Assembly (NCBI GenBank): GCA_002730525.1
Contig: PCAK01000020.1
Location: forward strand, 62,001-126,000
Length of the DNA stretch: 64,000 bases
Direction: 5' to 3'
Source: Acidobacteriota bacterium
Lineage (GTDB): Bacteria; Acidobacteriota; Vicinamibacteria; Vicinamibacterales; UBA823
Every line of letters begins with the position of its first letter. Position 1 is the stretch's first letter. Shown one piece after another: positions 1 through 64,000 of the stretch. The notes under the pieces were generated by a model. That model made no database searches. It saw only the letters and a program-made list of their open reading frames with translations, and was not told where the DNA came from. The translations under genes and the position numbers were made by a program.

Positions 1-136
1 CATTCGTCAGGCTGGTGGCCGCCGAGACCCTGACGATCTCGGCCTGGCGGGCCTGAAGCGCTCCACCGCCCACCGCGGCCGCGGCGACCACGACACTGGC
101 CAGAACAACCCGCCAGGAATCGAATCTGATTGCCAT
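1..136 (-). CDS. modA: Molybdate ABC transporter substrate-binding protein, N-terminus (partial)
   Basis: Only the first 45 codons lie in the window; the gene runs off the left edge. The ATG at 136 opens a signal peptide (basic start, then a long Val/Ala-rich core) followed by EIVRVSAATSLTN. This matches the first beta strand and the anion-binding A-A-x-S-L-T motif at the N-terminus of periplasmic ModA proteins. ModA binds molybdate or tungstate in the periplasm and hands it to the ModBC permease. The identification rests on this short motif plus the divergent neighbour, which carries the TOBE (molybdate-binding) domain expected of a regulator of the same system. Another periplasmic anion-binding protein is possible. 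Confidence 0.6.
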   Translation of the reverse strand, partial: MAIRFDSWRVVLASVVVAAAAVGGGALQARQAEIVRVSAATSLTN

Positions 137-151
137 TTAGAAATAGGCATT

Positions 152-171
152 TTAGTATGACTTAGTACGAT
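152..171. promoter_or_regulatory. Tandem 10-bp direct repeat in the modA/regulator divergent promoter
   Basis: The 61-bp gap between the divergent starts (137-197) is unusually AT-rich for this window. It contains two adjacent 10-mers, TTAGTATGAC and TTAGTACGAT, with a further TTAG at 137-140. One helical turn between repeats is what a protein binding one face of DNA would need. The repeats also overlap possible -10 elements for both directions, so binding could switch both genes. The repeats are visible; the operator role is inferred. Confidence 0.45.
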
Positions 172-197
172 TCAACAAACAGTTCAGGCCAACTCAT

Positions 198-647
198 ATG
201 ATCTTGACCGTTCGACAGGCGGCCGCGATGCTCGGGGTCAGCTACTCGACCCTGAAACAGTGGATCTTCAAGGGCAGCGTCAGGACGACGCGCACCGAGG
301 GGGGCCACCATCGGATCACGGAAACCGAAGTCGAGCGCCTGCTGGCCCGGCAGGGCCGGCTGCCGTCAGCGCGGGTGCGTTCAGTTCCCGACGGTGGCGC
401 GATCGTCGCGATCAGCGGGCGCAATCAGCTGCGCGGAATTATCGATGAGGTCCGGATGGAAGGGCTGCTGGCCCAGGTGCGACTGCGCATCGGCGATCAG
501 ACGCTGACCGCAGTCATCACCCGCGATGCGGTCTCGGCTCTCAAGCTGCGTCGCGGGAATCCCGCGATGGCGATCATCAAGTCGACTGAGGTGATGATCG
601 CCACAGAAGCCGAACCGGCTGAGGCGCCGCGCCGCAGACGAAAGTAG
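198..647 (+). CDS. HTH (MerR/excisionase-type) DNA-binding protein with TOBE molybdate-binding domain
   Basis: The protein has 149 residues in two domains. Residues 1-50 are a helix-turn-helix of the MerR/excisionase class (VRQAAAMLGVSYSTLKQWI, then the wing motif with GGHHRI). Residues 65-135 match a TOBE/Mop domain (SGRNQLRGIIDEVRMEGLLA, ending in an LRRGNPAMAIIKSTEVMIA strand), the module that binds molybdate in ModE and molbindins. The last 15 residues are basic. It is divergent from modA across a 61-bp gap, so the likely role is molybdate-responsive control of that transporter. The two-domain layout is seen directly; molybdate as the ligand is known for the domain family; the target operon is inferred. 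Confidence 0.8.
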   Translation: MILTVRQAAAMLGVSYSTLKQWIFKGSVRTTRTEGGHHRITETEVERLLARQGRLPSARVRSVPDGGAIVAISGRNQLRGIIDEVRMEGLLAQVRLRIGDQTLTAVITRDAVSALKLRRGNPAMAIIKSTEVMIATEAEPAEAPRRRRK

Positions 648-652
648 GGCTA

Positions 653-922
653 CTACGCCTCGGACTCTTCCTGCTGGGACGCCAGCTGACGCTGGCTTCG
701 GACGGCAAAGTAGGCGACGCAGCCGAACGCGGCGAACGGTGCGGCCAGCAGCACCAGGATCCCGGCGCGGAGCGCCGCGATCATCATCCGGCCCTCGGGC
801 GAATCCAGCGCGGTCCGGCACATGACGCACTGGGCGTCGGCGGGCGCCACGGCCACGACGAGCCACGCTACGACCAGGACCACACCGAGCGCCGTCCGCC
901 ACCCGAACGACTTCATCACCAT
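653..922 (-). CDS. Small membrane protein with CxxC motif, last gene of the cox operon
   Basis: The product has 89 residues from the ATG at 922, which has AGGAG about 10 bases upstream. A GTG at 955 that overlaps the stop of the preceding gene (GTGA) is the alternative and would add 11 residues. It has an N-terminal signal or anchor helix (residues 5-30), then CVMC immediately after the predicted cleavage site, a second membrane helix (about 48-75) and a Gln/Glu-rich tail. I do not recognise the family. Its position at the end of the cytochrome oxidase operon and the exported Cys pair make a role in copper or haem delivery, or in thiol redox during oxidase assembly, a reasonable guess only. 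Confidence 0.65.
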   Translation of the reverse strand: MVMKSFGWRTALGVVLVVAWLVVAVAPADAQCVMCRTALDSPEGRMMIAALRAGILVLLAAPFAAFGCVAYFAVRSQRQLASQQEESEA

Positions 923-951
923 TGGTCTCGTTCTCCTCTGGAACGCATCGC

Positions 952-1257
952 TCACGGCATCGACATCTGCCGAATCTGCAGGGCGTCCGGCACGATGAGA
1001 GCGTAGAGAACCGCGGCGTTCACCAGCAGCCCGACGACGACCATCAGAGCGATCGCCATCCGCTCGAATCTCAGGTGCATGTAGTAGACCCCGATGAGCG
1101 ACGCCTTGACGAGCATGGCGATCACCATTACCACGACGAACAGCAGCCGCGGCAACGGCGCCTGATCGATCAGCAGCATCACCAGCGTCAGGGTGAGCAG
1201 GACCGCCCAGACGGTCCAGTAGAGCTTGTAGCCAGGCTGTGCGCTCGACGCCGTCAT
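952..1257 (-). CDS. Cytochrome c oxidase subunit IV (prokaryotic COX4/CyoD type)
   Basis: The product has 101 residues and three predicted membrane helices (about 13-34, 38-60 and 70-92). The second carries the family-like stretch VVVMVIAMLVKASLIGVYYM, followed by MHLRFE. The prokaryotic subunit IV family has this size, helix count and the K-A-x-x-x-x-x-F/Y-x-M-H-L pattern. The ATG at 1257 is chosen because GGAGG lies just upstream; longer reading frames to the left are shadows of subunit III. It is a non-catalytic subunit that stabilises the oxidase. The gene lies 14 bases downstream of subunit III and overlaps or abuts the next small gene. Confidence 0.85.
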   Translation of the reverse strand: MTASSAQPGYKLYWTVWAVLLTLTLVMLLIDQAPLPRLLFVVVMVIAMLVKASLIGVYYMHLRFERMAIALMVVVGLLVNAAVLYALIVPDALQIRQMSMP

Positions 1258-1271
1258 CCCATCCTCCAGGG

Positions 1272-1880
1272 CTAGATCAGATAGAAGCAGGTGAAGACGA
1301 ACACCCACACCAGGTCGACGAAGTGCCAGTACAGGCCAGCCAACTCGACGCCCTCGCTCGTCGACAATCCCTTCGTCCAGCGGACCAGGAGCGACACGAG
1401 CACGATCAGCCCCGTGAGCACGTGGGAGCCGTGGAAGCCGGTAATCATGAAGAAGTAGGCGCCGAACAAGGGGTCGCCCCACGGGTTGGACGTGAGCGTC
1501 GCGCCCTCGCCGATGAGGTGGGCCCACTCGTAGGCCTGCATGCCGAGAAAGACGAGCCCGCCAACAATAGTGAGCCCGACGAACCGGGTGACATCAGCGG
1601 TCTTGCCCGCGTGGGCCGCCGCCACGGCACTCGCCATCGTGGCACTACTCGAGATGAGGACGAAGGTCATCGCGGCGATGAAGGGGATACTGAACACGCC
1701 CGACTGCTCGGGCCAGACCGAGGCCATGGTCCGGCCGTAGCCGGACGCGGCAAGCAGGCCGGCGAAGAGCAGGCCGTCGGTGATGATGAAGATCCACATC
1801 ATCAGCTTGCGCCAGCCCATCTCGAACGGGCAGACGCCGCCGGCCCATCGATCCACCGCTCCGTCAGCCACTGTCGTCAC
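1272..1880 (-). CDS. coxC: Cytochrome c oxidase subunit III
   Basis: The protein has 202 residues and five membrane helices, the short form of haem-copper oxidase subunit III. Family hallmarks are EMGWRKLMMWIFIITDGLLF near the N-terminus, the conserved acidic residue in the fourth region (MQAYEWAHLI), TGFHGSHVLTGL and the C-terminal LYWHFVDLVWVFVF. Subunit III sits beside subunit I in the membrane and supports its proton uptake and turnover stability. It is the second of two adjacent subunit III genes in this operon and is the more canonical, since it keeps E in the YEW motif and the HGSHV motif. Confidence 0.92.
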   Translation of the reverse strand: MTTVADGAVDRWAGGVCPFEMGWRKLMMWIFIITDGLLFAGLLAASGYGRTMASVWPEQSGVFSIPFIAAMTFVLISSSATMASAVAAAHAGKTADVTRFVGLTIVGGLVFLGMQAYEWAHLIGEGATLTSNPWGDPLFGAYFFMITGFHGSHVLTGLIVLVSLLVRWTKGLSTSEGVELAGLYWHFVDLVWVFVFTCFYLI

Positions 1881-1912
1881 CGGCTCTCTCCTCTCTCACG
1901 AGCGCATCCGCA

Positions 1913-2503
1913 TTAGACCCACGTCACCAGTGCCAACAGGTAGACCCACGCTCCGGTGAGGAAATGCCAGAACGTGGCGCAGAGGGCGGCCCGGGTATCG
2001 GCATCCCGCCGGCCGAGGGTCGCCAGCGTCACCAACATCACCACCAGCGCCGCCAGCAGGTGCACCGCGTGCACACCGGTCAGCAAGTAGATGAACGAGC
2101 TGTGCGGGTTCGTCAGCAGGTAGATGCCCTGGGCTGCGAGCGCGCGCCAGAGCCCGACCTGCCCCACGATGAAGACACCAGCCAGGAGCGACGCGCCCGC
2201 AAGGCCCGTGGCCAAGCCGAGCTCCGCTCGCCGCCGCCGCCCCAACTCCAGTACCGCACTGCTCGCGGCGAGGACCAGCGTGTTCCACCATACGAGCGAC
2301 GGCAGCGCGACCGGCCGCCAGTCGGTCCCGCTGCGCCTGACGAGGTAAGCGCTCGAAAGGGCGGCGAACAGCATCGTCACAGTCGCCAGAAACATCCAGA
2401 GACCGAAGTGGAGGCGCATGGCTCGCTGCGCCGCCGTGGGGTCCGGCGCCGTCGAGGCCCACGGGGCGATCGTGCCGGTGGCCGTCGTCGTCATCGTCAT
2501 CAT
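1913..2503 (-). CDS. Second, divergent subunit III-like protein of cytochrome c oxidase
   Basis: The protein has 196 residues. It is a subunit III family member: five hydrophobic helices, LHFGLWMFLATVTMLFAALS near the N-terminus, TGVHAVHLLAALVV in the position of the family motif TGFHGxHV, and FWHFLTGAWVYLLAL at the end. It lies 17 bases after coxA and 32 bases before coxC. Several cytochrome oxidase operons of Acidobacteria and relatives carry two subunit III reading frames, so duplication is more likely than decay. It lacks the YEW acidic motif of its neighbour. The start is the first of a run of Met codons; an ATG two codons in is equally possible. Confidence 0.85.
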   Translation of the reverse strand: MMTMTTTATGTIAPWASTAPDPTAAQRAMRLHFGLWMFLATVTMLFAALSSAYLVRRSGTDWRPVALPSLVWWNTLVLAASSAVLELGRRRRAELGLATGLAGASLLAGVFIVGQVGLWRALAAQGIYLLTNPHSSFIYLLTGVHAVHLLAALVVMLVTLATLGRRDADTRAALCATFWHFLTGAWVYLLALVTWV

Positions 2504-2520
2504 GCTCCGTCGCCGCCGGG

Positions 2521-4272
2521 TCAGGCCGTGATCGGCGCGTCGTTCGGGCCCGCCGTCTGCGGCGCAAAGTCCTCCCCGGTGCTCTCGGGCGAGTACTCGT
2601 ACGCCCAGCGGTGCACGGCCGGCAAGGTGTCACCGAAGTTCCCGTGCGGCGGCGGCGACGCGACGGTCCACTCGAGCGTGGTCGCCGCCCACGGGTTTGC
2701 TTCGGCCGGCTGCCCCTTGAACAGACTCCATAGGAAATTCACCATGAAGACGAACTGCGCCGCCACGAGCACCATCACGATCACGCTCAGCATCGTGTTC
2801 TGGCCGGCAGTCCCTTCCAGATACTCGTAGGTGTTGAACGCGTAGTAGCGCCGGGGCATCCCCTGCAGGCCGAGAAAATGCTGTCCGAAGAAGACCATGA
2901 AGAACGGCGCGAACGTCCCCCAGAAGTGGAGCTTGCCAAAACCCTCGTGCATCGAACGGCCGAACATCTTCGGGAACCAGAAGTAGAGCGCCGCGAAGGT
3001 GCCCATCAGCGTCACGCCGCCGATCATGAAGTGGAAGTGACCGACGACGAAGTACGTGTCGTGCAGCTGCATGTCGGCCGTCGCGTTGCCGAGGAACAGC
3101 CCACCGAACCCGCCCGATCCGAACAATGCGACCGCCGCCAGGCTGAAGAGCATCGGCGTGGCCAGGCGCATTCTGCCGCCGAACAAACTGGCCACGAGAT
3201 TCACGCCGTACACGGTCATCGGAATCGTGATGAGCATCGTCGCCAGCGTGAAGTACTCGCCGGTAAACGGACTCATGCCGCTGACGAACATATGGTGGCC
3301 CCAGACCACCATGCTTAGGACGCCGACGGCGATGAGGGAGTAGACGTTGAGCCGATAACCAAAGACCGGCTTGCGCGTAAACGCCGGCACGACGTCACCG
3401 ACGATCCCGAGCGCGGGCAGAATCAGGACGTACACCTCCGGGTGACCGAGGAACCAGAACAGGTGCTGCCAGAGCAGCGGAGAGCCCCCCTGGAACGACA
3501 GCGGCTGACCCGCCACGACGAGGCCGCTGGGCAGGAAGAAGCTCGTGCCGAGATGGCGGTCGAAGAGTAGCAGGACCGCGGCCGCGGTCAGCGGCGGGAA
3601 CGCCAGCAGGCCGAGGATCGCCGCGATGAAATAGGACCAGATCGTCAGCGGCAGCCGCATCATCGTCATGCCGGGCGCGCGCATGGTGAAGATCGTGGCA
3701 ACGACATTCAGCCCGCTCATCGTGAAAGACGCGATGAAGATCGCCATCGACACCAGCCAGATGCTCTGCCCCAGGCCCGAGCCGGGCACGGCGGACGCAA
3801 TCGCGCTCAAAGGCGGATACGCCGTCCATCCAGCCGCCGCCGCACCGCCCTCCACGAGGAACGACGCCATCATCACGACCGCCGACAGCAGGGCGAACCA
3901 GTACGACAGCATGTTCAGGAGCGGGTAGGCCATGTCCTTCGCACCCACCTGCAACGGCACGAGGTAGTTCCCGAAACCGCTCACCAGCACGTACGAGATG
4001 AAGAAGAACACCATGATCGTGCCGTGCATCGTCACGACCGAGATGTAGAACTCCGGCGCCATGAAGCCGCTCGGGTAGCCACGTGGCATCAGCGTCTCCA
4101 GCAGTTCCCACTGGGCGGTCGGCCACCCGAGCTGTATCCGGATGAGGACCGCCAGCAGCCCGCCGACAAGGCCCATCACGAGGCCGGTCAGGATGTACTG
4201 GATTCCGATGATCTTGTGATCGGTACTGAAGATGTAGCGTCGAACGAACCCGGGATCGTGCGCTTCGGACAT
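2521..4272 (-). CDS. coxA: Cytochrome c oxidase subunit I (aa3-type)
   Basis: The protein has 583 residues and about 12 helices; it is the catalytic subunit that reduces O2 and pumps protons. All metal ligands are present: His83 (TMHGTIM) and His414 for the low-spin haem, His412 for the high-spin haem (HFHFMIGG at 412-419), and His277, His326 and His327 for CuB. GHPEVY at 276-281 supplies the cross-linked Tyr281 and the Glu of the D-channel, so this is an A1-type pump. The LHDTYFVVGHFHF segment is classic. The C-terminal tail after helix 12 is typical of this group. It lies downstream of coxB (29-base gap) in one transcription unit. Confidence 0.97.
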   Translation of the reverse strand: MSEAHDPGFVRRYIFSTDHKIIGIQYILTGLVMGLVGGLLAVLIRIQLGWPTAQWELLETLMPRGYPSGFMAPEFYISVVTMHGTIMVFFFISYVLVSGFGNYLVPLQVGAKDMAYPLLNMLSYWFALLSAVVMMASFLVEGGAAAAGWTAYPPLSAIASAVPGSGLGQSIWLVSMAIFIASFTMSGLNVVATIFTMRAPGMTMMRLPLTIWSYFIAAILGLLAFPPLTAAAVLLLFDRHLGTSFFLPSGLVVAGQPLSFQGGSPLLWQHLFWFLGHPEVYVLILPALGIVGDVVPAFTRKPVFGYRLNVYSLIAVGVLSMVVWGHHMFVSGMSPFTGEYFTLATMLITIPMTVYGVNLVASLFGGRMRLATPMLFSLAAVALFGSGGFGGLFLGNATADMQLHDTYFVVGHFHFMIGGVTLMGTFAALYFWFPKMFGRSMHEGFGKLHFWGTFAPFFMVFFGQHFLGLQGMPRRYYAFNTYEYLEGTAGQNTMLSVIVMVLVAAQFVFMVNFLWSLFKGQPAEANPWAATTLEWTVASPPPHGNFGDTLPAVHRWAYEYSPESTGEDFAPQTAGPNDAPITA

Positions 4273-4301
4273 CTATGACTCCGCCTGGCTCAGTCGGCCG
4301 T

Positions 4302-5138
4302 CTACTGTTCGCTCGCCAGCCTCTCTAGCTGGCTGGTGAACTCCGCGTCGGAGACCACGTGGAAGAACCCCTGCATCCGATAATGTCCGAGCCCGCATAA
4401 CTCGGCACAGGCGAGCTCGAACGTGCCTTCCCGCGTCGGCACGAACACCACCTCCGGCACCATCCCCGGAATGACATCCTGCTTCACGCGGAGATGCGGC
4501 AGAAAGAAACTATGGATCATATCCTTCGACCGCAGCACCACTCTGACCGGGCGGTTGACCGGAACGTAGATCTCGTTCAACCAGACGATGTCGTCAACGG
4601 CGACCGGATCGCTTCGGTCGAGGCCGATCGGATTCACCACATCGTCCATCAACTGGATGTCAGTCGCGCCGAACTCACCGTCGGCGCCGGGATATCTCAC
4701 GCTCCAGAAGAACTGCTGACCGACGACCTCGACCGTCACCGCGTCGGGCGGCGCCTCGGCCATGAAGTACTCGTTCCAGACCGGCAAGCCGATCGCGACG
4801 ACGCCACCCTCCGCAACGACGGCCATCAGCACGCCCAGCGCGATCGACAGTCGCTTCTCGAACCGTGGCGACGCCAGCCGGTGCGAGATCCGCGTCCGCC
4901 GGCTGCCCTGCCAGATGAACAGGGCCATCGCCAGGTGACCGGTCAGAAACATCGCGCCGGTCGTGACCATGAGATAGGTCATCATCGTGTCGATGCCAGC
5001 ACCGTGGCGCGAGGCCAGCTCGGGCGCCCACTCGCCGATGCCGTAGATAACGCCGAACAGGCCGATGGATCCGAACAGGAGCCCGACCAGAACTGGTTCG
5101 AGTGAAAAAGGCAGGCGGGTATCACGAGTTTCGCTCAT
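4302..5138 (-). CDS. coxB: Cytochrome c oxidase subunit II with CuA site
   Basis: The protein has 278 residues: two membrane helices (about 15-35 and 50-75, and possibly a third near 92-115), then a periplasmic cupredoxin domain. The binuclear CuA site is complete: His209 (MIHSFFLPHLRVKQD), Cys244, Cys248, His252 and Met255 within CAELCGLGHYRM. Cytochrome c delivers electrons here. There is no fused cytochrome c domain at the C-terminus, which ends 23 residues after the site, so a separate soluble or membrane cytochrome c must be the donor. It is the first gene of the operon, with a leader of about 140 nt from the promoter at 5287-5315. Confidence 0.96.
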   Translation of the reverse strand: MSETRDTRLPFSLEPVLVGLLFGSIGLFGVIYGIGEWAPELASRHGAGIDTMMTYLMVTTGAMFLTGHLAMALFIWQGSRRTRISHRLASPRFEKRLSIALGVLMAVVAEGGVVAIGLPVWNEYFMAEAPPDAVTVEVVGQQFFWSVRYPGADGEFGATDIQLMDDVVNPIGLDRSDPVAVDDIVWLNEIYVPVNRPVRVVLRSKDMIHSFFLPHLRVKQDVIPGMVPEVVFVPTREGTFELACAELCGLGHYRMQGFFHVVSDAEFTSQLERLASEQ

Positions 5139-5286
5139 TACTGGTCTATCCCCGTGCGGCCACTGGAGGCCGGCTCAGGCTTCCCTTTTGATTCTCCGGA
5201 CGTGCTATTGGCACAGCAACACCGAAGCGCCGCTACGCTAGTGGCAGCTCACGAGCCCGACGACCGGAAGCAGAGATTCGGCGAAC

Positions 5287-5315
5287 AATATACTTTACTG
5301 ACACGCTGTTGACAA
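5287..5315 (-). promoter_or_regulatory. Sigma70-type promoter of the cox operon
   Basis: Reading the minus strand, TTGTCA (5315-5310) is followed by exactly 17 bases and TATATT (5292-5287). This is the best housekeeping-type promoter seen in the window, and it sits in an AT-rich island inside the 301-bp gap between the esterase stop and coxB. Transcription would start near 5280 and give an untranslated leader of about 140 nt before coxB, long enough for post-transcriptional control, although I see no recognised riboswitch. Confidence 0.7.
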
Positions 5316-5439
5316 ATATCTGGGATAGGGACGGCCGGAGGGGGCTCTGGCGGGAGTTGTCCGTGGAGAAGCAAGAGCTCGGCGTTGCTCGCATCAAGCC
5401 GAACCCATCTTCCGCGTCGCCCTGCTCCCCGCCCGACGC

Positions 5440-7086
5440 TCAGTAACTCCACCACGGCGTCGTGGCACCGTCGGGCTTCCTCCGCATGATGACTTGTGCC
5501 ATCTCACGCAGCCGCTCCGCAGACGTCACGGGACCACTGAAGCAATGCCCCTTGCCATCGCCGTACATGAAGAACCCTTCATAGTGCGGGTTCTCGGTCG
5601 TCTTCATCCACTGCTCCAACTCACGCGTCGAGTTGTTCAGATAGAAATTGTCCATCGTGCCGGTGTAGACGCGCAACTTGTCGACGAGTTTCGGCCCCAC
5701 CTCGGTCCAGTTCCGGCGAAGGTAATGCAGCAAGTCGTAGTTGTCTCGCCAGTACTCGGCCACGTCGGGATTGATCTCGCCCGTGCGCTTGTCGAACAAC
5801 GGCTCGAAGTAGCCTTCCTCCCCGAGCGGACCGTACACGGCTGACCAGATATCGAGCTGCTGGCCCGAGCGACCCTTCGTCCCGCTGACCAGCTCGAAGT
5901 AGTTGCGCTGGCGCGACGTCAGACGGACCTCGCCGGTCACCTCCCGGGTATTGGCGATCGGGACGCGCCGCCACTCGTGCTGCTTGTAGAAGGCGTTCAC
6001 ATCCTCGTAGATGTTGATCCCCTCGACGTCGGTGAACGTCACCGGGTCGGGGCAATACGACCAGGTGCCGCCGAAGAAGTCGGGGTGGAAGACTTGCAGG
6101 GCCAGCGACTCCCAGCCGCCGGTCGACCCGCCGGAGAGCACGCGCGCGTAGGGCTGGGCGATGACGCGATACCGTCGCTCGACCTCGGGGATGAGCTCGT
6201 GCATGACCGCATCGCCGTAGGGGCCGAGATTCACCGAGTTCACGGCGTAAGAGTCGTCGAAGTAGGGGTTGGGGTGTTGAAACGTCACCAGAATCATTCG
6301 TGGGAACTCGTCGCGGATCCACTCTCGGTAGAGATCGTCGCCGACCTCGAATCGGTTCGGCGCGCCCAGCGAGAAATGCCCCTGGATGTAGTTCACCGGA
6401 TAGTTGATCGTCGAGCTGTCGTAGCCTCGAGGCAGGAGCACAGTCGCGCCGAGATAGACCGGCCGCCCCCAGAACTCCGTGAGCATCGGGCTCTGGAATT
6501 TGAAGCGCCGCACCCACTCGGTGTCCGGGGGCACGACGACCGGCGCGATGACCTCGCTGGCGCTGAGCGCGATGACGCCGTCCGCCTCGGGATCCAGACG
6601 GACCCGCTCGACGGGGCTGTACAGATTTCCGGGAGAGCGGTTCCAGTGCTGCCCTTCCCACTGGTCGTCGTGCATCCAGACAACGTGACCGTCGGCGCGT
6701 CGGAACTCGGAATAGATGTTGACGAACGCCTGGACGAAGTAGTCCCCCGCAGGGATGTCGCGCAGGCTGGCCACGGGCGCGCCGAGATCGGTCGCGTCGA
6801 TGATCCCCGTCTCGCCCGGCACCAGCGCCTCGACGTCGCGGCCGAAGAACGGCACGCCGGTGCGTCCGATCTGCAGCCTGGGCTCGCGCTCGTTCGTCCG
6901 CGAAACCATGACGTAGATCCGCCCGGTCACCGGCTCAGCGTGGGCCGCGACGGGAAACGACACCTCAAATCGCTGCTCGGCCGCGGCCGTCAGCGGCCAG
7001 GCCAGCAACGTCGTGGCCACGAGGGCGGCCGCCCCTGCGCGCCGCGACGTCGCTCGCGCCGAGTCACCGTTGTCAATAAATCGCAT
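5440..7086 (-). CDS. Secreted esterase-like alpha/beta hydrolase
   Basis: The protein has 548 residues with a signal peptide (cleavage near residues 35-37, after LTAAAEQ). An N-terminal beta-rich region (about 40-190) includes a C2-like phrase (GRIYVMVSRTNEREPRL). A catalytic alpha/beta-hydrolase domain follows, with the nucleophile elbow GGSTGGWE (Ser in G-x-S-x-G) and a late His in GDGKGHCFSG. This layout matches the putative-esterase (Esterase D/enterochelin esterase-like) superfamily. It acts outside the cytoplasm on an unknown ester. The start at 7086 has AAGGACGAG just upstream. It lies alone, upstream of and codirectional with the cox operon, but the strong promoter in between suggests separate control. 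Confidence 0.75.
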   Translation of the reverse strand: MRFIDNGDSARATSRRAGAAALVATTLLAWPLTAAAEQRFEVSFPVAAHAEPVTGRIYVMVSRTNEREPRLQIGRTGVPFFGRDVEALVPGETGIIDATDLGAPVASLRDIPAGDYFVQAFVNIYSEFRRADGHVVWMHDDQWEGQHWNRSPGNLYSPVERVRLDPEADGVIALSASEVIAPVVVPPDTEWVRRFKFQSPMLTEFWGRPVYLGATVLLPRGYDSSTINYPVNYIQGHFSLGAPNRFEVGDDLYREWIRDEFPRMILVTFQHPNPYFDDSYAVNSVNLGPYGDAVMHELIPEVERRYRVIAQPYARVLSGGSTGGWESLALQVFHPDFFGGTWSYCPDPVTFTDVEGINIYEDVNAFYKQHEWRRVPIANTREVTGEVRLTSRQRNYFELVSGTKGRSGQQLDIWSAVYGPLGEEGYFEPLFDKRTGEINPDVAEYWRDNYDLLHYLRRNWTEVGPKLVDKLRVYTGTMDNFYLNNSTRELEQWMKTTENPHYEGFFMYGDGKGHCFSGPVTSAERLREMAQVIMRRKPDGATTPWWSY

Positions 7087-7251
7087 CTGCTCGTCCTTTC
7101 GTCCTCTCGCGGGGGTCCCGGACCGCCAGCTAGCCTACTCGGAGTCCGGGGCTCTTGCCATCATCACTCGTCATACTCACCATGCTCGCCCGGAGGCGGG
7201 CTGGCATCTCCGCAACTTTGCCGGCCGGTTCTCCGTCCACCCCTCGTGGAG

Positions 7252-7908
7252 ATGGGACGCAGTATTCGTCTTTTGATCGTCGCGCTGTTCGGCCTGTTCG
7301 CGACCGGTAGCGGCCTCGCCGCCCAGACGACCGAACGGGTCGATCGAATCATTCCGTTTCGCGACGGCGGACGGGTCGAACTGAAGAATTTCTCGGGCCA
7401 TGTACGGATCACGGGCACCGACCGCGACGCCGTGGTGATCCGGGCCGTCCGGCGGGCAATCCAGGATCGGCTGGCGAGGGTCAAGCTCGAGATCAGGGAG
7501 TCGCCCTCGCTCATCGAGATCGTCGCCAACCAGCTGCACCGCACATGGCGAGACTGGTTCCGTTCGGACCGGAGCGACGTCATCGAGACGGACTTCGAGA
7601 TCGACGTGCCGCGCGACACCGACCTGACAGTGCGGGCCTTCAGCAGCCCGGTCGCCATCGAACGGGTGCGCGGCGATCATGATGTCGGCACGTTCAGCGG
7701 CGACGTCGAGGTCCGGTTGTCCGCCTCGGCCACCGCGGACGTCGAATTCCGGTCGGAGTCCGGCCGGCTCTCGAGCGACGAGCCGCTGGTGTTTCGCCAT
7801 CGCAACCGCCGGCGCCTCGCGGCGGTGCTGAATGACACCGACCGGACCCAGCATCGGACACAGCTGCGCTTCAAGACCTTCAGCGGCGACGTCACACTCC
7901 GTCGCTGA
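7252..7908 (+). CDS. Secreted DUF4097-type (adhesin-like beta-helix) protein
   Basis: The protein has 218 residues from the ATG at 7252; a GTG two codons earlier is possible. A signal peptide ends near LAAQ (residue 24). The rest is a chain of short alternating beta repeats: GGRVELKNFSGHVRITGTD, then VRAFSSPVAIERVRGDHDVG, TFSGDVEVRLSASATADVEF and a last TFSGDVTLRR. Repeated SG-[DH]-V steps are the signature of DUF4097-family bacterial beta-helices, which are exported and of unknown role, sometimes linked to envelope stress genes. The reading frame extends upstream as an accidental open frame antisense to the esterase; the signal peptide fixes the true N-terminus. The M28 peptidase gene begins 40 bases downstream. 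Confidence 0.7.
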   Translation: MGRSIRLLIVALFGLFATGSGLAAQTTERVDRIIPFRDGGRVELKNFSGHVRITGTDRDAVVIRAVRRAIQDRLARVKLEIRESPSLIEIVANQLHRTWRDWFRSDRSDVIETDFEIDVPRDTDLTVRAFSSPVAIERVRGDHDVGTFSGDVEVRLSASATADVEFRSESGRLSSDEPLVFRHRNRRRLAAVLNDTDRTQHRTQLRFKTFSGDVTLRR

Positions 7909-7948
7909 CAACCTTCCACCGACCGAACAGTTCCGATACGCTTTCGGC

Positions 7949-10249
7949 ATGCCGTGCTGGGCGCGCCCGCTCGTCGTGCTTCTCGTGATCGGCGGCACCG
8001 GCTGCGCGCCCAACGACGGCGACATTTCCATCTCACGTGCGCGGGCGCACCTGGCGATGCTGGCCGAGACGATCGGCAGCCGGCCGCTCGGGTCGAACGC
8101 GAATGCCGCGGCCCGGACCTACCTGGTCGACGAACTGGAGGGCGCAGGCTTCAACGTCCGCGTGCAGCACGCCCAGGTACGTCTGCCGGCCGTCGGCCTG
8201 ACGGCGGTCGTGGCGAACATCATCGCCGTCGCACCAGGTGCGATCCCGGATGCGCTTGGCCTCCTGGCGCACTACGACTCGGTGGCGGCGGGGCCCGGCG
8301 CGGGCGACGATGCATTCGGCGCGGCGCTGGCGGTCGAGGCCGGACGGACGCTCGCGGCCGAGGCCGGCAGGCGGCACACCGTCATGGTGCTGCTGACCGA
8401 CGGCGAGGAAGCCGGTTTGCTCGGTGCGCGCGCGCTGCTTGACGACCCGGACGTGGCGGAACGCCTCAAGGCCTACGTCAACCTGGAGTCGATCGGCACC
8501 GGCGGACCGGCGTTCCTCTTCGAAACCGGTCCGGACCACGCCGCCCCGCTGGAGGCCTGGGCGCGGGCGGCGCCGGCACCGCGCGGCGCCTCGTTCGCCC
8601 TCGAGATCTATCGACGGCTCCCGCGCGACACCGACTTCTCGGTCTTCCGCCGCGCGGGTATCCCCGGTCTCAACTTCGCGCTGGTCGGCAACAGCTACGC
8701 CTACCACACGGATCGAGACACGGCGGACCGCATCGCTGATCGCACCCTGCGCCGCACCGGCGCGAACGTCGTCGCGACACTGCGCGCGCTCGACCGAACG
8801 GACTGGACCAGCTCACCGCCGAACGCGACGCGATACTTCGACCTGGCCGGGGTCTTCGCGGTGGCCTATGGCGACTCGAGCGGGCGCCTCGTCGCCCTCC
8901 TCGCCCTCCTCCTCGGCGCCGCGGCCTGGTGGCGGGTCGTCGTGCAAGCGACGCGGCTCGTCGGCCTCACACGTCTGGGGCTTGCCGCCGGGTGGGCCGC
9001 GCTCGGCGCCGTGGGAACCGTCGGGGCGATGGTCGTCGTGGCGTGGACGCTCCGTGGCGTCCGGGACGTCCTGCATCCGTGGTACGCGCATCCGGAAGCT
9101 CTGGTGGCGGCGATGCTCGCCGCCGCCGCGCTCGTGGCGGTTGGCCTGGCCGCCCTGGCGGTCAAACTCCGCATGGAAGCCTCGTTGCATCCGCTGGTCG
9201 TATGGTCGGTCGCACTCCCCTGCTGGCTCGCGCTCGCGGGACTCACCGAGTGGGCCGCACCGGCAGCCGCGTTCCTCTGGACGGTGCCGCTCCTTGGCGC
9301 CGGCGCGGTACTGTTGGTCGTCCCACGCTGGACCGCCGGGTCGGCTCGGATGGCGTCGGCGGCCGTGGCCCTGATGGTTGCCGCGCTCTGGGCACAAGAT
9401 GCCTCGCTGCTGCTCGGGTTCCTCGTGACGGTGCTGGGCCGACAGCCGCTCGTCGCGCCCGTCTGGATCCTGCCGGCCTACATCGTGCTGGTCGGGGCGA
9501 CCGCAATCCCGCCGCTGGCCGGGCTCGTGCCCTACGAGCGCCGATGGCCGAGACGCTCGGCGGTGGTCGGGGCCGTGGCGGTTGCTGCCGCGACGGCCTT
9601 CACGGCGGCGTACTTCACGCCCGCGTACTCCACCGATCGGCCGCTGCGGGCGGCAGCGCGATACGTTCAGCTCGAGACCGACGGCTCGGGGCGCTGGGAG
9701 ATCGGCGCGAACGAGCCGACGATCGTCGACGCAGTCCATGACTCACCGCTGGACTGGACGGTGGCGAGCGGCGCGTCCCCAGAACTCACCGACCCCACAG
9801 GCCGGCTCGGGCAACCGTTCGTCTACCAGGCGTTCGGCCCCGGCGGCCATCCGCTGCCGGCATCGATCTCCGCATCGCTCGACCCTGTCGCGACCGGTTC
9901 GCGTCTGCGCGTCACGATGGTCCCGTCACTCGAGGCCACCTCCATCCGGATCGTCCTGCCACCGGGGGTCACGCCGCTCGACGCCAACTGGCCCGGCACG
10001 GTCGATCGCGACGGCACGTGGAGCGCCACCCTGCTGGCCGTCTCGGCCGCGGGCGCGACCTTCGACGCCGTGATACCGGTCAGCGCCGTCGAGGCGATCG
10101 GACGCGGCGTGGCGGTCGTCGAAACGCCGACGCTGCCCGGCAGCCCGGCCGGCGACCTCCCGCCATGGCTCGCACGAGACCGGGTCGCCTGGCGGGCGGT
10201 TGCCAGCTACATCGTGCCGCTCGACTCGATGATCGCCGCGGCACGGTGA
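7949..10249 (+). CDS. M28 family metallopeptidase with C-terminal membrane domain (Fxna-like)
   Basis: The protein has 766 residues. An N-terminal signal or lipoprotein-like segment (GGTGC around residue 19) precedes a zinc aminopeptidase domain. The M28 metal ligands are visible: LLAHYDSVAAGPGAGDDAFG (His/Asp, then bridging Asp), LLTDGEEAGLLGA (Glu-Glu), VNLESIG and the late YHTDRDTAD. From about residue 310 there are eight or so hydrophobic segments, then a C-terminal extracytoplasmic domain, the plan of endoplasmic-reticulum metallopeptidase 1/Fxna-like proteins. It probably trims peptides at the outer face of the inner membrane. A TACGCT element 6 bases before the ATG, without a Shine-Dalgarno sequence, suggests a leaderless message. 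Confidence 0.85.
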   Translation: MPCWARPLVVLLVIGGTGCAPNDGDISISRARAHLAMLAETIGSRPLGSNANAAARTYLVDELEGAGFNVRVQHAQVRLPAVGLTAVVANIIAVAPGAIPDALGLLAHYDSVAAGPGAGDDAFGAALAVEAGRTLAAEAGRRHTVMVLLTDGEEAGLLGARALLDDPDVAERLKAYVNLESIGTGGPAFLFETGPDHAAPLEAWARAAPAPRGASFALEIYRRLPRDTDFSVFRRAGIPGLNFALVGNSYAYHTDRDTADRIADRTLRRTGANVVATLRALDRTDWTSSPPNATRYFDLAGVFAVAYGDSSGRLVALLALLLGAAAWWRVVVQATRLVGLTRLGLAAGWAALGAVGTVGAMVVVAWTLRGVRDVLHPWYAHPEALVAAMLAAAALVAVGLAALAVKLRMEASLHPLVVWSVALPCWLALAGLTEWAAPAAAFLWTVPLLGAGAVLLVVPRWTAGSARMASAAVALMVAALWAQDASLLLGFLVTVLGRQPLVAPVWILPAYIVLVGATAIPPLAGLVPYERRWPRRSAVVGAVAVAAATAFTAAYFTPAYSTDRPLRAAARYVQLETDGSGRWEIGANEPTIVDAVHDSPLDWTVASGASPELTDPTGRLGQPFVYQAFGPGGHPLPASISASLDPVATGSRLRVTMVPSLEATSIRIVLPPGVTPLDANWPGTVDRDGTWSATLLAVSAAGATFDAVIPVSAVEAIGRGVAVVETPTLPGSPAGDLPPWLARDRVAWRAVASYIVPLDSMIAAAR

Positions 10250-10288
10250 CGCGTCCACCCCGATCTGGTACGATTCCCATCGCCCCAC

Positions 10289-10837
10289 ATGATCTGGACA
10301 CCCGCGGAAACTCGGCTCGTTCGCCGATGGATCACGGTCGCCCTCCTGCTCGCGGCGATCATCCGTGTCGACGCCTGGCTGCAGTCGTCGATCCGCGGGC
10401 TCGAGCCGCATCTGAATGCGCTGTTCCCCAAGGCCGCCCGCTTCTCCGGTAAGACCGGCACGCCCGCCCACATCAAGGTGTTCGCGGATGAGGAGCAGCT
10501 GATCGGGTTCGTCTTCTCGACGATCGATGTCGAACCGCTCGAACGCGGCTACGAAGGACCGATCGAAATGCTGGTCGGCATGGATACGGCCGGCAGGCTG
10601 CGCGGGGTCGATCTGATCGCGCATCGGGAGCCCTACGGGTACTTCTCGATCGAACCACCCGAGTTCTCGGCCCAGTTCGTCGGCAAGAGCATCCTCGATC
10701 GGTTCCGAGTCGGAGAGGACGTCGATGGCGTGACGACCGCCACGATCACCGTGTCGAGTGCGACCCGCGTCATCCGCAAGGCGGCGCGCCGCGTGGCTCG
10801 GGAACATCTTGCGAGCGCCGAAAACGATCAGCCGTGA
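10289..10837 (+). CDS. Membrane-anchored FMN-binding domain protein
   Basis: The protein has 182 residues: one N-terminal membrane helix (about 12-30), then an extracytoplasmic FMN-binding domain. IEMLVGMDTAGRLRGVDLIAHREPYGY and the flavinylation-like motif DGVTTATITVSSATR are characteristic of the FMN-bind family (RnfG/NqrC, NosR and NirI N-termini), in which FMN is covalently attached to a Thr. The NosR/NirI type is closest by the E-P-x-G-Y-F phrase, but the Fe-S and polytopic parts of NosR are missing. An ApbE-type flavin transferase would be required and is not in the window. The gene overlaps the next by GTGA, so the two are translationally coupled. Confidence 0.75.
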   Translation: MIWTPAETRLVRRWITVALLLAAIIRVDAWLQSSIRGLEPHLNALFPKAARFSGKTGTPAHIKVFADEEQLIGFVFSTIDVEPLERGYEGPIEMLVGMDTAGRLRGVDLIAHREPYGYFSIEPPEFSAQFVGKSILDRFRVGEDVDGVTTATITVSSATRVIRKAARRVAREHLASAENDQP

Positions 10838-11388
10838 CCCTGCCCGTGCCCACCGCCCGGCGCCTGGCGATCGGTCTCCTGGCGGGTATCATCCTGCTGA
10901 TACCAAGGCCGGCGGCCGCGCAGTGTCCGACCTGGGACGGCCTGCTCGCCGACGAGAGCCTCCTCGACATCACGATCAGCGCCCCGCAGATGGCGGGGCT
11001 GCGGATGTGGTTCGTCTACGTCACGCCAGCGACACTCGGACGGTGCACCCTTGGTGACACGCTGTTCGACACGGCGTCCGCCGAACTGAGCGGAGCGCAG
11101 GATCGGCACGTCTTCTGGATCGGCACCGAGGGCCCGGCGCTGCACCTCTTCCGCCTCGAGCGGATCTACATGATTCAGGAGACGCGGCGATACGACATGG
11201 TGGGCAGCCTGGCGTTGGACTCGCCGGCGACCGTACTGAATGGCAAGCCGCCGCTGACGGCCGAAGCCCTCATCGCGTTCGAAGGCCCGGTCGACTTCGC
11301 CGAGCCGGTCACGATTTTCTACGAAGGGATCATGGGCTCCGTCCCGGGCGAGTACTGGTTCCCCGAGAATCTGGGCTCCGATCGCTGA
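10834..11388 (+). CDS. Exported protein of unknown function coupled to the FMN-binding protein
   Basis: The protein has 184 residues with a clear signal peptide ending at PAAAQ (about residue 29), so it is periplasmic or secreted. The start is a GTG overlapping the stop of the FMN-domain gene, so the two proteins are probably made together. The mature part has two Cys (near residues 30 and 70), many beta-prone stretches, and WFVYVTPATLGRCTLGDTLF and EPVTIFYEGIMGSVPGEYWF segments. I do not recognise the family. A partner or substrate-binding role for the flavoprotein is inferred from coupling alone. Confidence 0.65.
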   Translation: MTLPVPTARRLAIGLLAGIILLIPRPAAAQCPTWDGLLADESLLDITISAPQMAGLRMWFVYVTPATLGRCTLGDTLFDTASAELSGAQDRHVFWIGTEGPALHLFRLERIYMIQETRRYDMVGSLALDSPATVLNGKPPLTAEALIAFEGPVDFAEPVTIFYEGIMGSVPGEYWFPENLGSDR

Positions 11389-11467
11389 ACATCGGTCAGT
11401 CCGGCCTCGTCCAAGAGAGTGACCCGCCCTGACGGGGCACGGTCGACCATTCGAGACAGGCACGCTA

Positions 11468-12406
11468 ATGAAGGTCGTCATGCCCGGCGGCTCGGGATTC
11501 CTCGGACGCGCGCTGGCCGATGCGCTGCTGCAGGACGGCCATGAAGTCGTCGTCCTGACACGAGCGCTCCAGCCTGGTGTGGTCGTCCACGAGGCGGGTA
11601 CCGGTCTGCCGGGCCTGTCCAACGCCGGCTGGCGCCCGGACGGCACGGACGGCGCCGGGCAGTGGGCGGCGGTCGTCGACGGCGCCGACGCGGTCGTCAA
11701 CTTGACTGGCGAGTCGATTGCCGCGCGCCGGTGGTCCACTGCACAGAAGACGCGCATCCGCGACTCCCGCGTGCTCGCCACACAGTCGGTCGTGGGCGCC
11801 ATCCGGGTGGCGGCCAACCCACCGGCGACGCTCGTCAACGCCTCGGCTATCGGCTACTACGGGAATCGGGACGACGAGGAACTGGACGAGGCCTCGTCGG
11901 CCGGCGACGATTTTCTCGCCGGCAGCTGCGTCGACTGGGAAGCGGCCGCGCGCGAGGCTGAAGCCAGCATCCATCGGCTGGTCATTCTGCGCGGGGGCGT
12001 GGCGCTCGACCGCAACGGTGGACCGCTGGAACGCATGGTGTTGCCGTTCAAGCTGTTCGTCGGCGGGCCGCTAGGATCGGGCCGGCAGTACATCTCCTGG
12101 ATTCATCGCGCCGACTGGGTGGATCTCGTGCGTTGGGTGCTGGCCACCCCGACCGCCGCGGGAGTGCTCAACGCGACGGCACCGGCGCCGGTGACGAATC
12201 TGGAGTTCTCGAAGGCCCTCGGCCATGCGCTGGACCGGCCGAGCTTCCTGCCCACACCGCCGTTCGCCCTGCGCCTCGCCCTGGGCGAACTCGCAGACGC
12301 GCTCCTCCTGGGCGGCCAGCGGGTGTTGCCGTCCAAGGCGCTCGAACTAGGCTTCAGCTTCCGCTTCTCGACGATCACCCACGCGCTGGTTTCTATCCTT
12401 CAGTAG
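11468..12406 (+). CDS. NAD(P)-dependent epimerase, TIGR01777/SDR39U1 family
   Basis: The protein has 312 residues, the usual size for this family of extended-SDR proteins (E. coli YfcH, human SDR39U1). The N-terminal Rossmann motif is GGSGFLGRALADALL (residues 7-21), and VVNLTGESIAARRW is a family signature. ASAIGYYGNRDDEELDE contains the Y of the pseudo-catalytic site and the C-terminal domain has VLPSKALELGFSFRF, all diagnostic. The substrate is unknown; eukaryotic and cyanobacterial members are linked to cell division, but no such context is seen here. It stands alone after an 80-base gap and is followed by a REP-like repeat. Confidence 0.9.
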   Translation: MKVVMPGGSGFLGRALADALLQDGHEVVVLTRALQPGVVVHEAGTGLPGLSNAGWRPDGTDGAGQWAAVVDGADAVVNLTGESIAARRWSTAQKTRIRDSRVLATQSVVGAIRVAANPPATLVNASAIGYYGNRDDEELDEASSAGDDFLAGSCVDWEAAAREAEASIHRLVILRGGVALDRNGGPLERMVLPFKLFVGGPLGSGRQYISWIHRADWVDLVRWVLATPTAAGVLNATAPAPVTNLEFSKALGHALDRPSFLPTPPFALRLALGELADALLLGGQRVLPSKALELGFSFRFSTITHALVSILQ

Positions 12407-12419
12407 GCGGCCTACCGTC

Positions 12420-12480
12420 GGGTGGCGCGGGCCTTCAGGCCCGCGAGCGGAGGAGGGCTTCGCCTTCGGCTCGTCCTACA
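12420..12480. repeat. REP-like palindromic element, copy 1
   Basis: Between two convergent genes. GCGGGCCT (12427-12434) and AGGCCCGC (12437-12444) form a perfect 8-bp stem with a TC apex, flanked by a second imperfect hairpin at about 12450-12475. The first hairpin with its central TTCAG is shared with copies at 32934 and 56297. This type of short extragenic palindrome is often mobilised by RAYT transposases, none of which is in the window. Confidence 0.7.
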
Positions 12481-12499
12481 TGCCGTGGGCGTCCTGCTA

Positions 12500-15139
12500 T
12501 CAGGGGGCGGCGGCGACGCTGATCAGGTTGGCCAGCAAGCGGTAGGCGCCCTCGGTGCCGGCCGGGAGCTGGCGCCACAGGCCGAGCGCGACATAGAGCC
12601 AGCGCCCCTGTCCCAACCGCGCCTCGACCAGTGCGCCGTCCTTGACGCCGGGGTTGTTCTCGAACGGATCTTCCATCGAGACCAGGTCGACGTACTGCGG
12701 AGCGCGCTCGCCCAGAAAGTACAGGCCGCGCTCCTGGACCCAGCCGTCCCAGACGGCTGCGTCGATTGGATTCGGCTCGTTGAACAAAGGATGGTTCGGC
12801 ACGAGCAATTCCACCGGAGCGCCTTCGTCGGTAATTCGGTTTCGACTCACCTGCGCCGGAAACGGTCCGTACTGCGCGTCGTTGAAGCCGAACTTGTTGT
12901 ACTGCACGATGACCGTGCCACCATCCTCGACGAAGCTCATCAAACGATCGTTGTGCGCGCGCAAATCGGCATCCAGCTCGTAGGCGCGCACGCCCGTGAT
13001 GATGAGGTCGTACTTCGACAGGTCGCCCCAGGCCAGGTCGTCACCGCTCAGCCGCTCGACCCGACCGCCCAACTGCTCGATCGCCGTCGGCATCTGGTCG
13101 CCCGCGCCCATGACGTACCCCACCAGCACATCTGACGCGACCAGCACGTCGATCACCTTGATGCGCGCTTCGGCGGTCGTGCTCAGGTGGCGCGGCTGCG
13201 TGTGCGGGTACTCGACGACCTGGTACCCCCGATCGAACGTCGCTCCGTCGCTGGTCACCCGCGCGGTCACCGCGTGATCTCCCGCAGCCGCCCCCGCCGC
13301 CGGTGTGACGAAGAAGCGCACCGTGCGCTCCTCGTCCTCGCGAGTAAACGCGATCGACGCCTCGGCGGGCTCTACCTGCCATCCGGTCGGCACGTCGAGC
13401 GCCACCTCGGCGCCGGTCGGCTCCGCGCCGCGATTGGAGACGATTACCCGAAGCTCGCGGGGCGACCCGCTCCCGGCCGGCGCGACGGCGATCTCCGGCG
13501 ATACCTGGACCGCCAGGCGCGGCACGACGTTCAGCTCGGTCCGCTTCTCGCCGCTGAAGATCTCCTTCTCGTAGCGGAACTGAATAGGGACCCGCACCGA
13601 GACCTGCTCACGAGAGAAGCCGATGGCGAAGGTCGCCTGGAAGGGTGTCGGCTCGAACGGCAGTCCGAACCCGGCGTCGTCGTCGAAGCGGTATCGCGCA
13701 GCGTCGGGCAGCCGGGAAAAGTACAGTGTCGTCAGGTCCGCCGCAGCGGGCACGCTGAGATACGAGTCGCAGGTGTAGACGCCGCCGGCCGCCACGACGT
13801 CGGCGCCGCACCCCAGCGCCGCACCGTCGAACCCTTCGAACGAGACGCGCCGCACGGCCAGGTCGGCCGCCCCGCGGTTGGCCACCAGCGCCGAGACCCG
13901 GACCGGCTGCCCCGCCGTCACCACGCCGTCATCGGCCAGGGCCTCGAGGCGGACACCGTGGGCCAGAATCACCGCACGCTGGAACTGGTCTTCCTTCTGC
14001 GCCAAACGGAAGTCGATCTCGAATACGGCCTCGTCGCTCAACCCGAACGTCCGTAGCTGGCCACGCAGGTTCCTGACTGCGGCCAAGCCGGTCAACAGCG
14101 GTCGCCGGGTGGCGTCGATCCCCGACTCGGTGAATTGCCGCTGCGCCTCGCGCGCCTGCTGCGCGAGGCTGGTCAGGGCGACGGTGAGCCCGCGCGGCGC
14201 CCGGGCACCGGCATACTGAACCAGGCCCGCCAGGCTCGTATCGATACCGTCGAACAGCGGTGCGTCGTCGCCGCCGTTGCGGTTCGCAATCGTCGAGTCG
14301 GCCAGCGTATACCGAGCCCGGGAGTCTCCCGGCAGCCGCAGGACCTGCGGCATCCCCTGGCACTTGTGCATGCTCCGGGCTTCGCTCCCGATATCGGCGT
14401 AGGTGCGGCCGAGAAGCGGGTCGAAACCGCCGAGGTCGATCGTCTCGAGCCCCTCGGCGTCCGCTCCAGCCGGCGCGCCCCGGAACCCGGCGCTGAAGTA
14501 GAACTTCTTGGCTTGCCACGGTCGGAGGCCACCGGCAATCTGCTCGGGAAACTGCGTCGGGTCAGCCGCGGCCCGGAAGGCTTCCCGCGCGAGGATGGCC
14601 GACGCCTGGTGGTGCTGGCCGCCGCCGCCGCCAGTCGGACGTAGGCCGGTGATGACGTCCGGACGCAGCGTGCGGATCATCCGCACGAAGTCGCCCAGGA
14701 TCTCCTGCCGGCCCCACCGCTCGAACGTTTCCTCCACGCTGAACGAGTAGCCGAAGTCGACCGCGCGGGTGAAGTACTGCTCGGCTCCGTCGAACCGATG
14801 GGCCGCGAGCAATTCCTCTGTCCGCAGCACCGCCAGCGCGTCGAACAACTCGGCCCCGATCTCGTTCTGTCCGCCGTCACCGCGCGTGGCCGAGACCAGG
14901 GCCGTGCGGATGCCCTGGCCGTGGCTCAGCAGCGCCAGTAGTGCATTGTTCTCGTCGTCGGGGTGGGCCGTCGCCATCATGAACGAGCCGACGGTGGTCA
15001 GTTTGCGAAGCACCAGGCCGAGGCCGGCGTGACCTTCCTCGTCGGCCACGGGCCGGACCTGCATCTGAGCCTGGAGGAGCGACGCCGCAACGCCGCCGGC
15101 CACGAGCACCAGCACGAACGCGCTTAGCTGTCTGAGCAT
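12500..15139 (-). CDS. Large exported PIG-L (LmbE) family deacetylase
   Basis: The protein has 879 residues from the ATG at 15139. A signal peptide (residues 1-25) is followed by a PIG-L catalytic domain with the zinc motif AHPDDE at 58-63 and, about 150 residues later, GGGGGQHHQASA with the third metal ligand. After about residue 310 come beta-rich domains with an NPCBM/NEW2-like phrase (ELRVIVSNRGAEPTGAEVAL). A C-terminal ThuA/GATase-like part has YDLIITGVRAYELDADL and VQYNKFGFN. Large secreted LmbE proteins with this layout are common in Acidobacteria and Bacteroidetes and are assumed to de-N-acetylate sugars. It lies 29 bases downstream of bshA on the same strand, so cotranscription is possible, but it is not part of the bacillithiol pathway. 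Confidence 0.82.
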   Translation of the reverse strand: MLRQLSAFVLVLVAGGVAASLLQAQMQVRPVADEEGHAGLGLVLRKLTTVGSFMMATAHPDDENNALLALLSHGQGIRTALVSATRGDGGQNEIGAELFDALAVLRTEELLAAHRFDGAEQYFTRAVDFGYSFSVEETFERWGRQEILGDFVRMIRTLRPDVITGLRPTGGGGGQHHQASAILAREAFRAAADPTQFPEQIAGGLRPWQAKKFYFSAGFRGAPAGADAEGLETIDLGGFDPLLGRTYADIGSEARSMHKCQGMPQVLRLPGDSRARYTLADSTIANRNGGDDAPLFDGIDTSLAGLVQYAGARAPRGLTVALTSLAQQAREAQRQFTESGIDATRRPLLTGLAAVRNLRGQLRTFGLSDEAVFEIDFRLAQKEDQFQRAVILAHGVRLEALADDGVVTAGQPVRVSALVANRGAADLAVRRVSFEGFDGAALGCGADVVAAGGVYTCDSYLSVPAAADLTTLYFSRLPDAARYRFDDDAGFGLPFEPTPFQATFAIGFSREQVSVRVPIQFRYEKEIFSGEKRTELNVVPRLAVQVSPEIAVAPAGSGSPRELRVIVSNRGAEPTGAEVALDVPTGWQVEPAEASIAFTREDEERTVRFFVTPAAGAAAGDHAVTARVTSDGATFDRGYQVVEYPHTQPRHLSTTAEARIKVIDVLVASDVLVGYVMGAGDQMPTAIEQLGGRVERLSGDDLAWGDLSKYDLIITGVRAYELDADLRAHNDRLMSFVEDGGTVIVQYNKFGFNDAQYGPFPAQVSRNRITDEGAPVELLVPNHPLFNEPNPIDAAVWDGWVQERGLYFLGERAPQYVDLVSMEDPFENNPGVKDGALVEARLGQGRWLYVALGLWRQLPAGTEGAYRLLANLISVAAAP

Positions 15140-15168
15140 GAAACGCCTTCGACTATATCGCACTCGGC

Positions 15169-16311
15169 TCAGCCGCCGCCGGCGACCTCCCTGTAGTAGT
15201 CCTCGTAGCGTGGCACGATCGCATCGGCGCAATACTTCTTCCGCGCCACGTCGCGGCCCGCCTCGGCGACCTCACGATGCCGGGATTCGTCGGTCAACAG
15301 CGCCACGGCGCTGTCGGCCATCGCGGCCAGGTCATCGGGGGGATGCAGGTAGCCGCTCACGCCGTGCTCGATCACCTCGGGCAGTCCACCCACGCGCGAG
15401 GCGACGACCGGCGTCTCGCAGGCCATCGCTTCGAGCGCAGCCAGGCCGAACCCTTCGGTGGCCGACGGCAGCAGGGCCAGATCGGCCGCCGAGAGGAGCG
15501 GCACGATCTGCTCCTGCTCGCCGAGCGACTCGACCGCATCGGCCAGCCCAAGTTCTCGCGCCTGCTCGCACGCCGGAGCGAGCTCTGGGCCCTCCCCCAC
15601 GAAGACCAGCCGCGCGGGCACGCGCGCGTGAATCCGGCGGAAGATTTCGACCACGGCGTCGACCCGCTTCACCGGCCTGAAATTCGACACGTGGATGACG
15701 AGCTTCGTCGCCGGGTCGTCGCCGGCCAGCCGCGCGCGGAGCGCAGGATCGGGCATTCGGCGATAGCGATCGCAGTCGAGGAAGTTCGGGATCACCCGGA
15801 TGTCGGCGCCGACCGACAACTCGCGAATCGTTTCGGCCTTGAGGCTCTCCGAGACGGTGGTCACCCCGTCCGACTGATCGATGCAGAACGTGACCGTGCG
15901 GGAGTACGACGGATCCGCGCCGACCAGGGTCACGTCGGTGCCGTGCAGCGTCGTGATCACCTTCGGGACGCGGTCGTCGCCACTCGTGGCAAGAATCTGC
16001 CGGGCCAGGTACGCGCCCGCGGCATGCGGGATCGCGTAGTGCGCGTGAATGACGTCGAGCGAGAACTCGCGTGACACCTGCACGAGCTTGTTCGCCAGCG
16101 ACAGCAGGTACTGCGGTTCCCGCAGCGGCGGATAGAGCGGCGCCTGGACCGGGTGAAAGCCGAGGCCGGGGTGATAGTCGCCAAAGCGGAACGGCAATTC
16201 GCTGGAGACCAGGCGCACCTGGTGCCCGCGTCCCGCGAGCGCGCGACCCAGTTCCGTGGCGACGATGCCGCTGCCGCCGACCGACGCGTAGCAGACGATG
16301 CCGATGTTCAC
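15169..16311 (-). CDS. bshA: Bacillithiol biosynthesis glycosyltransferase BshA
   Basis: The protein has 380 residues from a GTG that overlaps the bshB1 stop (GTGA); the family is about 375-385. BshA joins UDP-GlcNAc to L-malate, the first step of bacillithiol synthesis. It is a GT4 fold: N-terminal [20 protein letters not shown] with the GGSG donor loop, [21 protein letters not shown] and VSNFRPVKR, and the C-terminal retaining motif with the catalytic Glu in [17 protein letters not shown]. The phrases YASVGGSG and TTLHGTD are specific to BshA among GT4 enzymes. The next step enzyme is encoded immediately upstream, which supports the assignment. The first half of the longer open frame is shadow sequence. 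Confidence 0.92.
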
Positions 16312-17024
16312 GGCGTCTCCGGCCCCTCGTCGCGCAGCAGGCCCTGTCGCACGATCGGCTCGGTCACGACGAAACCCTCGGCAAACGCGACGCCCAGACG
16401 GGCACCGAAGTGCTCGTCGCGCGACTCCACCAGGCGGAGGAACGACGGAGCGTTCAGACGGGTCGCCACGGCGGTGTCGGAAGCGGCCTCGAACTGCGAT
16501 GCGTGGCACCGCAAGGCCTGGCGCTTCGTCTCGTAATGCGCGGACACGTCGACGACGAACGACGGCTGCGTCGTGTCGTTGATGAAGTAGTGACAGACCC
16601 AGTTGGGTCGCCAGGGCTCGCCCGCGATCTTGGCGCGGCGCAACCCGGCCGCGAACACGGCCGCCGTCACCAGCCGGCTGCCGCCCGCATGGTCAGGATG
16701 TCGGTCTTGCCCGTACGGCGCCGCCACGGTGCGCGGTCGACAGCGCCGAATGAACTCGGCCGCGGCGCGCACCTGGTCGGAATCGTCCCGCAGTCCACCG
16801 TCGGGCAGCCCGAGGTTCTCGCGCCAGCTCGCACCCAGCACGCGGGCGGCTGCCTGCGCTTCCTCGAGTCTCACCTCGACCGTCCCGTTGCTGCCTAGTT
16901 CCCCCCGGGTCAGATCGCACAGCCCGACCCGGTCGCCGGCACGGGCATGCTTCGCCAACGTGCCGCCGAGGCCGATCTCGATGTCGTCAGGATGCGGCCC
17001 GAAGGCCAGGACGTCGACTTGCAT
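16308..17024 (-). CDS. bshB1: Bacillithiol biosynthesis deacetylase BshB1
   Basis: The protein has 238 residues, matching the family length. This zinc deacetylase removes acetate from GlcNAc-malate, the second step of bacillithiol synthesis. It is PIG-L type: GPHPDDIEIGLGGTLA (residues 9-24) with the His/Asp/Asp metal motif and TRGELGSNGTVEVR, a BshB1 signature. The third ligand lies in YGQDRHPDH, followed by VCHYFINDTT in the active-site lid. It overlaps bshA by 4 bases, so the two are translationally coupled. The ligase for the third step (BshC) is not in the window and should be elsewhere in the genome if the thiol is made. Confidence 0.92.
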   Translation of the reverse strand: MQVDVLAFGPHPDDIEIGLGGTLAKHARAGDRVGLCDLTRGELGSNGTVEVRLEEAQAAARVLGASWRENLGLPDGGLRDDSDQVRAAAEFIRRCRPRTVAAPYGQDRHPDHAGGSRLVTAAVFAAGLRRAKIAGEPWRPNWVCHYFINDTTQPSFVVDVSAHYETKRQALRCHASQFEAASDTAVATRLNAPSFLRLVESRDEHFGARLGVAFAEGFVVTEPIVRQGLLRDEGPETP

Positions 17025-17030
17025 GATGTG

Positions 17031-18275
17031 TCAACGGGTGAAGCCGAACAGTTCGTCGCCCTTGGCTGGCTCGCCGAGGCAATGGCGCGCGAGGATTCTC
17101 GAGGCCAGGAACCCCTGCGCCAGACCGCTGCCGCCGAACCCGAGGGCGAAGGCGTGACGCGGATAGTTCCGGTGCGGCCCGATGTAGGGCAGACCGTCGG
17201 CCGCGGCCGCCACCTGACCGGCCCAGGCGTACTCCGGCTGGATACCGGAGATCGACGGATACAGCACGGACAGCTCGTACATGAGCTGCCCTGTCCGCTG
17301 CACCAGCGCCTTCTCGCGCGATCGCGGATGCGTCGGGGCCTGGTCACCGCCACCGAAGAGGACCCGGTCGTCGCGCGTCCAGCGCAGATAGCGGTACGGC
17401 TGGACGGCGTCCCACAACATCGCCTTCCGACGACCGAGCTCGGCGCGAATGCGGGCCCCGAGGGTCGGTGTGGCCACCGCGTAGGTCTCGACCATTCGGA
17501 AGTGTCGTGCCAGCGGTCGGAACAGCGCGCCGGGCTGACCCGTGGCGACGACAACCTGACCGGCCGTGACGCTGCCGCCCGCCGTCCGCAACTCGACCGA
17601 CCGCCGGCCGGGCCGGATCCGCTCGACCGGCGACCGCTCGTGCACGCGGGCCCCACGCTTGACTGCCGCCGCGGCCAGCCCGACGCAGGCACGCACCGGG
17701 TCGACCTGCGCGTTGCCCGCGACACGGATAGCGCCCTCGGCCCGCACCCGGGCCTCGCGCCATAGCGCATCGCCTTTCAACCAGCGGGCCTCGAGCCCAG
17801 CCTTCTGTCGCACCTGCCACTCGCCGCGCAGCCGCTTCGCCGCCTCGGGCTCCTCGGCGAAGTAGATCGAATCCTGCGTTTCGAGTTGGCACGAGATCTT
17901 CAGCCGCCGGAGGGTCGACACGAACTCCTGCGCGCCACGACGTGTCATCTTCCAGATCGCCCTAGCCGCGCCCAGTCCGTGAGCGTCGAGCGTCTCCTGA
18001 AAATCGACGTCGGGTTCCTGCATGACGAGGGCAGTGCTCGACCCGATGGCTCCGTCGCCGATCCGCCCCGTCTCGAACAGGCCGACCCTCAGACCAGCCA
18101 TCGAGAGCGCGTACGCCGTGGCGCACCCCGCGATACCCCCGCCAACGATCGCCACGTCGACGTCCAGCTGTCCGCGATGCCGCGGATACGTCGGGCGGCG
18201 GCGCGGCTGCCGGTCGGCCCAGTACGACACGCCGTAGCGGATCTTCCCCATCTGCGTCAGCCGATCATTGTACAT
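17031..18275 (-). CDS. FAD-dependent oxidoreductase of the DAO (amine/amino-acid oxidase) family
   Basis: The protein has 414 residues from the first ATG; an ATG 8 codons later is also possible. The dinucleotide-binding motif VAIVGGGIAGCATAYALSMA (about 40-60) and the C-terminal FAD-shielding phrase LPYIGPHRNYPRHAFALGFG are typical of glycine/sarcosine oxidase-like enzymes. YLRWTRDDRVLFGGGDQ is also a DAO family feature. The His/Cys that holds covalent FAD in sarcosine oxidase is not obvious. The gene lies 6 bases upstream of bshB1 and codirectional, so it heads the bacillithiol transcription unit. Whether it acts on a thiol-pathway amine or is just a neighbour cannot be told. Confidence 0.8.
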   Translation of the reverse strand: MYNDRLTQMGKIRYGVSYWADRQPRRRPTYPRHRGQLDVDVAIVGGGIAGCATAYALSMAGLRVGLFETGRIGDGAIGSSTALVMQEPDVDFQETLDAHGLGAARAIWKMTRRGAQEFVSTLRRLKISCQLETQDSIYFAEEPEAAKRLRGEWQVRQKAGLEARWLKGDALWREARVRAEGAIRVAGNAQVDPVRACVGLAAAAVKRGARVHERSPVERIRPGRRSVELRTAGGSVTAGQVVVATGQPGALFRPLARHFRMVETYAVATPTLGARIRAELGRRKAMLWDAVQPYRYLRWTRDDRVLFGGGDQAPTHPRSREKALVQRTGQLMYELSVLYPSISGIQPEYAWAGQVAAAADGLPYIGPHRNYPRHAFALGFGGSGLAQGFLASRILARHCLGEPAKGDELFGFTR

Positions 18276-18282
18276 GGGTCGC

Positions 18283-18309
18283 TTGGACCCCGGCCCGCAG
18301 GACTATACT
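18283..18309 (+). promoter_or_regulatory. Probable promoter of the 18.3-20.5 kb pair
   Basis: TTGGAC (18283-18288), a 15-base spacer and TATACT (18304-18309) precede the ATG at 18329 by 19 bases. The spacer is short, so the -10 is better supported than the -35. Confidence 0.45.
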
Positions 18310-18328
18310 GGCCCTGGGAACCTCCTTC

Positions 18329-19255
18329 ATGCGCACACGGTGGCTGAAACCCGACCCGGCGAGGATCGCCGCTGCGCTGCTCTGCGCCGCGGGGAGCATG
18401 CTCGGAGTCGGCGCGCGCGCACAGGATGCCGCGCCCCTGCCCGACGCCGAGCCGTTCCTCGCCGACGTCCGCGCCAACCTGCAGCTCGACACCGATGTCC
18501 CCGACGGCTACACCTTTCTCGAACGGCGGGTCGAGGCAGACATCAGCTTCTTCGGTGGCGTGAAGGAGGAAGGGCCCAAACTGTATCGCGTCTATCGATC
18601 CGCCGAGCTGGGCATCGCCTACCGCCGACTTCTCGAGGAGGAGGGCGAGCCGCTCTCCGACGAAGAGCTCACGGAGCAAGACCGCCGGCACCGCGCGGAG
18701 CGGCTGAAGGCGGCGCGCGACCGGGCGAGGGAGAGCGAGCGTGACCGGGAGAAGCGCCAGCGCGAGGACGCCGAAGACGCCGAGGAAGAACGCGAGATGA
18801 TGGAGGAGGTCCTCGGCCTGTTCGAGTACCGCCTGGAAGGCCGCGATCGGATCGACGGCCGGTCGACGATCGTCGTCAGCTTCGTGCCGCGTGCTGAGGT
18901 CGATCCGAAAACGCGACCCGGCAAGATCCTCGCGAAGTCGATCGGGCGGGCCTGGGTGAGCGAGGACGACCGTCAGGTGATCCGGATAGAGGCCGAGGCG
19001 ATGAGCGACATCACGATCGGCTGGGGACTGGTCGCACGGCTACACAAGGGGAGCCGCATCGACGTCCGTCGGACCCGGGTCAGCGACCGGTGGCTGCCGG
19101 CCCGCTTCGACTTCACCGGCTCCGGCCGCACGCTCCTGTTCCGAACGTTCGCAGTCGAGTTGACGACCGAGATCGCCGACTACGAGCCGCTCACGGCTGA
19201 CCTGCTGCCCTACGAGCCGATCAAACTGAGCGATGCCGGGACGGGTCCGAGATGA
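18329..19255 (+). CDS. Exported protein of unknown function with a charged coiled-coil insert
   Basis: The protein has 308 residues with a signal peptide ending near residue 33 (GARAQDA). A beta-type domain starts at about 40 and is interrupted by a very highly charged helix (about 108-165, rich in Glu, Arg and Asp) likely to be a coiled coil. It resumes with YRLEGRDRIDGRSTIVVSF and a C-terminal beta region ending TADLLPYEPIK. The phrases about a fitted value (RVEADISFFGG, IRIEAEAMSDITIGWGL) recall LolA/LppX-like shell folds in acidobacterial secreted proteins, but I do not recognise a named family. The gene overlaps the next by ATGA. Confidence 0.65.
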   Translation: MRTRWLKPDPARIAAALLCAAGSMLGVGARAQDAAPLPDAEPFLADVRANLQLDTDVPDGYTFLERRVEADISFFGGVKEEGPKLYRVYRSAELGIAYRRLLEEEGEPLSDEELTEQDRRHRAERLKAARDRARESERDREKRQREDAEDAEEEREMMEEVLGLFEYRLEGRDRIDGRSTIVVSFVPRAEVDPKTRPGKILAKSIGRAWVSEDDRQVIRIEAEAMSDITIGWGLVARLHKGSRIDVRRTRVSDRWLPARFDFTGSGRTLLFRTFAVELTTEIADYEPLTADLLPYEPIKLSDAGTGPR

Positions 19256-20483
19256 CCACGGCAAGGAACCTCGTCTTCGCCCTCGTCGTGCAATGCATCT
19301 TCGTCTCGGCTTGGGTCGCCGTCGAAATCGCGTTGCGGCTCGTCTTCCCAAAGAGTACGCCCGCTGCGATCCAGGCATCGGCGGACGAACTTGCCTACGC
19401 GTTCAACAAGGAGTACCTCGTTTCCCTACGACCCGATGTCAGTAAGACCTACGTCAGGCTCCAGGAAAACGGATGTGACGAGATCCAGTGGAGGACGAAC
19501 GCCGACGGCTTCCGCGGTGCGGAACTGCGAAGGAACCCTGGCACGCGAATCATCGTCTATGGAGACTCCAACACCCAGGCGAGGTTCTCGCACCTTGAGA
19601 AGACATACGTGGTTCGACTAGCCGAACACCTCACCGCGCTTGGTATCGACGACGTCGAGACGATCAACGCAGGGATTATTGGTTTCGGCCCGGACCAAAG
19701 CCTGCTTCGAATGCAACTCAAAGCGAGCTCGTACCAGCCTGACATCGTGATCTTCAGCATCTTCGCCGACAACGATTTCGGAGACATCATCCGAAACCGA
19801 TTGTTCGAGCTGGACGAGCGAGGCGACCTACGCGAGACCACGTTTCAACGGATGCCCGAGGAGCCCAGATTTGCCGGCTATTTCTCGTCCTTGTTGACGG
19901 TGAGAGCAATCCTGCGATTGGCCCGCAGCGTTCGGACCAGTGATCCAGGCGCGCGAACAGAAGACCCGCAGCTTTACTTGCGCTCTCTGCAGACCGCAAC
20001 GGAGGAGGAGTTTGCGGCGTGCGCCGCCGGGTCTACGCGCCGTCACACAGTCTTCGGCGATCACTACGACGTCGACTTGGCCTTGGATCCCACTCTCGAA
20101 TCCTCGAAGACGAAGGCTCGACTCATGGAGGCAGTTCTCCAGAGAGCGCATCGCTTCGCCGCTACGAAAGGAATGCTATTCCTCGTGGTCATCCAACCGT
20201 CCGTTATTGACTTGACGCAAAGCAATGCGATTCTCGGCTATCCGTTCTTCAAGGGTGGCCACGTTACAGGACCACGAATCTGACGGATGCAGTCGAGGCG
20301 GCCTGCAAGAAACACGGGATACCGTTCGTCAATCTCTTCGACCCCTTTGATCGCAACGATCCGGAAACCCTCTTCTTTCGTGGCTGGAACGATCATTGGA
20401 ACGACCGAGGCCAAGACTTGGCCGCTGAAGAGACCGCCTCGTACATCGCATTCCGTCTCTTGGCGCACACAGATGCTCAGTAG
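19252..20483 (+). pseudogene. SGNH/GDSL hydrolase, split by a frameshift near the C-terminus
   Basis: The open frame from 19252 gives 343 residues: an N-terminal membrane anchor, RIIVYGDSNTQARFSHLE with the GDSN nucleophile block, INAGIIGFGPDQSL, and FSIFADNDFGDI with the block III Asn. It stops at 20281-20283. The missing end is in the -1 frame from about 20259: NLTDAVEAACKKHGIPFVNL, then FFRGWNDHWNDRGQ with the catalytic D-x-x-H, ending at 20483. One base was therefore lost near 20240-20262, by mutation or sequencing error. Base and codon use are visibly less GC-rich than in the neighbours, which suggests recent transfer. Relatives act as O-acyl hydrolases or transferases on surface polysaccharide. 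Confidence 0.75.
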
Positions 20484-20500
20484 ACGATTCTCGATGTGGT

Positions 20501-22609
20501 TCAGCGCTCGACGATCTCGATCCGCTCGATCACGTCTCCCTCGAGGATCGCATCCACGACGTCCAGGCCGCGGGTGACGTGTGCGAAGACGGTGTAGTTG
20601 TGATCGAGGCGCGGGTTGTCCACTAGATTCACGAAGAGTTGCGCGTCGCCCGTGTCACGGCCCCGAGTGGAAATGCCGACCGCGCCCCGCACGTGCGGGC
20701 GCAACGCCAGTTCGTCGCGCATGTAGGCCCCGTCGCCCATGAATTCGTTCGCCCCGGGGCTGCCACCCTGGATGACGAAGTTCGGCACGACGCGATGGAA
20801 GGTCAACCCGTCGTAGTAGCCACTCCGCGCGAGGCGGGCAAAGCGCTCGACCGTCGCGGGCGCGTCCTCAGGAAAGAGTTCGAGCTCGAACTCGACGCCG
20901 TTCGACATCCGAACGCGGGCCGCTGACAGGCCGAGTGCGTCGGCGAGCGACGGCGTCGGGCCGGTCCGCAAGCGCGTCGTGCGCGCAGCGGCCGGCCGAC
21001 CGGTCCACGCCGACAGCGCCTCGGCCGCCGCCGCGGCCACGCGCGGATCGAAGTCCTCGAGGTACAACCGCATGACGCCCGCATTGCGGCGCGATCCCAG
21101 CTCCCGCAGCCGTGTCACAATCGCGACCCGGGGATCGCGCGACGTGTCGCGATCCGTCTCGGTGAGCCGGGCCAGCGTCGCGAGCAAGGCGGTCGGCGCC
21201 CGCCGATCCGGGCTGCCCGCGAGCAGACCGGCGGCCGTGCGCAACAGTCCGTAGTCGTCGCCCGCCAGCGCCTCCAGCAATAGCCCGTCGGCGGCGTGGC
21301 CTCGGAGCGCCACCGCGCCGCGCAGGGCTGCGCTCCTGACGTTCGCGTTCGCATCTCCGGCCAGCGTATCGAGCGCCGCCGCACCCCGCTCACTCATTTC
21401 CGCCGCGGCGCGGGCGGCATACATCCGCACCTGCCAGATCGCATGCTCGACGAACCGAGGCAGCAGGGCGTTCGCGCGGGCCGGATCGAGCGCGGCAAGC
21501 GTCACCAGGGCGTGGGCCGGCTGGTGCCAGTCGCCGGTGTCATCGAGCCTCCCGGCCACACCCGCCATCCACGTCGCCAGTGACCGGCGCCCCGCGCACT
21601 CCCCGGCGAGCAGATCCAGCGCGCGGAGCACGAGGTGCGGGTTGGCATCGTCGAGCATGGTCGCCAGGGGTCCGCAGTCGGCACCGGCGCCCAACTGAGC
21701 CTGGGCGCCCAGCGCTTCGAGGCGCACCATGAACGAGCCGTCGGCCAGGGCGCGCGCGATCAACGGTTCGCGCCCGGGCAGGTCCGCGGTCGTGCGCAAG
21801 GCCAGGGCGGCCAGCCGGCGCAGCTGCAGGTCGGGGTCGCCGAGTACCGCCTCGATGATCGTCGACGTGACGGCATCCGCGCCGATCAGCGTGGACAGGG
21901 CGAGCCGCCGGGTCCGTGCCGCCGTCTCGTTTGCTTCGTTGGCCCCGCCGGTCCCTCCGGCCCCTCGGGCCAATGCCGCGGCCGTCAGCCGGGCGAGCGT
22001 GCCGTCCGCCAGCGGCCCGTGTTCACCCTGCAGACGGCCCAGGGCCTCCAGTCCACCCACGGCGCCGAGGCGCACAACCGGCTCGGTCGACGCCGCCAGG
22101 ATGGCGAGCGCCGTTTCGACACGTCGCACCGTCGCGGCATCCCGATACGGCAGACGGCCGAGTGTCCGGGCCGCGGTGCCGCGTACGGTCGGTTCGCGCT
22201 CGCGCTCGAGCCGGACCAGCAGCGCGGCCACGAAGGCCGACGGATCACCGTCTCGCTGCAGGCTCTGGCCAAGCGCGTTGGCGGCCTCGGCGCGCACGGC
22301 GGGAGCATCGGCATCGAGCGACGCCGCGATCCGCTCGCTCAGATCGGCGCGTTCCAGCCGCCCGAGCGCCCGCAAGGCGATCCGCCGGATCTCGTCATCC
22401 GGGCTCCCGACGCCCGCGAGCAGCGTCGCCAGGTCGGCCGGATCGGCCGCACGCGAATCCTCGGCGGCCAGCATCGCCTGACGGAACGCGAGCGGGTCGT
22501 CAGCCGCGGATTGTGCGGTGGCGTCGACCGCCCAGGCGCTCGCCAGCGCGAGGCCGACGATGGCCATCGCCGGCATGCGCCCGGCTCGCGAAGAGTGGTT
22601 GGCGGTCAC
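20501..22609 (-). CDS. Exported HEAT-repeat protein with C-terminal cyclophilin-type peptidyl-prolyl isomerase
   Basis: The protein has 702 residues. A signal peptide (to about residue 33) is followed by some 500 residues of HEAT-type alpha repeats (IRRIALRALGRL, VRAEAANALGQSL, VRGTAARTLGRL, VRLEALGAQAQLG and others). Residues about 555-702 form a cyclophilin domain: FHRVVPNFVIQGGSPG, MRDELALRPHVRGAVGIS, DAQLFVNLVDNPRLDHNYTV and VFAHVTRGLDVVDAI. The core FxxxxP...Q-G-G and FVN residues are kept, so it should catalyse Pro isomerisation in the periplasm, with the HEAT part as a docking scaffold. The GTG start overlaps the stop of the DPP III gene; an ATG 11 codons later is the alternative. Confidence 0.88.
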   Translation of the reverse strand: MTANHSSRAGRMPAMAIVGLALASAWAVDATAQSAADDPLAFRQAMLAAEDSRAADPADLATLLAGVGSPDDEIRRIALRALGRLERADLSERIAASLDADAPAVRAEAANALGQSLQRDGDPSAFVAALLVRLEREREPTVRGTAARTLGRLPYRDAATVRRVETALAILAASTEPVVRLGAVGGLEALGRLQGEHGPLADGTLARLTAAALARGAGGTGGANEANETAARTRRLALSTLIGADAVTSTIIEAVLGDPDLQLRRLAALALRTTADLPGREPLIARALADGSFMVRLEALGAQAQLGAGADCGPLATMLDDANPHLVLRALDLLAGECAGRRSLATWMAGVAGRLDDTGDWHQPAHALVTLAALDPARANALLPRFVEHAIWQVRMYAARAAAEMSERGAAALDTLAGDANANVRSAALRGAVALRGHAADGLLLEALAGDDYGLLRTAAGLLAGSPDRRAPTALLATLARLTETDRDTSRDPRVAIVTRLRELGSRRNAGVMRLYLEDFDPRVAAAAAEALSAWTGRPAAARTTRLRTGPTPSLADALGLSAARVRMSNGVEFELELFPEDAPATVERFARLARSGYYDGLTFHRVVPNFVIQGGSPGANEFMGDGAYMRDELALRPHVRGAVGISTRGRDTGDAQLFVNLVDNPRLDHNYTVFAHVTRGLDVVDAILEGDVIERIEIVER

Positions 22610-24678
22610 GGCAGGTTGCCCGAGTACTCGAGCATCTGCGTCATGAGGTCGTTCGGGTAGGAGATCGTGACATCGGTGATCGCGCCGTCCGCGCCGATCA
22701 CCGCGTCGAGCTTCGGCTGCACGAACCCTGAATACGACGGCAGGTCGAGCGCATCGACCCGCTCGACAACCTGGTCGCGCAGCGCCGACTCGAAATGGAT
22801 GCCGTGCGATTCGAACAACTGCTTCGCGGCGTCGTAGTCGCCTTCCGACTTGATCCGCTGAACCTCCGCCAGCAGCCGCCCCACGCCCTCACGAAACGCC
22901 GACGCGTCTCTCATCACATAAAACGTCTTGCCGTCGCGCTCGCGTTCCTCGATGGCGTTCGTGTTGTCCATCAGCCAGCGGACGATCATCTGCCGGTTCC
23001 GCATATGATCTTCTTCGAGCTGCGTCCCCTCGCGCACGCGGCGCAACTGCACGATGGCATTACGCGTGTAGCCCTCGTACTCGGCCAGCACGATCTCGTC
23101 GTGACTCTCGGCCGGCACGAGGCCCAGCTCGGCCAGCTTCGGATCGGGAAGAAAGTACAGCGCCACCAGATCGGCTCGGCTCTCCTCGAGCGCCGAGTAC
23201 TGCTCGTTCAGCGCGGCTTGCGGGTTCCCGTCCAGATGGTCCGCCAGCCTGCCCGAGGCGTGCCCGATCACTTCGTGCATGTTCGTCGTCAACTCGCCCG
23301 CGAAGCTGCTCCAGCGCTCGGCGCGCGCGACCTCCTCGGGTGTCCAGGCGAACTCTGTGCGAAACTCGGCCGGCATCGAGCGGTCATAGGTCACGACGAC
23401 ATTCGATAGTGAGACGGACTTGCTGCCGTGCTCCTCCCGCACCGCCTGGTCGTTCGGCAGGTTGATGCCGATTGGCGTGACCGGCCCTGACTCGCCCGTC
23501 TCGATGACGACGTCGATGGCGTTGGCGGTGATTCCGCGGACCCCCTCCTTGCGGTACTGCGGCTCCCACGGCATCCGGTCCTCGAACCACTGGGCGTTCT
23601 CGGCGAGGGTCCGGATGGCTTCGGTCTTTTCCCGGTTGACGTAGTAGACCAGCGCCTCCCACGCTCCCTTCGCGCCGCGCGCGTCCATGTAGACCTCGAT
23701 GAAGCCGTTGATCGTGTCGACGGGCGATGCATCGTCCCGCACCCAGGCGATGTCGTACGCCTCACGATCGGCCGCCTCGCCGGTCTGGTAGAAGCGGATC
23801 AGCGCGCGGAGCGCCTCGGCCATCGGCGCGGTCGCATAGGGCACCGCGGCCTCCAGATGACCGACGATCTCGGCGATCGGCTGGCCGTACTTGCCGTCAA
23901 TCTTGTAGACCTCCTCGACGAGCCGACCGTCGCGCTTGACGAGCCGTGAATTCAGCGCGTACTGCTCGGTGAACCCCTCGAAATCGTCCATGGTGACGTC
24001 GACATACAGGTTGTTCGCGCTCGCCGCCAGAATGTCCTGGCCCGCGCCCGGGGTCTTGCTCGTCACGCTCGGATCGACCGAGGCGTCGAAGAACAGCGGC
24101 GCCATACGCGCCAGCATCGCATCGAGCGTTTCGCCGTCGCGGATCGGAAACGCGGCGCCCGAGGCGGCCGCTGCATGCGCGGCCGCCGCGAAGGCCTCGG
24201 GGCTACTCGTGAGGACGAACTTGCGCGCGGTGAGGTTGTTGTAGGGACCGGTATTGATCCAGAAGAGCTTCGTATAGTGCTCGACCTCGGCCCGCGTCTC
24301 CGGGTCCACGCCGTCCGCATGGGTCAGGATCTGCTCGAGCACCTCGCGCATGTCGAGGTTGTGCATGTAGCGCTGGTCGTAGAAGATGTCGCGTCCGGCG
24401 AGCGCCGCCCGGTAGAGGTGATAGACGAGAATCTTCTGATCGAGCGGCAGTGCGTCGAACCCGTCGGCGTACAGCTGGACGACCGCGGCCTCGCCGACAC
24501 GTTCCAACAGATACGGCCGGTCCACCGCCCGATCCACCGCAGGCGCTTGGTCCGGCGAGCGGCTGACTCCACCACCACACGCCGCCACGCTTCCCACACT
24601 CAACCCGAGCACCACCATCGTCACTCCTCGCCGCATCATGAAGCCCGTTCGACGGCCCCGGCGCCGCGCCACTATCAT
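22606..24678 (-). CDS. Lipoprotein dipeptidyl-peptidase III-like zinc protease (M49)
   Basis: The protein has 690 residues. A lipobox VAAC (Cys34) follows a basic, hydrophobic signal, so the mature enzyme is lipid-anchored outside the cytoplasm. The zinc motif HEVIGH is at 468-473 with EESRAD at 498-503. M49 enzymes use HExxGH and EExRAE/D in exactly this spacing, and the flanking GELTTNMHEVIGHASG is family-like. M49 enzymes cut dipeptides from peptide N-termini. The ATG overlaps the stop of the upstream gene (ATGA), and its own stop overlaps the HEAT/cyclophilin gene, so all three form one coupled unit: exported protein, peptidase, foldase. Confidence 0.9.
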   Translation of the reverse strand: MIVARRRGRRTGFMMRRGVTMVVLGLSVGSVAACGGGVSRSPDQAPAVDRAVDRPYLLERVGEAAVVQLYADGFDALPLDQKILVYHLYRAALAGRDIFYDQRYMHNLDMREVLEQILTHADGVDPETRAEVEHYTKLFWINTGPYNNLTARKFVLTSSPEAFAAAAHAAAASGAAFPIRDGETLDAMLARMAPLFFDASVDPSVTSKTPGAGQDILAASANNLYVDVTMDDFEGFTEQYALNSRLVKRDGRLVEEVYKIDGKYGQPIAEIVGHLEAAVPYATAPMAEALRALIRFYQTGEAADREAYDIAWVRDDASPVDTINGFIEVYMDARGAKGAWEALVYYVNREKTEAIRTLAENAQWFEDRMPWEPQYRKEGVRGITANAIDVVIETGESGPVTPIGINLPNDQAVREEHGSKSVSLSNVVVTYDRSMPAEFRTEFAWTPEEVARAERWSSFAGELTTNMHEVIGHASGRLADHLDGNPQAALNEQYSALEESRADLVALYFLPDPKLAELGLVPAESHDEIVLAEYEGYTRNAIVQLRRVREGTQLEEDHMRNRQMIVRWLMDNTNAIEERERDGKTFYVMRDASAFREGVGRLLAEVQRIKSEGDYDAAKQLFESHGIHFESALRDQVVERVDALDLPSYSGFVQPKLDAVIGADGAITDVTISYPNDLMTQMLEYSGNLP

Positions 24679-25523
24679 CGGGGGACCCGCACGGATTCCT
24701 CGGTCTGCACGCCGAACTGCCTGAAATTCGAATATGTGGCCGTGGCCTCGATGCGATCGGCGCGCGAGCGACGTGGCCGCTCGTAGACTTCGTGCATCGA
24801 CTCAGGGACCCACAAGGTCAGGGCTGCGTCCTTGCGGTAGTCGACCGTAATCGTCGTCAAGATCTCGCTGCGCGACGTGCCCAGGATCAACTCGCTCCGC
24901 AACGTCTGCCCGGTTTGCACGTCGAGCCAGAATCGCCCCCGCGCGAAGGTGTCGCCGCCCCGGCTCTGGACGAACGTCGGCCGCGTCTGCTCGCTGTATC
25001 CGACGATCCAGGCCGACCGCCCGTCGACCGTCACCTCGCCGAGATGCTCGAAGTCGAACCGGTGCTGGTTGAGCGGGTGCAGAAAGGCCAAAGCGATGGT
25101 CGGGAGGTTGACCGTTCGCACCAGGTCCCCAATGTTGTAGCGTGCGCTTTCCAGCGCGATGGTCGTCGCCTGCTCGACCGCGGGGCGCGCGTCCCCGAGA
25201 AACAGCTCCTGCAGCCGTGCGTCGCGGTCGCGCACCGGCTCGCCGTCAACCTCGAAGACATCGCGAAAGCCGAGCCACGAGACTGCGCCGGGCAACTGGA
25301 TGAACAGCATGTCGGACCGCAACTGACGCTCCCCACGCGGGCTGCCGTCGAATCGAACGATCCGCTGCTCGTAGCTCTCCTCGGTCACGGCATTCGAGAA
25401 GACTTGCTCGTAGGCGATGACGGACTGGTTCGCGCGGAACAGCAGTTCGTCGAGCGTCAGCGGCTGGGCCGACGCTGCCGACGCGACCGATGCGATGGCG
25501 ATGCCCGTCAGGAAGGTCTTCAT
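24675..25523 (-). CDS. Exported protein, paralogue of the one at 57742-58716
   Basis: The protein has 282 residues with a signal peptide (MKTFLTGIAIASVASAASAQ). The mature part aligns along its length with the 57.7-kb protein: LFIQLPGAVSWLGFRDVFEV against LVFSPPEDGRWLVFRDVITV; DGEPVRDRDARLQELFLGD against DGKPVPDRDQGLADLFRET; SARYNIGDLVRTVNLPTIAL against SARYNIGFITRDLNLPTMVL; and a YSNFRQF/YSNFRSF end. The family has no name I recognise; it is a beta-rich exported domain seen in Acidobacteria. This copy is the first gene of the operon with the M49 peptidase and the HEAT/cyclophilin. Confidence 0.75.
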   Translation of the reverse strand: MKTFLTGIAIASVASAASAQPLTLDELLFRANQSVIAYEQVFSNAVTEESYEQRIVRFDGSPRGERQLRSDMLFIQLPGAVSWLGFRDVFEVDGEPVRDRDARLQELFLGDARPAVEQATTIALESARYNIGDLVRTVNLPTIALAFLHPLNQHRFDFEHLGEVTVDGRSAWIVGYSEQTRPTFVQSRGGDTFARGRFWLDVQTGQTLRSELILGTSRSEILTTITVDYRKDAALTLWVPESMHEVYERPRRSRADRIEATATYSNFRQFGVQTEESVRVPR

Positions 25524-25621
25524 CCGTCCGCAACCTGCTGTGGCCGCCCGATGCTCGGGCGAAGTCAGGCAGGAAGATTCAATGTGGAAATGTATCAGAG
25601 ATCGACGACGATCCTCAGACT

Positions 25622-26599
25622 TCAGGCGAACAGGTTCACCTGGCCGCCCGTATGCCAGAACAGGACCGTCTGGTCGTCTCGAAACCGTCCCGCCCTGACG
25701 TAGGAGACCAGCGCCGCCATCGCCTTGGCGGTGTAGGTGGGGTCAAGCAGGATGGCGTCTCGACGCGCCAGCAGGTCGATCGCCTCGCGAGAGGCCTCGG
25801 TGGGAATTCCGTAGCCGTCCCCGACGAACGCATCGTCGACCTCGGACGCGGGCCCGGCCGACAGCGACCCCGGTGCCAGGCGGAGGGTCAACTCGATTCC
25901 ATCAATCAGGGCACCGACCGTTCGGTGCAGCGCCTCGGCCGAATCGTCCGGGCTCACCCCGATGACGCGAGTACGCAGTGCGTACAGCCGGCACCCCGCG
26001 ACGAGGCCCGCCTGGGTGCCGCCCGACGAGCTGGCGTGGACGATGACATCGGGTGCCGGCATCTGATCCACCAACTCCGCCACCGCGCGGACGTAGCCCA
26101 GCGCGCCAAGTGGGGTGGACGCGCCGACGGGGATCACGTGTGGACGACGACCCGTCGCCGTCAGCCGGACTGCGGCCGCGGCCATGGCGGTCGATCGTTC
26201 GTCGCGCGACGCCACATACTGCACCTCGGCACCGAACAGCCGATCGAGCAGCGCGTTCGCCGATGGTGTTTCCGGGGGCTCGCCGTTCGCGACGATCAGG
26301 CAGTTCATCCCATGGCGCGCCGCCACCGCCGCGGTGACGCGGGCGTGGTTCGACTGCACCCCGCCTGCCGTGATCAGTGTGTCTGCACTCTCGCTGAGCG
26401 CGCGGGCGGCCACCAACTCCAGCTTGCGAACCTTGTTGCCCCCGAAGCCGAACGCGATCGCGTCGTCGCGTTTCACGAAGATCCTCGGGCCGCCGCCCAG
26501 CGCCGCGCGCAGGCCGCAGAGCTCCTCGACCGGTGTCGGATAGTGCCCGAGCGAGAGCGCGGGCACGGCGGCTAGGGTAGGAATCGGATCGGTGGACAT
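25622..26599 (-). CDS. PLP-dependent D-cysteine desulfhydrase / ACC deaminase family enzyme
   Basis: The protein has 325 residues from the ATG at 26599. It is a fold-type II PLP enzyme: RIFVKRDDAIAFGFGGNKVR supplies the Schiff-base Lys in GGNK, GGVQSNHARVTAA binds the carboxylate, and HASSSGGTQAGLVAG is the phosphate loop. The combination G-x-G-G-N-K-x-R-K-L and QSNHAR is typical of D-cysteine desulfhydrase (DcyD) and 1-aminocyclopropane-1-carboxylate deaminase; sequence alone does not tell which, and pyruvate plus ammonia is a product of either. A nitroreductase remnant lies just upstream on the same strand. Confidence 0.85.
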   Translation of the reverse strand: MSTDPIPTLAAVPALSLGHYPTPVEELCGLRAALGGGPRIFVKRDDAIAFGFGGNKVRKLELVAARALSESADTLITAGGVQSNHARVTAAVAARHGMNCLIVANGEPPETPSANALLDRLFGAEVQYVASRDERSTAMAAAAVRLTATGRRPHVIPVGASTPLGALGYVRAVAELVDQMPAPDVIVHASSSGGTQAGLVAGCRLYALRTRVIGVSPDDSAEALHRTVGALIDGIELTLRLAPGSLSAGPASEVDDAFVGDGYGIPTEASREAIDLLARRDAILLDPTYTAKAMAALVSYVRAGRFRDDQTVLFWHTGGQVNLFA

Positions 26600-26603
26600 C
26601 GCG

Positions 26604-26789
26604 TCAACGCTTCGCCAGCGGCTGGCCCCACGCACCCGCGAATGCAAGTTCTGCGATCGGCCGGCGGGTCCGAGGCGCGCGCGCCATCGCGCGGTCGGCG
26701 AACGCCCGCGGGCTCCAGCGCCGGCGAAGTAACTCGAGGATCTCGTAATCGGTCTGTGCCAGTTTCACGTCCGCGCCGTCATCCGTCAT
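26604..26789 (-). pseudogene. Nitroreductase remnant: both ends present, middle deleted in frame
   Basis: The open frame has 61 residues from the ATG at 26789, which has GGAG upstream. The first part, YEILELLRRRWSPRAFADR, is the characteristic start of flavin nitroreductases (RRRWSPRAF). The last part, APRTRRPIAELAFAGAWGQP, is the characteristic end of the same family. About 150 residues carrying the FMN and substrate sites are missing between them, joined in frame near residue 36. It cannot be a working nitroreductase. It lies 4 bases upstream of the PLP enzyme start, so it could still be translated. Confidence 0.62.
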
Positions 26790-26854
26790 CGTCCGCTCCT
26801 GCCCCTGCCCTGAACGGCATTGCCAAGATACGGCGCACTGTGCCACGCTGCGCC

Positions 26855-28048
26855 ATGGGCCGCTACCTCGACTCCATCCCCTCCTCCGGCATCATGCGCA
26901 TCCGCGACATGATGTTCGGGCTCGAGAATCCGTACCGACTCGATCAAGGCGACGTCGGCTTCGACGCACCCGACGCGGTCAAGGCCGCGATGAATCGCGC
27001 CATCGCGGAGAACAAGACCCACTACGTGCAGACCCTCGGCATCCCGCGGCTGCGCGAACTCATCTTCGAAAAACTCCGCGACCGAAACCACATTCCGATC
27101 GACACGGTCGACGACGTCATGGTGACCAACGGGGGCATTCACGCTCTCTACGTCATCTTCCATGGCCTGCTCGAGCCGGGTGACGAGGTATTGTGCGCGG
27201 ATCCGATGTGGCCGACAACTCGCGGCACCATCCAGTCCGCCCACGGCGTGACCGTCGACTGCCCGCTTTATGAATCGCGCCAGTGGCGACCCGACCTGGA
27301 CGAACTGGAGTCGAAAATCACGCCGAAGACCCGCGCAATCCTGCTCAACTCACCCCAGAACCCAACCGGCGGCGTGCTCACGCGGGTCGACATGGAACGG
27401 ATCGCGGCGGTCGCGACCGAACGCGACCTGTGGGTGATCTCCGACGAAGCCTACGAGGATGTCGTCTTCGACGGCGAGCGCCATATGAGCATCGCGTCGC
27501 TACCGGGAATGTACGACCGGACGATCCCAGTCTATACGTTCAGCAAGTCCTACGCGATGACCGGACTGCGCCTCGGCTACCTGGCCGTCAAGGACCGGAC
27601 CGTTCACGAGCGGATCAAGAAGGTCCTCTACTACACCTGCAGCAACATCGGGACCGTCGTGCAGTGGGGCGGCGTCGGCGGGCTGGAGAACGGCCAGGCG
27701 CAGGTCGAGGCGTTCCGGGTCGAGTTGCAGGCCCGCCGCGATCTCTTCTACGCGGAAATCGCCGAGTTCGGTTCCGGCGTGCTCACCGGCGAGCCGCCGA
27801 AGGGCGCGTTCTACGCGTTCCTGCGGATCGACCCGGAATGGCGCCCGCCGGATCAGTCGGCCGCTCCGGAATCACTGTCGTGGGCGCTGGTCGAATACTT
27901 GATCGAGAAGGGCCGGATCGGCTGTGTGCCTGGTGCCGATTTCGGCCGTCAGGGCGAAGGCTACATCCGGTTGTGTTTCGCCAAGACCCGCGAGGAACTG
28001 ACCGGGGCACTCGCCTCGCTGAAGACCTTGCTGGCCGTCCGCGCCTGA
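26855..28048 (+). CDS. Class I/II PLP aminotransferase
   Basis: The protein has 397 residues from the ATG at 26855. It is a fold-type I aspartate aminotransferase relative: TNGGIHALYVIF (cofactor phosphate), SPQNPTGG at 166-173, ISDEAYEDVVFDG with the pyridine-binding Asp197, and the Schiff-base Lys231 in YTFSKSYAMTGLRLGY. GYIRLCFAKT near the end supplies the carboxylate-binding Arg. It is of the AspB/PatA size class. The substrate is not determined by these motifs; aspartate, aromatic or LL-diaminopimelate transaminase are all possible. It is divergent from the PLP desulfhydrase pair and followed by a structured repeat. Confidence 0.88.
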   Translation: MGRYLDSIPSSGIMRIRDMMFGLENPYRLDQGDVGFDAPDAVKAAMNRAIAENKTHYVQTLGIPRLRELIFEKLRDRNHIPIDTVDDVMVTNGGIHALYVIFHGLLEPGDEVLCADPMWPTTRGTIQSAHGVTVDCPLYESRQWRPDLDELESKITPKTRAILLNSPQNPTGGVLTRVDMERIAAVATERDLWVISDEAYEDVVFDGERHMSIASLPGMYDRTIPVYTFSKSYAMTGLRLGYLAVKDRTVHERIKKVLYYTCSNIGTVVQWGGVGGLENGQAQVEAFRVELQARRDLFYAEIAEFGSGVLTGEPPKGAFYAFLRIDPEWRPPDQSAAPESLSWALVEYLIEKGRIGCVPGADFGRQGEGYIRLCFAKTREELTGALASLKTLLAVRA

Positions 28049-28058
28049 GGCCGCCGCG

Positions 28059-28228
28059 GCTAGCAGCCCGTGCGTGAGAGTCACACGGCATTCGCCGGGC
28101 GATCCATCCCGGCCGGTCGCGTTGCTCCTCCCTCAAGTATTCCCGATACGCTCGGTCGTCGCGCCTTACCAGCCGGGCGTCTCACCCGGCTCGGTGCCAC
28201 GCGTCACTCTCACCCACGGGCCGCTAGC
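28059..28228. repeat. 170-bp cloverleaf-like element with long terminal inverted repeats
   Basis: The left arm, 28059-28090, starts GCTAGCAGCCCGTGCGTGAG. The reverse complement of 28197-28228 starts GCTAGCGGCCCGTGGGTGAG. The arms match over about 32 bases with six or so differences. Inside are two more hairpins: CCGGG/CCCGG at 28095-28112 and a perfect AGCCGGG/CCCGGCT (7-bp stem, 7-base loop) at 28171-28191. It fills the gap between convergent genes, and its right arm covers the last two codons of the SDR gene. It could be a MITE or large REP-type element, or a structured RNA. Confidence 0.65.
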
Positions 28229-28964
28229 GCAAGTGGCGACCGCCGTCGACGCGGATCGTCTCGCCCGTCATGAAATCGCTCTCGACGACCGCGCACACCG
28301 CCTTCACGATCTCCTCGTCACCACCCCAGCGGCCGAGCGGCGTCGCCAGGACCACGGCGTCGGCTGACGCGTCGTCGAGGTCCGCCGGCGCGTGAATCGG
28401 TCCCGGCGCGATGGCGTTGACCAGGATGCCATCAGGCGCCAGCTCCAGCGCCAGCGCCTCGGCCAGCGCACTCGCGCCGGCCTTCGCCACGTAGTACGGC
28501 AGGTAGCCCTTGTAGGTCGGCCGACCGCCCCGGGCGGTCCAGTCCGAGAAGACGACGATCCGCCCGCCGCCCTGCGCCCGCATCTCGGGCACGGCCGCGC
28601 GCGCACACAAAAAAGCCCCGCGCAGGTCGACCGCCAGCGCGCGATCCCAGTCCTCGACAGTGAGCTCATCGAACGGCGTCTTCACGTACACCGACGCCAT
28701 GTGGACGAGGACGTCGAGCCGCCCGAGCGCCGCGACGGCGTCGCGGACGAGCTGGTCACAGGCCGACGGGTCGCTCAGGTCGGCAGGCGCGATGAACGCC
28801 TTACGTCCGCGCGCCCGCACCGCCTCGGCGGCCCGCTCGGCTTCGTCGCGAGAACGGTTGAACGACAAGGCGACGTCGGCCCCGCCTTCGGCGAGGGCCT
28901 CGGCGACAGCGGCGCCGATCCGTTTACCCCCCGTGACCAGGGCGGCCCGACCCACTAGCTGCAT
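28224..28964 (-). CDS. Short-chain dehydrogenase/reductase, pteridine-reductase-like
   Basis: The protein has 246 residues of classical SDR. The cofactor motif is the variant GGKRIG (ALVTGGKRIGAAVAEALAEG) used by pteridine reductases and FolM rather than the usual GxxxGxG. The remaining hallmarks are SFNRS (NADPH preference), VHMASVY, the catalytic Ser in FSDWTARG, Tyr and Lys in YYVAKAG, and NAIAPGPI. Likely NADPH-dependent; the substrate could be a pterin or a 3-ketoacyl group. It is followed by DoxX on the same strand upstream (46-base gap). The stop codon lies within the inverted repeat of the 28.1-kb element. Confidence 0.85.
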   Translation of the reverse strand: MQLVGRAALVTGGKRIGAAVAEALAEGGADVALSFNRSRDEAERAAEAVRARGRKAFIAPADLSDPSACDQLVRDAVAALGRLDVLVHMASVYVKTPFDELTVEDWDRALAVDLRGAFLCARAAVPEMRAQGGGRIVVFSDWTARGGRPTYKGYLPYYVAKAGASALAEALALELAPDGILVNAIAPGPIHAPADLDDASADAVVLATPLGRWGGDEEIVKAVCAVVESDFMTGETIRVDGGRHLR

Positions 28965-29010
28965 GTTGGATTGGAGGCGCTCGAATGACGCGCGGCTTGC
29001 AACCTGACGG

Positions 29011-29484
29011 CTACACCTTGCTTTGACGCACGCGCGCCCGACCTTCGGCCGCCGACTCGGCCATGTGGGCTCGATAGGCGTCGAACGACAGCGCCCCCGA
29101 ACCGGCCAGGATCAGGCAGCACAGCGCGCCCAGGAGGACGAGCGCGTACTCGTAGCCGTGCTCGACGCCTGGCCCGAGTGAGAGGTTGAGAAAGAATCCG
29201 TTTGGCCAGTGCACCTTCCAGATTGCCACGCCCATGTCGATCGCCAGCGGCAACGCCATGAGTCGGGTGAAGATGCCCAGGAACACCGCGGCTCCGCCGA
29301 TCAACTCGACGACACCGACGGCGAGCACCAGCAGCAGTGCGGGCTGCAACCCGGCCGCTTCGAACACCGCGGCCATACGCGCGGGGCTGGCGCCCCAGAT
29401 CGGCAGCAGCTTCGGCAACCCGTGCGCGACGAAGACCGCTCCGACCGTCAGTCGCAGCACCATCACGCCCCACGCCTGAATCAC
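29011..29484 (-). CDS. DoxX family membrane protein
   Basis: The protein has 157 residues and four membrane helices. It begins MVLRLTVGAVFVAHGLPKLL, the DoxX/DoxD signature with the conserved His-Gly, followed by LVLAVGVVELIGGAAVFLGI and LSLGPGVEHGYEYALVLLGA. Members are quinone-interacting or redox-accessory membrane proteins; in mycobacteria one joins a superoxide-detoxifying membrane complex. It is 46 bases upstream of the SDR and may be its partner. The C-terminal 20 residues are basic and cytoplasmic. Confidence 0.9.
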   Translation of the reverse strand: MIQAWGVMVLRLTVGAVFVAHGLPKLLPIWGASPARMAAVFEAAGLQPALLLVLAVGVVELIGGAAVFLGIFTRLMALPLAIDMGVAIWKVHWPNGFFLNLSLGPGVEHGYEYALVLLGALCCLILAGSGALSFDAYRAHMAESAAEGRARVRQSKV

Positions 29485-29668
29485 GCGCGCTCCCCTTCCG
29501 ATCGGGTGATCCGATTCTCAAGCGACGTCCGGCCAAGACGAGCAGGGCCCGTCGGTCGTGCCAATTGTGTCATCGATTACGCTATACTCCGCGGAGATTT
29601 TCTCGCCCGTTCGAGCGGTCACGCTCGAACGCGCCGTGACCCGGACGTACCGGAGGCACCTCATCTAC

Positions 29669-29827
29669 ATGGGCGACCGACAGCCGATCCTTCCTGGTCG
29701 CGGCACGAGCGACGACGCGCGCTACCTCAGAACCGACGAGTTGCTCGCGTTGCAGAAGCCACCGTCGGAGATGACGTCGCGCGACGAGTTGACGCGGATC
29801 GCAGACGAGGAAGGATCGCGGGACTAA
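29669..29827 (+). pseudogene. N-terminal stub of tryptophan 2,3-dioxygenase
   Basis: The open frame has 52 residues from the ATG at 29669. GRGTSDDARYLRTDELLALQ followed by KPPSEMTSRDEL matches the beginning of tryptophan 2,3-dioxygenase (consensus Y-L-x-x-D-E-L-L-x-L-Q and H-D-E-L), including its first substrate-contact helix. After RDEL the sequence turns into an unrelated 10-residue tail and stops, so the haem-binding and catalytic parts are gone. A TATACT element at 29583-29588 lies upstream. It sits against the aromatic-CoA genes that would use a product of tryptophan breakdown. Confidence 0.55.
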
Positions 29828-29848
29828 AGTCACGCGCCACAGCATCTC

Positions 29849-30319
29849 TTACGCCCAGCCGGCGCCGCGCTCGCTCTTGTCCTGCCGCTGGGCCGCCACG
29901 ATCTCGTCCATCCGCTTGAACAGCCCGCGCAGATTTGCTGGGAACTCGGTTGCCTTGAACGTCTTCTGGCTGACGCACGCGACGCGGTAGGCGCCCTCGC
30001 ACACCAGGCGGCGAGTGTCCCGCTCACGCGCCTCGAACCGGTAGGCGATCCGCCGCTCGGTGGTCGACTCGACCGCGATCCCGATCTCCAGCACCTCCTC
30101 CGCGCGCGCCGGGGACCGGAAGCGACATGACGCGTCGACGCGCGGCATGAGGATCCCGAAGTCTTCGATCAGCTCCATCCGCGTCCGGCCCAGCGCCCGG
30201 AACAATTCGTCCTCGGCTTCTTCGAAGAACCGAAGGAAGTTGCCGAACCAGACCACGCCGGCCGCATCGGTGTCGGCCCAGTGCACCCGCACGTTGACCC
30301 GGTAGAAGTCGTCAGTCAT
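29849..30319 (-). CDS. Acyl-CoA thioesterase, 4-hydroxybenzoyl-CoA thioesterase (hot-dog) family
   Basis: The protein has 156 residues of single hot-dog fold. VHWADTDAAGVVWFGNFLRF contains the family motif with the catalytic Asp (W-A-D-T-D-A-A-G-V-V/I) of 4-hydroxybenzoyl-CoA and YbgC-type thioesterases. The FFEEAEDELFRALG helix follows. It overlaps the flavin hydroxylase by 8 bases and is the last gene of that three-gene unit, so a ring-modified benzoyl-CoA product is the likely substrate. The tail beyond residue 145 is polar and probably disordered. Confidence 0.85.
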   Translation of the reverse strand: MTDDFYRVNVRVHWADTDAAGVVWFGNFLRFFEEAEDELFRALGRTRMELIEDFGILMPRVDASCRFRSPARAEEVLEIGIAVESTTERRIAYRFEARERDTRRLVCEGAYRVACVSQKTFKATEFPANLRGLFKRMDEIVAAQRQDKSERGAGWA

Positions 30320-31444
30320 CGTTGGCCGCTCCCCGCTCGTAGGCCGCGACGAACTTCGGGTCGCGCTTCCGCAGCTTCTCGCGGTCGACCCGACCGCTGC
30401 GCGTCATCGCCTCGTAGGCGAAGGGCAGCGGCGGCAAGTGCAGGTAGTCGCCCATCTGCTCGAACCAGACCAGGCTCGACTCGGCGGCGTCCTGCAGTCG
30501 GTCGACGATCGCTTTGCGGGCCCGCTCGAACGCCGGCAGGGCGGCGTCGATCCGGGGGTTGGCCTCGAACGCCTGGGCCAGCGCGATCGCGTCCTCGAGC
30601 GCCAGCTTCGTGCCTGACCCGATCGAGAAGTGCGCCGTGTGCAGCGCGTCGCCCAGCAAGACGACGTTGCCGTCCTGCCAGTGCTGGTTCTTGACGAGTG
30701 GAAAGTTGATCCAGCGCACGAAGTTGTTCGTCAGCAACGGCTCGCCGTGCAGATCGTCGGCGAACACTTCCTCGAGATAGGCGCAGGTCTCCTCGCCCGA
30801 CTTCCCCTCCAACTCGGCGCGCGCCCAGGTTTCCTCGGCGCACTCGACGATGAACGTGCTTGCGGTCTCGCTGAACTTGTAGGCGTGCGAAGCGAACGGC
30901 CCGGCCTCGGTCGCATGGAAGGTCAGGGTGAGGCCGTGGAACAGCCGCGGCGTGCCGAGCCAGATGTACCTGTTCTTGCGCCGGTCGATCGTCGGCCGCA
31001 GACCGTCGCTGAACCACTGCCGAAGCAAGCTGTTGGCCCCATCCGCGCCAACGAGCAGATCGTGCGGCGGAAGCTGCGTGCGATCGGTGATGTTCGTGCC
31101 GAACCGGACGTCCACGCCCAGCTCGCGGCAGCGCGCGTGCAAGATGTTCAGAAAAGCCAGCCGCGCGATCCCCGAGAAGCGGTTGCCGTGGATCGACACC
31201 TTCTCGCCGTGGTGGACGATGTCGACGTTGTCCCAGGTCTGGCACGACTCGACGATCCGGGTGAATGAGGGCGCGTCGCTCGATTCCAGGTAGCCGAACG
31301 TCTGGTCCGAGAAGACGATGCCCCACCCGAACGTATCGTTCGGGCCGTCGCGCTCGAGGATGGTAATCTCCTGCGATGGGTCGAGCTGCTTCATCAGGAT
31401 CGCGAAGTACAGCCCGGCCGGACCGCCTCCGACGATGCAGATCT

Positions 31445-31448
<4 letters not shown>
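30312..31448 (-). CDS. FAD-dependent aromatic-CoA monooxygenase (2-aminobenzoyl-CoA/salicylyl-CoA hydroxylase half)
   Basis: The protein has 378 residues; the ATG at 31448 overlaps the stop of the OYE gene (ATGA). It has CIVGGGPAGLYFAILMKQLD (FAD Rossmann), VFSDQTFGYLE, LLVGADGANSLLRQWF (the DG motif of flavin hydroxylases) and NVVLLGDALHTAHFSIGSGT (second FAD motif). FGWGIVFSDQTFGYL and HTAHFSIGSGTKLALEDAI are specific to the N-terminal half of the two-domain 2-aminobenzoyl-CoA monooxygenase/reductase and salicylyl-CoA 5-hydroxylase. The usual fused OYE half is encoded separately next door, so this is the split form. It likely hydroxylates the ring of a CoA-activated aromatic acid. Confidence 0.8.
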
Positions 31449-32896
<1,448 letters not shown>

Positions 32897-32933
32897 GAAG
32901 GTGCTCCTCCGGAGCACCGCGTCGCGCATTGAT

Positions 32934-32999
32934 GTAGCGCGGGGCTTCAGCCCCGCGATGCGGCCATCCGGCGGATGGCCCTCCCGGTTGGCGCGCTAC
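32934..32999. repeat. REP-like palindromic element, copy 2 (most complete)
   Basis: An outer inverted repeat GTAGCGCG (32934-32941) / CGCGCTAC (32992-32999) encloses two perfect hairpins: CGCGGGGCT-TC-AGCCCCGCG (32938-32957) and GGCCATCC-GGC-GGATGGCC (32962-32980). The result is a three-stem cloverleaf of 66 bp. It lies between the OYE gene start and the end of the amidohydrolase gene. The first hairpin is shared with copies 1 and 3. Confidence 0.75.
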
Positions 33000-33010
33000 G
33001 GTTGGCCTGG

Positions 33011-34372
33011 CTACAGTGGTCCACGGTTCACCGGGAGATCGAGCGCCGACCGGTCGACGATCTGGCCGCCCTTGATGACCGACACGATCCGTTTCAGGTT
33101 GTCGATGTCGACAGTCGGATCGGCGTCGAGGATGACCAGATCGGCCAGCTTGCCGGATTCAACCGTACCCATCTCGTCGAGTCGACCGAGGAAGCGCGCG
33201 GCGTTCCGTGTTGCGATGACGATCGCGTCCGCCGGTGGAATCCCACCCTCGACCAGCAGCTCCAGCTCGCGGTGCACCGCCGGCCCCGAGAACTGATCGG
33301 TGCCGCAGACGACGATGTCCTTGCCCGCCGCGTGCAGCCGGCGCAGGTTCTCCTGCGCGATCGGCGTCATCGTCCGCAGCCACCCGGTGCGTCCGTTCTC
33401 CTGCTCGCGCGCCCGCTGTTCGGTCTTCAGCCGCGCGATCTCCTCCGATTCCACGGTGTCCCGGTAGAGCGTCTCGTCGAGATGCTCCGGATGCTCGACC
33501 AGCCGGCTCGCCGCCTCGCCGATCGTGAGCGTCGACACGGTGGGAACCCGTCGGACGGCCATCATCTCGAGATAGGCGTCGCTGACGGGCGCCTGGATGA
33601 TCGGGTGCGCGAGCGTGTCGACGCCGGCGTAGATCGCCTCCCACGCCGTCCGCTCGGTCGATACGTGAATCGTCGAGCGGATCCCCTGCTCGTGATAGTG
33701 CCGGATGATGCGCTCGAGCAGATCGACCGGCAGCTGGTTGATGAGCGGGCGCATCATCCAGCCGTGCTCGTCCTGACCGATCTTCAGGATGTCGGGGCCG
33801 GTCGCGATGTGCTCATCAAGAACGGCACGATCCTCGGGCCAGGCTTCCACCAGATACGGTCCGCCGTGGCCGTTCGGACTGGCGACGGTGCCGCCGGTAG
33901 CGAAGATGCGCGGCGCGACGATCTCGTCCGCGCGCTCCTTCCGGCGCAGCTGGAAGATGAACGCTGACCGATTGCCGGCGTCGTAGATCGTCGTGACGCC
34001 GGCGTAGAGATAGCTGTGCAGGCCGCGGAGACCGGCGCGCTCCTGCTCGACCGTCACGGCGCCGCCGTCGCGCCGGCTGCCGCCACCACGCAGGTGGACG
34101 TGCATGTCCATCAGGCCGGGCACGAGGTAGCGGCGGCGGCCGTCGATGACCTCCGCGCCGTCGGGGATCGGCAGATCCGCGCCGCCGACCGCCGCAATCC
34201 GGTCACCCTCGATGACGACGGTCGTGTCATCGACCGGCACGCCACCATTGCCGTCGATGAGCGTCACGCCCCGGACGAGGAGCGCCGACGGCTGGGCCGC
34301 GGCGGTCGCCGCGAAAGCTGCGAGGGTAGGTACGAAGCCGATCGCCAGGACGAATCGGAAGGCCGTAGGCAT
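33011..34372 (-). CDS. Exported amidohydrolase
   Basis: The protein has 453 residues from the ATG at 34372, with GGAAG upstream. A signal peptide (to about residue 27, AAAQ) makes it periplasmic. It is an amidohydrolase-superfamily enzyme: LVPGLMDMHVHLRGGG with the H-x-H metal pair, DILKIGQDEHG with the Lys that may be carbamylated, IRSTIHVST and VDTLAHPII with the later His ligands, and VVCGTDQFSG with the catalytic Asp. GKLADLVILDADPTVDIDN is the usual closing beta domain. The relatives are imidazolonepropionase- or prolidase-like (Xaa-Pro dipeptidase, PF01979) secreted enzymes. The substrate is unknown. Confidence 0.88.
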   Translation of the reverse strand: MPTAFRFVLAIGFVPTLAAFAATAAAQPSALLVRGVTLIDGNGGVPVDDTTVVIEGDRIAAVGGADLPIPDGAEVIDGRRRYLVPGLMDMHVHLRGGGSRRDGGAVTVEQERAGLRGLHSYLYAGVTTIYDAGNRSAFIFQLRRKERADEIVAPRIFATGGTVASPNGHGGPYLVEAWPEDRAVLDEHIATGPDILKIGQDEHGWMMRPLINQLPVDLLERIIRHYHEQGIRSTIHVSTERTAWEAIYAGVDTLAHPIIQAPVSDAYLEMMAVRRVPTVSTLTIGEAASRLVEHPEHLDETLYRDTVESEEIARLKTEQRAREQENGRTGWLRTMTPIAQENLRRLHAAGKDIVVCGTDQFSGPAVHRELELLVEGGIPPADAIVIATRNAARFLGRLDEMGTVESGKLADLVILDADPTVDIDNLKRIVSVIKGGQIVDRSALDLPVNRGPL

Positions 34373-34454
34373 CTGATCGCTTCCTTCCCCAGAAAACAGG
34401 CGGATTGTATCCGATGCAGCCAGGCTAGCCGCTCGTCGCCCGTCTTTTCTTGAA

Positions 34455-35240
34455 CTACCGTACCGCCAAGTAGGCCTTGGCGAGCCGCCGCCCAAGTTCC
34501 AGAATGCCACCGGTGTCGTAGTGGACACCGTCGTCGTGCTTCGTCAGGCCCGCGGTATCAACGAGGTGAACGCCGGCGATCTCCGCAGCCGCGCGGCGCT
34601 GGGCGGCCTGGACGACTGCGAGTTCGGTGTATCGCTCCGGCAGCGGATTCGCGAGGCCGAGGATGAACGGCAGCGCCGGGTCAGACAGATCCCACCGGAA
34701 CGCGGTCACGAGCCTGTCGAGATTCTCGAAGTACTCGGCCGCCGGGCCGGGGAAGAGCGCGTCGCGCTCGCCCTGCATCCAGAAGATCGCACCGAACTCG
34801 ACGTCTTCTGGGAAATCCAGGTCATCGACGAGATCGACGAACTGCGCATAGACCGGGCCGGCCGCAGCGTTCCCGGTGATCTCGGCGCGCGCCTCATCCC
34901 ATTCCGGGGCCCAGGCGAGCAGTGACGTCCCGCCGAGCGCATGCTTGACGAAGATCAGCTCTCGACCCGGAATCGCATCGGCCAGCCGACGCGCCAGGGT
35001 GACCTCTGGCCCGAAGCGCTCACCGTCGAAGAATCCGGCTTCGCCGGCATCGAGCCACAGCGAACCAGCCTGACTCACGCGCTGATTGGGCGTCAACTCG
35101 GCGGTCACGCCCTGTCCGGCCATGTTCGACTGACCGGCGAGAACGAAGACGAGCGGGTCGGCGTTCTGCGCCGATGTCGACGCGGCCAGCAGCACCGCGG
35201 CCGCGACGGCCAGCAGCCGCGACCAGCCGATCGTCTTCAT
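34455..35240 (-). CDS. Exported sialate O-acetylesterase-like SGNH hydrolase
   Basis: The protein has 261 residues. A signal peptide (to STSAQ) is followed by the carbohydrate-esterase 6 / SASA pattern: VFVLAGQSNMAGQG (nucleophile Ser in GQSN), KHALGGTSLLAWAPEWDEA (Gly block), FGAIFWMQGERDA (the W-x-Q-G-E-x-D-A block) and KHDDGVHYDTGGILELG (catalytic Asp and His). Such enzymes remove O-acetyl groups from sugars outside the cell. The ATG overlaps the stop of the upstream esterase gene (ATGA), so the two hydrolases are made together. Confidence 0.88.
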   Translation of the reverse strand: MKTIGWSRLLAVAAAVLLAASTSAQNADPLVFVLAGQSNMAGQGVTAELTPNQRVSQAGSLWLDAGEAGFFDGERFGPEVTLARRLADAIPGRELIFVKHALGGTSLLAWAPEWDEARAEITGNAAAGPVYAQFVDLVDDLDFPEDVEFGAIFWMQGERDALFPGPAAEYFENLDRLVTAFRWDLSDPALPFILGLANPLPERYTELAVVQAAQRRAAAEIAGVHLVDTAGLTKHDDGVHYDTGGILELGRRLAKAYLAVR

Positions 35241-36010
35241 CGCTTCCGCTGCGCGAACAGCCACTCGGCGAAGCTGGGCGATGCGTAGGCCGCGTCCCAC
35301 GAGTTGTGGCCAGTGCCCGGCAGTTCGGTGTACTTCACGGGCGCGTCCACCGCCTGGAGCGCGGCGTGCATCTTCCGCGATTCCTCGACGTTCACGACGG
35401 TGTCCGATTCGCCGTGGAAGATCCAGACCGGCGTGTCGGCGAGGTGCGATGCGGCCTCGGCGTGGGGGTCGGCGGCATCCGAGAACCCTCCGTCGAAGGG
35501 ACCCAGCGTCCGGACGAAGCCGCAGATCGGCGCGACCGCCGCGAACCGCTCGGCGTGGTGGTAGCCGACATACCAGCTGCCGTTCCCGCCCATCGACAGG
35601 CCGGTCAGGTAGACGCGTGCGGGATCGGTTCGGAATTCCCCGACCGTCCGATCGAGCGCCGCCATCGCCACATCGGCGATCGCTCCCTGCCAGCGCGTCT
35701 CGGTTGGCGCCTGCGGAAGTACGACGATCGCCGGATAGCGATCCGGCCACCGCCGGAGTGCCCGCCCGAGGCCGACCTCGGTCTGGATGATCCCGTCCTC
35801 GCCCCGTTCGCCGGCGCCGTGCAGGAACAAGATGACCGGCCAGGCCGAGTCCGGGTCATAGTCGCGAGGCACGTAGACCTGGTACCTGTGCGTCGACCCT
35901 TCGACAGTGACGGTCCGGTTCAGAAAGCCTGTCTCGACCTCCTGAGCCTGGAGCTGGAGCGGCGCTCCCGCGACGCCGACCAGGAATGCACAACAGATGA
36001 TCAGCTTCAT
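35237..36010 (-). CDS. Exported PHB-depolymerase/feruloyl-esterase-like alpha/beta hydrolase
   Basis: The protein has 257 residues; a signal peptide ends at LQAQ (about residue 22). The catalytic elements are VILFLHGAGERGEDG (oxyanion loop), YLTGLSMGGNGSW (nucleophile Ser), VWIFHGESDTVVNVEES (Asp) and PGTGHNSWDAAY (His). This set, with R-Y-Q-V-Y-V-P at the start, is typical of secreted polyhydroxybutyrate-depolymerase-like esterases such as acidobacterial phospholipase/carboxylesterase family proteins. It is coupled at both ends: ATGA overlaps with the fragment upstream and the SASA esterase downstream. Confidence 0.87.
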   Translation of the reverse strand: MKLIICCAFLVGVAGAPLQLQAQEVETGFLNRTVTVEGSTHRYQVYVPRDYDPDSAWPVILFLHGAGERGEDGIIQTEVGLGRALRRWPDRYPAIVVLPQAPTETRWQGAIADVAMAALDRTVGEFRTDPARVYLTGLSMGGNGSWYVGYHHAERFAAVAPICGFVRTLGPFDGGFSDAADPHAEAASHLADTPVWIFHGESDTVVNVEESRKMHAALQAVDAPVKYTELPGTGHNSWDAAYASPSFAEWLFAQRKR

Positions 36011-36189
36011 CGTTCGTCTCCTTGCAGCTGCCCTTCCAATTCCTCGAGGTCACCCAGGACCCAGAGGTCGGCGATCAGGTCTTCGTCGAACGTGAACAGC
36101 CCACAGCCGGCCCAGCCGACCCGGCGGCCGCTCGGAGGATAGCCCATGAACTTCCTGCGGTGCACGCCGAAGAAACCAGCGCGTGTCAA
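36007..36189 (-). pseudogene. C-terminal fragment of a SnoaL-like ester cyclase
   Basis: The open frame has 60 residues with a TTG start that overlaps the upstream stop. FMGYPPSGRRVGWAGCGLFT followed by DLIADLWVLGDLEELEGQL matches the last 50 residues of SnoaL-like polyketide-cyclase/ester-cyclase proteins (consensus F-M-G-I-P-P-T-G-R-x-V and W-V-L-G-D). The N-terminal two thirds of the fold are absent. It keeps overlapping start and stop codons with both neighbours, so it may still be translated as a leftover, but it cannot form the cone-shaped fold alone. Confidence 0.5.
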
Positions 36190-36758
36190 TTGGACCCTAT
36201 GACGTTGGAGGCGTGCAGGTGCACGATCCGCCAGACCCCGTCGCGCCGCGCCAGAACGAACGTCCGCCGCGAGAGCGATGGACCGTTCTCGAGGTGAAAC
36301 GTCGCAAGCGCCGCGTCGCCGAAGAGTTCGATCGCCAAATCACGGGGTTCGAGCCTCACGTAGGGCGGATCGGACCGGCTCGCGCGCCACAGAGCGACCA
36401 CCTCGCGCATCTGCGGATCGATCCCGCGCGCGCGACGGAAGGCCGCCACCTGGATACGCCCGGCCGACTCACCCCCCATGATCGCTCTCGGGAAGACGGT
36501 GGCATCGGCGAACGCCGCTTCCATGGCGTCGATCTCGCCGTTCTCGAAGACCCGCAGAAAATCGGTCAAGACCGCCTCGACTTCCTCGGCCGGGTCCGCG
36601 GGCTGCGCCCCGCTCTCGAGGGGCCAGAGGCCGACGCACAGGACGACGACCAGGGCCACGAGCGCCTGAGCGTGGGACAGCCCCACGACGTCGCGCAGGA
36701 ATGTGCGGTCGGCTTCCGGGTCGGTTCTGTTCATGATCGAGTAGGCGCCGGTGATCAT
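36186..36758 (-). CDS. Membrane-anchored or exported NTF2-like (SnoaL/DUF4440-type) protein
   Basis: The protein has 190 residues from the ATG at 36758, with GGAGG 8 bases upstream. A hydrophobic segment at about 30-50 (QALVALVVVLCVGLWPLESG) acts as a signal or anchor. The rest has the NTF2-like pattern: EAVLTDFLRVFENGEIDAME (helices), ATVFPRAIMGGES, ALATFHLENGPSLSRRTFVL and a final DGVWRIVHLHASNV strand typical of SnoaL-like/DUF4440 domains. The function is unknown; the domain often binds small hydrophobic ligands. It is the first gene of a unit with the ester-cyclase fragment and two esterases. Confidence 0.75.
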   Translation of the reverse strand: MITGAYSIMNRTDPEADRTFLRDVVGLSHAQALVALVVVLCVGLWPLESGAQPADPAEEVEAVLTDFLRVFENGEIDAMEAAFADATVFPRAIMGGESAGRIQVAAFRRARGIDPQMREVVALWRASRSDPPYVRLEPRDLAIELFGDAALATFHLENGPSLSRRTFVLARRDGVWRIVHLHASNVIGSN

Positions 36759-36814
36759 GGCTGGTCCCTCCGGCAGCAGTATAGCCGTGCGCCTGAATTC
36801 TGTATCCTTACGCC

Positions 36815-36925
36815 ATGTTCGGACTGCCCTGGTCGAGCGTCCTCGTCCTCATCGTCATCCCGCTGGCCGTCATCGCCTACCAGTACTACGTCTGCTGGCA
36901 GATCAAGACCGGCCGTCGGCGGTAG
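36815..36925 (+). CDS. 36-residue single-helix membrane microprotein upstream of the symporter
   Basis: The frame is ATG at 36815 to TAG at 36923-36925. The product begins MFGLPWSSVLVLIVIPLAVI, continues AYQYYVCWQI, and ends in the basic KTGRRR. It has one membrane helix with a cytoplasmic positive tail. TATCCT (36803-36808) lies 6 bases before the ATG with no Shine-Dalgarno sequence, the pattern of a leaderless message. The symporter gene starts 3 bases after the stop, so cotranscription and translational coupling are nearly certain. A small regulatory or assembly subunit of the symporter is the natural reading; no family is recognised. Confidence 0.7.
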   Translation: MFGLPWSSVLVLIVIPLAVIAYQYYVCWQIKTGRRR

Positions 36926-36928
36926 CGC

Positions 36929-38389
36929 ATGACCCCGTCGAGCATCGGCCTCGTCGTCTTCGCCGCCTACCTCATTATCGTCATCGCCATTGCGATCATT
37001 TCCGGACGGCAGCAGAAGAGCGAAGCCGACCTCTGGGTCGCCGGGCGCCGGTTCGGGACCGTCGTCATGACGCTGGGCATGATGGCGGCCGTGATGCACG
37101 GTGGGTCGGTCCTGAGCGGCGTCGCGTTCGCCGGTGCGTTCGGCGGCGTCGCGATCCTGCCGTTGATGAGCTTCGCGCTCGGCTTCCTCGTCATCCTCAT
37201 CTTCTTCGCCCGGAAGCTGCGTGAGATCGGCGCGTTCACGCTGCCCGACTACATGGGCGACCGGTTCGGCAGCCACACGTTGCGGGCGTTCAGCGCCTTC
37301 GTTGTCGCGGCATCGAGCATCGTCTATCTCATCGCGCAGATCCGGGGGATGGGGCTGATTCTCGAGGGCCTGCTCGGATTCCCGCTGGTGCCGTCGATGG
37401 TGCTGGGCACGGCACTCTTCATCTTCTATGTCGCGCTGGGCGGCATGCTGGCCGTCATCTGGACGAACGTGTTGCAGTTCGTCTTCATGTGGATCGGCCT
37501 CATCATCATGATGCCGGCGGTCTACGCGGCGGCCGGCGGCCTGGCGACGGTGATGCAGCGCGCGGAGGCGTTGGCGCCGGGCTGGACGTCAGTCACCGGG
37601 ACATCGTGGTCCTGGAGCTACCTGCTGTCGTGGTGGCTCGTCTGGTTCGTCGCCTACGCAACGCGGCTTGAACTGCTCACGAAGGTGTTCGTCGCGCGCG
37701 ATTCGAAGGTGGCCCGTTACGCGTTGCCGACCACCTGCCTGCTCATCAGCATCTTCATGCTCTACGGCAACCTCTACCTCGGCGGCGCGGCGCGAATTCT
37801 CGTCTGGGACCAGATCGACCTGCCGGATCAGGCGTTCCCGGCGCTGTCGGCCGCCGTCCTCGGCCCGGTCGCCTCGGCGATCGCGCTCACCGGCATCGCC
37901 AGCGCGGCCATGTCGACGACCGACTCGCTGCTGCTGCTCTCGGGCGCGGCCGTCGCCCACGACTTCCTGCGGAAGTCCGTCCACGAACCTCGTGGCGCGG
38001 TGCGCGACGAGCGCTACTACTTACGGATCTCGCGCCTCACGATCGTCGCGATCGGCGCGATCGCGCTCCTCGCCGCGTTCAATACCCCCGCGCTGATCCT
38101 GGCGATCGTCTCCTACGCGGTCGCCATGGTCGGCGCGACCTTCTTCTTCCCACTCCTCTTCGGCCTGACCTCGACGCGCACGACACCGGCGGCGGCAACG
38201 GCCGCGGCGGTGGGCGGCTTCGCGATCACCGCCATCTGGACTGGGCTCACCCTGGCCGAGGTCGGGTGGGCCGTCGCCATTCATCCGGTCGTGCCCGGCA
38301 TGGCACTCAGCCTCGCCCTCATCGTCGGTGTAACACCGTTCACCCAGCCCGCACCACCGAGCGCGGTCGAGAAGTTCTTCTCGGACTAA
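36929..38389 (+). CDS. Sodium:solute symporter (SSS family)
   Basis: The protein has 486 residues and 13 predicted membrane helices, the LeuT-fold SSS topology. Family features are ADLWVAGRRFGTVVMTLGMM (cytoplasmic loop and helix 1), EIGAFTLPDYMGDRFGSHTL (the conserved L-P-D-Y/F motif) and LGGMLAVIWTNVLQFVFMWI. Near helix 8, ALTGIASAAMSTTDSLLLLS holds the Ser/Thr residues of the Na2 sodium site. It imports an unknown solute with Na+. The microprotein at 36815 is directly upstream. A 57-base gap separates it from the APC permease, which appears to have its own promoter. Confidence 0.93.
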   Translation: MTPSSIGLVVFAAYLIIVIAIAIISGRQQKSEADLWVAGRRFGTVVMTLGMMAAVMHGGSVLSGVAFAGAFGGVAILPLMSFALGFLVILIFFARKLREIGAFTLPDYMGDRFGSHTLRAFSAFVVAASSIVYLIAQIRGMGLILEGLLGFPLVPSMVLGTALFIFYVALGGMLAVIWTNVLQFVFMWIGLIIMMPAVYAAAGGLATVMQRAEALAPGWTSVTGTSWSWSYLLSWWLVWFVAYATRLELLTKVFVARDSKVARYALPTTCLLISIFMLYGNLYLGGAARILVWDQIDLPDQAFPALSAAVLGPVASAIALTGIASAAMSTTDSLLLLSGAAVAHDFLRKSVHEPRGAVRDERYYLRISRLTIVAIGAIALLAAFNTPALILAIVSYAVAMVGATFFFPLLFGLTSTRTTPAAATAAAVGGFAITAIWTGLTLAEVGWAVAIHPVVPGMALSLALIVGVTPFTQPAPPSAVEKFFSD

Positions 38390-38446
38390 CGGGCGCCGAC
38401 GGAATCGGCTCTAGCCTTTGGCAGTCGAACGACTAGTATTGGGCCG

Positions 38447-39811
38447 ATGAATTCCGCACCCGCGCTGCGCCGTCAGCTCGGCCTCTCGGCCGTCGTCGCC
38501 ATCATCGTCGGCGACATGCTCGGTTCGGGCATCTTCTTCACGCCGGGCGAACTGGCGGCCGTGGCCCAGGCGCCGGCGCAGGTCTACTTCTTCTGGGCGC
38601 TCTGCGGCGTCATCACGTTGTGCGGCGCGTTGACGCTGGCCGAAACCGCGACGCTCCTGCCGCAGCCGGGGGCGACGTACCACATCATCCGTGAAGGCTA
38701 CGGACCGTTCTGGGGCTTCCTCAAGGTCTGGATGGAGATGTGGGTCAGCGGGCCGGGCTCGGTCGCCGGCGTGGCGATCGTCTTCGGCGAATTCCTCGTC
38801 CAGTTGCTCGGCGGCACCGGCCCGTCGGCCGCGGTCTGGGGCGTGGCCGCAATCAGCGGGTTCACGCTCATCAACCTGCGCGGTGTCGCGTGGGGCGGGC
38901 GAACACAGGTAACGCTGACCGCGGCCAAGATCCTCGGACTGCTCTGCCTGGTCGGGGGTGCGCTCTTTCTCGCCGACGCCGCACCGCGCGCGTCGAGTGT
39001 CGGCGCCGGGTCGGGGGACTGGGTCGGCCTGTTTCGCCTCGTCGGCCTCGGCGTGGCCGCCGTGCTGTTCACCTACGACGGCTGGCTCGATGTCACGCAC
39101 GTCGCGGGCGAAGTCAACGAACCGCGCCGCAACTTGCCGCGCGGACTCGCGCTCGGTGTCGGCGGTATCACCCTGCTCTACCTGCTCGTGAACTACGCGT
39201 TCCTGCGAGTCCTCCCGCTCGATGCGATGCGGGCCGAACCGACGACCATCGGCGCCACAATCGCCACACTGTCGTTCGGCACGACGGGCGGACGGCTGGT
39301 GACGGGCCTGATGACGGTGTCGATCTTCGGCGCCCTGGGCGGCCTCGTCATGACGCTGCCGCGGATCATCTATACCGTCGCGGCGCAGTACGAGGCGGCG
39401 GCGCGCCCGACCCTTCTTGGGACGTTCTTCCGTGGACTCGCGATCGTCTCACCGACGACGGCGGCGCCGTCCGGTGCGATTCTCTTCACGGCAATTCTCT
39501 CGTCGGTCGCACTGCTGTTCTTCGGCTCGTTCGATCGGCTCGTGACGTTCCTGCTGGTCCCGCTTCAGCTAGCGAACATCCTGCTGGTCTCGGCGATCTT
39601 CCCGCTCCGGCACCGGCGCACGCCCAGCGCCGGGACCTATCGCACACCGGGGTACCCCGTCGTGCCGCTCGTCTTCATGGGCGTGATGGCGATGTTCCTG
39701 GTCAGCGCGGTCATCTACAACCCGCAAGATACGCTGATCGGTCTGGCGCTCACGGCCACCGGCGTTCCGGTCTACTTCTGGCTGACCCGCCAGGGCGGGC
39801 GCGCGTCCTAA
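38447..39811 (+). CDS. APC-superfamily amino acid permease
   Basis: The protein has 454 residues and 12 helices. LGLSVVVAIIVGDMLGSGIF-like sequence at the N-terminus (VVAIIVGDMLGSGIFFTPGE) is the unwound helix 1 that binds the substrate amino and carboxyl groups. TLAETATLLPQPGATYHIIR and FTYDGWLDVTHVAGEVNEPR are also standard for the LAT/basic amino acid branch. TAGTAT-like -10 sequence TAGTAT sits at 38434-38439, 7 bases before the ATG, and no Shine-Dalgarno is present. Its TAA overlaps the ATG of the next gene (TAATG), coupling transport to a guanidino-group enzyme, so arginine or a related guanidine compound is a good candidate substrate. Confidence 0.9.
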   Translation: MNSAPALRRQLGLSAVVAIIVGDMLGSGIFFTPGELAAVAQAPAQVYFFWALCGVITLCGALTLAETATLLPQPGATYHIIREGYGPFWGFLKVWMEMWVSGPGSVAGVAIVFGEFLVQLLGGTGPSAAVWGVAAISGFTLINLRGVAWGGRTQVTLTAAKILGLLCLVGGALFLADAAPRASSVGAGSGDWVGLFRLVGLGVAAVLFTYDGWLDVTHVAGEVNEPRRNLPRGLALGVGGITLLYLLVNYAFLRVLPLDAMRAEPTTIGATIATLSFGTTGGRLVTGLMTVSIFGALGGLVMTLPRIIYTVAAQYEAAARPTLLGTFFRGLAIVSPTTAAPSGAILFTAILSSVALLFFGSFDRLVTFLLVPLQLANILLVSAIFPLRHRRTPSAGTYRTPGYPVVPLVFMGVMAMFLVSAVIYNPQDTLIGLALTATGVPVYFWLTRQGGRAS

Positions 39812-40746
39812 TGACCTTCGGCGTCCGCTCCGCATACGGCACGCTCGAGCGGGTCCTAATGCACCGGCCGGGCCCAGAACTCGACCTCGTCACGGAGCAG
39901 ACGCTGCGTGAGTTCAACTTCGACCGACCGGTCGATCGCACTGGGTTCGTCCGCGACTACGACGCGATGGTCGACTGCTTCCACGCTGACGGTGTCGACA
40001 CGGTCTTCCTGAGCGATGTCCTCGCCGCCGACGACGATGCCATCGCCACCCTGAATCGACGCCCCAACGTCACCTACACACGCGACCTGGCGGCCGTCTT
40101 CGCCTCGGGCGCCGTCCTCATGAGCCCGCACCTGCGCGGGCGGTGGGGCGATCAGCGTCTGATGGGCCGGGCCTTCGAGCGATTGGGCGTGCCCGTGCTC
40201 GGCGCGATCGAGCCACCCGGCTACCTCGAAGGCGGCGGCGTGACGATGATCGGTGAGGACACCGTCGTCGCATCGATCTGCGACCGGGCCAACCAGGAGG
40301 GCGCCGCCGCGCTCCGCGCGCTCGTGCTCGGACGCGACGTGAAGTACTTCCTCGAAGTACCGCTGCCGTTCGGCTACATCCACATCGACGGCATCTTCAT
40401 GGTGCTCGACGAACGGCTTGGCCTCATCTTCGAAGAGGCGTTCCGGACCTTCCCGTGCTGGCTCCACGAGGCTGGCCGCGCCGAGCCGCGGCACGTCATG
40501 TTCGAGGAGTTCCTCGAAGCGCGCGGCGTGGAGCGGCTGCCGATCTCGGACGCCGAGCGACTCGGTGGGCATCTCAACGTCGTCGTGACCGAGCGTGGAA
40601 CCAAGGCCATCGGTTTCGCGCAAGCGACCGGCATCGCCGAGCGGATGCGCGCCCGCGGCTGGACGCTGTCGACGTTCCCGTCGCAGGAACTCTTCGTTGG
40701 TAACGGCGGCGCGCATTGCATGACCTGCCCACTGCTGGTGCGCTAG
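39811..40746 (+). CDS. Amidinotransferase/arginine deiminase superfamily enzyme
   Basis: The protein has 311 residues of pentein fold. The catalytic set is EPPGYLEGGGVTMIGEDTVV (Glu/Asp site), GYIHIDGIFMVLDE (the H-x-D motif) and the C-terminal nucleophile in FVGNGGAHCMTCPLL (Cys after GGAHC). EGGG, HxDG and GGxHC are shared by arginine deiminase, agmatine deiminase and dimethylarginine hydrolases. The size fits an arginine-deiminase-like or amidinotransferase-like hydrolase rather than the 400-residue ArcA. It likely converts a guanidino compound imported by the coupled APC permease. The exact substrate is not assignable from motifs. Confidence 0.87.
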   Translation: MTFGVRSAYGTLERVLMHRPGPELDLVTEQTLREFNFDRPVDRTGFVRDYDAMVDCFHADGVDTVFLSDVLAADDDAIATLNRRPNVTYTRDLAAVFASGAVLMSPHLRGRWGDQRLMGRAFERLGVPVLGAIEPPGYLEGGGVTMIGEDTVVASICDRANQEGAAALRALVLGRDVKYFLEVPLPFGYIHIDGIFMVLDERLGLIFEEAFRTFPCWLHEAGRAEPRHVMFEEFLEARGVERLPISDAERLGGHLNVVVTERGTKAIGFAQATGIAERMRARGWTLSTFPSQELFVGNGGAHCMTCPLLVR

Positions 40747-40970
40747 AAGACTACGGGGCGCACAGCACATAGGATTGGGCGAGTCCCAGTGCGCGGCGCG
40801 CCGGGCTCAGACAGTCCTCGCACGCCGACGGCATCGAGGCGAGGATCACGATGACACGGCTGCCGGCCGTCGACGCGCTGCGGAACTCGCCGGCGGTCAC
40901 ATCCCCGGTGCTCGCCGAAGCAGAACCAGCGCGCGCACAGCGCGCCTCGGGGCATCCGAAGCGGGGCTGA
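40747..40970. other. Intergenic region, no supported gene
   Basis: The 224 bp lie between the deiminase stop and the broken PfkB kinase end. Open frames exist on both strands, including a minus-strand one rich in Ser/Ala/Arg with five Cys, but none has a recognisable motif or ribosome-binding site. It may hold decayed coding sequence, since the adjoining kinase is itself decayed. Confidence 0.5.
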
Positions 40971-41782
40971 CTACACAACGCCGATCCGCTGAATCGACTC
41001 GGCAGCGACGCGGCTGCCGGCCTGGAGGCCGGCCGCGACGTCACGCGACCTGCAGTGCTCCCGGAGAAATCCGGCCGAGAAGACGTCGCCCGCGCCGGTC
41101 GTATCGACGACTGCCGGCACCGGCACCGCCTGACATCGGATCCGGTCCGCCCCTCCCACCGCGAGGCTGCCGTCGGCGCCGAGCGTCACGATGAAGAGCT
41201 TCCGGCGCAAACGCGCCAGCACTTCGAGCGAGGCGATGAGGTTCGGCGCGGCCAGGCTCAGCCCGAAGAACCCGATGTCGAATCGATCGGCGTAGCGGTC
41301 GACGATGGCCGGGTCGGAGTCGAAGTCGGAGAGATCGGAAAAGTCGACGACCCGGAGGCCGGCCGAGGGCGTGGCGATGACCGAATCGAAGAAGCCGTGG
41401 ATCTCGACGTAGAGCGGGGTGACGAGCAGATCGGCAGCGGCGATGAGCTCTCGGCCGCGGGGTCGGGACGGTAGCCGCCGAGCACACCCTGGTCGTACTC
41501 GAGGAAGATCTTTTCACCCGCCGGCGACCGATCGATCTACTGAACGGAAGTTCGCCCCCGCCGGTGGACGACCGACCCGGTCAAACCATGATCCCGAATT
41601 GCCGCCGCGACGAACCGCGCCTCCTCGTCGGTACCCAACGCGGTCACCACGCTGACGTCGGTCGATCGCGGAAACAATTGCCGCGCAGTCGCGGCGACAT
41701 TGAGGGTCTTGCCGCCCGGCCGGTCGATGCCCAGATCGACGTAGCGGTCGACGCCGCAATCGCCTGCGCAGACGACCTTCAC
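40971..41782 (-). pseudogene. PfkB-family sugar kinase, broken by a stop codon and a frameshift
   Basis: The GTG at 41782 overlaps the btpA stop (GTGA). The start, VCAGDCGVDRYVDLGI then PGGKTLNVAATARQLF, is the PfkB N-terminal motif region. An in-frame TAG at 41537-41539 interrupts, but the same frame continues with EKIFLEYDQGVLGGYRPDPA. Near 41455 a one-base lesion shifts the frame to ELIAAADLLVTPLYVEIHGF and on to VVDTTGAGDVFSAGFLREH, the C-terminal catalytic motif (Asp of GAGD). Two independent lesions argue for true decay rather than a single read error. If intact, it would be a roughly 270-residue ATP-dependent sugar kinase acting with GlpK and BtpA. Confidence 0.82.
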
Positions 41783-42575
41783 GGGAGGGAATCGAGCGCG
41801 CCCACCGCCGTCATCAGCGCGCGCACCTTGCCGGCGTCGACGTAGGCGCCGGTCTTCAAACTCGTACCGACGATCGCGCCGTCGGCGGTCCGGAGCAAGT
41901 CGGCGGCATTCGACAGGTCGAGGCCGCTGCCGACCAGCACCGGGCAGCGTCCGGCGCCCTGCTTCGCCTCGCGCACCGACGTCCACACCGGCGCCTCCCC
42001 GGTCACTGATCCGGTCACGACAATCGCGTCGGCGGCGCACTCGGCAGCCTCGGCCGCCGACTCGGCCAGCGGGCGGGGGTCGATCATCTGCGCGTACTTC
42101 ACCTGGACATCGGCCAGGATCAGGACGTCGCGCGCACCGAGGCTAGCGCGGTACTCGACGAGCCACTTCGGCGCGATCTCGATCGCACCGTACTCCGGCC
42201 GCTGCATCGGATCGACGAAGAAGTCGGTGCGGATGAACGCGGCGCCGGCCATGTGTGCGACCGCCACGGACGCGTCGGGGTCGTTCAGCAGGACCTGCAC
42301 GCCGACCTTGACGCCGTTCGAGGCATGGACGATCTCGTGGGCGACCCGCGTGAGCGCCGAAATGGTCTCGGCCCCGGCCTTCATGCGCCTCGGCTCATCG
42401 CCGTCGTTCGACACGAGCACGCCGTGGACACCGCCACCTTCAAGGGCGGCGAGGTCGGTGAGCGCGCGCTTGAGGACCTCGCCGAGACCCGGCGACGCGC
42501 TGGAGCCGGGCAACGCCGGCAGATGGATCACGCCGATGATCGGCCTCGGCGCGCCGAACAGGTCGGTGAAGCGGT

Positions 42576-42579
<4 letters not shown>
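41779..42579 (-). CDS. BtpA/SgcQ family TIM-barrel protein
   Basis: The protein has 266 residues. PIIGVIHLPALPGSSASPGL at the start, VHGVLVSNDGDEP, NDPDASVAVAHMAGAAFIRT and VLVGSGLDLSNAADLLRTAD are the recurring motifs of the BtpA family (PF03437). The family includes BtpA, needed for photosystem I stability in cyanobacteria, and SgcQ of an enterobacterial sugar operon. The fold resembles phosphate-binding TIM barrels, so a sugar-phosphate aldolase or isomerase activity is plausible. It is coupled by ATGA to glpK upstream and by GTGA to the kinase downstream, which ties it to carbohydrate phosphorylation. Confidence 0.88.
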
Positions 42580-44075
<1,496 letters not shown>

Positions 44076-44100
44076 GCGCGGATCCGTCGACCGGTCGGGC

Positions 44101-44853
44101 TCAGTCCGCCGGCGGCTGCGCTGGGGGAACCACCGGCGGCTGGCCGGTTTCGGGCACCGCAGGGTCGGCGGGCGGATCGGCGCCGGGCGGCACGTCGACT
44201 TCATCAGCTTCCTCGGTCTCCAGCTCGGCGTCGGGCAGCGCCGTGTCGGCCGGTGGAGTCTCGATGGCTGGCACCTCCGTCGCGTGGGCCGGCTCGCGCG
44301 CCATCGGTGGCTGGACCCCCTCCGAGGAACTCATCACCTGTTCGAGGTCATCGGCGCTGGCCGCAATTCGCTCGCGCGCCTGGAGATCGAGCGAGGTCAG
44401 CCGCTGCCGGAGCTCGGCGAGCGACGCGCCGAGCGTGTCGCGCGTGTCGGCCGTCACGCCGGCATCGGTCAGCGCGCGCTGGGCCGTGTCGATATCCTGC
44501 ATCGCTCGCCCGAACTGCTCGATCTCCTGGAGTGCCCGCGGCAGCATCGTCAGCACCTCGTCGAGGTTCGCGACGACGTTGGCCCGCGCCAGCGCGGCCT
44601 CGAGCTGCTCTTTCTCGGCCTCGAGAATCTGGCGCTCCAGTGCGGCCAGCTGCGCAGCCAGGTCGGCTTGCTCCTCGGACGACGCGCGTTCGAGGTCGCG
44701 CAGCTCCTGGTAGTGCAGGACGTAGCCCCCGGCGAACCCGGCACCGACCGCGATGCCGAGGACGATGAGCCAGATGACGAACGTGCGAAACGTGCGGCCG
44801 AACCCACCGCGGCCCGGCTCGTTCGCGTCACTCGGATCATCGATGATGCTCAT
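44101..44853 (-). CDS. Single-pass membrane protein with extracytoplasmic coiled coil (paralogue of 48155-49354)
   Basis: The protein has 250 residues: a short polar N-terminus, a membrane helix at about 22-47 (TFVIWLIVLGIAVGAGFAGG), a coiled coil at about 50-170 and a disordered Pro/Glu/Asp-rich tail. ALERQILEAEKEQLEAALAR and QDIDTAQRALTDAGV align with ATLERRVLEAEKTQLEHALE and ERIATARRALDAPGI of the protein at 48.2 kb, including a shared LPRAL/LPLAL hinge. The function is unknown. It lies 24 bases downstream of the NhaC gene on the same strand and is likely cotranscribed with it. Confidence 0.75.
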   Translation of the reverse strand: MSIIDDPSDANEPGRGGFGRTFRTFVIWLIVLGIAVGAGFAGGYVLHYQELRDLERASSEEQADLAAQLAALERQILEAEKEQLEAALARANVVANLDEVLTMLPRALQEIEQFGRAMQDIDTAQRALTDAGVTADTRDTLGASLAELRQRLTSLDLQARERIAASADDLEQVMSSSEGVQPPMAREPAHATEVPAIETPPADTALPDAELETEEADEVDVPPGADPPADPAVPETGQPPVVPPAQPPAD

Positions 44854-44877
44854 GGTGCCCTCCTCCGGCGCATCGCC

Positions 44878-46365
44878 TCAGGCAACCGCCGAGTCGTCGT
44901 CGCGGATCTCGTCCGCGGGTAGCTTCTTGATCGTGAAGCCGCTGTACCCATAGATCGCCGCGATCAGCGGGTTGATCAAGTTGAAGAAACAGAACGGCAA
45001 ATAGGTCCACGTCGCCACCCCGAGGGCCTGTGACATGAACGCCCCACAGGTATTCCAGGGTACGAGCGGCGAGGTGAGCGTCCCGGAGTCTTCAAGCGTC
45101 CGCGACAGATTGCGTGGATCCAACCCTCGCCTGCGATACTCGGCGCGAAACATCCGTCCCGGCAGCACGATCGCGATGTACTGGTCTGATGCGACGATGT
45201 TCATGCCGATGGCGGTCAGAATCGTCGCCGCGATCAGATCGCCGGTCCCTCGCACGAAGCTCAAGATCGAGAACGCGATCTTCTGGAGCATCTTCGTTGT
45301 CTCCATGACCGCGCCGAACATCAATGCCGTCATGACGAGCCAGATCGTGTTGAGCATGCTGGACATGCCGCCTCGGCTCAGTAACTCATCGAGCGTAGCG
45401 TTCCCGGATGTGAGTACGAACCCGTCGAACAGCGCGATCCAGACACCCTTCAAGACAGCCACGCTGCGCGGCAGATCGGTCTCGCCAACGTAGGTCAAGA
45501 CCGTCTGCTGTTGAAACACGGCAGCGAACACCGAGCCGGTCAGGGCTCCGAGCAGCAACGCCGGAAACGCGGGCATGCGGCGGATGACCAGCACGAAGAC
45601 GAGCACCGCCGGCAACAGGAGATGCGGGCCAATCGCGAACTGCGCGCGCAACTCCGACAGGATCGCCTCCAGGTCGCTCGAGCCGGCGGGCGGAGTCGAC
45701 CAGAACCCGATGACCGTGAACAGCAGGAGCGCAATGGCCAGGCTGGGCACCGTCGTCCAGACCATGTGCCGGATGTGCACGAAGAGATCGGTGCCGGCCA
45801 TCGCCGGCGCGAGGTTCGTCGTGTCCGAGAGCGGCGACATCTTGTCGCCGAAGTACGCGCCCGAGATGATGGCGCCGCCGGCCAGACCGACATTGAGGTT
45901 CTGCGTCGCCGCGATGCCAATCAGCGCGATGCCGATCGTACTGGCCGTCGTCCAGGAACTGCCGCTGGCCAGGGCGACGAGCGCGCAGATGATGGTCGCG
46001 GCCGGATAGAAGATCGTGGGCGACAGGATCTGTAGCCCGTAATAGATCATCGTCGGTACGACGCCGGCCAGAATCCAGCTGCCGATCAGCGATCCGACGA
46101 CCATCAGGATCAGGATGGCGCCCATCGCCAGCGAGATGCCGGTGACGATGCCGCGTTCCAACTCGCGCCAGACGTAGCCGTTCCGGAGTCCCACGAGGAT
46201 CGCCACGCCACCGCTGAGGATGAGCGCGATCTGATTCGGGCCCGACGAGGATCCGCCCCCGAAGAGGTACACCGAGGAAGCCAGAAGGAGAATCAGCACG
46301 CCGACCGGGAGCAGCGCCTGCCCCAGCGTCGGCTCACGCTTGATCGGAATGGGGGAATCGGTCAC
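44878..46365 (-). CDS. nhaC: NhaC-family Na+/H+ antiporter
   Basis: The protein has 495 residues and about 12 membrane helices. Features of NhaC/CPA-like antiporters of the IT superfamily are VGSLIGSWILAGVVPTMIYY, ASGSSWTTASTIGIALIGIA, GAIISGAYFGDKMSPLSDTT and TLTSPLVPWNTCGAFMSQAL. It exchanges Na+ for H+ at the inner membrane; some relatives swap malate and lactate. The GDKMSPLSDTTNLAP segment is the diagnostic one. It is divergent from the YLDPGAGS microprotein across a 96-bp gap. Confidence 0.92.
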   Translation of the reverse strand: MTDSPIPIKREPTLGQALLPVGVLILLLASSVYLFGGGSSSGPNQIALILSGGVAILVGLRNGYVWRELERGIVTGISLAMGAILILMVVGSLIGSWILAGVVPTMIYYGLQILSPTIFYPAATIICALVALASGSSWTTASTIGIALIGIAATQNLNVGLAGGAIISGAYFGDKMSPLSDTTNLAPAMAGTDLFVHIRHMVWTTVPSLAIALLLFTVIGFWSTPPAGSSDLEAILSELRAQFAIGPHLLLPAVLVFVLVIRRMPAFPALLLGALTGSVFAAVFQQQTVLTYVGETDLPRSVAVLKGVWIALFDGFVLTSGNATLDELLSRGGMSSMLNTIWLVMTALMFGAVMETTKMLQKIAFSILSFVRGTGDLIAATILTAIGMNIVASDQYIAIVLPGRMFRAEYRRRGLDPRNLSRTLEDSGTLTSPLVPWNTCGAFMSQALGVATWTYLPFCFFNLINPLIAAIYGYSGFTIKKLPADEIRDDDSAVA

Positions 46366-46417
46366 GGCAGGCAGCGGATTGTACCATCGTTTGACACCCG
46401 GTCCGTGTGCAGCGCTG

Positions 46418-46426
46418 TGCTATCAT
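46418..46426 (+). promoter_or_regulatory. Extended -10 promoter for the YLDPGAGS gene
   Basis: TGCTATCAT has the extended -10 form TGn followed by a good hexamer. A TTGACA lies at 46391-46396, but 24 bases away, too far to be its regular -35. The ATG of the microprotein follows at 46462, with GAGGG upstream. Confidence 0.4.
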
Positions 46427-46461
46427 CTATTATCACGTCATCATCACGTGGCGAGGGCTCG

Positions 46462-46692
46462 ATGGGGCGTCCAAGACAGCCGAACCAACTCGTGCACGCG
46501 GGACTGCCCGTGCTGCTGCTGCTCGTCGTCTCGGAGGCACCGGTCGAGGCCTATCTCGATCCCGGTGCCGGCAGTTTGCTCGTGCAACTGGCACTCGGGG
46601 GCGTTGCTGCCGGGGCCGTGTTCGCCAAGCTGCTCTGGCACCGTCTGACGCTGCAGTTCAAACGCCGAGACTCCGACGCCGAGAACCCCTGA
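46462..46692 (+). CDS. YLDPGAGS-motif microprotein (copy 1)
   Basis: The protein has 76 residues: a signal peptide (residues 1-31) with cleavage predicted after PVEA, so the mature N-terminus is exactly YLDPGAGSLLVQLALGGVAA. That motif is followed at once by a membrane helix and a short basic tail (KLLWHRLTLQFKRR). The same plan and motif occur in the protein at 62922. Small proteins with Y-L-D-P-G-[TSA]-G-S after a signal peptide are widespread but, to my knowledge, functionally undescribed. The methyltransferase gene starts 45 bases downstream, so the two are probably one unit. Confidence 0.8.
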   Translation: MGRPRQPNQLVHAGLPVLLLLVVSEAPVEAYLDPGAGSLLVQLALGGVAAGAVFAKLLWHRLTLQFKRRDSDAENP

Positions 46693-46737
46693 CACCGTCG
46701 GGCCGCGGCCCGACGATCCAGGGGTCAACCCAGCCAG

Positions 46738-48141
46738 ATGCCGGCGACCCGCTACGAACCGGGGTCGTTTCGCGACCCAGCCGCGCGGATCTTTCGACAC
46801 GAGAACCGCATCTTCAGGTGTCTGAGCGCGGATGCGCTCCGTGACTGGCAACACCTGTCGGACACGACTTTCTTCAGCGCATTCGTCGCGGACGGGCGCC
46901 TCATAGACACCATTCCCGTCGACGATCGCGCCGGGCTACCCGAGCTCGATCCGAGCTGGATCGCCGTGCTCGAACACCAGCCGGTGCCGGTCGTGTCGTA
47001 CCCCTACGAGTGGTGTTTCGGGATGCTGCGCGACGCCGCGCTGCTGCAGCTCGATCTATTGCTCGCCGCACTCGATGAGGGGATGACCCTGAAGGATGCC
47101 ACGCCGTTCAACGTGCAATGGTTCGGCGTGCAGCCCACCTTCATCGACATGGCCTCGTTCACGATCGCCGAACCGGGTGAACCGTGGGTGGGCTACCGGC
47201 AGTTCTGCCAGCTCTTTCTCTATCCGCTCCTGCTCCAGGCCTACAAGGACGTGCCCTTCCAGCCGTGGCTCCGCGGGAGCCTGGAAGGGATCGAGCCGAT
47301 GCACCTGCGGCGCGTGCTGGCGCTCCGGGACTATCTGCGCGCCGGTGTGCTGACTCACGTGTACCTCCTGTCGAAGGTCCAGGCGCGCTACCAGGACACC
47401 GAGCGCGATGTGAAGACCGATCTGCGAAGAGCCGGGTTCAGCGCGGCCCTCGTCAAGAACAACGTGTCCCGGATGCGGCGGCTCGTCGACGGACTGCGCT
47501 GGGATCCGCCGGACTCGACGTGGTCGGAGTACACGACGTGCAACACCTACACCGACGGCGACCAGCAACAGAAGGCGGCGTTCGTGCAGCGTGTGGTCGG
47601 GGAGCGGCGGCGGGACCTGGTCTGGGATGTCGGCTGCAACACCGGCCTGTACTCACGTATCGCGGCGGAGAACACTGGTCAGGTCGTGGCGATCGACGGC
47701 GATCACCTCGCCATCGAACGACTCTACGGCGCGGTCAAACTCGAGCCCACCCGCAACATCCTGCCGCTTGTCGGCAACGTCGCCGACCCGACCCCACCGC
47801 TCGGTTGGCGGGGCCTCGAACGGCCGGCCTTACTCGACCGGGCCCGCCCGGACCTGATGCTCTGCCTGGCGCTGATGCATCACATCGTTATCGGCCGGAA
47901 CGTGCCGCTCCCGGACTTCGTCGAGTGGCTCGCGGAATCCGGGGCCGAGGTTGTCGTCGAGTTCGTCACCCGCGACGATCCGATGGTAGAGCGGCTACTG
48001 AGGAACCGGGACGTTCTCGCCGACGGCTACACGATCGAACGCTTCGAAGCGGTGCTTTTTGAGGCGTTCGACGTCGTGGCGAAGGAACCGCTAGGCTCGG
48101 GGACACGCACGCTGTACCACGGCCTCCCACGCCGATCCTGA
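46738..48141 (+). CDS. NoeA-like SAM-dependent methyltransferase
   Basis: The protein has 467 residues. The N-terminal half (about 1-290) is the conserved region of nodulation-protein-NoeA-like enzymes: EPGSFRDPAARIFRHENRIF at the start, then LDLLLAALDEGMTLKDATPF and VQWFGVQPTFIDMASFTI, which recall a kinase-like fold. The C-terminal half is a class I methyltransferase: LVWDVGCNTGLYSRIAAE (motif I), VVAIDGDHLAIERLY (motif II Asp), LMLCLALMHH (motif IV/V). NoeA acts on Nod-factor sugars; most relatives in non-rhizobia have no assigned substrate. Its placement with the YLDPGAGS microprotein suggests methylation of a surface or exported molecule. Confidence 0.8.
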   Translation: MPATRYEPGSFRDPAARIFRHENRIFRCLSADALRDWQHLSDTTFFSAFVADGRLIDTIPVDDRAGLPELDPSWIAVLEHQPVPVVSYPYEWCFGMLRDAALLQLDLLLAALDEGMTLKDATPFNVQWFGVQPTFIDMASFTIAEPGEPWVGYRQFCQLFLYPLLLQAYKDVPFQPWLRGSLEGIEPMHLRRVLALRDYLRAGVLTHVYLLSKVQARYQDTERDVKTDLRRAGFSAALVKNNVSRMRRLVDGLRWDPPDSTWSEYTTCNTYTDGDQQQKAAFVQRVVGERRRDLVWDVGCNTGLYSRIAAENTGQVVAIDGDHLAIERLYGAVKLEPTRNILPLVGNVADPTPPLGWRGLERPALLDRARPDLMLCLALMHHIVIGRNVPLPDFVEWLAESGAEVVVEFVTRDDPMVERLLRNRDVLADGYTIERFEAVLFEAFDVVAKEPLGSGTRTLYHGLPRRS

Positions 48142-48154
48142 CCGTCCACCCAGG

Positions 48155-49354
48155 CTAGCTCGGAGGCTCGACCGGCGCGTAGGCCGGCCAGATGCCGGTG
48201 GCGTCGTCCGGAACGCTGCCGGCCCCGGCCCGACTCGGTGCCCGTCGAGAGTCCGGGCCGGCCCGCGCGTCATCGTCCGGTTCGGCCCGGGGCGCCGGCA
48301 CTTCGAGCCCGCGGATGTCCAGATCGATGAGATCGGACTCGTCGTCGACGTCGGTCCCTACCCAGGCATCGCTCATGACCAGCGCGGCGTCAGCATCCTC
48401 GTCATCCTTCTCGCCGAGCGCCGGTTCCCACCAGTAGTACCCGGCATCGAACTCGACCGGAATCTCCGCGGCCGGCTCGTCCCGCCTCGCCGCGGGCGCG
48501 TCCACCTCGATCGACGGGGTCGACCCGTGCCAAGCCGGCGGGCTGATCATGTCGGCCGCGATCGAGCGGGAGCCCGGCCCGACCGCCGTCCTGGCCGCGG
48601 CGTCCTCGGTCTCGAGCGTCACGCTCGACACGAGCCGCTCCTCGACGCAGGCTGGCTCGGGCTGCGGCGCGGCCGGCTCGATCGGCTCCCATGCCGGCGG
48701 GGTGGCCGGCCCGGCGGTCAACGCCGGCGGCGTCTCCACCGGCATACCCGCCATCGGCATCAACGGTTCGACGAACACCCCAGTGTCATCCCGTGTGACC
48801 AGCACCCGTTCGAGCGCGTGCGCACTGACCGCGAGCCGATTCCCGATGCCCGCCTGCTGCACCTGCCTCAGCTCGGTCGTGATTTCCCGAGTGATGGCGT
48901 CGAGCCTCCCGCCGGCGACCTCTCGCACCGCCTGGGAAATGCCAGGAGCATCGAGTGCGCGTCGTGCCGTTGCGATCCGCTCCATCGCATGACCGAAGTT
49001 CCGCTGCTCCACGTCGGCCAGTGCCAGCGGCAGGGGCGCGAGCACGCGGTTCAACGTCAGGTTCAGCGACGCGCGCTCGAGGGCATGCTCGAGTTGAGTC
49101 TTCTCGGCCTCCAGCACGCGACGTTCGAGCGTGGCGATGTCCGAAGCGGCGTCGGCCTTGACGGCGACCAGTTGGTGACGGAGGTCGAGGATCTCGCGCT
49201 CCTGCAGGAAGTACCCGGTCCCGAACGCCGCGGCAACCACGACCAAGAAGACGAGCGACCACAACGCGACCGCGCGCAGCCGGGAGCCGAAACTGGGCTG
49301 CATCGTCTGAGCCGGTTGATTCTCTGTCTGAGGGAAACTGTTCTCGCTCGTCAT
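48155..49354 (-). CDS. Single-pass membrane protein with coiled coil and long disordered tail (paralogue of 44101-44853)
   Basis: The protein has 399 residues from the ATG at 49354, with GGAGG 8 bases upstream. Membrane helix at about 28-50 (LWSLVFLVVVAAAFGTGYFL), coiled coil at about 52-190 carrying ATLERRVLEAEKTQLEHALE, then a 200-residue Pro/Ala/Glu/Asp-rich tail with no predicted fold. The helix-plus-coil part is clearly paralogous to the 44.1-kb protein; the tail is longer. Both lie near the NhaC/YLDPGAGS/NoeA block, which they bracket. The function is unknown. Confidence 0.75.
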   Translation of the reverse strand: MTSENSFPQTENQPAQTMQPSFGSRLRAVALWSLVFLVVVAAAFGTGYFLQEREILDLRHQLVAVKADAASDIATLERRVLEAEKTQLEHALERASLNLTLNRVLAPLPLALADVEQRNFGHAMERIATARRALDAPGISQAVREVAGGRLDAITREITTELRQVQQAGIGNRLAVSAHALERVLVTRDDTGVFVEPLMPMAGMPVETPPALTAGPATPPAWEPIEPAAPQPEPACVEERLVSSVTLETEDAAARTAVGPGSRSIAADMISPPAWHGSTPSIEVDAPAARRDEPAAEIPVEFDAGYYWWEPALGEKDDEDADAALVMSDAWVGTDVDDESDLIDLDIRGLEVPAPRAEPDDDARAGPDSRRAPSRAGAGSVPDDATGIWPAYAPVEPPS

Positions 49355-49532
49355 GACTCGACCTCCGAAGATGGCAACGCCCGCCCCCTCCCGGACCGCC
49401 GGGGAGGCTGGCGTCGCCGGCGATGCTCGGGCCGTCTCGAACGGCCCTCGTACGCGAGTATCGGCGGGCGATCCTGTGAACTGTAGTGAAGCCGAGTGAA
49501 GCGGAAATGGTAGATACGCGGTATTGATTAGG

Positions 49533-49682
49533 TCATATGACCATGCACGACGGCGCGGGTACCTTGGCCGCCGGCATGGAGTCGACCGCGGGCTCCGGCG
49601 CGCCGCCGCACCCGACGACCAGGGCACAGAACAACGCGGCGAGATATCGGTACAGGACTTCTCCTTTACGTACCACAAGCAC
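49533..49682 (-). CDS. Possible small lipoprotein downstream of mtfA
   Basis: The frame has about 49 residues. RYLAALFCALVVGCGGAPEP is a convincing lipoprotein signal with Cys in VVGC, and the mature part is only about 24 residues. The start is unclear: GTG codons at 49682 and 49676 are available, while AAAGGAG stands before a CTG closer to the hydrophobic core. It begins 11 bases after the mtfA stop on the same strand. Tentative. Confidence 0.35.
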   Translation of the reverse strand: MLVVRKGEVLYRYLAALFCALVVGCGGAPEPAVDSMPAAKVPAPSCMVI

Positions 49683-49693
49683 CCCCCGAGGCC

Positions 49694-50464
49694 TCACCTC
49701 GAGAACCGGACCGGATCCTGCTGATAGAACAGCTGCAGTTGCCCGTACAGGTCGGGGTGTGAGGCCCGCAGCGAAGCCGGCTGCTCGAAGAAGCACTCAC
49801 TCGCCACCGCAAAGAACTCTGCCGGGTCCTCGGCACCGTACGGGTCGAGCAGGGTGGGCTGGCCTCGATCGGCGTCCGCACGCAGCCGGTCGTACTCCCG
49901 GCCGAGGACCGCGGACCACTCGGCGTAGTGCCGCCGGCTGGGCAGCGGCGGCGCGCCATCGGCCTCGCCGTCTTCCATGTCGAGTTGGTGTGAGAACTCG
50001 TGAATCACCAGATTCCGGCCCTCCCCCTCGGCCCTGATGCCTGACAGGACTTCGGCCCACGATAGCACGACCGTCCCGTAGCGTGACGCCTCGCCCTCGC
50101 GATCCTCCTCCCCTTCGGTGACGAACCAGTCGTCCGACTCCTCGACGACCGGAGCCACATAGGCCTCCGGATAGATGAGGATCGACGACACGGTCGGGTA
50201 GTAGTTGGTCTCGCGGTGGAGCAGCAACCGGCACGCATGCGCCGCGACGGTGACCGCCATCTCCTCGGTCAACTCGAGATCGCCGCACCCCTCGAATGTC
50301 TTCTCATCGAGGAAGACGATGATGTGGCGCTGCAGTTCGCGCTTGTCGCCTTCGGGCAGCCGGGCATAGAACGGCGCGTTGCGACCGAGCACGTCCAGGC
50401 ACCGATCGGGAAACGGCGCAGCACCGATGCGGCGACGGCGCCGACGTTGGAAGAAGCCCAGCAT
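49694..50464 (-). CDS. mtfA: Zinc-dependent peptidase MtfA
   Basis: The protein has 256 residues, matching MtfA (265 in E. coli). The start at 50464 has a GGAGGG-type site just upstream. It has the basic N-terminus, FLDEKTFEGCGDLELTEEMA, RYGTVVLSWAEVLSG, and the zinc site HEFSHQLDMEDG with His155, Glu156 and His159, plus the downstream AEFFAVASECFFEQP Glu. In enterobacteria MtfA binds and inactivates the repressor Mlc, so activating glucose PTS genes, and has aminopeptidase activity. No Mlc homologue is seen in the window, and a PTS-independent role is likely in this organism. Confidence 0.92.
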   Translation of the reverse strand: MLGFFQRRRRRRIGAAPFPDRCLDVLGRNAPFYARLPEGDKRELQRHIIVFLDEKTFEGCGDLELTEEMAVTVAAHACRLLLHRETNYYPTVSSILIYPEAYVAPVVEESDDWFVTEGEEDREGEASRYGTVVLSWAEVLSGIRAEGEGRNLVIHEFSHQLDMEDGEADGAPPLPSRRHYAEWSAVLGREYDRLRADADRGQPTLLDPYGAEDPAEFFAVASECFFEQPASLRASHPDLYGQLQLFYQQDPVRFSR

Positions 50465-50501
50465 CAGCCCTCCCCGGAGGCCTCGGGCATGACCAACGTG
50501 C

Positions 50502-50744
50502 TCATCGGCGGCCCGATCGCCGCGTCGTCGAAGCAGGCCCGTGGTTGCCGGCAGCCCGCTGTTCCGGCACTTCCCATGGACCGGCGTAGCAGGCCGGCCG
50601 CCACGTCTCGGGCGACGGCGGCACGACCGCCTCCGGGCGGCCGAAAGAGTGGCCGGCCGGGTCGCGGGTCGGGTGCGGATGCTCGCCCGGAACGAAGCGG
50701 TAGGCCGGAAACGGCTCACGGGAGTATCGCGGCACCCTCGGCAT
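50502..50744 (-). pseudogene. N-terminal fragment of a DUF309-type protein
   Basis: The open frame has 80 residues. RYSREPFPAYRFVPGEHPHP followed by TRDPAGHSFGRP matches the start of DUF309 proteins (consensus Y-x-P-G-x-x-P-H-P-T-R-D-P-x-G-H). The family core (a helical E-A-H-E-x-W-E motif) is missing; after ETWRPACYAG the sequence is unrelated and Arg-rich and ends at a stop. It stands between mtfA and the divergent gene at 50802, and I see no ribosome-binding site that stands out. Confidence 0.5.
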
Positions 50745-50801
50745 GGCGGAGCCCCGAGTGTAGTAGACTAGAGCTAGATCAGGCCATTTCGACGCTAGAC
50801 C

Positions 50802-51869
50802 ATGCCCTCACCGGCCGAAGTCACCCTCGAGATCAGCCCGCGCAGTCGTGTTGACGTCGTAGACGTCCGCGAGCGCGCCGCGGACACTCACGGCGATCTC
50901 GTCGAGCGATTTCCGCGCGCGCTCTACTGCTCGTACCATACGACCGCGGGCTATCTCGACCAGAGCCTGGCGATGCGGTTGAACCGGACGCGGGACGGTG
51001 TGGCGCCGTATCTCAGCTTCTTCCGCGCGGTGTTCCCCGAAGGCGGCGGCTATCGGCACGATGAACTCCACCTGCGCGAGGAACTCTCGGAAGCCCAGCG
51101 CCGCGTCGAGCCTCGCAACGCCGACTCGCACCTCGCCTTCATCAGCGCCGGGCTCCGCAGCTGCGTGACCTATCGGCGCCGCAGTGGCGAGCCGGTCTAT
51201 TTCATCGATCTCGACGGCGTCAACGATGGCCGCCCGCGGCAACGCACGACGAGCATCCTCGGGTACAATTCGGAGGAAGAGGTCGCGCGCGAGCGGATGA
51301 CGGTACCGATCTCCGAGCATCCGGTCGACTCCGTGAACCTGAAGGATCGACGCGTCGGCCTCTACGAGCGATGCCAGGAGTTGATCACCCGGCACGGCGT
51401 CGACAAGGGCCGTATCCGCATCGCCCTGGCACCCGGCGAGCACCAGGCCGGCCTGACCGTCAACGAGTACGAAACGCTGCTGATGCAGCACGACCTCGCC
51501 GAGGTCATCCGCAACCCCCTGCGGTTCATGGCCGAGAAGAGCCGCCATCTGCTCGCGGACCCGCGTGCCATTCCGAACAAGACGATCGGCTACGCCAAGT
51601 ACGACATGGTTCGCGTCTTCAACGAGCTGGTGGACGCGCTGGGCCTGAACGAATCGGTCGTGGAAAAGATTCTCGCCCGCTTCATCGGCGCGCCCGCGCG
51701 CCGCTTCCTCCGAATGAAGCGGTCGGTCAGCCTGCTCGTCTCGGACCACGACGAGGCTGGCCACGGCGCGCTGGCCGAGGGCACCTTCCAAAGCCCGATC
51801 CTCGTGCAGTGGCAGCCGTGCGAGCGCCGAGAACGCTCGATCGACGTCACCCTGACCCGCTTCCGGTAG
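50802..51869 (+). CDS. Protein with N-terminal YjbQ/UPF0047-like domain, function unknown
   Basis: The protein has 355 residues and no signal peptide, so it is cytoplasmic. The N-terminal 130 residues resemble the YjbQ/UPF0047 fold: SRVDVVDVRERAADTHGDLV, then RALYCSYHTTAGYLDQSLAM with the H-T-T-A-G motif that binds phosphate in that family. The remaining 220 residues show no motif I recognise; DRRVGLYERCQELITRHGVD, PNKTIGYAKYDMVRVFNELV and the closing RSIDVTLTRFR are notable for database searching. The H-T-T-A-G and a further H-x-x-E pattern might mark a metal or phosphate site. Confidence 0.6.
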   Translation: MPSPAEVTLEISPRSRVDVVDVRERAADTHGDLVERFPRALYCSYHTTAGYLDQSLAMRLNRTRDGVAPYLSFFRAVFPEGGGYRHDELHLREELSEAQRRVEPRNADSHLAFISAGLRSCVTYRRRSGEPVYFIDLDGVNDGRPRQRTTSILGYNSEEEVARERMTVPISEHPVDSVNLKDRRVGLYERCQELITRHGVDKGRIRIALAPGEHQAGLTVNEYETLLMQHDLAEVIRNPLRFMAEKSRHLLADPRAIPNKTIGYAKYDMVRVFNELVDALGLNESVVEKILARFIGAPARRFLRMKRSVSLLVSDHDEAGHGALAEGTFQSPILVQWQPCERRERSIDVTLTRFR

Positions 51870-51909
51870 GCCGCACCGTGGTCTCCGTCGAGCGACCTTC
51901 TCCATTGCG

Positions 51910-52341
51910 ATGAAGTTGCTCCTCGCCGGTTCCTCACATCACCCAGTGACCGCGTCCTGGCTTTCGGCCGTGGCCTGCGCGCTCGTCGTCTCGGGCTGCA
52001 CATTCGGCGCGCCCGATCCGATCGTCTACGACTTCGTCGAGCGGCGGCCGTTCTCACAACCGCTCGTCGAGCGTGAGGTCATCAACCTCGGCACCCCCGA
52101 CGCCCGCGCGCTGCTCGTCGAGGGCTGGCACGACCATGACGAACGCTGGGCCCGCCGGACGCCGTTCGTCTTGGGCGTGGGCGATCAATCGATCATCGAG
52201 TTGCCGCTGGTGGCCCGGCGCCACCTGATGGTCGAACTGATGGAGGCGGCGCTGACGCGCTCGGCGCTCCTCGAGACCAGCGAAGCCGTCATCGACGCCG
52301 AACTCAAAGATCGCCTCCTCGCGCTCGGCTACGTCCGATGA
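51910..52341 (+). CDS. Shortened jelly-roll lipoprotein, probably an internal deletion of a sulfatase-type protein
   Basis: The protein has 143 residues. The lipoprotein signal ends in VVSGC (Cys30). VEREVINLGTPDARALLVEG then WHDHDERWARRTPFVLGVGD is the first half of the jelly-roll domain found before sulfatase domains in acidobacterial lipoproteins and also seen at 63588-64000 here. It then ends in ELKDRLLALGYVR, the characteristic last residues of sulfatase/alkaline-phosphatase-fold proteins (E-L-x-x-R-L-x-A-L-G-Y). The catalytic domain is absent, so this looks like an in-frame deletion that fused both ends. It may be a free-standing short lipoprotein. Confidence 0.55.
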   Translation: MKLLLAGSSHHPVTASWLSAVACALVVSGCTFGAPDPIVYDFVERRPFSQPLVEREVINLGTPDARALLVEGWHDHDERWARRTPFVLGVGDQSIIELPLVARRHLMVELMEAALTRSALLETSEAVIDAELKDRLLALGYVR

Positions 52342-52371
52342 GCGGGCGCCCAGCGGTCCGCTGACATTCCC

Positions 52372-54288
52372 GTGGAATTCGAACATCCCAGCCTGACCAT
52401 CGCCATCGCGCTCGCCGCGGGCGTGGTGGCGCAGTCGGTCTCCAAGCAGGTCAAGCTGCCCGGGATCATCGCGCTGCTGGCCGTCGGCGCGGCGCTCGGG
52501 CCGGAGGGCCTCGGCTGGGTGCAGCCCAGGGGCCTGGGTGACGGGCTGTTCATCCTGGTCGAACTGGGCGTGGCGGTCATCCTCTTCGAGGGCGGCCTCA
52601 ACCTCGAGTGGTCGCGACTCCGGCGGGAGGAGGCTGCGATTCGCCGGCTGATCACGGTCGCCGCGCTCGTCACCTTCGCCGGCGCCACCGGCGCGGCCCG
52701 CGCGGGGCTGGGCTGGGACTGGGATCTCTCGGCGCTCTTCGGCAGCCTCGTCGTCGTGACCGGACCGACGGTCGTGACCCCGTTGCTGCGCGACATGAGG
52801 CTCAAGCCGCGGCTGCAGACGGTACTCGAGGCCGAGGGCGTGTTCATCGACGCCATAGGCGCGCTGCTCGCCACGCTGGTCCTGCAGGTCGTCCTGCTGC
52901 CCGAGGCGTCGGCCGTTGCCGGCGAGCTGGGGCATGTCGCGTCGAGCATCGGTCTCGGACTGGCGGCCGGCCTAGCCGTGGGCGGGCTGACCGGATGGTC
53001 GCTCAGGACCGGGTGGTTCGTGGCCAACCGCTACGAAACCGTCTTCACTCTCGCCTTCGTCATCCTGTTGTTCGAGGTCTGCAACGCGTTCATCGAACAG
53101 AGCGGCATCCTCGCCGTGATCGTGGCCGGCATCGTCGTCGGCAACATCGACACGCCCGTCGATCGCGATCTGAAGGAATTCAAGGATCGGCTGACGGTCT
53201 TGCTCATCGGGCTGCTGTTCGTCCTGCTCGCAGCCGACATCGCACTGGACGACGTCTGGGCGCTGGGATGGGCCGGCCTGACGGTCGTGGCGATTCTCGC
53301 GTTTGTCATCCGGCCCGCGTCGGTCTGGGTCGCCACTGGGGGCGCCGGCCTGGCGCCACGCGAACGGCTGTTCATCGGACTGGTAGGTCCCCGCGGCATC
53401 GTCGCCGCGGCGATCGCGTCGATCACCGCCATCGCGCTCGACGCCCAGGGGATGGACGGCGGCAGCGCGCTGCGCGCGATGGTCTTTCTGACGATCGCTG
53501 GCACGGTCGTGCAAGCCGGTGTCATGGCACGGCCGGTCGCCTCACTGCTCGGCCTGCGCCAGCCGACGCGCGACCGGGTCGCCATTCTCGGAGCGCAGGG
53601 CCTGGGGCTCGCGCTGGCCGAGGAGCTGCGCCGGGCGGGGCGCGCCGTCGTCTTTCTCGACGCCGACCCGCGTCACTGCCGGCAGGCCGAGGAGGCCAAG
53701 TTCCCGGTCGTGTTCGGAGATGCGCTCGAGGAGCGGACGCTGCTGCGCGCGCAGGTCGATCTGATCGGCACCGCCGTCGGCCTGACCGCGAACGAACACT
53801 TGAACCGGCTGTTCGTGCGCGAGGCCCTGCTGACGCATGGCGTGCCGCGCGGGGTGCTGGCGATGGCCTCGGCCAAGGGGCGGGAGGTTCCGGAACCGCT
53901 GCAGGCCCTCGACGTCGACCTGCTGTTCGAGGCCGCCCACGACGTCGAACGGTGGGACGTCCGGTGGCGTCATGACGAGGTCGTGGTCGAGCACCTGACG
54001 TTCACGCCGCCCGCTTCTGGCTCGGAAGCGTCGGCGGAGACGGACGCCGAGCCTGACCCGGATTGGACGGCGACCCGCGGGCGGTCACATCACGAGCGCT
54101 TCGTGATGCTCGCCGTCAAGCGCGGGGACGCGGTCACCCCGATGACCCGTGGGTTCTCGCCCGAACCTGATGATCTGGCCGCCGTCGCCGTCTACTTCCC
54201 CGAACGGGACGAGGCGCTCCGCGCACTGGGCGAGGCTGGCTGGCAGCTTCGAACGGACGGTCCGCTAGGGCGCGACGCGCCAGGGTGA
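52372..54288 (+). CDS. CPA-family Na+(K+)/H+ antiporter with C-terminal TrkA-N domain
   Basis: The protein has 638 residues with a GTG start. An N-terminal antiporter domain of about 11-12 helices carries ILFEGGLNLEWSRLRREEAA, VVVTGPTVVTPLLRDMRLKP (the extended helix motif of CPA1), LEAEGVFIDAIGALLATLVL with the paired Asp/Asn cation site, and GLVGPRGIVAAAIASITAIA. From about residue 397, DRVAILGAQGLGLALAEELR and VFLDADPRHCRQAEEAKFPV form a TrkA-N nucleotide-binding domain with G-x-x-G-L-G-x. A disordered acidic tail follows. It exchanges Na+ or K+ for H+, possibly gated by NAD(H). Its end overlaps the cytochrome gene on the opposite strand by 24 bases. Confidence 0.92.
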   Translation: MEFEHPSLTIAIALAAGVVAQSVSKQVKLPGIIALLAVGAALGPEGLGWVQPRGLGDGLFILVELGVAVILFEGGLNLEWSRLRREEAAIRRLITVAALVTFAGATGAARAGLGWDWDLSALFGSLVVVTGPTVVTPLLRDMRLKPRLQTVLEAEGVFIDAIGALLATLVLQVVLLPEASAVAGELGHVASSIGLGLAAGLAVGGLTGWSLRTGWFVANRYETVFTLAFVILLFEVCNAFIEQSGILAVIVAGIVVGNIDTPVDRDLKEFKDRLTVLLIGLLFVLLAADIALDDVWALGWAGLTVVAILAFVIRPASVWVATGGAGLAPRERLFIGLVGPRGIVAAAIASITAIALDAQGMDGGSALRAMVFLTIAGTVVQAGVMARPVASLLGLRQPTRDRVAILGAQGLGLALAEELRRAGRAVVFLDADPRHCRQAEEAKFPVVFGDALEERTLLRAQVDLIGTAVGLTANEHLNRLFVREALLTHGVPRGVLAMASAKGREVPEPLQALDVDLLFEAAHDVERWDVRWRHDEVVVEHLTFTPPASGSEASAETDAEPDPDWTATRGRSHHERFVMLAVKRGDAVTPMTRGFSPEPDDLAAVAVYFPERDEALRALGEAGWQLRTDGPLGRDAPG

Positions 54289-55512
54289 GACGTTCGGCCA
54301 CTGCCGCAGCGCCTCGGTCGCCCACTCGTTCGTTTGATCCGTGTGACAGGTCGTGCAGGCGTTCGGCACGCCGTACTGGTCGGTCATCATCGGGGTGATG
54401 AAGCGGAACGTGTGGCTGCGGACGCTGACATCCCCGACCGTGCGCGCAAGCTGCGGCATGTGACACGCCACGCACTGGCTGCCGGCACTCTCGGGCGCGT
54501 GCTGCGTATGCTCGGCCAGCGCGCCACGCGGGCCGAGCGGACTGCTCGGCTGGTGGCACTGCGTGCAGACCGCGTTGCCCGGCCGGACCAGGTCCGCGGC
54601 GTGGTCGGTCCCGTGTACGTCGTGGCACGAACTGCAGCGGACGCCTTTCCGATACATCAGGCTCGTCACGAAGTCGTTGCCCTGCATCCGGTTCTTGTGG
54701 GCGGAGCCTTCGGGCCAGTGCATGAACGTCTCTTCACCGAGATGGTGCTCCTCGAGCATCCAGCGATCCGCGAGCTGGTCGCCGGGGAGGTACCCCACCG
54801 GCCAGTCGTAGTACTGGCCGGCGATCGGGTTCTCACGTGGCTGACCCTGTGAATGACACTGGATGCAGATGTCGTTGGCGCGCACGTCGTCCAGCCGCGC
54901 GGGGTTCACGATGTCGGACGGCGCGAGTGATGCCGTGTGCGTACTGCCTGGCCCGTGGCATTTCTCGCAGCCGACGTTCCATTCGGCGGGCGTCTTCGTC
55001 TCGACCTCGTAGTTCGTCGAGTGGCAGCCGTCACAGAGCGGGCCGGTCGGGCGCGCCATCTGGTCGGCCGGGTAGACGGATGCCCACCAGTCGGTGCCTT
55101 CCTGAACGTAGTAGCGGCGCCAGACGCGGTTCGCGACGTCCCACTGCGCCGGAAAGACGTAGTAGTCGTCGCCGACCCGTGTGAAGTAGCGCTGCTTCCA
55201 CTTGCTCCCGTAGGTGAAGTCGACGTCCTCGGGCGTGAAGGTCACCAGATCGTTGGGCGTCGTAAAGTCGCCGAGGACGACCGACGGGTCCGCCTGAGCG
55301 TCCTGCAGGACGTTCGCCATGAGCGTCTCCTGCCAGCGCTCGTGAATGTCCGGGTGACAGGCCGCGCACGTCCCGGAGCCGACAAACTCGGGGGGTGTCT
55401 GCGCCGTCACGGGCGCCGCCGCGAGGCCCCACACCGCGACCATGGTGGCCATGCCGGCCAGAAAGGCCTTTCGCAGACGGCGCGAACGGCGACCCGACTC
55501 GACTTCCAGCAT
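54265..55512 (-). CDS. Exported octahaem cytochrome c
   Basis: The protein has 415 residues from the ATG at 55512. The signal peptide ends near AAPVTAQ. Eight c-type haem motifs are present in order: CAACH, CDGCH, CEKCH, CIQCH, CSSCH, CTQCH, CVACH and CTTCH. The first two thirds also contain DDYYVFPAQWDVANRVWRRY and QEGTDWWASVYPADQM, seen in a multihaem cytochrome family of Acidobacteria and Planctomycetes that is thought to act in respiratory electron transfer. No catalytic CX2CK or extra His-rich motif is visible. Only 22 bp separate its start from the divergent gene at 55535, so the promoters must overlap both coding regions. Confidence 0.88.
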   Translation of the reverse strand: MLEVESGRRSRRLRKAFLAGMATMVAVWGLAAAPVTAQTPPEFVGSGTCAACHPDIHERWQETLMANVLQDAQADPSVVLGDFTTPNDLVTFTPEDVDFTYGSKWKQRYFTRVGDDYYVFPAQWDVANRVWRRYYVQEGTDWWASVYPADQMARPTGPLCDGCHSTNYEVETKTPAEWNVGCEKCHGPGSTHTASLAPSDIVNPARLDDVRANDICIQCHSQGQPRENPIAGQYYDWPVGYLPGDQLADRWMLEEHHLGEETFMHWPEGSAHKNRMQGNDFVTSLMYRKGVRCSSCHDVHGTDHAADLVRPGNAVCTQCHQPSSPLGPRGALAEHTQHAPESAGSQCVACHMPQLARTVGDVSVRSHTFRFITPMMTDQYGVPNACTTCHTDQTNEWATEALRQWPNVSPWRVAP

Positions 55513-55534
55513 GTTGCGGCTATCGTATAGGAAG
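55513..55534. promoter_or_regulatory. 22-bp divergent intergenic region with quasi-palindromic core
   Basis: The gap between the two start codons contains CTATCGTATAG, an 11-bp near-palindrome. TATCGT on the plus strand lies 8 bases before the ATG at 55535, and TACGAT on the minus strand lies 9 bases before the ATG at 55512. Both could serve as -10 elements, giving almost leaderless transcripts in both directions from one core. Confidence 0.45.
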
Positions 55535-56284
55535 ATGCCTCTACTGCTGAAACGCCTCCGGGGCGCGTTGGTCACGGCGCTCTGCGCGGCGTTGCTCGTA
55601 CCGGCCACGAGCACGAGGGCCAACGCTCAGGACCCGGACGCAGACCGCTGCTGGTTCCTCTGCGCGCCCGAACTGAAGATCGAGCCGACCATCACCTTCG
55701 AGCCGATCTTCCGCCGACCGGTCATTCAGGAACTAGAGGACGGCGAAGTCGTCGCCGAGGGGCCGGTGCCCCGCGAATCGATCTTCGAGATCGTCCTCGC
55801 GGTCGGCATCCCCACCACCATCCCAAGGGTCGGGTTCACGATCGAGACGATCTTCATCCCGTTCGGCGAGACCGACGTCAATCCGTTCACCGGATCGACT
55901 ACCGACCAACTCGGCCAGACGTCGATCCGCGACAACGAGATCGAAGTGGAGTTCGAGCTGAACCTTGGCCTGATCGAACCGGAACAGACCGGCGGCTGGG
56001 TGGAGTCCCACGTCGACATCGTCGACAAGTTCAGTCCGGCCAGCCGACCGGATGACGGCAGCGTCTACACGCACAAGCTGAACTTCGAGTGGGATACGGC
56101 GTTTCTCGTCTTCAATTGGCTGCCTGAGGAGCACTACCTCAGACATGTCGAGGTCGAAGGCTCGCTCGACTACGTCGCCACTCGTCTACCCCGAGCCGGC
56201 GACGTGTTCCAGGACATCCGGTTCCTGACGGACGACAGCCCGTGGTCGTTCTCGCTCGTGTTCATCTTTCCGCTGGCGCCCTGA
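55535..56284 (+). CDS. Exported beta-rich protein of unknown function
   Basis: The protein has 249 residues from the ATG at 55535. The signal peptide ends near TRANAQ. The mature protein has a short Cys pair (RCWFLCAPEL), then long beta-type stretches: IEPTITFEPIFRRPVIQELE, GIPTTIPRVGFTIETIFIPF and NEIEVEFELNLGLIEPEQTG, and WSFSLVFIFPLAP at the C-terminus. The terminal F-x-F-P-x-A-P and the alternating pattern would suit an outer-membrane or transthyretin-like barrel, but no family is recognised. It is divergent from the octahaem cytochrome and probably coregulated with it. Confidence 0.65.
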   Translation: MPLLLKRLRGALVTALCAALLVPATSTRANAQDPDADRCWFLCAPELKIEPTITFEPIFRRPVIQELEDGEVVAEGPVPRESIFEIVLAVGIPTTIPRVGFTIETIFIPFGETDVNPFTGSTTDQLGQTSIRDNEIEVEFELNLGLIEPEQTGGWVESHVDIVDKFSPASRPDDGSVYTHKLNFEWDTAFLVFNWLPEEHYLRHVEVEGSLDYVATRLPRAGDVFQDIRFLTDDSPWSFSLVFIFPLAP

Positions 56285-56296
56285 CTCGAAGATTCG

Positions 56297-56345
56297 AGGT
56301 GGCGCGGGACTTCAGTCCCGAGATGCGCGACCCGGAGAGTCGCGA
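56297..56345. repeat. REP-like palindromic element, copy 3
   Basis: CGGGACT-TC-AGTCCCG (56305-56320) is followed by CGCGAC/GTCGCG (56326-56344), in the same hairpin-hairpin order as copies 1 and 2 and with the same GATGCG linker as copy 2. It lies 13 bases after the gene at 55535 and adjoins the permease fragment. Confidence 0.65.
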
Positions 56346-56361
56346 ACAGGTGGGGCTTGGG

Positions 56362-56601
56362 GCGCAAGGCGCCCATCAGCAACTGCCGGGCCATGGGGAT
56401 CGGCCGCGGCCGCACCGAGTAGTACAGATAGACCGACGACGGCCAGCCGATCAGCACGATCATCAGGATGACGAAGAACACCGCGCTGATCATGAAGGTG
56501 ACGCCGCCGTACGAGCCGGACACCTGGGCAGCGTTCTCGGCGCTGAACCGCGGGTAGCGCGCACCGAGGCTCGCCGCCAGCCCGACCAGCGCGAAGCTCA
56601 T
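56362..56601 (-). pseudogene. C-terminal fragment of a membrane (ABC-export-type) permease
   Basis: The open frame has 80 recognisable residues: SFALVGLAASLGARYPRFSA, SYGGVTFMISAVFFVILMIV and IGWPSSVYLYYSVRP. The G-L-x-x-G-x-x-Y-P-R-F phrase after a membrane helix and before N-x-x-x-x-x-G-G-V is typical of the last helices of ABC-2/exporter-type permeases in Acidobacteria. An in-frame TGA just upstream and the missing N-terminal helices mark it as a remnant. Downstream it runs into the REP element without a proper end. Confidence 0.45.
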
Positions 56602-56768
56602 GAAGACGATCGCGATCGCTCATCGATGCCTCCCGCAGGTGCGAGGATCATGGGTCGACCGTCAGACTGGCGGTGGATGGTTCGTAGTAACTTGGTGGGC
56701 TCGGGGCTGCGACGTCATCCGCCGCGTCCGGTACGACGCGGCGTTTCTGTATCTGCGAAGAACTCGTC

Positions 56769-57734
56769 ATGGAAGGCATCTTCACGGCCTGGGGCCGCAT
56801 TCTTGCCGGCCGCGCACCCAATCTCTCGGTCGAGATCACGCGGAAGTGCCCGCTCACCTGCCCCGGCTGCTACGCGTTCACCGACGATCACATCGGCCCC
56901 GGCGAATCGCACCGGCAACTGAGCGATTTCAAGGGGGCTGAGCTGGTCGACGAGCACAAGCCGATCCACGTGTCGATCGTGGGCGGCGAACCGCTCGTGC
57001 GGTATCGAGAGCTCAACGAGGTACTGCCGTGGCTCGCCGGCCAGGGGATCCATACGCAGCTCGTAATCAGCGCCGCGCGGCCGATCCCCGAGGAGTGGAG
57101 CGGCCTGCGCCGGCTGCAGGTAGTGGTATCGATCGACGGCCTGCAACCGGAGCACGACGCCTGGCGGACGCCGGCGACCTACGATCGGATCCTCAAGCAC
57201 ATCGTCGGCCACGAAATCACGGTGCACTGCACGATCACCCGGCAGCAGGTGCAGCGCGACGGCTACCTCGAGGAGTTCCTCCAGATCTGGTCGGCGAACC
57301 CCGCCATCAAGCAGCTCTACCTCAGTCTCTACACACCGCAGATCGGCGAGATGTCGGAGGAATGCCTGACCGTCGCCGACTGCGATCGGGTCGTCGAGCA
57401 GCTCTTGTACTACCGGGCCCAGTTCCCGAAGCTGGCACGGGCGATGCCCGAAGAGCTCATCAGCGTCTACGCCGAGCCGCCGGAATCCCCCGATGACTGC
57501 GTCTTCGCCAAGATCACGACCTGCTTCAGCGCCGACCTCGAGAAGCAGGTGACGCCCTGCCAGCTCGGCGGAAATACCGACTGCTCCCGGTGCGGCTGCA
57601 TCGCGTCGGCCGGCCTCAAGGCCGTGGGACGGCACAGACTGCCGATGGGGATCGAAGTCGGGAAGGTGTTCGACGGCTCGTCCTGGGTCGGGGCGCGCGT
57701 GCGTCAGGTTACCGAGACCGTCGGCGGCCGGTAG
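56769..57734 (+). CDS. Radical SAM protein
   Basis: The protein has 321 residues. The 4Fe-4S-binding CPLTCPGC (Cys27, Cys31, Cys34; CxxxCxxC) and VSIVGGEPLVRYRELNEVLP (the SAM-contacting GGEP motif) are classical for radical SAM enzymes. The C-terminus has a further Cys cluster, CFSADLEKQVTPCQLG then DCSRCGC, comparable to SPASM-type auxiliary clusters or to HpnH-like (hopanoid) and MoaA-like enzymes. It probably modifies an unknown cytoplasmic substrate. No peptide precursor was found within 500 bp on either side, so a RiPP role is not supported. It stands 8 bases upstream of a convergent gene. Confidence 0.87.
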   Translation: MEGIFTAWGRILAGRAPNLSVEITRKCPLTCPGCYAFTDDHIGPGESHRQLSDFKGAELVDEHKPIHVSIVGGEPLVRYRELNEVLPWLAGQGIHTQLVISAARPIPEEWSGLRRLQVVVSIDGLQPEHDAWRTPATYDRILKHIVGHEITVHCTITRQQVQRDGYLEEFLQIWSANPAIKQLYLSLYTPQIGEMSEECLTVADCDRVVEQLLYYRAQFPKLARAMPEELISVYAEPPESPDDCVFAKITTCFSADLEKQVTPCQLGGNTDCSRCGCIASAGLKAVGRHRLPMGIEVGKVFDGSSWVGARVRQVTETVGGR

Positions 57735-57741
57735 CGGATCC

Positions 57742-58716
57742 TCAACGGCGTGAAGGCGACGTTGCGAAGTTCACCTCGACGACGAAACTTCGGAAGTTCG
57801 AGTAGACCGCCTCGCACTCAATAGTCATCCGCGTCTGGGTGAGGAACTGGCGCTGCGACGGTCGGCGCTCCGACACGGTGGGACCGCGGTCGGTCGACTG
57901 GCTCGGCAACACCTTCAAATCCACGGCGTACCGTTCGGTCATCGTCACCGGGACCAGGATGCCAAGATCGGGGATGGGCGCGTAGCGGACGTCCATCTCG
58001 ATCGTCAGGCCGATCGCGTCGTCCTCGACCCGCAGCGCCGTCTGCACGATACGACCGGTGGATGGCTCGATCCAGACCGAGCCGTGCGCGAGCAGATCCT
58101 GCCCCTGGGCGTCGCGGATGAGGGCGGGCGGCTCGACCGCGCGGTAGGCAACCTCCCACGTGTCGATCCCGTCCAGCTGCACCTCACCCGCCCACTCGAA
58201 TGCCAGCCGCGGTTGATCCTCCGCGGTGAGCAGATGCAGCACCATCGTCGGCAGGTTGAGATCGCGCGTGATGAACCCGATGTTGTAGCGGGCACTCGCC
58301 GCGCGGAGTTTCAACTCGAGCGCGGCCGGAACGACCGGGGTCTCGCGAAACAGATCGGCCAGCCCCTGGTCGCGATCGGGCACCGGCTTGCCGTCGACGG
58401 TGATCACGTCGCGGAACACCAGCCACCGCCCATCCTCGGGCGGGCTGAATACCAGCAGTTCTGATTCCATCCGACGGGAGCGGCCGCCGTCGACCGACTG
58501 CATGTAGTGCTCGTCGGCGATCAGGCTGCCGAAATCGCGCTGGTAGGCCGCCACATACTCGGCGGCGCGGCCGAGCACCTCCTCGAGCGTCGGCTCCTGC
58601 GCCGCGCGGGCAGCCGTGAGCCAGCTCGGCGCACAGACCGCGACGGTGGCCATGACCACGCTGGCGGTCATCCTCTCCGCCTTCCAGCACCGGTCGCGGC
58701 GCCGAACCTCTGACAT
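57742..58716 (-). CDS. Exported protein, paralogue of the one at 24675-25523
   Basis: The protein has 324 residues from the ATG at 58716; an ATG 15 codons in at 58671 also gives a good signal peptide (VATVAVCAPSWLTAARAAQ-like). The body aligns with the 24.7-kb protein (VFRDVITVDGKPVPDRDQGL, SARYNIGFITRDLNLPTMVL, YSNFRSFVVEV). The family has no recognised name; the structure is beta-rich with the paired motif V-D-G-K-P-V-x-D-R-D. It stands alone here, convergent with the radical SAM gene, whereas the other copy heads an operon. The leading part of its long open frame is non-coding. Confidence 0.75.
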   Translation of the reverse strand: MSEVRRRDRCWKAERMTASVVMATVAVCAPSWLTAARAAQEPTLEEVLGRAAEYVAAYQRDFGSLIADEHYMQSVDGGRSRRMESELLVFSPPEDGRWLVFRDVITVDGKPVPDRDQGLADLFRETPVVPAALELKLRAASARYNIGFITRDLNLPTMVLHLLTAEDQPRLAFEWAGEVQLDGIDTWEVAYRAVEPPALIRDAQGQDLLAHGSVWIEPSTGRIVQTALRVEDDAIGLTIEMDVRYAPIPDLGILVPVTMTERYAVDLKVLPSQSTDRGPTVSERRPSQRQFLTQTRMTIECEAVYSNFRSFVVEVNFATSPSRR

Positions 58717-58950
58717 CGTCCACCAGTCTAGCCTGATCGGCAGCGCCGGGGCGGCGACGCATTCGTGCGCGCGGTAACAGATGGGTGCGCCGGGCTGGGC
58801 GGCATCCGCGCAGGCTGGCGGACAAGTTCTCGTGCAGCCAACGGACACCAGCGCACAGGAACGCCCGCGCAGGCCGGAACAGGGGTTGCTTCGCGGCGCG
58901 TCAATTGGCACGAGATGGGATAGGCGATTCAGGCCTGTTCCGGAGAACGG

Positions 58951-59637
58951 ATGTCGACGACGGATCGATCGGAAGTCTTGCTGCTCGTGGACGACGAGCC
59001 CGCCATCCTCGATCTGATGGCGCAGATGCTGTCGGAGAACGGCTACAAGACCTTCGAAGCCCTGAGCGGGTCGATGGCTCTGGAGGTCGCCGAGAGCCAG
59101 GCGGACCCGATCCATCTCCTCGTGACCGACATCGTGATGCCGGCGATGCAGGGGTTCGAGCTGGCGGCCGGACTGCAAGAGGTCCACCCGGAAACCCGGG
59201 TCCTGTTCCTGTCGGGGCACCTCGAGGATCGACGCGAGGTCCTCGAAGGCCTCGCCCATACGCCCTACCCGTTTCTCCTGAAACCTTTCACGGCCGAGTC
59301 CCTCGGCAAGAAGGTGCGGGCGATCTTCGAAGCCGCCGCAGCGGAAGACGACCGCCGGCGTCAGCCACGCCAGGAGATCCGCCTGCCGGTGCGCTACCGG
59401 GTCGAGGGCGCCACGCAGTGGCAGCTCGGCACGACGATCGACATCAGCGAGTGCGGCCTACTCCTCGACGCGCCCGAACCGCTCGAAACGGGCCAGCAGA
59501 TCGATCTGGAACTGACGCTGCCCAACAGATTCGGGCGGCGCCGACCTGGCCGGACGATCTGTCACGGCTACGTGACCCGCCACGTCGACACGGTCCGCGC
59601 GCTCAACTATCCGATCGGCGTCTTCGTCGCTTTCTGA
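58951..59637 (+). CDS. Response regulator with C-terminal PilZ (c-di-GMP) domain
   Basis: The protein has 228 residues. The receiver domain has Asp14/Asp15 for Mg2+, the phosphoacceptor Asp60 (LLVTDIVMP), and the conserved FLLKPF Lys near residue 109. The PilZ domain begins near residue 133: RRQPRQEIRLPVRYR includes the c-di-GMP motif R-x-x-x-R (RRQPR) and TIDISECGLLLDAPEPL the second motif [D/N]-x-S-x-x-G. Phosphorylation by a partner sensor kinase (not in the window) and c-di-GMP probably control the same output, typically motility or matrix. An SD-like GGAG precedes the ATG. The last 31 bases overlap hpnE on the opposite strand. Confidence 0.92.
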   Translation: MSTTDRSEVLLLVDDEPAILDLMAQMLSENGYKTFEALSGSMALEVAESQADPIHLLVTDIVMPAMQGFELAAGLQEVHPETRVLFLSGHLEDRREVLEGLAHTPYPFLLKPFTAESLGKKVRAIFEAAAAEDDRRRQPRQEIRLPVRYRVEGATQWQLGTTIDISECGLLLDAPEPLETGQQIDLELTLPNRFGRRRPGRTICHGYVTRHVDTVRALNYPIGVFVAF

Positions 59638-60980
59638 TCGGCGCGACTCGGCAGCGCTCGCCACGCGGCTTCGGCCGCGCGGTGTCCCGACACCACCGCG
59701 CTCTCGATCGTCCCCGGCAGGCCGGTGTCGATCCAGTCGCCCGAGAGGAAGAAGCCGTCCAGCGGCGTCGCCGTCGCGGGACGCGCGGGCTGGCCGGGCG
59801 TCAGCGAGAACGTGGCCTGGCGTTCACGCACGACAGTGGCGCGGACGACTCGCGCCGCGCCTGCTTCGGGCAGCGCGTCGCGCAGCTCGCGTTCGGCCAG
59901 CGCGATCACCGCGTCGTTGGGCTGTGCCTGCACATCGTCGGCGCCGCTGGAGACCAGCGTCAGGTGCGACTCGTCGGCGCCGAACGCGCGCTGCTTGTCG
60001 AACGCCCACTGCATGACCCGGCCCGGCAGGCCGACGAACAGCTCCGGCAGCACCGGCCGGTCGAACCAGAGGTTGACCGACACGATCGGCGACGACTCCA
60101 GCCGGGCGGCGTTCTTCAGGATCGCGTCGAGCCCCGGCGGCGATCCGCTCTCGAATAGCGCGTTCAGCGCGAACCACGGCACGGCCGAGATCACGGCCCG
60201 GCTGGCGATTGCCTCACCGCCTACCTCGACCCCGGTCACCCGCGAGCCGTCGTGCGTCACGCGGGCGGGCGACCCTGCGCGCACCTCGCCGCCGCGCGCG
60301 TCGATGTAGTCGCGCGCCGGCAGCGCATAGAGTTCGTCGAGCGGTCGCGTGGGGATCCCGATCGCGGCTGCCGCGCGGTCGCTCGCTGCCAGCTCCACGA
60401 GCACGCGCACGAAGGATCGCGCGGCGGCCTGGCTCGGCTGCTGGTTCAGGGCGGCCAGCGCCAGCGGTGTCCAGAGCAGCTCGCGGAGCCGGGGCGTCTG
60501 CCCATGGCGGATCAGCCAGTCGTCGACGGTCTCGTCAGCCAACGCCGCATCGGACACGTCGCGCCGAGCCCGCGCGAGCGGACGGAGAAGCCGGAACACC
60601 GCCAGTCGATCGCGCAGGCTCAGGGCGCGCCAGGTCAGCACGCCGCCAATCAGGTGCCAGGGCGCGGGCAGCGCGGGGCAGCGGAGCCTGGCCGCCCGCC
60701 CGCCGGGCTCGATCACGAGGGTTTCGAGGTCGCGCTGCAGGGCGACGTGGCCGTCAGCCCCGATCGTGGACAGGAACCGCAACGTCTCGCGGTAGCACCC
60801 GAACAGGACGTGCTGCCCGTTGTCGACGCGCTCACCGGTCGCGCCGTCGGTGAACGCCGTCGCCCGGCCACCCAGTCGCGGCCGGGCCTCGACCACCAGC
60901 ACCGACGCGCCACGGCGGCTGAGCTCGACCGCGGCGCTCAGGCCGGCGAAGCCCGCGCCGATCACGATCACGTCGCGCAT
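59607..60980 (-). CDS. hpnE: Hydroxysqualene dehydroxylase (squalene-associated FAD-dependent desaturase)
   Basis: The protein has 457 residues. VIVIGAGFAGLSAAVELSRR is the FAD-binding motif, and RLGGRATAFTDGATGERVDN is the crtI/HpnE-type flavin loop. NGQHVLFGCYRETLRFLSTI and the closing GDWIDTGLPGTIESAVVSGH complete the family pattern. HpnE converts hydroxysqualene to squalene, the last step of the HpnCDE route. It is the third gene after hpnC and hpnD (33-base gap), forming a three-gene squalene operon. Confidence 0.93.
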   Translation of the reverse strand: MRDVIVIGAGFAGLSAAVELSRRGASVLVVEARPRLGGRATAFTDGATGERVDNGQHVLFGCYRETLRFLSTIGADGHVALQRDLETLVIEPGGRAARLRCPALPAPWHLIGGVLTWRALSLRDRLAVFRLLRPLARARRDVSDAALADETVDDWLIRHGQTPRLRELLWTPLALAALNQQPSQAAARSFVRVLVELAASDRAAAAIGIPTRPLDELYALPARDYIDARGGEVRAGSPARVTHDGSRVTGVEVGGEAIASRAVISAVPWFALNALFESGSPPGLDAILKNAARLESSPIVSVNLWFDRPVLPELFVGLPGRVMQWAFDKQRAFGADESHLTLVSSGADDVQAQPNDAVIALAERELRDALPEAGAARVVRATVVRERQATFSLTPGQPARPATATPLDGFFLSGDWIDTGLPGTIESAVVSGHRAAEAAWRALPSRADQKATKTPIG

Positions 60981-61013
60981 CTGGCGCTTCGGACGGTCTG
61001 CCGTGGGGTCGAT

Positions 61014-61871
61014 CTAAGGTCCGACATGTCCGGCATCACCAACATGGACCATCGTCTTGACCCAGGTCGAGGCGGCGATCATGGCGCGCCGCGGTCGGGG
61101 CACCCGGATGACCCGTGAGAAGACGTCGTAGCCGGCTCCCTCGATCGCTTCGAGAATGGCGAAGTAGATGGCGCCCATGATCTCGGCGGCCACCAGCCGG
61201 CGGGCCTCGGCGCGCGGCAGCGCGGCCCGCGCGCGCGCGTAGTACTCGCGGGCACGATCGCACTGATGCTTCAGCAAGGCGACGACCCGCGGCGACAGCT
61301 CGCCCCGCCGCAGATCGTCCTCGGTGCAACCGAACCGCTCGAGATCCTTGAGCGGCAGGTAGACACGGCCCTGCGTGAGGTCGACCGCCACGTCACGGAT
61401 GATGTTGGTCAGTTGCAGGGCGACGCCCAGGTCGATTGCGTAATCCTTCACCTTGGCATCGCGGTAGCCGAAGATCTCGATCGTCATCAGGCCGACGCCG
61501 GAGGCCACGCGGAGACAGTACTCGCGCAGGTCGGCGAACGTCTCGTATCGGCGGTTGCCGACGTCCATCTCCACACCATCGACCAGTTGCTCGAACGCCT
61601 CTCGCGGCAAGCCGAACCGATCGATGAATGGCTGCAGCCGCTCGCCTTCGGCGGTGTGAGGCGCACGGCCATCGAAGCACGCGGCGACCTCTGAGCGCCA
61701 GCGTTCGACCGCGGCGGCCACGGCATCGGGCGTCCCGGACGATCCACTCACGGCCGGCTCGTCGACCGCGTCGTCGACGGCGCGACAGAAATCCCAGACG
61801 GCGATGATGGCGCGGCGCTTCTCGGCCGGCAGGGCGAGAAACGAGTAGTAGAAGTTCGTGTCGCGGCTCAT
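61014..61871 (-). CDS. hpnD: Presqualene diphosphate synthase HpnD
   Basis: The protein has 285 residues; the ATG at 61871 overlaps the hpnC stop (ATGA). It is a squalene/phytoene synthase fold with the two Asp-rich Mg2+-binding regions: FCRAVDDAVDEPA (first) and LQLTNIIRDVAVDLTQGRVY (second, with the R-D-V-x-x-D motif). FYYSFLALPAEKRRAIIAVW is a signature start. It condenses two farnesyl diphosphates to presqualene diphosphate, and HpnC then makes hydroxysqualene. Confidence 0.93.
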   Translation of the reverse strand: MSRDTNFYYSFLALPAEKRRAIIAVWDFCRAVDDAVDEPAVSGSSGTPDAVAAAVERWRSEVAACFDGRAPHTAEGERLQPFIDRFGLPREAFEQLVDGVEMDVGNRRYETFADLREYCLRVASGVGLMTIEIFGYRDAKVKDYAIDLGVALQLTNIIRDVAVDLTQGRVYLPLKDLERFGCTEDDLRRGELSPRVVALLKHQCDRAREYYARARAALPRAEARRLVAAEIMGAIYFAILEAIEGAGYDVFSRVIRVPRPRRAMIAASTWVKTMVHVGDAGHVGP

Positions 61872-62788
61872 CGCTCCGCCGCCCTCTTCCAGTTGAGCGC
61901 CCGCCACACGATCGGTGCCGCATCCACGGCGCCCAATGTCGGGCGCGCGGCGAACAGGTCGTAGCGCGCCTCGGCCAGGCGCTCCAGGATCCTCATGCCG
62001 CCCAGCCAAGTCAATCGCAGCTCGAATCGCAGCGCCCCGCGCACACCATCGCAGACCGGCCGGCCGTCCGCGAACATCGTCCGCGTGCGGCTCGCCACGC
62101 GCTCGAGCACGTTCTGCCATGCCGGCGTCATCACCCGCGCGTCGAGATCGGTCTCGTTCGCTTCGCACAGCGCCCGGTCGTCCGCCGGCACGTACAGGCG
62201 ACCGCGCCGCCAATCGTGTTCGAGGTCCTGCCAGAAGTTCGTGAGCTGGAGCGCCGAGCAGACGCAATCCGAGACACGATCGAGGTCCGGATCGTCGTAG
62301 CCGGCGATCCTGAGGACCAGCCGGCCGACCGGGTTGGCCGATCGGCGGCAGTAATCGAGGAGGTCGGCCCAGGTCTGGTACCGCGACGTCGTCACATCCT
62401 GGCGGAACGCACTCAACAGGTCCTCGAAGAGGGGCAGTGGCAGGCGGCACTGCCGGATCGTCTGGCCGAGCGCCAGGAAGACCTGGTCGTGCAGCGGTTC
62501 GGCATCGGGCGCCTGGTCCATCGCCAGCCGCCCGCGCGGGTCCCCCGCCACGCAGGCTTGGAGTCGAACATCCCAGTCATCGAGCAGCCGCTGGCGTTCG
62601 GCATCGGGACGATCACCGGCGTCGGCGAAGTCATCGGCGATGCGCGCGAACGCGTACACCGCCGCCACGTGCTGGCGGGTCCCACGCGGCAGCAGCCACG
62701 ACGCAACCGGGAAGTTCTCGTAGTGCGTCCTCGCCAGCCGCTCGCACGCGGCGTACGCCGAAGCCACCGATGGAGCGTCAGAGGGCAC
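61868..62788 (-). CDS. hpnC: Hydroxysqualene synthase HpnC
   Basis: The protein has 306 residues. It has RTHYENFPVASWLLPRGTRQ (typical HpnC start), AFARIADDFADAGDRPDAER (first Asp-rich site), LQLTNFWQDLEHDWRRGRLY (second) and YVPADD. HpnC converts presqualene diphosphate to hydroxysqualene. The GTG start lies 8 bases after a TATAAT element with no Shine-Dalgarno site, which suggests a leaderless message. It heads the hpnCDE operon. No squalene-hopene cyclase is in the window. Confidence 0.93.
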   Translation of the reverse strand: MPSDAPSVASAYAACERLARTHYENFPVASWLLPRGTRQHVAAVYAFARIADDFADAGDRPDAERQRLLDDWDVRLQACVAGDPRGRLAMDQAPDAEPLHDQVFLALGQTIRQCRLPLPLFEDLLSAFRQDVTTSRYQTWADLLDYCRRSANPVGRLVLRIAGYDDPDLDRVSDCVCSALQLTNFWQDLEHDWRRGRLYVPADDRALCEANETDLDARVMTPAWQNVLERVASRTRTMFADGRPVCDGVRGALRFELRLTWLGGMRILERLAEARYDLFAARPTLGAVDAAPIVWRALNWKRAAER

Positions 62789-62796
62789 GGGCCGGT

Positions 62797-62802
62797 ATTA
62801 TA
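62797..62802 (-). promoter_or_regulatory. -10 element of the hpnCDE operon
   Basis: A perfect TATAAT on the minus strand. A TTGACG (62829-62824) stands 21 bases further up, more than the ideal 17. The start codon GTG follows 8 bases downstream, so the transcript should begin at or within two bases of it. Confidence 0.6.
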
Positions 62803-62921
62803 GCCAGCCTCAGCGCACGGCCCGTCAACTTCGTCGCTCGCGTCCACGTCTACTTCCCTCCCCAACCGCGGGTAAGCCTCGGCCCGCAACGTCGACACAC
62901 CATCGCTCTCGTGCGCGACGA

Positions 62922-63131
62922 ATGGAAGTCGAATTCAGACGGCGGACGAGAACGGTCTTCCATGTCTTCTTGGTGCTGGCGGTCATCCTCCTTGCCGAGG
63001 CGCCTGCTGAGGCCTATCTCGATCCCGGCGCCGGGAGCATGCTGGTCCAGCTCGTTCTGGGCGGCGTTGCCGGACTCGCGGTGGTCGGGAAGTTGCTTTG
63101 GCACCGTTTGACCGTGCCGTTTCGGAAGTGA
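62922..63131 (+). CDS. YLDPGAGS-motif microprotein (copy 2)
   Basis: The protein has 69 residues. The signal peptide (FHVFLVLAVILLAEAPAEA) is cut after PAEA, leaving the mature N-terminus YLDPGAGSMLVQLVLGGVAG followed by a membrane helix and the basic end LLWHRLTVPFRK. It is a paralogue of the protein at 46462, with which it shares EAYLDPGAGS, LVQL and KLLWHRLT. It is transcribed away from hpnC and lies near a protein with the same jelly-roll domain as 51910, in a cell-surface context. Confidence 0.8.
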   Translation: MEVEFRRRTRTVFHVFLVLAVILLAEAPAEAYLDPGAGSMLVQLVLGGVAGLAVVGKLLWHRLTVPFRK

Positions 63132-63587
63132 GATCCTGACGCGGGCAGGCCGTAGCGTCGACCGGATTTCACCACGACATCTCCCGCTCCACCCGGCACC
63201 GGGAAGAGGTGGCCGAGCCGGGCGACCCTACGGATGAGTCGCCGACGGAGCCCCGCCTCATCTTCGAGGCGTACTTCTTCGATTTCACGTTCGATCCGGG
63301 CAACCAGTACGTTGCGGGCCGAGAAACCCCTCGACGGAAACGAGGTCCCTGGTCCGGAGCGACGAGATGCGCGCGTCGATGGCCATGAGCCAGCCGTTCG
63401 ACGGAGATCCGATCGCACGGGCCACCCCGAGCAGCCGTGCGCCTCCCCGGCGTCACGCCCGGCACCACGCCTGAAGAGGAATGCAGTCCTGATGGGGACA
63501 GGTTGGTGACAGTCCGGGCACCAGCCAAGTTGATCTAGGGCTCACCGAGTAGTGCTCACAGGGTCAGGCCCCCGCACTGTGCCCCGT
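63132..63587. other. Intergenic region, no supported gene
   Basis: The 456 bp have no reliable gene. A plus-strand open frame (about 63140-63370) without a good start codon includes EPRLIFEAYFFDFTFDPGNQ, which looks protein-like, but it has no recognised family and stops early. It may be a further coding remnant. No terminator-like T-tract was found. Confidence 0.45.
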
Positions 63588-64000
63588 TCAGTCTGACCGG
63601 AACGAGATCCGATCGACTTTTACCGCGGGCGCGTCCGTCGTGGGCTTGAAGTGAAGGACGAGCGAGCTGATTCGCGGGCGGTCCGGATCCGGTGGAATCC
63701 GAAACGTCGCATCCTGATATCGTTCGCCACGGACGGTGATTCGGCCCAGGCGTCTTCCATCGACCTCCAACTCTACGATCTCGTCGCGCTTGTCTGCTGC
63801 GGACAGGCGCGCGGTCAGCCGCGCGGCGCCCGACGGCAGCGAGGCGAACACCGTGGCCCGGCGGCCGAGACCCCAGGTAAACGTGATCTCGCGCCCGTCG
63901 ATCTCCTCTGTCGCGCTCCGCGACCACCCCGGACCCAGGTGCGAACCTGCTCCGTCAGTGCCGAAATCGATCGTCTGCACCCGTAGTTCCAGACCTGGAG
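63588..64000 (-). CDS. C-terminal jelly-roll domain of an exported protein (partial)
   Basis: The gene continues beyond the right edge; 137 codons lie in the window. It contains VQTIDFGTDGAGSHLGPGWS, FTWGLGRRATVFASLPSGAA, VELEVDGRRLGRITVRGERY and LVLHFKPTTDAPAVKVDRIS. This is the beta-sandwich (jelly-roll) domain with G-x-x-x-x-x-x-L-x-x-G-W-S that is found in acidobacterial and other proteins attached to glycosyltransferase-like or sulfatase-like modules. The first half of the same domain occurs in the lipoprotein at 51910. It faces the YLDPGAGS microprotein convergently across 456 bp. Confidence 0.7.
   Translation of the reverse strand, partial: PGLELRVQTIDFGTDGAGSHLGPGWSRSATEEIDGREITFTWGLGRRATVFASLPSGAARLTARLSAADKRDEIVELEVDGRRLGRITVRGERYQDATFRIPPDPDRPRISSLVLHFKPTTDAPAVKVDRISFRSD

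Follow-up and report, generated by a model that had tools for sequence, protein, structure and literature searches.

What does a small and apparently exported microprotein do beside an enzyme of the NoeA family, and what does that enzyme make? The question is raised by a 64,000-nucleotide stretch from an Acidobacteriota bacterium (here called the window, meaning the whole of the DNA analysed), in which the gene of a YLDPG microprotein (copy A, 46462..46692, + strand, 76 aa) is followed 45 bp further on, in the same frame, by that of a NoeA homologue (46738..48141, + strand, 467 aa). A first-pass annotation had reported both open reading frames, correctly, and had read them as an undescribed surface system built around a free N-terminal tyrosine peptide, with proteins encoded at 51910 and 63588 as possible partners. 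A role in surface modification is still judged most likely, and the description of the enzyme as NoeA-like with two domains was right; the protein at 51910 finds no support as a partner, with no Pfam match and no recurring association. Near the pair, two proteins (48155-49678 and 44101-44853, both - strand) each have a transmembrane segment, a coiled-coil stretch (ALERQILEAEKEQLE / TLERRVLEAEKTQLE) and a proline-rich tail, and they look like paralogues.

Copy A begins with a predicted signal peptide (46462-46551), continues through the motif YLDPGAGS (46552-46575) into a single hydrophobic helix (about 46576-46629), and ends in a C-terminal tail that is first basic and then acidic; the protein reads MGRPRQPNQLVHAGLPVLLLLVVSEAPVEA up to the predicted cut, then YLDPGAGS, then LLVQLALGGVAAGAVFAKLLWHRLTLQFKRRDSDAENP. 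Y31 directly follows ...APVEA, and C-terminal of the motif come one hydrophobic stretch and the basic tail, a pattern far beyond chance expectation. Across 127 distinct homologues, gathered with a search pattern that demanded Y or H at position 1 and Asp at position 3, members share the core Y-[LIV]-D-P-G-[TS]-G-S-x-x-x-Q, which leads into a short helix and then [KR]-x-x-W-x-[RK], and they end in a charged tail. Y1, D3 and Q12 are nearly invariant (Asp3 in 127/127, as the pattern required, and Gln12 in 97 per cent), Ser8 and Trp29 are found in 92 and 84 per cent, position 6 varies among T, S and A, and Leu replaces Ser8 in nine of the 127. Net charge averages −1.0 on the N-terminal side of the helix and +2.9 on its C-terminal side, a bias that by the positive-inside rule would place the tail in the cytoplasm. 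Close pairs of microproteins for which dS could be estimated give dN/dS of 0.05–0.39, and this purifying selection indicates a real gene.

An upstream hydrophobic region, or leader, is present in 113 of the 127 homologues, and the residues before the tyrosine in these are small: A 110, G 2 and S 1 at −1, and A 93, V 9, S 4 and T 3 at −3. Signal peptidase I is therefore predicted to cut so that Y becomes residue 1, which agrees with the earlier proposal that YLDPGAGS is the exact mature N-terminus, at the level of a predicted cleavage. About 12 homologues from Thermoleophilia, Planctomycetes and some Acidobacteriota have no signal peptide, and in these the motif stands 1–16 residues after the start codon (for example MDLPA/YLDPG and M/YLDPGFGS, the slash preceding the motif). 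Such leaderless homologues led us to reject cleavage as an essential step, and the conserved feature would instead appear to be a motif at an exported N-terminus, reached either by cleavage or through a short N-tail.

The family is much wider than this one locus. A pattern scan of GTDB genomes matched at least 588 stretches, at least 486 of which were confirmed as relatives, and the best 80 of these, fetched with their flanks for the locus analysis, span Acidobacteria, Alpha-, Gamma- and Deltaproteobacteria, Binatota, Thermoleophilia, Krumholzibacteriota, Nitrospirota, Elusimicrobia and others. The microprotein is a real, widespread and unnamed family across many bacterial phyla. A Pfam scan of 67 members gave no consistent family, an NCBIfam scan gave no match above a curated cut-off, and neither the YLDPG motif nor the microprotein appeared in the literature searched, which was short of most subscription papers. 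A tblastn search of plasmids with the microprotein alone also gave no matches, a null result attributable to a short and diverged query; the NoeA query did work there. Two hits reading ASYLDPHIRS (L249, L250) were set aside as chance matches, and long open frames at three loci (L215, L216, L252) as in-frame upstream read-through and not fusions of the microprotein.

The neighbouring enzyme is 34 per cent identical to Ensifer/Sinorhizobium NoeA over 97 per cent of the query (E 6e-68), and its AF2 model (pLDDT 94.4, pTM 0.94) together with fold searches divides it into a kinase-fold domain (residues 1–256, 46738-47505) and a class I SAM methyltransferase domain (residues 257–467, 47506-48138, both + strand). 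Because the methyltransferase domain filled the first model search, the N-terminal domain was folded separately (pLDDT 93.7); it superimposes on PKR with Z 10.8 (rmsd 4.2, 202 aligned), and Foldseek places PknG at the top (6.5e-6) and also matches CK2. Its D120 and N125 in the catalytic loop and its metal-binding, DFG-like D137 (47095..47148, + strand) are invariant in 55 homologues, as are G299, N301 and G303 of methyltransferase motif I. For the methyltransferase domain the closest structure is that of NodS, which methylates Nod factors (Z 18.8, rmsd 2.7, 181 aligned).

A further comparison is with WbdD, the enzyme of the Escherichia coli O9a O-antigen cap, in which, as in NoeA, a kinase and a methyltransferase are joined in one protein, the methyltransferase of WbdD acting on phosphate. 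WbdD is among the Foldseek matches of the NoeA model and is found in the PDB by the NoeA family profile (E 0.002, the HH pair being aligned), and the profile-to-PDB comparison also aligns the kinase catalytic residues, weakly, with the WbdD kinase loop. With a WbdD sequence taken from an O9-type plasmid locus, two alignment methods equate WbdD D82, H132, H133 and R203 with NoeA D320, H381, H382 (47878..47883, + strand) and R457 (48106..48108, + strand), and all four are invariant in the 55 homologues, the hhalign E value for the methyltransferase domains being 5.7e-10. The relation to WbdD is remote, at 23 per cent identity. In WbdD, the substitutions H132A, H133A and R203A keep phosphorylation and lose methylation of the phosphate, and the authors assign the three residues to phosphate handling (PMC3482155). 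The matching invariant residues thus predict that NoeA phosphorylates its acceptor and then methylates that phosphate, and, taken alone, a product carrying such a methyl-phosphate tag seems probable from the alignments. The two proteins differ in layout: WbdD runs methyltransferase, kinase, coiled coil, whereas NoeA has the reverse order of kinase and methyltransferase, ends at residue 467 without a coiled coil, and lies outside any O-antigen ABC-transporter cluster.

How closely, then, is the microprotein tied to this enzyme? A NoeA homologue is present in 68 of the best 80 microprotein loci, immediately downstream in the same orientation in 61, directly upstream in four, adjacent on the opposite strand in two, and beyond an intervening NoeB-like gene in one. 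A NoeB-like gene lies less than 400 bp from the microprotein or the pair in 56 of the 80, and 60 of the 71 NoeB-like genes in the fetched flanks fall within 1 kb. The first-pass annotation would have been overturned by a neighbourhood that varied from genome to genome, and these counts describe a conserved one. Since the 80 loci were picked by similarity to the window type, which favours NoeA-linked copies, the comparison was repeated genome-wide in Acidobacteriota at a cut of E 1e-3, which leaves out long phosphodiesterase ORFs and other weak matches. Of 297 such genomes, 63 carry NoeA; 62 of the 63 also carry the microprotein, which no genome without NoeA has, and the exception (G331) has a weak, diverged microprotein copy beside NoeA. 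A hypergeometric value calculated for this co-occurrence takes no account of phylogeny and does not serve as a probability. The two genes are adjacent on one strand in 56 genomes and unlinked, at distant sites, in six; in two of the latter (G190, G009) the microprotein stands beside a NoeB-like gene, the same split as that of a second copy in the window described below.

Of 241 genomes of Alphaproteobacteria, the class of Rhizobium aethiopicum, 17 have NoeA, and 15 of the 17 also have the microprotein. No NoeA turned up in eight of the 11 microprotein genomes outside Acidobacteriota that were scanned (those of L064, L080, L082, L083, L087, L088, L096 and L106, mostly drafts), so NoeA is not the sole partner of the microprotein. 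In Novosphingobium PP1Y three genes, for the microprotein, NoeA and a NoeB-like protein, follow one another and adjoin polysaccharide genes. The same three genes are consecutive on an IMG/VR viral contig (L113 4911-8750), which is possibly mobile DNA or mis-sorted cellular DNA, and in Microvirga pudoricolor (L074) one microprotein–NoeA pair is flanked by three NoeB-like genes.

The operon of the window has no NoeB-like gene of its own; one is found 15 kb off, beside the only further family member that a scan of the window returned. This copy B (62922..63131, + strand, 69 aa, motif 63015-63038) is 56 per cent identical to copy A. It stops at a TGA (63129-63131), where its counterpart in a same-genus genome (G001) continues for eight residues (RDPDAGRP); the variable tail of copy B is thus the shorter one. 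Convergent with copy B is the gene of an alkaline-phosphatase-superfamily membrane protein (63588..64000, − strand, the gene running on to 66677; L003 6589-9678; 1029 aa), which matches the Pfam Sulfatase family PF00884 (E 8e-14) and is related by BLASTP (7e-64, 6e-59) to genes directly after microprotein–NoeA pairs at two other loci (L086, L098). The sulfatase-like protein at 63588 that the first-pass annotation had suggested does belong, as the frequency of NoeB-like genes near the microprotein implies, and its relevance here comes from the adjoining copy B, which had gone unmentioned.

This NoeB-like protein has a Thr at the nucleophile position (motif PTTSLSMPAMLTG), as do 19/20, 12/12 and 20/23 members of three NoeB-like groups, with Ser only rarely in its place; in a fourth, small group the nucleophile residue is less clear. 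Formylglycine sulfatases have a Cys (or Ser) there, and from what is known of these families the Thr would make a reaction on a phospho group likelier than the removal of sulfate. They may resemble the phosphotransferases of the LtaS/EptA type within the alkaline-phosphatase superfamily, to judge from the match to PF00884 and from a Thr and not a Cys at the nucleophile position, and they differ in that several are large (700–1030 aa) with extra C-terminal domains.

The type of gene cluster has a history. The genes noeA and noeB are classic host-range nodulation genes (Ardourel 1995, as cited in PMC9758233). The nod box n5 operon nodL-noeA-noeB of Sinorhizobium meliloti and relatives carries the same NoeA and NoeB families in the same gene order, and plasmid tblastn with the window NoeA returned 65 records, mainly Sinorhizobium noeA (34 per cent identity). 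Between nodL and noeA, both Ensifer canadensis (L114 5748-5963) and Rhizobium sp. T1470 encode a 71-aa ‘hypothetical protein’ that is a YLDPGTGS microprotein, and sulfatase-like noeB comes after noeA. The small gene overlaps noeA, and its product reads ...VPAHA/YLDPGTGSMLVQ...; a matching frame lies between nodL and noeA in S. meliloti 1021. Unlike that operon, the module of the window is split and has neither nodL nor a nodulation context. The literature searched contained no paper establishing the chemistry of noeA or noeB.

Closer to the present subject is a survey of the Legionella pan-kinome, in which Lani_1194, a member of the NoeA family, is described as a methyltransferase joined to a kinase-like domain whose kinase lysine is replaced by Arg (R27 in the window protein), and a system decorating secreted or envelope molecules is proposed for it (PMC9758233). 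Over 816 neighbourhoods, Lani_1193 accompanies it in 65 per cent and Lani_1195 (NoeB, with an alkaline-phosphatase fold) in 38 per cent (PMC9758233). We suspect that Lani_1193 is the microprotein. In its main text that survey leaves Lani_1193 undescribed, and it mentions neither the exported motif nor the H-H-R match to WbdD, nor the fusions and the variant linked to sulfotransferases. The word ‘undescribed’ in the first-pass annotation thus fits only in part: the NoeA kinase–methyltransferase, its conserved neighbourhood, its kinase domain and NoeB are prior art, but the microprotein is in no paper of the literature searched, and the family, the WbdD match and the fusions appear new.

Members without NoeA come mostly in two settings. 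In the first, a neighbour resembles CDP-glycerol glycerophosphotransferase (PF04464) and/or YidC (PF02096) (L064, L080, L087, L088, L096, L106), and a PF04464-like gene also stands beside the microprotein at two further loci (L239, L240). The YidC-like paralogues (at L080, L087, L088 and L106, also L064 and L096) have an extracytoplasmic N-terminal region. In three Alphaproteobacteria the unit of leader, YLDPG motif and helix is itself the N-terminus of the PF04464-like enzyme (L236 2633-3931, L237 2651-4009, L238 3958-5223), and at L236 and L238 the neighbouring gene joins a YidC-like domain and an alkaline-phosphatase-superfamily domain in a single protein.

The second setting is that of a variant with the motif AY[VIL]GPGxG, which scores 26–38 bits with the same profile and 8–16 on average once the motif is shuffled; the reverse, GPG profile recovers DPG members. 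A sulfotransferase gene lies near the GPG-type microprotein in eight of eight cases inspected (L253-L260; L242-L245, L251), the first four sulfotransferases being recognized by PF13469 and the remaining four by a profile made from these sequences. An arylsulfotransferase (ASST) is a further neighbour at L251. Weak matches of the microprotein in ORFs of 700–800 aa had been candidates for chance; they proved to be the N-terminal AYIGPGAGF of type I phosphodiesterases (PF01663), which start with a leader that is followed by AYIGPGAGF or AYVGPGAGF and then by a helix (L224 1318-3540 in the source genome, contig C6, and L225, L227 and L261). At 14.6–22.6 bits, homology of this N-terminus to the microprotein is suggestive only.

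Taken together, the observations on the gene itself, its co-occurrence with NoeA, the folds, the catalytic residues and the fusions may be explained by a model in which NoeA is a WbdD-like methyl-phosphate tagger and the microprotein its one-helix membrane adaptor, a reading to which we give a probability of about 0.5. The microprotein–NoeA pair would form the core of a NoeA–NoeB-type envelope-modification module. The NoeA kinase would phosphorylate a glycan (or similar) acceptor on the inner side of the cytoplasmic membrane, and the methyltransferase would then methylate that phosphate to give the methyl-phosphate tag. Once the leader is removed, YLDPGAGS would lie on the outer side, just ahead of the helix, and the basic tail would reach into the cytoplasm and hold the otherwise cytoplasmic enzyme at the membrane. 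Contact with an extracytoplasmic partner, most simply a NoeB-like enzyme or a lipid-linked substrate bound by its head group, would fall to the exported motif together with the conserved Gln12, which would sit within the membrane, four residues into the helix. NoeB would transfer or cleave a phosphodiester outside. An adaptor is preferred because the protein is one helix with its tail predicted inside, because it is fused to the N-terminus of a cytoplasmic-type enzyme, and because it is constantly in the company of group-transfer enzymes and is kept without NoeA where another such enzyme is present. It counts against an adaptor that conservation peaks in the exported motif and not in the tail that would contact NoeA, and it is this outward-facing peak that suggests a partner or lipid-linked head group bound outside.

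Other readings place the modification on the microprotein itself. It might be the acceptor, a membrane carrier whose exported Tyr1, Asp3, Thr/Ser6 or Ser8 is modified or glycosylated by NoeA and NoeB or by the glycerophosphotransferase enzymes, and the near invariance of Y1, D3 and Q12, the frequency of Ser8 and the unfailing presence of group-transfer enzymes would all suit this. However, enzymes of the NoeA and glycerophosphotransferase-like types are cytoplasmic by family and the motif is predicted outside, two of the proposed acceptor positions tolerate change (position 6, and Ser8 to Leu), and a copy fused to the enzyme's own N-terminus suits an anchor more than a substrate, so we consider an acceptor unlikely. 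A free exported N-terminal tyrosine peptide, as favoured by the first-pass annotation, might be displayed for a signalling or structural role of its own, with NoeA modifying the peptide or the surface. In all 113 leader-bearing homologues the signal peptidase pattern points to a cut immediately ahead of Y, and leaderless ones too keep the motif near the N-terminus, as display would have it; but the helix starts straight after the motif, leaving about eight residues outside, and the enzyme fusions and strict co-occurrence with NoeA indicate an accessory role. Such display is accordingly judged a poor prospect beside the adaptor.

Doubt may also fall on the enzyme or on the association. NoeA could be an ordinary methyltransferase acting on a sugar hydroxyl or amine in the manner of NodS, its nearest structural neighbour, with a degenerate kinase-like domain used for binding only, and the loss of the kinase lysine to Arg (PMC9758233) points that way. 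Against this, D120, N125 and D137 are invariant, as in an active kinase, and WbdD R203 is not conserved in NodS (PMC3482155), yet its counterpart R457 is invariant in NoeA; we hold NodS-like chemistry to be improbable. Most pairs are adjacent and overlapping, and a small gene might simply be carried along in the operon with no functional link to NoeA. Six Acidobacteriota genomes nevertheless keep both genes at unlinked sites and none has the microprotein without NoeA, and purifying selection and the enzyme fusions further argue against mere hitch-hiking, which we regard as scarcely credible.

If the adaptor reading is carried over to all the settings described, the exported one-helix Y-x-[D/G]-P-G proteins could be a superfamily of interchangeable transmembrane adaptors for enzymes that place charged groups on lipid-linked or exported glycans, a generalization that we offer tentatively and at less than even odds. 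The groups added would then be methyl-phosphate, glycerophosphate-like and sulfate, with versions dedicated to NoeA, to glycerophosphotransferase-like enzymes with YidC-like partners, to sulfotransferases and to phosphodiesterases, and one version would be the uncharacterized gene of the classic alfalfa nodulation operon.

The kind of system, NoeA/NoeB modification of surface or secreted glycans, is already known by name; the microprotein subunit, the switching of partners and the residue match to WbdD appear to be new. That match gives the chemistry of noeA and noeB one testable prediction, a methyl-phosphate group. The microprotein adds an uncharacterized gene to the nodulation operon and to comparable modules in many phyla; the fusions together with the invariant motif provide a handle on how sugar-tagging enzymes may be organized at the membrane.
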